A stretch of DNA of 21,350 bases from a virus. A program made the position numbers and the translations under genes. The notes under the pieces were generated by a model. That model searched no databases. It saw only the letters and a list, made by a program, of their open reading frames with translations, and was not told the DNA's origin. Where the stretch lies: positions 1 to 21,350 of the IMG/VR virus record IMGVR_UViG_3300026483_000056. One strand, written 5' to 3'. Shown one piece after another: positions 1-21,350 of this stretch (position 1 is its first letter; each line of letters starts with the position of its first letter).

Positions 1-176
1 GTTCTTTGTTCTTCAGCTATTTCAGCAACAGTGGTTACTTCATACTCAGCTAATAAGTCAGCAAATCTTTGAGCTTCAGTTGTTCTCTTTGTAGACGCTT
101 CTTCTTTTATCTTAGTGTCTATTGCTGCTTTTCTAGTTTCAGAAAATGTAGCAAATGATTGAATTTGTGTTTCCAT
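1..176 (-). CDS. Hypothetical helical protein, N-terminal part (cut by window edge)
   Basis: An open frame starts at an ATG at 176 and runs off the left edge, so at least 58 residues are visible. It begins METQIQSFATFSETRKAAID and continues with a charged, Glu/Lys/Ala-rich stretch that should be alpha-helical or coiled coil. It lies 51 bases after the uvsW stop. A GATATATAAT motif at 208-217 would give it a leader of about 24 bases. I do not recognise the family. Codon use looks like the neighbouring genes. A small structural or scaffold-type protein is possible, but nothing here proves it. Confidence 0.7.
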   Translation of the reverse strand, partial: METQIQSFATFSETRKAAIDTKIKEEASTKRTTEAQRFADLLAEYEVTTVAEIAEEQR

Positions 177-207
177 TTTTATTATGTTTTTTTATTACTA
201 TATTATA

Positions 208-217
208 ATTATATATC
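208..217 (-). promoter_or_regulatory. Putative promoter motif GATATATAAT
   Basis: On the minus strand, GATATATAAT lies between the uvsW stop and the start of the gene cut by the left edge. The same ten bases occur at 4597-4606 and 16986-16995, both in intergenic DNA upstream of starts. It contains a perfect TATAAT. Transcription would begin near 201. Whether it is a host sigma-70-type -10 box or a T4-style late promoter cannot be decided from the sequence. Confidence 0.4.
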
Positions 218-227
218 ACCTTAAATA

Positions 228-1727
228 TCACTCAAATTGAAATTTCTTTACACTGTACTCAAACTGTTGTTCTTTGTATATTGATTGTCTTGCTTTAGAG
301 TGTTTCATTAAATAATTACTCCATTCTGTAGTGGCCAAATCATCTACAAAGTCTATAATAAGAACACTACTTTTAGAGTGATGTTGTCTTAATCCTCTAC
401 CAATTGATTGTCTAATAATAACCTCAGACTTAAAACTTTCTGTAAAAAAGATATTGTGAATTTTTTTAATTGATATACCTGTAGAGAATGTACCATAACT
501 TGCAACGATTGCAACCTCATCTCCAGCTTCCATCTTTTTCTTATACTCTTCTCTAATATCCTTGTCTGTGCCGCCATCTACATAATAGACCGCTTTATTA
601 CTTTCTTGTCTAAGTTTTTCATAAACCTTTTTTCCATGTTCAATCCTATGAAAAAGTACAAGACTATTTCTTGGTATTTTACCAATAACCTTACATATAA
701 AATTTAATCTTGGTTCTGAATTAATTATGTAGTTTTGTTCTAATTGAAATAAGTCCTTGTTTTCATATCTGTTTTGAGCCATTTCTGTAAAGGCATTCTT
801 AGCACTTTCAGGTGCATAATCCATTTCAATTACTTTAACCTTACAATTTGCTATATACCCCTCTTGTTGTAAGAAACTAGCACTCACCTCACTGATTAGT
901 GGACCTGTATAAGCCATCAATGTTAAACGATCTAATGTGCCGTCTTTAGGAATTGTACCTGAAAGACCATATCTATATTCTGCGTTTACACATTTCTGTA
1001 AGATTGTTTTAATAGATTGGCTTTTCATTTTGTGACACTCATCAATTATAACAGCATCAAACTGATCAAAATATTCTTGCTTCTTTTTAACGAGAGATTG
1101 ATATGTACCTATCACTACATTTCTACCATCTCTAATCTTTTTACCACTAAATATTTGTTGAATTTTTATATTAACCCTATTTGCATAATTATAGTCTGAA
1201 AAATCTTCAGTTGCTTGAACAACCAATGAAACATTAGGTACAATGAATAAAATCTTCTTTGCCTTTTCTTGTTCTAATAAATAAGCAACTGTAAGGAAAC
1301 TAATTAATGTCTTTCCTGCAGACGTAGCAAGTTCACTAAGACACTTTCTAAACTTAAGGATATTATACGCAGCTTCTATTTGATAGTCCCTAGGAGTTAT
1401 CTCTGAACCTTCAAAGAAGGCCAAAGCCCACTTCTCAAAATAAGATGCTGTAACATTCTTATCAAACAGCTCTTTAACGCCATTAATATTAAGTTCAAAT
1501 CTATATTCTTTACAAACATTATAAACATATCTCCATAAACCTGCCGGAATCCACTTATTATCTTTAAAATATGAAATGTACCCATCCCATATTCCTTTTT
1601 TTACTAGAGGATTAAATCTCCAGCTGTCGATTCTTTTAGTTAGTGATATGTTTAGTTGTTCAAGTTCAAGCTCAGATGCTTCATCAACTCTTAAATATTG
1701 TTTATTCTCTGTGAGAGTAAGCTCCAT
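228..1727 (-). CDS. uvsW: UvsW-like recombination helicase (SF2)
   Basis: ATP-dependent superfamily 2 helicase of 499 aa; T4 UvsW is about 503 aa. In T4 it unwinds R-loops and D-loops, migrates branches and regresses stalled forks. The N-terminal region has the UvsW-type DNA-binding block, with WRFNP at about 36-40 and GIWDGYI at about 45-51. The helicase core shows Walker A ATSAGKT (134-140), the DEAD-like box DECH (229-232), LSGT (255-258), VASYGTFSTGIS in the second RecA lobe, and motif VI QSIGRGLRQ (about 440-448) with its arginines. These match T4 UvsW in order and wording. It follows uvsY by 16 bases, as the last gene of the gp32-gp61-uvsY-uvsW run. There is no clear Shine-Dalgarno sequence. 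All catalytic motifs are intact. Confidence 0.95.
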   Translation of the reverse strand: MELTLTENKQYLRVDEASELELEQLNISLTKRIDSWRFNPLVKKGIWDGYISYFKDNKWIPAGLWRYVYNVCKEYRFELNINGVKELFDKNVTASYFEKWALAFFEGSEITPRDYQIEAAYNILKFRKCLSELATSAGKTLISFLTVAYLLEQEKAKKILFIVPNVSLVVQATEDFSDYNYANRVNIKIQQIFSGKKIRDGRNVVIGTYQSLVKKKQEYFDQFDAVIIDECHKMKSQSIKTILQKCVNAEYRYGLSGTIPKDGTLDRLTLMAYTGPLISEVSASFLQQEGYIANCKVKVIEMDYAPESAKNAFTEMAQNRYENKDLFQLEQNYIINSEPRLNFICKVIGKIPRNSLVLFHRIEHGKKVYEKLRQESNKAVYYVDGGTDKDIREEYKKKMEAGDEVAIVASYGTFSTGISIKKIHNIFFTESFKSEVIIRQSIGRGLRQHHSKSSVLIIDFVDDLATTEWSNYLMKHSKARQSIYKEQQFEYSVKKFQFE

Positions 1728-1743
1728 TCATTCAACATAATTT

Positions 1744-2187
1744 TTAAACGAGATCTTTAATTGCAAGTCTATTACGTACTGCAAATCCCATATTATCGAG
1801 AGTCTTTATTGATTCTCTATAAAATTCAACTTGATTTTCTAACTGAGATAAAATCATTTTATCATCTGCTAATTCAGCTTCTAAAAATTGTGCTTTTATT
1901 TTATCAGTTAATTTATAATCATAGTTGTAATATCTTATCCAAGCCTCTTTCCATTTAATGTCGACTTGTTTTTTCTGCTCTTTTGTTTTAAGCTGTACAT
2001 ACATTAACTGTTCTACCATTAATTGTCTTGTATGTAAAATATCACCGATAACAATTTCCATTCCACTTAATGTCTTAATACCATGTGCAAGTGCAGTTAT
2101 CTTTTTAGTCCATCTTTCTCTCTGTACTCCTAACTTTTCATCTAACTTTAATATCTTACTTGCCTTTGTGTCTTTTTGTTGTTCCAT
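1744..2187 (-). CDS. uvsY: UvsY-like recombination mediator protein
   Basis: Protein of 147 aa, close to T4 UvsY (137 aa). In T4, UvsY binds gp32-coated ssDNA and helps load the UvsX recombinase. The call rests on shape and local similarity: a mostly helical protein, a Lys/Arg-plus-Tyr segment (KEAWIRYYNYDYKL, about 99-112) matching the KARLDYYSG region of T4 UvsY, and a C-terminal helix ending LDNMGFAVRNRLAIKDL that parallels T4 LDAIKSRGFAIKHIQDM. Its position directly before uvsW is the second support, because the two genes are near neighbours in T4. Its ATG overlaps the upstream stop by one base (TAATG), so translation is probably coupled. The sequence is diverged, so confidence is a little lower than for uvsW. 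Confidence 0.82.
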   Translation of the reverse strand: MEQQKDTKASKILKLDEKLGVQRERWTKKITALAHGIKTLSGMEIVIGDILHTRQLMVEQLMYVQLKTKEQKKQVDIKWKEAWIRYYNYDYKLTDKIKAQFLEAELADDKMILSQLENQVEFYRESIKTLDNMGFAVRNRLAIKDLV

Positions 2188-2393
2188 TAAAATAGTCCTT
2201 TCTTATTACTTTTACTTTTTATAAACGTCGATGTAGTCAATTTCTTTTTAAATTTAGGTTGACTCATCTTAATACCTTTACCTTCAAAATCTTCTTTGTT
2301 AAATTTAAAATCTAACATTTTCTTTAAATTTTTAAACCTGTTTTTATCTCTATAAAACTTGTCTAATTCCTCATCCATATCTATATCAAACAT
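2187..2393 (-). CDS. Small basic hypothetical protein (68 aa)
   Basis: A 68-aa protein with an acidic N-terminus (MFDIDMDEELDKFY) and a very Lys-rich remainder, ending KSKSNKKGLF. It overlaps the primase end by 8 bases and shares one base with the uvsY start, so it is locked into the operon and very likely real. I do not recognise the family. In T4 the genes after gene 32 include 59 (helicase loader) and 33 (late transcription co-activator), but this protein is too short for gp59 and shows no convincing gp33 match. The basic body suggests binding to nucleic acid. The terminal GLF, after a flexible Lys/Ser tail, could be a sliding-clamp contact; that is a guess. Confidence 0.75.
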   Translation of the reverse strand: MFDIDMDEELDKFYRDKNRFKNLKKMLDFKFNKEDFEGKGIKMSQPKFKKKLTTSTFIKSKSNKKGLF

Positions 2394-3468
2394 ATCTCAT
2401 ATCAAGTTTATCGTTAGTAAAATAATCATCTAACTCTGACAGAGATAACTTTATTTTTTCATTATAACAAACCTTTACAAGGTCGTTTAAATCTTTTATA
2501 GTATATTTATCCATTTTTTTATCCTTTAGATATTTAGTCCACATAAATACCTTTTTACCTGATTTAAGTTTTTCAATGGATTTTTTGAGGCCGGCTTCAT
2601 CATTATCTAACATATATCGACTACTATCAATATAGTCTAATTTAGTAGTATCTCTTCCAACTGTACATAATGCAATTGAGTTTCTCATAAACATTGCATC
2701 TAATGGGCCTTCGAATATTGTAACTGGATTTTGGAAATTAACCTTTAATGCTCCAAACAATGTAGACACGTTATTAAATTGTTGGCGAGTCATCTCGTCC
2801 ATTTCAATAGGTTTATTGAGTATGGCTTCATGTATTTTACTTAGATCATATGTTAAGTATCTAGATCCATGCCCTTTCATTCTTCTACACTGTGCACCTA
2901 TAATTTTATTATTATTGGATTTATTTAAAATCCAAAGTCTTTGATCTCTTGGATTAAATAAAAAGCTATCTAGTTTTTTGTGTAAGAGCCTTTCCTTTAA
3001 TTTAAACCATATCCAATCCCCGATTTGAATAGGCTTTGCTCCAGTTGCTTTTGAAAAGTCTTCTATTTCAATTGAAAGCTCTAATATTTTTTCATATACA
3101 AATGGTGTAAATTTTTCAGAAGTGTCTTTAACCTGTGTATTTGTCTTAATATAATCTATTAGAGTAATAGCGTCCATTTTATCTGGCAGTTGAATACCGA
3201 AATCTTTTAAGAAAGAATAAAAGTTAGTGTGGTAGTCACAGTTAAAACAATAATAACCTAAGTTATTCCAAAAGACGTTGCCTCTTTTAGCATTTTCATC
3301 TTTGTGAGAATCACCGCAATAGGGACATGCCAGGTTTAATCTACCTGACATGTCCTTTATCATTTGCTTATTGCGATTAGAGTGGGTTTTTACAACTACT
3401 TCTTTGACTAGTGTTTTTACCTTCTCTCTTAGTTCTAATGTTAATTCTATATTAGAGTTCGAGATCAT
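2386..3468 (-). CDS. 61: DNA primase (T4 gp61-like)
   Basis: Primase of 360 aa; T4 gp61 is 342 aa. It makes RNA primers for lagging-strand synthesis with the gp41 helicase. The N-terminal zinc ribbon is clear: CPYCGDS with Cys48 and Cys51, then CFNCDYH with Cys74, Cys77 and His80, matching the T4 CPVCGDS...CYNCNYH pattern. A TOPRIM core follows: IFEGPLDAMF near 251-260 with the conserved Glu, then MLDNDEAG near 286-293, then VFMWTKYLKDKKMD and IKDLNDL, which parallel T4 VMFWDK...SKDVNDM. The start overlaps the gp32 end by 17 bases, and the end overlaps the 68-aa gene. Placement right after gp32 differs from T4, where 61 lies elsewhere. Confidence 0.93.
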   Translation of the reverse strand: MISNSNIELTLELREKVKTLVKEVVVKTHSNRNKQMIKDMSGRLNLACPYCGDSHKDENAKRGNVFWNNLGYYCFNCDYHTNFYSFLKDFGIQLPDKMDAITLIDYIKTNTQVKDTSEKFTPFVYEKILELSIEIEDFSKATGAKPIQIGDWIWFKLKERLLHKKLDSFLFNPRDQRLWILNKSNNNKIIGAQCRRMKGHGSRYLTYDLSKIHEAILNKPIEMDEMTRQQFNNVSTLFGALKVNFQNPVTIFEGPLDAMFMRNSIALCTVGRDTTKLDYIDSSRYMLDNDEAGLKKSIEKLKSGKKVFMWTKYLKDKKMDKYTIKDLNDLVKVCYNEKIKLSLSELDDYFTNDKLDMRYV

Positions 3469-4378
3469 TCAGAAAAGATTCTAAATCATCGCCACCTGCT
3501 GGTGTTGCTTCCTTTTCAGCTTTAGGAGTTGAAGTAGCCTTTTCAGCTTTAGGAGTTGAAGTAGCCTTTTCAGCTTTAGGTACCGGAGTGCTTGTTTCAA
3601 ACTGATTAGTTACAGCATCTATTGCTTCACCAGGGTTTAAATACATTTTAAGAACGCTATTTACGAAATTTCTTGTGTCTTCATCCCATGGTCTGTATTC
3701 AAACTGCTTCATTGAAGGGGCTCCTTCTAATTCAGTTTTAATAGCATCCATATCTTCTTTAGTTCTTTCTGCTGCTTTACCTTTAACAGTGACCGCAGAT
3801 GTTGAAGATGAGAATTTAGAAGTGTCGTAGTTATTATAATCGTTTTGTCTTGTAATTACTAATTCAAAGTTTTTACCTTCAAATAAATCAAATACTTGAG
3901 TTGGCTCACCAAAATTAGGCTTTAATTCCGCATCGATTTTTTCTTTGATTTTGTAACCGAATTTAAATATTTTATAAGTACCTTCTAATTCAGGTTGTTG
4001 AGGGTCTTTGATAATTTTTACAAGAGCTACATAAGATTCTCTTCTTTTTAATTTATCAGACGCCTTTCTATCAACTGCGCTTTCTGATTTTCTTAATCTA
4101 AAAAATGCATCAGAAACTGGACAGTGTTCACCAATTGTAGTTGGAGAATCAATCAACTTAGAATCGCCGTTTGGACCTGTTAGCCAGTTTACGTATTTTT
4201 TAATTAATGAATTTCTTGGGTTTTCAATATTAGGAACGAATCTAATTAATGCTTTATACGTTCCGTCTTTGCCATCATCGGCAGAAGGCTTATACATCAT
4301 GTTTCCAGTTGTATTTACCTCTTGTTCATGTGTGTTGATGTCTTCGACACCAATGCTAAAAATGTTAAAATCTTCCAT
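3452..4378 (-). CDS. 32: Single-stranded DNA-binding protein (T4 gp32-like)
   Basis: Protein of 308 aa (T4 gp32 is 301 aa), the ssDNA-binding protein that coats templates during replication, recombination and repair. The core matches in order: ALIRFVPN (43-50), HCPVS (85-89), RRESYVALVKIIKDPQQPE then GTYKIFKFGYKIKEKI, FDLFEGKNFELVI, and YNNYDTSKF, each with a T4 counterpart. The tail is a flexible KAEKATSTP repeat and an acidic end, DDLESFLNDLEL, like the T4 acidic tip DDTDLDDLLNDL that recruits partner proteins. Two oddities stand out. Cys86 is the only cysteine in the protein, so the T4 zinc site (His64, Cys77, Cys87, Cys90) is lost. The N-terminus is acidic and lacks the KRKST (LAST) motif used for cooperative binding in T4. 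It heads the replication operon and has its own leader and promoter. Confidence 0.92.
   Translation of the reverse strand: MEDFNIFSIGVEDINTHEQEVNTTGNMMYKPSADDGKDGTYKALIRFVPNIENPRNSLIKKYVNWLTGPNGDSKLIDSPTTIGEHCPVSDAFFRLRKSESAVDRKASDKLKRRESYVALVKIIKDPQQPELEGTYKIFKFGYKIKEKIDAELKPNFGEPTQVFDLFEGKNFELVITRQNDYNNYDTSKFSSSTSAVTVKGKAAERTKEDMDAIKTELEGAPSMKQFEYRPWDEDTRNFVNSVLKMYLNPGEAIDAVTNQFETSTPVPKAEKATSTPKAEKATSTPKAEKEATPAGGDDLESFLNDLEL
3509..3583 (-). repeat. 27-base tandem repeat in gp32 C-terminal linker
   Basis: The coding strand repeats a 27-base unit encoding KAEKATSTP: two full copies and a partial third (KAEKEATP). It forms the Pro/Lys/Thr-rich linker between the DNA-binding core and the acidic tail. 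The near-identical DNA of the copies suggests recent slippage, so linker length may vary between related phages. Boundaries are approximate. Confidence 0.8.
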
Positions 4379-4380
4379 AA

Positions 4381-4419
4381 CTTTAATTTACTTTTAATCT
4401 TTAATTTACTTTAATTTAC
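4381..4419 (-). promoter_or_regulatory. Putative gp32 translational operator: GTAAATTAAAG repeats
   Basis: Between the predicted transcription start and the gp32 ATG the transcript carries three exact copies of GTAAATTAAAG (4409-4419, 4399-4409, 4381-4391) with an extra GATTAAAAG between the last two. This gives four UUAAA elements ending 2 bases before the start codon, and no Shine-Dalgarno sequence. T4 gene 32 is known to be autoregulated by gp32 binding an unstructured, A/U-rich leader with UUAAA-type repeats next to a 5' pseudoknot. The arrangement here is very similar. Autoregulation is inferred, not shown. Confidence 0.55.
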
Positions 4420-4420
4420 C

Positions 4421-4435
4421 GTTTATACTTTAAAC
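4421..4435 (-). promoter_or_regulatory. Small hairpin at predicted 5' end of gp32 mRNA
   Basis: On the minus strand GTTTA-AAGTA-TAAAC forms a perfect 5-bp stem with a 5-base loop, directly after the predicted transcription start and directly before the UUAAA repeats. In T4 the matching position holds a pseudoknot that nucleates gp32 binding. I found no convincing second strand for a pseudoknot here, so only a weak AT-rich hairpin is supported. Confidence 0.4.
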
Positions 4436-4439
4436 TTAT

Positions 4440-4471
4440 AATATTATATAGTCAACTTTAAAATAGTTTCA
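4440..4471 (-). promoter_or_regulatory. Putative promoter for gp32 operon (copy 2 of duplicated module)
   Basis: On the minus strand TGAAACTATTTTAAA is followed by TATATAATATT, with 15 bases between TGAAAC and TATATAATATT. The same module with identical spacing lies at 4594-4625. TATAAT is a perfect -10 box and would start transcription near 4436, leaving a gp32 leader of about 57 bases. The upstream box may be a -35-like or activator site, as MotA boxes are in T4 middle promoters; it is not the MotA sequence. The box overlaps the last codons of the 43-aa frame. Confidence 0.55.
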
Positions 4472-4589
4472 TAATATGAACCTTGTTTGCGCGTCTAACC
4501 GACTTAGTTTGTGCTATTGCACCTATGTTTGCTTCAGACAGGGTCCGATAATTAGTGTTCAAATATGAACTTAGTTTATCGTTTTCCAT
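4458..4589 (-). CDS. Possible 43-aa small protein
   Basis: An ATG frame of 43 codons, starting MENDKLSSYLNTNYRTLSEA and ending VHIMKLF, fills much of the 336-base gap between the RuvC-like gene and gp32. The translation looks protein-like: TLSEANIGAIAQTKSVRRA resembles a helix-turn-helix or a short basic helix pair. It sits just after a promoter-like module, whose predicted start (about 4590) would make the mRNA nearly leaderless. I do not recognise the family. A small regulator of the adjacent replication operon would fit the place. It could also be a chance frame in a regulatory region. Confidence 0.45.
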   Translation of the reverse strand: MENDKLSSYLNTNYRTLSEANIGAIAQTKSVRRANKVHIMKLF

Positions 4590-4593
4590 ATAC

Positions 4594-4625
4594 AATATTA
4601 TATATCTCTTTTTAGAATAGTTTCA
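4594..4625 (-). promoter_or_regulatory. Putative promoter (copy 1 of duplicated module)
   Basis: On the minus strand TGAAACTATTCTAAA, then AGAGA, then TATATAATATT. It matches the module at 4440-4471 at 14 of the first 15 bases and all 11 bases of the -10 block, with equal spacing. A-tracts lie upstream. It would drive the 43-aa frame and probably read through into gp32. It also contains the GATATATAAT motif found at 208-217 and 16986-16995. Confidence 0.55.
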
Positions 4626-4642
4626 ACCAAATAGACTAAAAA

Positions 4643-4662
4643 CTTTTTTTAATTTTTTTTTA
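4643..4662 (-). promoter_or_regulatory. A-tracts resembling an UP element
   Basis: The minus strand has two phased A runs (nine and seven A, separated by TT) about 40 bases upstream of the -10 block at 4594-4604. Such tracts often bind the RNA polymerase alpha subunit or bend DNA. They are unlikely to be a plus-strand terminator, since no plus-strand gene precedes them. Confidence 0.3.
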
Positions 4663-4672
4663 TATTTTCTGA

Positions 4673-4714
4673 AACAAAAGAGAGAACGGGCTATATAACT
4701 TAAGTATTTAAGCC
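4673..4714 (-). terminator. Possible terminator after the RuvC-like gene
   Basis: Immediately after the TGA stop, the minus strand can pair GGCT with AGCC across 4689-4714. A competing inner pairing is CTTAA-ATAC-TTAAG. A T-rich stretch (CGTTCTCTCTTTTGTTT) follows. Position and composition suit the end of the virion operon, but the stem is short and imperfect, so the call is tentative. Confidence 0.35.
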
Positions 4715-5371
4715 TCAGGGAAGATTAGGTTCTAAGGTTCTCATTAAGGAGTTTAAGTAGAAAGCGTCTACAAGGTCATCAAAGGGCTTTGGGATAGATT
4801 TACCGAATTCAACGGTTTTAGCGAACTTCCAGAATTTTGTCTCCTCGAGAAATTTTTCACCAGTAGAATTATTTATAAAAACTTCCCATAAAGCTAGCTT
4901 ATTCATATTACCTTTACCTGCATGTTTTTTAATTGTTGAAGGAGCTATTGTTAAAATATCTTCAGGCTTAAAGTATTTGAGAAGTTTAATCTTAAGAATA
5001 GATGCAGCCGCTGCCATATCAATAATATTATTAGTCCCAGCAGAACTACCATAAGATACCCCTTCAAATGCTATCTTAAATGAGTCTTCTTTATCTATAT
5101 GTTTTGTAATTAGTTCGATAATATTATTTGACATAATATCATAACGTTTAATCTTAGCAAGTTCAATACTAGAATAATCAACATGAGTTTCCCAATCCGG
5201 CTGAAAAACAAGAGTAACACCCTCCATTAAAGCTAAGTCTTCCTGTGTCTTAATAGCCTTTTTTGTACCTGATCTTTTTAAATAAGAAATAAAATGATAT
5301 TGATTAGTATTGTCATTAAATAAACAAATACCAGGAGAGTTTAAAGAAAAATCAATTGTAATAAAATTCAT
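4715..5371 (-). CDS. RuvC-like Holliday junction resolvase
   Basis: A 218-aa RNase H-fold protein with RuvC-type motifs: TIDFSLNSPG with Asp7 (first catalytic Asp), AFEGVSYG with Glu103, the RuvC-like loop PSTIKKHAGKGNMNK (144-158), and FDDLVDAFYL with Asp199 and Asp202. RuvC cuts four-way DNA junctions with these four acidic residues. The frame is open for 14 more codons upstream (to 5413), but I chose the ATG at 5371. It places the beta strand with Asp7 at the N-terminus, is preceded by AAAAGG about 8 bases upstream, and lies just past the previous stop at 5373. T4 resolves junctions with endonuclease VII (gp49), so this may be its replacement. A different RuvC-family nuclease remains possible. 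Confidence 0.8.
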   Translation of the reverse strand: MNFITIDFSLNSPGICLFNDNTNQYHFISYLKRSGTKKAIKTQEDLALMEGVTLVFQPDWETHVDYSSIELAKIKRYDIMSNNIIELITKHIDKEDSFKIAFEGVSYGSSAGTNNIIDMAAAASILKIKLLKYFKPEDILTIAPSTIKKHAGKGNMNKLALWEVFINNSTGEKFLEETKFWKFAKTVEFGKSIPKPFDDLVDAFYLNSLMRTLEPNLP

Positions 5372-5372
5372 A

Positions 5373-5741
5373 TTAAAACCTTTTACCGATTGAAGCTCCG
5401 ATTGCAGTTCCAACGAGTCGTGAAGTTAATAAATCATATAGAATACCTTTTTGTACACCTAATACTTTAGCTACCATTTTTCCAATAGATTTTCCTAAAG
5501 CAAATCCAGCAAGACCACCTACAATGGAACCTAAAAGACCTTCATTAGTCATTTCATTATTAAATCTATCAACATCTAAGTCTCCATTTTTATCTCTGTA
5601 TTCGTTTAAAAATTCATCAACTGCTTTATCTACTTTTTCTTCTAGTTCAGGAGTCCATTCTTGTTGAAGTCCTTCTGTTAAAAGTTGCATTTCCTTTTCA
5701 GTAACTCTGTTTTCTTCTAAATATTCTATAAATGTTTTCAT
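5373..5741 (-). CDS. Predicted internal head protein: capsid-targeting N-terminus, protease site, glycine zipper
   Basis: A 122-aa protein. Residues 1-10, MKTFIEYLEE, closely resemble the T4 capsid-targeting sequence of the internal proteins (MKTYQEFIAE). LTE-G at 21-24 fits the T4 prohead protease (gp21) rule of a hydrophobic residue, any residue, Glu, then a small residue, predicting removal of the first 23 residues. A charged helical part (about 25-63) follows. Then comes a strict glycine zipper with Gly71, 75, 79, 83 and 87, and a second one with Gly111, 115 and 119, which would pack helices in a membrane. The inference is a protein packed in the head, matured there, and ejected with DNA to act at the host membrane. 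A lysis or tail-tip membrane protein is the alternative. It starts 14 bases after the tube-like gene and is preceded by GATATATAAC. Confidence 0.7.
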   Translation of the reverse strand: MKTFIEYLEENRVTEKEMQLLTEGLQQEWTPELEEKVDKAVDEFLNEYRDKNGDLDVDRFNNEMTNEGLLGSIVGGLAGFALGKSIGKMVAKVLGVQKGILYDLLTSRLVGTAIGASIGKRF

Positions 5742-5755
5742 AAGTTATATATCTT

Positions 5756-6307
5756 TTAATCTATGTCCATTTTAATTTCAAACTTATTATAATAAAAGTT
5801 TAAATCAAATGTATTAAATTCTGAAACGTTTTCAGCCATGTTTAATGTTAACTCACTTATTTGATTTAATATAGGTTGTTCAAATGTAATACTTGCTATT
5901 CCTAATCCTTCTGCATCTAAGACTCTAAGTTTTAAATCATCTAAATGTTTTTGTTTAGTCGTAGGTGCATAATAATGTAATAAAATGTCATTCATCATCC
6001 AGTAGTTAATATAACCATCCATTAGCTGCATTGTAACTGTAAATTGTCTAGTAATAGTATTTTGTGTTGGAATTTTACCTCTAAAATAACGAGTAGTTCC
6101 ATCATTATCTGATTGGCTTACAGGGTCGAAGGTAACTCCTGGTAAATTAATACCTTGAATACCATAATTAATAAAATCAATAGGCTCTTCAAAAAGATTT
6201 CCAGGTATTTTATTTAAATAAGGTTTATACTTTTTTACGATTTCTTTAGGTATAAAATTCTTATTAAATCTAAAATCAAATAAATTATTTCTACTATTTA
6301 AAATCAT
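5756..6307 (-). CDS. Tail-tube-fold protein (gp19-like; possibly a baseplate-tube protein)
   Basis: A 183-aa protein with the element order of the T4 tail tube gp19 fold. An N-terminal block (IPKEIVKKYKPYLNKIPGNL) is followed by a loop strand with INLPGVTFDPVS, then RYFRGKIPTQNTITRQFTVTM, which matches the gp19 pattern of a Lys/Arg-rich loop then DWTVTV. A helix with YINYWMMNDIL parallels FVDWQSI. Near the end, VLDAEGLGIASITFEQPILNQISELTLNM and FNTFDLNFYYNKFEI parallel KEIEIKGLWPTNVGELQL and IQTFEVTLALDYW. The same fold is used by gp48, gp54 and the gp3-type tail proteins, so the exact role is open. Its ATG overlaps the previous stop (ATGA), with AAAGG 15 bases upstream. Confidence 0.55.
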   Translation of the reverse strand: MILNSRNNLFDFRFNKNFIPKEIVKKYKPYLNKIPGNLFEEPIDFINYGIQGINLPGVTFDPVSQSDNDGTTRYFRGKIPTQNTITRQFTVTMQLMDGYINYWMMNDILLHYYAPTTKQKHLDDLKLRVLDAEGLGIASITFEQPILNQISELTLNMAENVSEFNTFDLNFYYNKFEIKMDID

Positions 6308-8304
6308 ACTATTGTATATTTACCTTTAAACACCATAGTTTCAGTACTTCCGTTATCGATTGAAATATAATATTTTTTATCTTTTAGACCACCTTTACCT
6401 TGTAATTTACTAGCATTTGCTTTATCTATCTTAAATAGGACTTCTCCATTGCTTAAATCAACATCTTTAAAACTTGTAACATTGTTAAAATAAATGCCAT
6501 CTGAAAAATTAAGTTTTATATTTTTTAAATTAGTAAAAGATATTGCCTTTCTTTCACCATTGTCGATTTTAGAAATACTAAATTTAACATACATATCAAA
6601 TGGTGATATTTCTAAACCACTTTGATTATTAATAGAAGTAATTTGACCATCATCTATTGTTACATTTCCTACATTAACTACAACATTTAATCTCTCAATA
6701 AATGCAGGTGCATACTTTACTTGAGCTTTAGGTAAACTAGAATTAATCACCTGTGCAACATTCCTTGAAGCTTGTAAATCCGGAAGAGTATTATATACTC
6801 TAGTTAAGTTAGCACTTGATGCTATATTTACTTGCATCATTCTCTTACCATATTTAGGCGCGTTGTTACCGATTAAACTTCCTCTCTTTACAATTTGAGT
6901 ATTGTCTGTTTGATTGTAAATTCTCATAGTCACATCAATCATAAAACTTGCAGCGTTATTTGCATTTTGTATAATTGGTCTAAATTGAATTGGCTCTTCA
7001 AAATCTTGAGTTTGCGTAATTGAAGTTGAATATGTTTCAATATAACTTGTGCCTATTTGTTCATTTACTATAATATCATAAATAACGCTAATGTCATCTG
7101 AGCTTGTCGATATTCTATTTATTATATAGGACTCAAAGTCTGCTGCACTATTATCTTTCTCTCCATATATTTTAAAGTAGTCTCCATCAGTTGCCTCTTC
7201 TACAACTACTGTAAAATCTTGGAATTCATCTTCTTTAGCAATTGTGAAATTAGTTTCGTCTCCTGTGTAAATGTAGTCAGTCCCATTAGTATCTTCTAAA
7301 ACATCAACTAATTTTAAAGAAACTTCATAATTTGAAGTAGGGTCTAAGTCACTAGAGCCAGAACCATTGTCATAAAATAAATTGTTAAAATCTACAAACT
7401 GATCTTTTAATGTTGGTAGTTTAACTTCTATAAAATTACTATAAAGAGTTTCACTTAATATAAAGGGTCTTGGATTTTTAATTTCAAAACTTGAAGTATT
7501 TAAATAAACTATTTGAGTTAAAAAGTTTTGAACTCCTGATGTTCTATTAGTTTTTACTTCGAATAAAAAACCCTCATAACCTCTTGCTGCAAAACTAAAA
7601 CCACTTCTTAAATGAAGTCTAACTTTATCATATTTTATTTTAGTAATATTATTTGTAGCGTTTGTTTGACTTGCTAATAATTCAGTAGAATCAGTACCGG
7701 TCCATTCTACACTATCTATAAATCCTTCAGTACTATCTAAAAGAGCATATTTATTTTCATTAACATTTACAGCATGGTATCTTTCGATACTTCCCGAGCC
7801 AGTTATGATACTATTACCAGTTTCTTCATCCGGTGTAGCAAATAATGGGTTTGCAACATTTCCAACTGTAACTTTGCCACCTATGAAATTAGTTAAAGAA
7901 TATTCAAAATTTCCTGTATTTGCTGGAATGTATGTGAATATGTTTCCACTTAATCCACTAGCATTATTCGTTCCAGTAATTGCAAAGTTAGCAGCAATAG
8001 TAAGAGCACTTAAATTAAACTTATATGTTTTTCCAACTTCTAATAACAGAGTTCTTGCAGCAAATCCTTCAATTGATATATAAGCTCCATCTTCAGTAAC
8101 ATCGAAATTCACAACATCGCTGCCTAGTTCATTTATAAGATGTCTAGTTAATGCAGGATTTGATTCATCGGTACTTAGTATTTTCATCTCACTACCATTA
8201 TCATCAACGTCTATCTCATAAGGAGTGGTATCTGCTTGATCGTGATAGATAAACTCTAAAAGTATATCATTATCTATTTTGTAATATCTTGAACTTTCTG
8301 CCAT
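6304..8304 (-). CDS. Large beta-rich virion protein with cupredoxin-like domain
   Basis: A 666-aa protein beginning MAESSRYYKIDNDILLEFIY, with no signal peptide or membrane segment. Residues 85-150 (TLLLEVGKTYKFNLS ... FTYIPANTGNFEYSL ... GGKVTVGN) have the strand pattern of cupredoxin-like domains found in marine phage structural proteins. The usual Cys/His/Met copper ligands between the last two strands are missing. The rest is strand-rich with many Asn, Ser and Thr, as in tail, neck or fibre-associated proteins. It lies between the spanin-like gene and the tube-like gene and overlaps the latter by 4 bases. I cannot name a T4 counterpart. The start is preceded by AGATAAATAAATT, an A/T-rich leader. 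Confidence 0.75.
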   Translation of the reverse strand: MAESSRYYKIDNDILLEFIYHDQADTTPYEIDVDDNGSEMKILSTDESNPALTRHLINELGSDVVNFDVTEDGAYISIEGFAARTLLLEVGKTYKFNLSALTIAANFAITGTNNASGLSGNIFTYIPANTGNFEYSLTNFIGGKVTVGNVANPLFATPDEETGNSIITGSGSIERYHAVNVNENKYALLDSTEGFIDSVEWTGTDSTELLASQTNATNNITKIKYDKVRLHLRSGFSFAARGYEGFLFEVKTNRTSGVQNFLTQIVYLNTSSFEIKNPRPFILSETLYSNFIEVKLPTLKDQFVDFNNLFYDNGSGSSDLDPTSNYEVSLKLVDVLEDTNGTDYIYTGDETNFTIAKEDEFQDFTVVVEEATDGDYFKIYGEKDNSAADFESYIINRISTSSDDISVIYDIIVNEQIGTSYIETYSTSITQTQDFEEPIQFRPIIQNANNAASFMIDVTMRIYNQTDNTQIVKRGSLIGNNAPKYGKRMMQVNIASSANLTRVYNTLPDLQASRNVAQVINSSLPKAQVKYAPAFIERLNVVVNVGNVTIDDGQITSINNQSGLEISPFDMYVKFSISKIDNGERKAISFTNLKNIKLNFSDGIYFNNVTSFKDVDLSNGEVLFKIDKANASKLQGKGGLKDKKYYISIDNGSTETMVFKGKYTIV

Positions 8305-8307
8305 AAT

Positions 8308-9105
8308 TTATTTATCTCTTTTAAAATTGAACAACTTTGGAGTATATGTTAAAAATAAACCAAGTTGAGGTCCATGATAAACTCTATTGTCTTTTGTAAA
8401 AGTTAAGCCATAGCCAACTCCTAGACCTAATTTAACTCTACTTTTATATTCTTCCTTTGCTTTATTTATCTCATCTTCAATGAGACTAATTCCTTCAATA
8501 CTATTAAATGTTAAGCCCGGATATTTTGTAGCAATATTAATTTTTTTAATGCCATCAATTTCCTCAACACTTGAGTATAGTTTAATTCCTTGTTCATAAC
8601 TAAAACTATTCAATGCACCTGTTAATTTATTATCTTTTTCGAACAGACTAATCTTACTATTCCATTTTCTCCAATTGCCATCTCCATAAACTGTAGAATC
8701 ATTAAAATATAAAACTGAATCACTTTCTATAAAAGCGTAAACTGTATCAACTTCTTTAATATTAATTTCTGCACTTAACAATTGATTTACCTTTTTAAGT
8801 TTTTTAATATCTCCTAGTGCATTTTCGTATTTTGCATATAAGTCATTCGCGTCATTTGTTAATTCTTCTGCAGTAAACTCATATGCTGTAATTTCGCTAA
8901 CTAAGAAGTCATTTTCATTTTTATAATATTTTATACTATCTTGACTAGCGATAATATTTTGACCCGCTCTTTCTACTTTAACCTCTAAGCCTTTATTAAT
9001 AGCCTTTATTTTAGAAGTCCTATTACATTGATGCATTAGTAAAATAATAAGCAATAAAATAGTTGCTATAAAATGAATTGGCTTTATTTCTAAACTTTTA
9101 AACAT
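8308..9105 (-). CDS. Spanin-like membrane-anchored coiled-coil protein
   Basis: A 265-aa protein with one N-terminal hydrophobic segment (about 12-26, IATILLLIILLMHQC), a long coiled coil (about 28-118), a middle part with DSVLYFNDSTVYGDG and NWRKWNSKISL, and a C-terminal outer-membrane-like strand pair (LGLGVGYGLTFTK, then PQLGLFLTYTPKLF). This layout resembles proteins common in Bacteroidota phages that are thought to link inner and outer membranes during lysis (spanin-like). Cys27 after the hydrophobic stretch could be a lipid site, but the preceding residues (MHQ) do not make a normal lipobox. It sits inside the virion operon between a fibre and a beta-rich protein, so a tail or injection role is also possible. 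Confidence 0.5.
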   Translation of the reverse strand: MFKSLEIKPIHFIATILLLIILLMHQCNRTSKIKAINKGLEVKVERAGQNIIASQDSIKYYKNENDFLVSEITAYEFTAEELTNDANDLYAKYENALGDIKKLKKVNQLLSAEINIKEVDTVYAFIESDSVLYFNDSTVYGDGNWRKWNSKISLFEKDNKLTGALNSFSYEQGIKLYSSVEEIDGIKKINIATKYPGLTFNSIEGISLIEDEINKAKEEYKSRVKLGLGVGYGLTFTKDNRVYHGPQLGLFLTYTPKLFNFKRDK

Positions 9106-9121
9106 TTATTTTTTTATTTTA

Positions 9122-11113
9122 TTAACCACCTAATTTACCATCACCATCATTGATACTAGTACCGCTTGTATATTCTCTATTGTATGAATTCCAAATAGTA
9201 GGCATGGTAAATGAAAATGAAATGTCAATACTTTGATCCGATGTCGTTGAAGCATTTCTACTTAAATCTTTAGGAGACAATGGTATAGGAGTTATAGGAT
9301 TTTGACCATTTACTGTTCTTACACCATTTTTATAAAAATGAATAGTATTAGAATTAGGATAAATTACTCCTACAAATCCAAAATAAACATCAACAGATGT
9401 ACCTGGGCCTATCGCTAGGTTTAGATCACTACCGAATTGTGTAGAGATAGCAATATTTGCATATACAGGAGAAGTTCCACTATTTAAATATGGAAAAGTC
9501 TCATCAAATCTTAATACAAAATAATTATTATTAAAGCTACCATCAATATCATATAGTGACCATAAGGTATGAGATCTACACGTAAACCTTCCATTTACAC
9601 TAATTGAATTTCCAATTTTTACATACGATACAACGCTACTACTTCCACCAGAACCTGTAGGCAATGAGTCAAATGTGCTACCAGTGGGTTCACTGCTTAG
9701 AGTTCCACTTGCTGCATCTGATCTTTTATTTGCAGTAATAGGATCTACTAAATTATCTTCAAAGAAATAATCGCTAAGAGTTCTTTTATCGTCAGTTGAT
9801 CCATTATTCGGAGCAGGATAAAAGCCTGCAGTTGTAGAGCCTATAGCAGGCCCACCGGTTGCTGCTGCACCTCCTTTAAATCTAATACCATCACCTGAAC
9901 TTACTTCAGTAGGATCAATAGCCCCATCAGTATCGCCATCATGGTCTCCATCACTATCACTAAAAAATAATGATTTGTCAGCTGTAATTAATTCCTTTTC
10001 TATTTTAAGTTTAGATGCAGATTCTACTTGTAGATCATTAAAACCAGAAGCACTAGATACGTTAATTACGTTAGTATTCGCAGTTGTAATATTAGTCGCA
10101 TTTGAAACATCAATATCTAATACAGGTGAATTAATATCAACATTAGTTGTCGCATTTATTCGAAAAATAGGAGTATTTAATCTTATTAAGCTTTTCGCCG
10201 CCAAATAAATAGAATCCGTACCGGCAGCATTTCCAATTAAAACATCATTATCATTTAAAGCCTTAATATTAACTTCTCCATCATTTGCTGTAATAGCAAT
10301 ATCTAAATTGTCTCCACCTCCATTTGCTATTATATTAACCGCAGAAGCATCTAAGTTTAAATCCTCATTAGAATTTATATCAATGTTGCTGTCTCCTGAC
10401 GTGTTGTCAATTAATATGTCTCCATCCTGACCATCGATCGTCACTCCTTGATTTCCTTCTATCTGTATTGCAGATCCATTAGACAATATTTCAATAAGTC
10501 CACTTCCTTCAAAATTTAAAGTAGAACCTAATAATGTAATATTATTTCCAGGGTTTATTGTCATATTAACAGTTTCCCCTTGAACAGCAGCAGCGCTTCC
10601 TACTATTTTTAAAGTAGTACCATTACCGTTAGAATATTCACTTCTAATATTGTAAATTGCAGCATTGCTATTATCTACCTTTAGCTCAATATGGTTTGGA
10701 GCATCATCTGCCTTTAACAACATACTTAATAATGCGGTTGGAGAATATGAAGGAGCAGTAGAGACACTTGTGTCGTCTCCTAATATAATTCTAGAAGTTA
10801 ATGCTTGATTAGGTATAGTTCCAGACTGATTAAAAGGTCTTAGTATATTAAACAATGGAGCTACGGATGAATTAACATCACTGTCCCATATATTTAAAGA
10901 AACACCTTGTTCTCCTTTTTGTCCACCGTCACCTTTATCACCTTTATCACCTCCGTCTCCTTTTTGTCCTACGTTTCCGGTAGTTCCTTGAACTCCTTTA
11001 GGACCAATTGGCCCTCCACCATTTGCTAAAACTTGATCAAAGTTGTAATTTGTCTTTTCAACCTTGATATTATCTGAGTCAGCATCGAATAATTCTTTTA
11101 TATTTATTGCCAT
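9122..11113 (-). CDS. Collagen-like tail fibre protein
   Basis: A 663-aa protein. A short N-terminal part (1-33) may attach it to the virion. Residues 34-72 are 13 uninterrupted Gly-X-Y triplets (GPI GPK GVQ ... GEQ GVS), a collagen-like triple-helix segment that implies a trimer. Then comes a long repetitive beta region (about 185-375) rich in Asn, Asp and Ile strands (DGDILIDNTSG, DSNIDINSNEDLNLDAS), likely a trimeric beta-helix. Next is DSDGDHDGDTDG (386-397), a calcium-loop-like motif. The C-terminal part is beta-rich and ends NDGDGKLGG. This is a receptor-binding or whisker-type fibre. It follows the TSP3 protein by 1 base. No intramolecular chaperone motif is obvious. Confidence 0.8.
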   Translation of the reverse strand: MAINIKELFDADSDNIKVEKTNYNFDQVLANGGGPIGPKGVQGTTGNVGQKGDGGDKGDKGDGGQKGEQGVSLNIWDSDVNSSVAPLFNILRPFNQSGTIPNQALTSRIILGDDTSVSTAPSYSPTALLSMLLKADDAPNHIELKVDNSNAAIYNIRSEYSNGNGTTLKIVGSAAAVQGETVNMTINPGNNITLLGSTLNFEGSGLIEILSNGSAIQIEGNQGVTIDGQDGDILIDNTSGDSNIDINSNEDLNLDASAVNIIANGGGDNLDIAITANDGEVNIKALNDNDVLIGNAAGTDSIYLAAKSLIRLNTPIFRINATTNVDINSPVLDIDVSNATNITTANTNVINVSSASGFNDLQVESASKLKIEKELITADKSLFFSDSDGDHDGDTDGAIDPTEVSSGDGIRFKGGAAATGGPAIGSTTAGFYPAPNNGSTDDKRTLSDYFFEDNLVDPITANKRSDAASGTLSSEPTGSTFDSLPTGSGGSSSVVSYVKIGNSISVNGRFTCRSHTLWSLYDIDGSFNNNYFVLRFDETFPYLNSGTSPVYANIAISTQFGSDLNLAIGPGTSVDVYFGFVGVIYPNSNTIHFYKNGVRTVNGQNPITPIPLSPKDLSRNASTTSDQSIDISFSFTMPTIWNSYNREYTSGTSINDGDGKLGG

Positions 11114-11114
11114 T

Positions 11115-14100
11115 TTATGACTTTATTTTTATTAAAGGTCTAATCTTATAAGAGTAGCCTATTCTTTTATTATATATTAATCTAAAATTGAGAGGGTTTA
11201 CAGGGTCTAATTTATAAGTAAAATTACCATCTGAGATATATCCATTTACATTTAAATTAGAGGGATCAGAAATAATATCAATTGTAGTTATTTGTTTTTT
11301 CCCTTCATATACCGCTAATCTAATAGAATCTATTGAAAATGCAGGTATTATATTTTCAGCAACATATCCATTAATATCATCACTTAACGTGTCAATTCTA
11401 CCAAAACTATTTTCAACCTCTACCAATCTGTTCATTGTATAACTTAAACCTAAACTGCTTAGTTTTTTAACAACGGCCTCCCTCATATAAAAATCCATTA
11501 TTACTTCTCTTTCAGTTTCTATATAATTAATATCATTTTGAGATTCACCTAATAATTTAATATTGTTTAACTCCTCAATAGCCTCATATCTTCCATGTGT
11601 AAAGTTAAATACTTCATATTCTTTATTTAACTTTATAGCGCTTGAACTCATATAACTTTTTTCTTCAACTATATTTTTAGTTCCTGGAATATATTGAATA
11701 CCTCCTCCACTGGTTGATCTAATGTAGTAAGTATCTTCCCATCTTGACATGAAAACATTTTTGTTTTTCTTTTCAATAGCAATTTCATTTATTAAATTAT
11801 ATTTAGGTAATAAATCATCTGATTCTGAAAGTTTTATAACTCCACTAGTATCTATGTCGTTTACTTTATGGAAAAAATGATTTTTAATACTTCCCCATTG
11901 GCTGTCATGTAAAGGTGATTTAACTTCACCTATGTTAAATAATACACCACACCCATTTAGTTTTTTATATAATTCTATTGCAAGTTTATTTTCATCAGCA
12001 TTACCAATGTTATAATTATAGACATATCCAATTGGAGTTCTATATACATCGCTCCAATCATATCCGTCACCTGGTTCAATTTTATGCATAGAAAAAGGTT
12101 CACTAAATGTAATAATAGGTTTAGTATTTATGGTATATTTTCCATTTTGTCTAGTTAAAAGAGCAAAATATTCGTTTCTAGATTTTATACTATATCCAAT
12201 AGATTCATTTGTTAATCCAAATGCTTTAGGTTTATTAATGTCTATTTCAGGATATAAGTTAGAAGTTTTAACTATTTCAACACCGTCTTGCATTTCTAAA
12301 GAAAATGTATTTTCAATAATACTTCCATCAACATTAACTGTTAAATATTCAGCATTGTTAGTAGTATTTAAAACATTTGCAACATTTCCAGCAGATAATA
12401 AATTTAATAAAGATGAATGTGCAAAAATACCTCCACCTCTATATGAATAGCTTGCAGACTTATATTGATTTAATGTATAAAATTGAGTAGGTTGAGGAAC
12501 ACCATTTATTGTCATTTCCCCAGTAACTGAAATTTTATTATCATTTATTACATTGTCTATGTTTAGTTCATATGTTATTCCAGCAACTTCAACTTCTAAA
12601 ATACCATAAGAACCAGTTATAGGATCTTTAAGTATTTGTGAAGTAAATGAAGGAACACTACTACTGTTGTGAGTAATTCCATCTATTACAGTGCTTTGAC
12701 CTTGACTTAAATTAACTGAACTTAAATCTAATGCACCCGAAACTATGCTATTTGAATAGTTATAAAGATCTTGTAACTTATGATCTAGTTCATATAATAA
12801 TTTTCTATTTAAACATCTAAAGTTATCATCTGATAAATTTAAATCTAAAATTAAAACAACAAATTTAAATTTTTTATTTTGAATTATTCTAAGTTTTAAT
12901 TCATTTGGAGAATTTACATCAAAGGATGTTTTTAAAACGGTTGAAAATCTATAACCATTAAATTCACTATTTTTAATAAATTCTTTAGTTATGTTATTTT
13001 CAATTTTTTTTCTAGTTTTAGGTATAAATCTAATACCTTTAAATATTGTTGAGGCAAACGATTCACCTCCTCCATCTTCTATTATTGTATACTTTTTAAA
13101 AGTTCTAGATTTTCCAAATGAAGTTTGAGCAAATGTTTCATCAGAACCAACCATTGCCCCAGTCCCTACAAAATATGTTTTAAAATAATCAAAATTTATA
13201 TCTTTAAAATGATCTAAACTAAATTCAATATTGGGTGAAGGTTTTAAATAACTAAAAGTATTATCGACATCAAAATACTCTAAGTATGTAGGGTATTCGT
13301 CTATATAGAACCATTCGTGTGTCATTTTAGTTTCGTCTCTATCTAAACTTTCTAGAGAAGCAGCAAAATTAGTTTCACCAAATGCTTCATTTAAATTTAG
13401 AAAGTATGGGTTTTCTCTAACGTTTAAGCTATCCTTTAGAGACCATTTATTAATATATGGAACTACTCTGGAGATTGTAGCAAATTCCGTTGTATTATTT
13501 TCTTGTAGTCTTTCAAATTCACTAGATATTCTAGTCATTGTGTTTCCTTCAGGTAAACTGTTTTCATCTTCTAATATGTTTATTAAATTAGAAAAATAAG
13601 TATTAGAATCTTCCTTTAACCTTTCAACATCAGCATATGCATCTAAAGGCATTTCTCCATTAGGCCCAGTAGGTTCATCAATTGCATTTGAAAATGGGTA
13701 AAGTATGTCATCTTCTAAATCTAATTCTTTTAAATCAGAATTAGATTCATCATAAAAATCAAAATCCATATCATGAATATCATATGCACTAAACATTCCC
13801 CATTCAATTTTAAAGTCTTTATAAACATTAACAATATTTTCTATACCATTGTTTTTATCTTTAAGAATTACTCTTTTAAAATTAGAATTTATCTCTCTTG
13901 GATCATCTACTATGTCTAATACCTCATTAAATCTATTTTCAATATCTAATAAATATTCACCTATACTGATTTCATCTTCATCATCTTCATTAATATAAAT
14001 TGAAGAATTTACATTACTTCCTCCTTTTAAATACCAAACTTCATTATTTAATAAAAAGTTAGAAGTTATGTTTTTATTAGAGGATTCCTCATTTATTTCT

Positions 14101-16949
14101 ATGAAATTAGAAGAAGATAAATTTTTAACAAAAATTCCTAATTCTCTATTATAACCGTCAACGTCTGAATAAATTATAATTTCATTTTCTAAAACAATAG
14201 AACTAAATAAAGTATAATTATTAATTAGTGAACTTATTGAATCTGCAACATTCTTTAAAGTACCTTGATTTGAGAATCTATTATTTTCAAATCTACCTTT
14301 ATCAACGTTGTTATCGGCTATAAATGTATTTTCTACAACATTAATATGAGTGTATGTTTTTTTAACATCTAATATTGTTAAGTTGTTATTTAAACAAAAA
14401 ATACTATGGTTTTCTTCAAAATTATATTGCTTTTCTACAAGTTCTATAAAGTATTTATTGCCACGTTGAATTAAAGAAGGTTCATACTTTTCAAAAGTAT
14501 TACCTACACTGATAGGCCAATTGTTTACTAAATCTAGAAGAGTGTCATATTCAGTTGCGCCTGAAGGTCTTGTATAACCAAATCCAGTATTATCATTTAA
14601 TGTTACTGACCCTGTATTTTCATTAACTACAATCTTTATTGTGAATCTTTGTTTTTTTAATTTTAAAAGTCTAAACTCATCTCCATTTAATGGGTTATCT
14701 ATTATTTTAATTTTAATAAAATCAGAAGCTGCACTTGTATTAACAATAATCTCTATGTTTTTATTAGTCTTTTTAATTCCTGTAAATAAACTATAATCAG
14801 TATTATTAGTATCTGCTCTTAATTCATAATTTTTACGATTCCAATATACTCCATTTTTAATATTATGATAATTTGAAAAACTTTTAATCCAACCTAACAT
14901 TGGCATATTTTGATAAAACACATTATGAGGTAACATATAAGTTCCGGAACCAACATCGCTTAAATCCATTTCACTGATTAGTGTGTCTTTTTTAAATGTA
15001 AATAAATCGTTTTTAATATTATCAACGGATCCTCCTCCTAATTTATGTTCATCTACATAAATTCCAAAATACCTATTTATAGAAAACTCTTCAGCTTCTT
15101 CATCATCAAATAAAAATTCTAAATTAACTAAGTTTGCACATGCTAAATTATTTCTAGAAAAACCTTCAGTTATAAAATCATTATATTCTATAATAGGTTT
15201 ATCTGTTTTAATAGTATCTTTATAGTGAAATTCTCCTTTACTAGTGAAGCCACCTTTTTCTAAATCTATACCATTATAAAAAGTTTGTTCATCTTTATTA
15301 AATGAAACAGTTAATGGAGAGTCTGGAAAACTATCATCATTTACATAATTTCTAATATATTTACCTATAGCAGAGTCATTAGAAAGATCAATTGTCTTTA
15401 TTAATGTTGCATTTTTAAGCATTTCATTAATTCTATCTAAATTTTCAGAATTAGAATAATTCTTTGTGTTTATCGGATCTTTAACCCTATAGATTAAAAA
15501 CTTAGAAGGTACTTTTTTATCTAGCCAAATTGGAGCTAACATTGCAAATTCACTATCATATAGTTTATTATAATTTATAGAAGTACCATAATTATAAGTT
15601 TCTTCTAATTGTTTTTCATAACTATCTAATACTGAAAAATCTGAATTATCTCTTTTTACTTTATAAACTAAATCATTTGGTGTAGAATCTTTATTCCAAA
15701 ATTTAGCAACATCATATGAATATGATCCAGTTTCTTTAACTAAATATTTTTTATAATTAGAAGCAGCAAGTTGATCAGTCGCATTAAAACTTTCTAAATA
15801 CATTTGATCATTTTCAACTATTAACTTTATATTAGTGCTTATTTTAGGATTTGTTCTAAGTAATGGTTTTGAAATGTTGTCATATCTTCCATTATTTTCT
15901 ATATCTGTTCTAATTTTAAAAGGAGTTAAACTACTATAAGGATCGCTTCCATCAGACGTTCCATTTAAGTTTTCTAAAGATTCAGCTACCTGTTGTATTA
16001 AATTAGGATTAATTTGTGCTACTTGTTGATTAGGATCTGTTGGAAAATCATCTGCATTATCACCTACACCATCTCCATCAGAATCTAAAGTTTCAGTTGA
16101 ATCATTTGGAAATGCATCAGCGTTATTACCTACGCCGTCTCCATCAGAATCTAAAGTTTCAGTTGAATCATTTGGAAATGCATCAGTGTTATCTCCTACA
16201 CCGTCTCCATCTGAATCTAAAGTTTCAGTTGAATTATTTGGAAATGCATCAGCGTTATCTCCTACACCATCTCCATCTGAATCAGTGTCTTCGTTAGGAT
16301 CTGTTGGAAATGAATCAGTGTTATCTCCTACACCATCTCCATCAGAATCTAAAGTTTCAGTTGAATCATTTGGAAATGCATCAGCGTTATCTCCTACACC
16401 ATCTCCATCTGAATCAGTGTCTTCGTTAGGATCTGTTGGAAATGAATCAGTGTTATCTCCTACACCATCTCCATCAGAATCTAAAGTTTCAGTTGAATCA
16501 TTTGGAAATGCATCGGTGTTATCTCCTACACCGTCCCCGTCAGTATCAGTATCTTCGTTAGGATCTGTTGGAAAGTCATCAGCGTTATCACCTACACCGT
16601 CCCCATCAGTATCAGTATCTTCGTTAGGATCTGTTGGAAAGTCATCGGCGTTATCACCTACACCATCTTCATCTGAATCTGTGTCTTCGTTAGGATCTGT
16701 TGGAAAGTCATCAGCGTTATCACCTACACCATCCCCATCTGTATCAGCAGTTTCAGTTGGATCGTTTGGAAAAGCATCTTTATTATCAGCTACTCCATCC
16801 CCATCAGCGTCTCCACCGCTATCTCCACCATCTCCTATTGGGGTTCCACCGGCACCCGAATCAGTGTCGTTAAAATCAGTTGGGCCGTCTCCAGAACCTG
16901 AGTCAGTGTCATCTCCACCTAATATTGGGTCATCTCCACCTTCAAACAT
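11115..16949 (-). CDS. Giant virion protein with 12 thrombospondin type 3 repeats
   Basis: A 1944-aa protein, the largest gene here. Residues 1-46 are a Gly/Asp-rich leader with no signal peptide. Residues 47-310 are 12 tandem 22-aa repeats of the form DxDGDGVGDNxDxFPxDxxExx, the TSP3 calcium-binding pattern. The remaining 1,630 residues are Asn, Ser, Tyr and Phe rich, beta-rich, and not recognised. They are probably an adhesin, a long fibre or a baseplate-linked structure, because fibre genes flank them. Cysteines are few, so the repeats rely on bound calcium rather than disulphides. A promoter-like motif lies 37 bases upstream. TSP3 repeats are frequent in flavobacterial OmpA-like proteins, which suggests the module was captured from a host. 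I do not assign a T4 gene name. Confidence 0.85.
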   Translation of the reverse strand: MFEGGDDPILGGDDTDSGSGDGPTDFNDTDSGAGGTPIGDGGDSGGDADGDGVADNKDAFPNDPTETADTDGDGVGDNADDFPTDPNEDTDSDEDGVGDNADDFPTDPNEDTDTDGDGVGDNADDFPTDPNEDTDTDGDGVGDNTDAFPNDSTETLDSDGDGVGDNTDSFPTDPNEDTDSDGDGVGDNADAFPNDSTETLDSDGDGVGDNTDSFPTDPNEDTDSDGDGVGDNADAFPNNSTETLDSDGDGVGDNTDAFPNDSTETLDSDGDGVGNNADAFPNDSTETLDSDGDGVGDNADDFPTDPNQQVAQINPNLIQQVAESLENLNGTSDGSDPYSSLTPFKIRTDIENNGRYDNISKPLLRTNPKISTNIKLIVENDQMYLESFNATDQLAASNYKKYLVKETGSYSYDVAKFWNKDSTPNDLVYKVKRDNSDFSVLDSYEKQLEETYNYGTSINYNKLYDSEFAMLAPIWLDKKVPSKFLIYRVKDPINTKNYSNSENLDRINEMLKNATLIKTIDLSNDSAIGKYIRNYVNDDSFPDSPLTVSFNKDEQTFYNGIDLEKGGFTSKGEFHYKDTIKTDKPIIEYNDFITEGFSRNNLACANLVNLEFLFDDEEAEEFSINRYFGIYVDEHKLGGGSVDNIKNDLFTFKKDTLISEMDLSDVGSGTYMLPHNVFYQNMPMLGWIKSFSNYHNIKNGVYWNRKNYELRADTNNTDYSLFTGIKKTNKNIEIIVNTSAASDFIKIKIIDNPLNGDEFRLLKLKKQRFTIKIVVNENTGSVTLNDNTGFGYTRPSGATEYDTLLDLVNNWPISVGNTFEKYEPSLIQRGNKYFIELVEKQYNFEENHSIFCLNNNLTILDVKKTYTHINVVENTFIADNNVDKGRFENNRFSNQGTLKNVADSISSLINNYTLFSSIVLENEIIIYSDVDGYNRELGIFVKNLSSSNFIEINEESSNKNITSNFLLNNEVWYLKGGSNVNSSIYINEDDEDEISIGEYLLDIENRFNEVLDIVDDPREINSNFKRVILKDKNNGIENIVNVYKDFKIEWGMFSAYDIHDMDFDFYDESNSDLKELDLEDDILYPFSNAIDEPTGPNGEMPLDAYADVERLKEDSNTYFSNLINILEDENSLPEGNTMTRISSEFERLQENNTTEFATISRVVPYINKWSLKDSLNVRENPYFLNLNEAFGETNFAASLESLDRDETKMTHEWFYIDEYPTYLEYFDVDNTFSYLKPSPNIEFSLDHFKDINFDYFKTYFVGTGAMVGSDETFAQTSFGKSRTFKKYTIIEDGGGESFASTIFKGIRFIPKTRKKIENNITKEFIKNSEFNGYRFSTVLKTSFDVNSPNELKLRIIQNKKFKFVVLILDLNLSDDNFRCLNRKLLYELDHKLQDLYNYSNSIVSGALDLSSVNLSQGQSTVIDGITHNSSSVPSFTSQILKDPITGSYGILEVEVAGITYELNIDNVINDNKISVTGEMTINGVPQPTQFYTLNQYKSASYSYRGGGIFAHSSLLNLLSAGNVANVLNTTNNAEYLTVNVDGSIIENTFSLEMQDGVEIVKTSNLYPEIDINKPKAFGLTNESIGYSIKSRNEYFALLTRQNGKYTINTKPIITFSEPFSMHKIEPGDGYDWSDVYRTPIGYVYNYNIGNADENKLAIELYKKLNGCGVLFNIGEVKSPLHDSQWGSIKNHFFHKVNDIDTSGVIKLSESDDLLPKYNLINEIAIEKKNKNVFMSRWEDTYYIRSTSGGGIQYIPGTKNIVEEKSYMSSSAIKLNKEYEVFNFTHGRYEAIEELNNIKLLGESQNDINYIETEREVIMDFYMREAVVKKLSSLGLSYTMNRLVEVENSFGRIDTLSDDINGYVAENIIPAFSIDSIRLAVYEGKKQITTIDIISDPSNLNVNGYISDGNFTYKLDPVNPLNFRLIYNKRIGYSYKIRPLIKIKS
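16020..16811 (-). repeat. Twelve 66-base tandem repeats encoding TSP3 motifs
   Basis: Each unit is 66 bases (22 aa), and there is no frame slip. Two unit types alternate: one ends DDFPTDPNEDT or DSFPTDPNEDT, the other DAFPNDSTETL. Units 6-7 and 8-9 form a 132-base higher-order duplication. A stretch of about 147 bases is identical by eye between 16236-16382 and 16368-16514. Such identity indicates recent unequal recombination or slippage, so the copy number probably varies. Confidence 0.95.
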
Positions 16950-16985
16950 ATTTGTGTTTTTATTTTTAGTTTAATATTACTTAAG

Positions 16986-16998
16986 ATTATATATCTCT
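16986..16998 (-). promoter_or_regulatory. Putative promoter upstream of the TSP3 gene
   Basis: In the 59-base gap after the 1182-aa gene the minus strand has AGAGATATATAAT, identical over 13 bases to the block at 4597-4609. Transcription would begin near 16979, giving a leader of about 30 bases. The TGAAAC box of the 4.4-4.6 kb modules is absent here, so this may be a different promoter class, such as a late promoter that needs only a -10-type element. Confidence 0.45.
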
Positions 16999-17008
16999 AT
17001 TAGTTTTA

Positions 17009-20000
17009 TTAACTAACTGCTTTAGTAAGAGTAACTGTTTTAGTATTGTTTAAGTTATATCCTTGTGGCTTATATTTAGCAAACACTTCTAAATCAAAAG
17101 AAAATTGATTTTCATTAGAATCAAATATATCTAAACCAATTGTTTTAGAATATGTTAAATTAGAAACAGGATTTGTATTCTTACCTGCAACCCTACCAGT
17201 TGAAGTATCAACTCCTCCACTTGCAGTAACTCCAAAATAATCAGTCATTCTATATTGGAAAACAAGATCAACTGTAATATTAGGGGATTTTGCAACTTGG
17301 GAATTAACCTGCTTACTATCTACTTTACCTATTGTCTTTTTTCCAAATTTATTATCTCCATCAACTACTAAACTTCCGATTCTAGCAGGTGACATAAATA
17401 AATATGCTCCACAAGATTTACCTCCTAATAAAAATTGATCATTATCACTAAACGACATTTTCATAGTTCTCTGATAAAATTGACTGTTATCGTACCTGTA
17501 AGGTGTCTGTAGATTAGAATAATTATCATCAGTTGATAATGTTGCAAATTGAGAGATGTTGTTCCAGGTAGCCTGATAGGTTGTACCTGTAAATACAGTA
17601 GGGTGATCAACATGTACATAAATAGAGTCATCATAATCTCCACTTGTTAAACTTGATAATTGAATTACCTCAGCGTTTACACCTTTCCATATGAAGTCAT
17701 TTGTTGAAGTACCGTCAGTACCTGTAGCAGCCTTTCCAAAATATTCAAATCTATTAGTACCGTTTGTCAAACTAGTATCATCTCCTGTTAAATAATCTAG
17801 AGGCAATGTTGAATATAATGGATTTTCACCAGTAACATCCATATATCTACCATATATAAATTGACCTTTACGCTGCGCAGATTGCATAGCAGCTTTATTG
17901 TTAAATATTTCAGCGTTAGCTTCTATAGTAGTCATATTCTGATATTGAATAGGAACTAAATCATATTTTCCTTCAACTGTGTAATATGTATCGTTTTCAA
18001 TTCTTGAAGCAAGAGCAGGTGTACCTGTGCTATAATCATGCGTACCCATTTCAAAAGTAACTTCGTCTCCCGAAGAAGAAGATGGATAAACTGCATCATT
18101 TCTATTTCCTATTATTCTTGCAGTTAATTCTAAGTCAGTTGCTTTACTATTTTCTAATAATAATTTAAAAGTCTTAGTTACAATTGTTCCTTTCTTAATA
18201 TTTAAGTCAGCTACCTCATCTACATAATATCCTGCAAATAATTTAGTAGTAGTGTTTGCCTCAACCTGGGTTGTTCTACCTTCCTCATCTACTATAGTTG
18301 CCAATAACTCACCTTCGGCATTTTCTAATTGTTCCTTAAGACTATCTATTTCCTTTTGAAGATCTATTAATTTATCTAATAAACTAATTGGAGTTTGTTC
18401 AGAAGATAAAAAACCTGAAGCGATATTACCGGCTCCATGTGTAAAATATTTTTCATTTGCAATAAAACTATCAGCAATATGTGTGTAAACTCCTTTAGAA
18501 TCTAATTCATCAACAAGTTTTACATAAGTAGTTTCTTTGCTATTTTCCTCAACAAGGTTAATTACATCAGAAGTATCTAACATACCTTGTGGAAATTCTA
18601 TTAATATAGGTTCACTCCAATCTGAAGTTACAGGAGTTGATGGAAAACCAGCTTCTGAATATGCCTTTATTCTAATTTCAATATTTTCACCTAAATTAAT
18701 AGGAAGATCTAGTTGATTAAAATTAACTTCTTGTCCATCTTCTATACTTTCAGTTGTCCAAATATATTTACCCGTAGTCACATCCTTTAATCTCTTTCTA
18801 GTTGGAGTATCTAGTTGATTCCAGTTTGAAAAACTTGCAGTTGTAGTTTTATTATCTTGTGTAAATGGTATTTGTTCAATGTTACTTGTTTTACCACTTG
18901 CAGAAACATATCTATATTGAATACTAAATTTAACAATTTCTTGTGGAAGCGTATCCGCATTTGTTTTTGCTTCAGGCACTTTCCAAAAACCTCTAACTCT
19001 AAATTTAGGCTTAATATCTTTTACATTCTGATCTGTGCTAATGCTTTGGATTTGATTAACAACTGAAGAATATAATTTAGCTTCACTACTTCTTTTTTCA
19101 ATAAGAGTGTTTAGAGTATTTTTATCTTTATTTTTTTGTATTTGTGAACTATATTTCTTAGTAGCAATTTCACTTCTCTTACTAGAAATAGTGTCATCTA
19201 ATTTCTTTAAATTTTCACTAACTGTTATTTTATCAGTGTTTAATTTTTTAATATTATCTAATGCGTCATTTTCAGTTAAGTGTGTATTAATCTGTACAAC
19301 TTGAAAATTATCTACATTTAATTCAACTGGATCTGGTACAATACCAACATTTGCTGGTGGAATAAAGTCTTCTTTTAAGGCTTTAATAAATTGACCAAAG
19401 TCAGAAACGCTATCTCTATAGAAAGCAGATAATGTTTGAGTTCCTCCAGCTTCGTTCTCAATTGTTAAATCATTAGAATAAAAACCAACACCGGGTGACC
19501 AGTTTTCTGCAATGATTTTAGAATCAGGATCAATTGCTTTAAAGAATACAACTTGTCTCTCATCAAATCCCACATTAATGCTTAGATCTACTTTGTTTTC
19601 TAAAGATTTATAAATTCTAAGTTGACTAGTTCCAATTTTAATACTGTCAAAACCTTCAATTAATCTTAGTTCAAGTTGACTAGTACCGTTATATACATTT
19701 TCAATTCTATACCTCGTATTGTTGTTGCCGCTATTTACAAGTAGCTCATCACCAACTGATAAAAATTCAGTATCATTTAAAGATTTATCTCCATCAGTAT
19801 AAGTTAATTTATTTAAAGTATATAGTTTAACTGTTTTTATAACTGGAGTTCCGTCTACTACAAATTCTCTTTCTGCATTTTCAACTGCTAATACATCAAA
19901 ATCACCATAGTATTGAGTTGATTTAAAAGGAAGGTCTCTAACCTGTTCATCAATAGTTGCATTTGCCCCACTACTTATTAAGTCTTCTACAAATGTTTGA

Positions 20001-20557
20001 TAATTAATCTCATCAACATTATTATAAGTGTCATCAAAATAAGCTGCAGCAAATTCATCGTTTGCTTGAAAAATATATCTTTTTACTAAAACTCTTTCAG
20101 TATCTACTACAATTTGATTACTAACATCAAATTTAACAGTTAATAATGGATTTAAATAATCTTCAAAAAAGTCATTATCTGTAGTTACGAATTGTGTAGG
20201 TAATGCAATTGAAGTTAAATCACTTGCAGGAGTTTTAAGTTTTCTTGCAATAATCTTTTTAAAGCTACCGTCAGGCATCTGTACAGTTGCATCTGCAGTT
20301 CCAACACCACTCAATGCTTTAATATTATTTTCTAATCTTTTTATTTCTCTATCAATAAACCCAAACGAAGGTATTTGATAAGTTTTAATTGTAGTTACGC
20401 CGTCATCATCTGGCGTACCGAATAAGTCTACTGAAACTGTAATAGCATCCTTTTCACTAGTCATTGCCTCATTAATACGCTCAAAAGTTTCTAACGCATT
20501 GGCATTCATCTGTGTGAATTGCTTGATTATTCCTGAAAATGAGTTTTGTGTGTCCAT
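17009..20557 (-). CDS. Large tail/baseplate structural protein with coiled coils and Fn3-like region
   Basis: A 1182-aa protein. The N-terminal part contains IPSFGFIDREIKRLENNIKALSG (about 72-94), a helix that looks like an assembly or attachment element. Then come beta-rich segments, a coiled coil (about 424-502, rich in Lys, Glu and Leu), a region with fibronectin type III character (about 518-655; VRGFWKVPE ... IEIRIKAYSEAG ... TSDWSEPILIEFP), and a second short coiled coil (about 722-752, LLDKLIDLQKEIDSLKEQL). The C-terminal third is beta-rich with GGKSCGAYLFMSP and LVFQYRMTDYFG, a pattern I associate with marine T4-like structural proteins. It starts 3 bases after the previous stop. A baseplate-wedge or fibre-connector role is likely, but I cannot name the T4 counterpart. 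Confidence 0.75.
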   Translation of the reverse strand: MDTQNSFSGIIKQFTQMNANALETFERINEAMTSEKDAITVSVDLFGTPDDDGVTTIKTYQIPSFGFIDREIKRLENNIKALSGVGTADATVQMPDGSFKKIIARKLKTPASDLTSIALPTQFVTTDNDFFEDYLNPLLTVKFDVSNQIVVDTERVLVKRYIFQANDEFAAAYFDDTYNNVDEINYQTFVEDLISSGANATIDEQVRDLPFKSTQYYGDFDVLAVENAEREFVVDGTPVIKTVKLYTLNKLTYTDGDKSLNDTEFLSVGDELLVNSGNNNTRYRIENVYNGTSQLELRLIEGFDSIKIGTSQLRIYKSLENKVDLSINVGFDERQVVFFKAIDPDSKIIAENWSPGVGFYSNDLTIENEAGGTQTLSAFYRDSVSDFGQFIKALKEDFIPPANVGIVPDPVELNVDNFQVVQINTHLTENDALDNIKKLNTDKITVSENLKKLDDTISSKRSEIATKKYSSQIQKNKDKNTLNTLIEKRSSEAKLYSSVVNQIQSISTDQNVKDIKPKFRVRGFWKVPEAKTNADTLPQEIVKFSIQYRYVSASGKTSNIEQIPFTQDNKTTTASFSNWNQLDTPTRKRLKDVTTGKYIWTTESIEDGQEVNFNQLDLPINLGENIEIRIKAYSEAGFPSTPVTSDWSEPILIEFPQGMLDTSDVINLVEENSKETTYVKLVDELDSKGVYTHIADSFIANEKYFTHGAGNIASGFLSSEQTPISLLDKLIDLQKEIDSLKEQLENAEGELLATIVDEEGRTTQVEANTTTKLFAGYYVDEVADLNIKKGTIVTKTFKLLLENSKATDLELTARIIGNRNDAVYPSSSSGDEVTFEMGTHDYSTGTPALASRIENDTYYTVEGKYDLVPIQYQNMTTIEANAEIFNNKAAMQSAQRKGQFIYGRYMDVTGENPLYSTLPLDYLTGDDTSLTNGTNRFEYFGKAATGTDGTSTNDFIWKGVNAEVIQLSSLTSGDYDDSIYVHVDHPTVFTGTTYQATWNNISQFATLSTDDNYSNLQTPYRYDNSQFYQRTMKMSFSDNDQFLLGGKSCGAYLFMSPARIGSLVVDGDNKFGKKTIGKVDSKQVNSQVAKSPNITVDLVFQYRMTDYFGVTASGGVDTSTGRVAGKNTNPVSNLTYSKTIGLDIFDSNENQFSFDLEVFAKYKPQGYNLNNTKTVTLTKAVS

Positions 20558-20560
20558 CTA

Positions 20561-21346
20561 TTATCTTATAACATCTATTTCAAATTCAAACATCGCAGCG
20601 TTTATACAAACTATTTCGAAATATGGATTGTTTCCAACTTGTGTGTTTGATATACTTCCAATTAGTTTATCATATCCAGCTTTCCAATTAGTATAAACGT
20701 TAATGTTATTCCCGCTTAAATTTAAGTTTTCAAAAACAATCTTATAACTTTGGCCATCTTTCCAATTTATAAGTTTGTCATCTATGTATATATTAATATT
20801 ATTATCTGCGCCTTGATCCATTGTTTTACCAACTAACCTAAGTTGATTTGAAAATTCTTTTAGTCTAGCCCATATTCCAAAACCTGTTGCATTTGATGGG
20901 TTAAACTGATTAGTATCTTTAATTTCATTATAAACACTTAATGTATTTTCATTCCATAAGAATGGCTTTCCAAATACATATGTTTTTAAATCGTTTTTAA
21001 TTTTAATTTTATTAGGAACTGTTTTGTCAACTAATATGCCAGGACCATTAAATAAAATATCAGTATTATATTGTACTTCAGATGGAATTGTACCATCAAT
21101 AAGTTGATTAATTCTTCCATTGGCACTTGTAATTAATTCTAATAAACTGTTGCTATCTGCAAGGTTTGCACTTGCATTTTGAAAATCTGTTTCTAATGAA
21201 CTTATTCTGCTTAGCATTTCAGCACTTGAGTCCATCGACATTACTAAGTTTTCTAAGTCATCAACTCTGCCTTTAATTCTAGTATATCTTGCATTCGCAT
21301 CTGATAATAATTTGGCAGCATTCTCTAGGGCACTTGTCGTATCCAT
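20561..21346 (-). CDS. Coiled-coil fibre- or baseplate-associated protein
   Basis: A complete 261-aa protein starting 4 bases from the right edge. Residues about 1-90 form a heptad-rich coiled coil (VDDLENLVMSMDSS, LSRISSLETDF, SNSLLELI). A connector with FNGPGILVDKTVPNKIKIKN (about 98-117) follows; it is typical of trimeric fibre or spike proteins. The C-terminal part is a beta domain with FGIWARLKEFSNQLRLVGKT, INIYIDDKLINWKDGQSY and FEIVCINAAMFEFEIDVIR, possibly a jelly-roll. It is 3 bases upstream of the 1182-aa gene, and the two probably form one substructure. The family is not recognised. Confidence 0.7.
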   Translation of the reverse strand: MDTTSALENAAKLLSDANARYTRIKGRVDDLENLVMSMDSSAEMLSRISSLETDFQNASANLADSNSLLELITSANGRINQLIDGTIPSEVQYNTDILFNGPGILVDKTVPNKIKIKNDLKTYVFGKPFLWNENTLSVYNEIKDTNQFNPSNATGFGIWARLKEFSNQLRLVGKTMDQGADNNINIYIDDKLINWKDGQSYKIVFENLNLSGNNINVYTNWKAGYDKLIGSISNTQVGNNPYFEIVCINAAMFEFEIDVIR

Positions 21347-21350
21347 AAAT

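Follow-up and report, generated by a model that had tools for sequence, protein, structure and literature searches.

What does a small phage protein do that begins like an internal head protein of phage T4 and ends in a glycine zipper? The question is raised by a gene at 5373..5741 (minus strand) in the window, a 21,350-nucleotide stretch of viral DNA (positions 1 to 21,350 of IMG/VR record IMGVR_UViG_3300026483_000056). The gene has an ATG start and codes for 122 aa.

Genomic context

The zipper gene lies between two other genes on the minus strand. The upstream neighbor (5756..6307) codes for a tail-tube-type protein, an assignment made through its homologues, 9 of 12 of which match PHROG 45 'tail tube' (best E 1.7e-11). 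The window copy gave no match in the PHROG search, and among solved structures a tube terminator is matched weakly (E 0.095). The downstream neighbor (4715..5371) codes for a RuvC-like resolvase, with PHROG 159 matched at E 2.3e-10 by a 232-aa TTG-start ORF. The listed TTG at 5413 makes this ORF overlap the zipper gene (window 5371-5413, minus); the likelier start is the Met codon at 5371, which adjoins the zipper stop and is the start called in G001. This 204,977-base IMG/VR contig aligns to the window in three main segments of 98.7, 99.5 and 99.9% identity and encodes a protein identical to the 122-aa product.

The RuvC-like gene is conserved downstream of the zipper gene in the chosen loci, and the order tube, zipper gene, RuvC is present in 23 of the 25, in some with extra bases between; the other two are Lak loci. 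A scan with the tail-tube gene found 444 relatives in 485 stretches, and in 79 of the best 80, which were kept, the zipper gene is downstream of the tube gene, several of these loci being on contigs already matched in earlier scans. The gap from the tube stop to the zipper open frame is -54 to 18 bases in 74 loci and 184 to 318 in five. The single miss, L260, is not clear evidence that the gene is absent, because the contig stops 1,032 bases past the tube gene and holds other ORFs with capsid targeting sequence (CTS)-type starts there (3550-4581). Given this conserved position, together with the 99 distinct related proteins described below, we regard 5373-5741 as a real gene.

Relatives and distribution

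The first protein scan for relatives of the 122-aa protein gave 41 loci, and a profile of its last 61 residues (62-122) gave at least 468 relatives among 599 candidate viral stretches, the best 80 of which were kept. All distinct proteins pooled over the scans, with those of Lak phages and of the uncultured phage LR756500.1 left out, form an alignment of 99 rows. One of these, L041/L042, differs in that a longer frame, of 251 codons from stop to stop, ends in the zipper domain. Its KTF is at position 134, far inside that frame, and the first 23 residues of this row therefore do not form an N-terminus; the longer frame has its own FxxFLNE-type motif close to the first Met. A smaller alignment of 73 rows contains 72 distinct sequences, as the window and the identical L002 are both rows, and here the median pairwise identity of residues 68-120 is 0.81; an earlier 25-row set likewise contains 24 distinct sequences.

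With the window protein as query, 16 of 50,697 GenBank phage records match at E<=1. One is the 462-kb LR756500.1 (46% identity over 98% of the query), and the others are 15 Lak phage records that match in the C-terminal half only, at 39-40% identity, a level similar to that of the Lak major capsid proteins (36-38%). No cultured phage stood out among the 16, and LR756500.1 and the Lak records carry no annotation. A profile search of 11 chosen records finds the domain in three, LR756500.1 (E 7e-31) and two Lak phages (E 2e-29), with a profile that itself includes rows from LR756500.1 and Lak-C1. At E<=1 the domain was found in none of T4, PTm1, pT24, four other huge phages and a Synechococcus phage, and T4-like phages can thus do without it.

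The presence of the gene in 79 of 80 tail-tube loci, and the retention of the domain in 15 Lak records, suggest that the zipper gene is likely a core gene of these phages, which favors a structural or DNA-entry role over an anti-defence cargo. No paralogue was found at E<=10 among the 270 ORFs of G001. A scan of genome contigs matched 95 stretches, none of them a relative, and gave no clue to the host. The host is probably a member of the Bacteroidota, judging from the best GenBank matches of the capsid protein after LR756500.1, which are to Prevotella, uncultured and Tenacibaculum phages.

The N-terminus and the first predicted cleavage site

Residues 1-23 (5673..5741, minus) resemble a T4 capsid targeting sequence. 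The sequence-only reading had likened the start MKTFIEYLEE to a T4 MKTYQEFIAE, and had noted an LTE-G at residues 21-24 and glycines at 71/75/79/83/87 and 111/115/119; all of these are present in the protein, and in the T4 sequences that we fetched the quoted start is that of IPII and IPIII. Between positions 2 and 66, T3, F4, E23 and L33 alone do not vary over the 99 rows, and Y7 is present in 71 of 73 rows (72 distinct). In T4 IPIII, residues 4 and 7 carry targeting, according to an excerpt of PMC9026906; the invariance of F4 and near-invariance of Y7 here are a resemblance at the level of sequence. In 66 of 80 loci the [K]TF stands immediately behind the Met; in the remaining 14 it begins 2-5 residues past the Met, and residue numbers there are those of the alignment. 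Two distinct sequences have RTF in place of KTF, the LR756500.1 protein starts METFIEY, and the Lak homologues are without an MKTF start.

Predicted site 1, LTE-G (residues 21-24; 5670..5681, minus), reads [LIV]xE in 99/99 rows and [LI]xE in 95/99; if L041/L042 is removed, the 98 distinct relatives that remain give 98/98 and 94/98. P3 is L, I or V only, P2 is any of eight kinds of residue, and P1' is G in 62 rows, S in 30, N in six and Q in one. The pattern is close to the rule published for the T4 protease gp21, which cuts after L/I-x-E (PMC9026906, excerpt). The conservation of E23 could be partly structural, since L25, E28, W29, L33 and E34 nearby are also conserved (73 rows, 72 distinct). 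An alternative IPIII-like site, LEE-N (residues 8-11; 5709..5720, minus), is less likely to be an essential cut because it is not invariant, residues 8-10 being [LI]xE in 87 of 99 rows.

Among the T4 internal proteins the closest in layout is IPI. Like the window protein it has an MKTF start (MKTFKEF), an aromatic residue 7 and a propeptide ending in [LI]TE, with ITE at 17-19. The published mature IPI has 76 residues (PMC3012670, excerpt) and the precursor has 95, which puts its cut (ITE-A) after E19, whereas in the window protein LTE-G would be cut after residue 23. The cargoes are unrelated. In its mature form IPI is an alpha/beta protein that inhibits restriction (PMC3012670), and the T4 internal proteins are dispensable (PMC9026906), as the same excerpts have it, whereas in the window protein an acidic spacer leads into a conserved glycine-zipper domain, and there is a second Glu-Gly site. 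IPII and IPIII share with it the aromatic residues 4 and 7 and a site at residue 10, but here that site varies and the invariant one is at 23.

A gp21-type protease in the same genome had been named as a check on the packaging prediction, and G001, 98.7-99.9% identical to the window, encodes an S77 protease that matches PF03420 above the cut-off (E 1.0e-12) and PHROG 207 'head maturation protease' (E 1.9e-38), so that this check did not go against the prediction. PF03420 is above the cut-off in four of 11 and eight of 10 contigs of relatives (12/21 in all, contigs that may be fragments). The protease ORFs are 632-820 aa long with a long extra C-terminal part (G001 85645-87543 (L051), G012 147160-149622 and G013 104769-106973) and are probably protease-scaffold fusions. 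A PTm1 gene is annotated 'prohead core scaffolding protein and protease'.

A second site at the charge switch

The remainder of the protein has two parts of opposite charge. The acidic spacer, residues 24-67 (5541..5672, minus), has a charge of -9, a pI of 4.1 and a GRAVY of -1.43, and the glycine-zipper domain, residues 68-122 (5376..5540, minus), a charge of +6, a pI of 10.7 and a GRAVY of +0.87. The switch falls exactly at 67/68, within predicted site 2, TNE-G (residues 65-68; 5538..5549, minus). E67 and G68 are invariant (99/99 rows), and the triplet is TNE in 88 rows, VNE in six, IEE in two, and TSE, LNE and VEE in one each; the junction is kept as INE-G in LR756500.1 and VDE-G in Lak. 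P3 is Thr in 89 of these rows, which is outside the L/I-x-E rule. In G001, Asn-Glu-Gly also follows the start region of two other proteins, 70210 (a match to the tag pattern described below) and 149872 (CTS-like by eye only), and in the latter is just ahead of a short hydrophobic stretch.

We think that site 2 is probably cut because E67-G68 is invariant, is placed at the charge switch, and has Asn-Glu-Gly counterparts in these two CTS-like G001 proteins. The earlier interpretation is upheld in part: the E23 site is conserved, but the invariant E67-G68 suggests that the cargo proper is 68-122 and not 24-122, and once mature it may be as short as 55 residues. Whether the mature protein is basic depends on this cut, as 24-122 has a pI of 4.9 and 68-122 one of 10.7.

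The glycine-zipper domain

The spacing of the glycines is only mildly unusual in one sequence, with a five-Gly zipper arising in 167 of 20,000 shuffles of residues 68-122; the stronger fact is that G71, G75, G79, G83, G87, G111, G115 and G119 are all invariant (99/99 rows). The domain may insert into a membrane, although its hydrophobicity is only moderate (best 19-residue Kyte-Doolittle mean 1.42). AlphaFold predictions with 24 and 69 sequences are of low confidence (mean pLDDT 52.7 and 57.0), with helices breaking near 25/26 and 66/67. Neither the full-length nor the zipper profile matched a solved structure at E<=1. In PHROGs the window protein has no match at 0.001, and 69 relatives have weak scattered matches at E<=1.

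GxxxG repeats are shared with Pfam Gly-zipper_Omp (PF13488) and Rick_17kDa_Anti (PF05433). PF13488 is matched at E<=0.01 by 52 of the 69 relatives and by the window protein at 23.3 bits, below the cut-off of 25; the likeness is likely one of composition, which does not imply kinship. The T7 ejection proteins are not known to be released by a prohead protease. No convincing sequence homology to those of T7 or P22 was seen, PHROG 4295 'internal virion protein' being matched by four of 69 members at a best E of only 0.22. T7 gp14, gp15 and gp16 are packaged and ejected, and membrane helices are predicted for gp14 and gp16 (PMC8954989, excerpt).

Our literature search, mainly of open-access papers and without bioRxiv preprints, found no phage paper in which a capsid targeting sequence is combined with a glycine-zipper domain, and papers on glycine zippers, phage and capsids looked unrelated, judged by listing. 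For targeting sequences or internal proteins in marine, Bacteroidetes and Lak phages, the matches listed were work on T4, SPN3US and P1 and papers of no apparent relevance. In a word search of the Lak classification paper (PMC11165621), internal, glycine, prohead, capsid targeting and protease were absent.

CTS-type starts in related contigs

Related genomes had been named as a place to look for other N-termini of this kind, and such starts are enriched in three related contigs. The strict pattern [FY]xx[FYL][ILV]xE, modeled on T4 IPII and IPIII, was sought in the first 20 residues of ORFs of at least 60 aa, the ORFs counted being mechanical and not curated genes. It matches 15/246 ORFs in G001, 9/271 in G012 and 13/202 in G013, against 1.74, 1.15 and 0.65 expected from internal 20-mers and maxima of 5, 4 and 4 in 1000 shuffles. 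Fisher tests against internal Met-started 20-mers give p values of 3.4e-6, 1.7e-4 and 3.7e-8 respectively. The pattern was written after the G001 N-termini had been seen, so that G001 is not a blind test, and G012 and G013 are the untouched ones. It misses T4 IPI, gp67, gp68, gp21, gp22, gp23 and gp24, and thus undercounts. A broad regular expression (18/246 in G001, 3.57 expected) was set aside in favor of the strict one.

PHROG 2667 'internal head protein' gives weak support for a packaging tag. By the first residues only, it matches T4 ipIII (E 0.0011), T4 ipII (0.0020) and a G001 protein (0.0029) at similar E, and it also matches a G014 frame (0.0057), three of seven records in all; it misses T4 ipI, finds nothing in G012, G013, G015 or PTm1, and at E<=10 has matches in five of 14 control genomes.

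CTS-type proteins of G001 (L047-L057) that are candidates for packaged cargo are at 53010-54275, 59139-61592, 62558-62980, 62997-63308 and 63327-63782, with others at 110575-111246, 135007-135345, 150704-151006 and 176438-176848. The last has the look of a zincin-type metallopeptidase (Pfam below cut-off), and its G012 relative starts after the tag. Three CTS-type proteins with strong hydrophobic stretches, G001 70210-71430, G013 116376-116723 and G013 123750-124196 (19-residue means 2.09, 2.23 and 1.82), are possibly further packaged membrane proteins. Other ORFs have additional internal CTS-like motifs, as if several tagged cargoes had been fused into polyproteins (G001 54283-56241, 59139-61592 and, by eye, 141388-143430; G013 19947-20867).

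A proposed role in DNA entry

The predicted packaging of the zipper protein is well supported by these comparisons, and we place at about even chances the reading of it as a packaged (ejection) protein of a T4-like phage. Like the capsid targeting sequence of T4, residues 1-23 would attach to the core of the prohead, and the S77 prohead protease of the phage would then cut after E23; conservation and comparison with T4 make these two steps likely. The same protease probably also cuts after E67, removing an acidic spacer that, before the cut, would hold the hydrophobic basic end in solution and prevent it from doing harm, a step toward which we lean only slightly, as the site is conserved but has a non-canonical P3. 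The 55-residue basic glycine-zipper peptide would stay in the head with the DNA and be ejected at infection, helping DNA across the inner membrane or resealing the membrane. From its charge, zipper and core-gene status the peptide could be ejected and membrane-active, which we hold at somewhat less than even.

DNA entry through the inner membrane is our first choice among roles, since it accounts at once for the packaging, the core status, the charge and the zipper. We know of no settled mechanism by which DNA crosses the inner membrane in contractile-tailed phages. In its fullest form the proposal is that an essential, lineage-wide 55-residue cationic zipper peptide forms or lines the inner-membrane DNA passage throughout this contractile-tailed lineage, Lak megaphages included, that the prohead protease releases it in the head from an acidic CTS-bearing pro-part, and that it belongs to a large set of cargoes addressed by a CTS, some being polyproteins with repeated internal CTS; as a whole this is speculative and rather doubtful. 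If true, a core, head-packaged, protease-released zipper peptide would be a small, testable DNA-entry candidate for a large group of marine phages and for Lak megaphages. With the CTS motif, likely cargo proteins can also be listed for uncultured T4-like phages when nothing but their sequence is at hand.

Alternative explanations

The main rival to DNA entry is a prohead assembly factor that is not injected, with its CTS end in the core and its zipper end holding the prohead to the inner membrane until the 67/68 cut releases it, or else a core component like gp67/gp68. Core-gene status, a fixed position and a spacer with an invariant site at either end would suit such a factor, and in T4 the prohead is matured by gp21 and comes off the membrane (PMC9026906, excerpt). 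The tag may also mark core proteins, as a small acidic protein beside the protease has a CTS-type start in G001 and G013 (the G012 counterpart has no pattern match). However, T4 gp67 and gp68 are core genes beside the protease and capsid genes, whereas in G001 the zipper gene (46,694) is ~39 kb from the protease (85,645) and capsid genes and beside the tail-tube gene, and the zipper is basic whereas T4 gp67 is acidic by eye. We consider an assembly role unlikely. An injected anti-defence or superinfection-exclusion cargo, like T4 IPI or Imm, would account for a tag and site layout that are the same as in IPI, an injected restriction inhibitor (PMC3012670, excerpt). T-even internal proteins are, however, highly diverse (PMC3012670) and not highly conserved (PMC9026906), in the portions of those papers cited, whereas this gene is in 79/80 loci, has a median identity of 0.81 over residues 68-120 and in Lak is about as conserved as the capsid protein. 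The sequence-only reading had offered anti-defence and exclusion roles, which fit poorly with an apparent core gene of fixed position; an accessory anti-defence role was rejected as first choice because the gene looks core, and the reading is distinctly improbable.

Two further explanations were considered. The protein could be a tail-associated membrane-active protein, its CTS-like start being coincidental or otherwise used, as it adjoins a tail-tube-type gene and has a very weak match to the tape-measure PHROG 794 (E 0.094); the invariant T3-F4, the protease-type site and the recurrence of the N-terminal motif in many unlinked genes argue against this, and we think it very unlikely. Fainter still is the prospect of an ordinary small membrane protein of the infected cell that is absent from the virion and matches the motif by chance, for although MKTF starts are short and packaging is predicted from sequence, the conservation pattern and the genome-wide enrichment in three contigs speak against chance.

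Other features of the window

A 1944-aa ORF (11115-16949, minus) has N-terminal thrombospondin type 3 repeats (Pfam TSP_3, 2.9e-8). Its G001 equivalent is 1900 aa long and copies of the repeat align with one another; the number of repeats thus varies. A 262-aa ORF on the plus strand (16186-16974) is antisense to these repeats and is probably an artefact of them.
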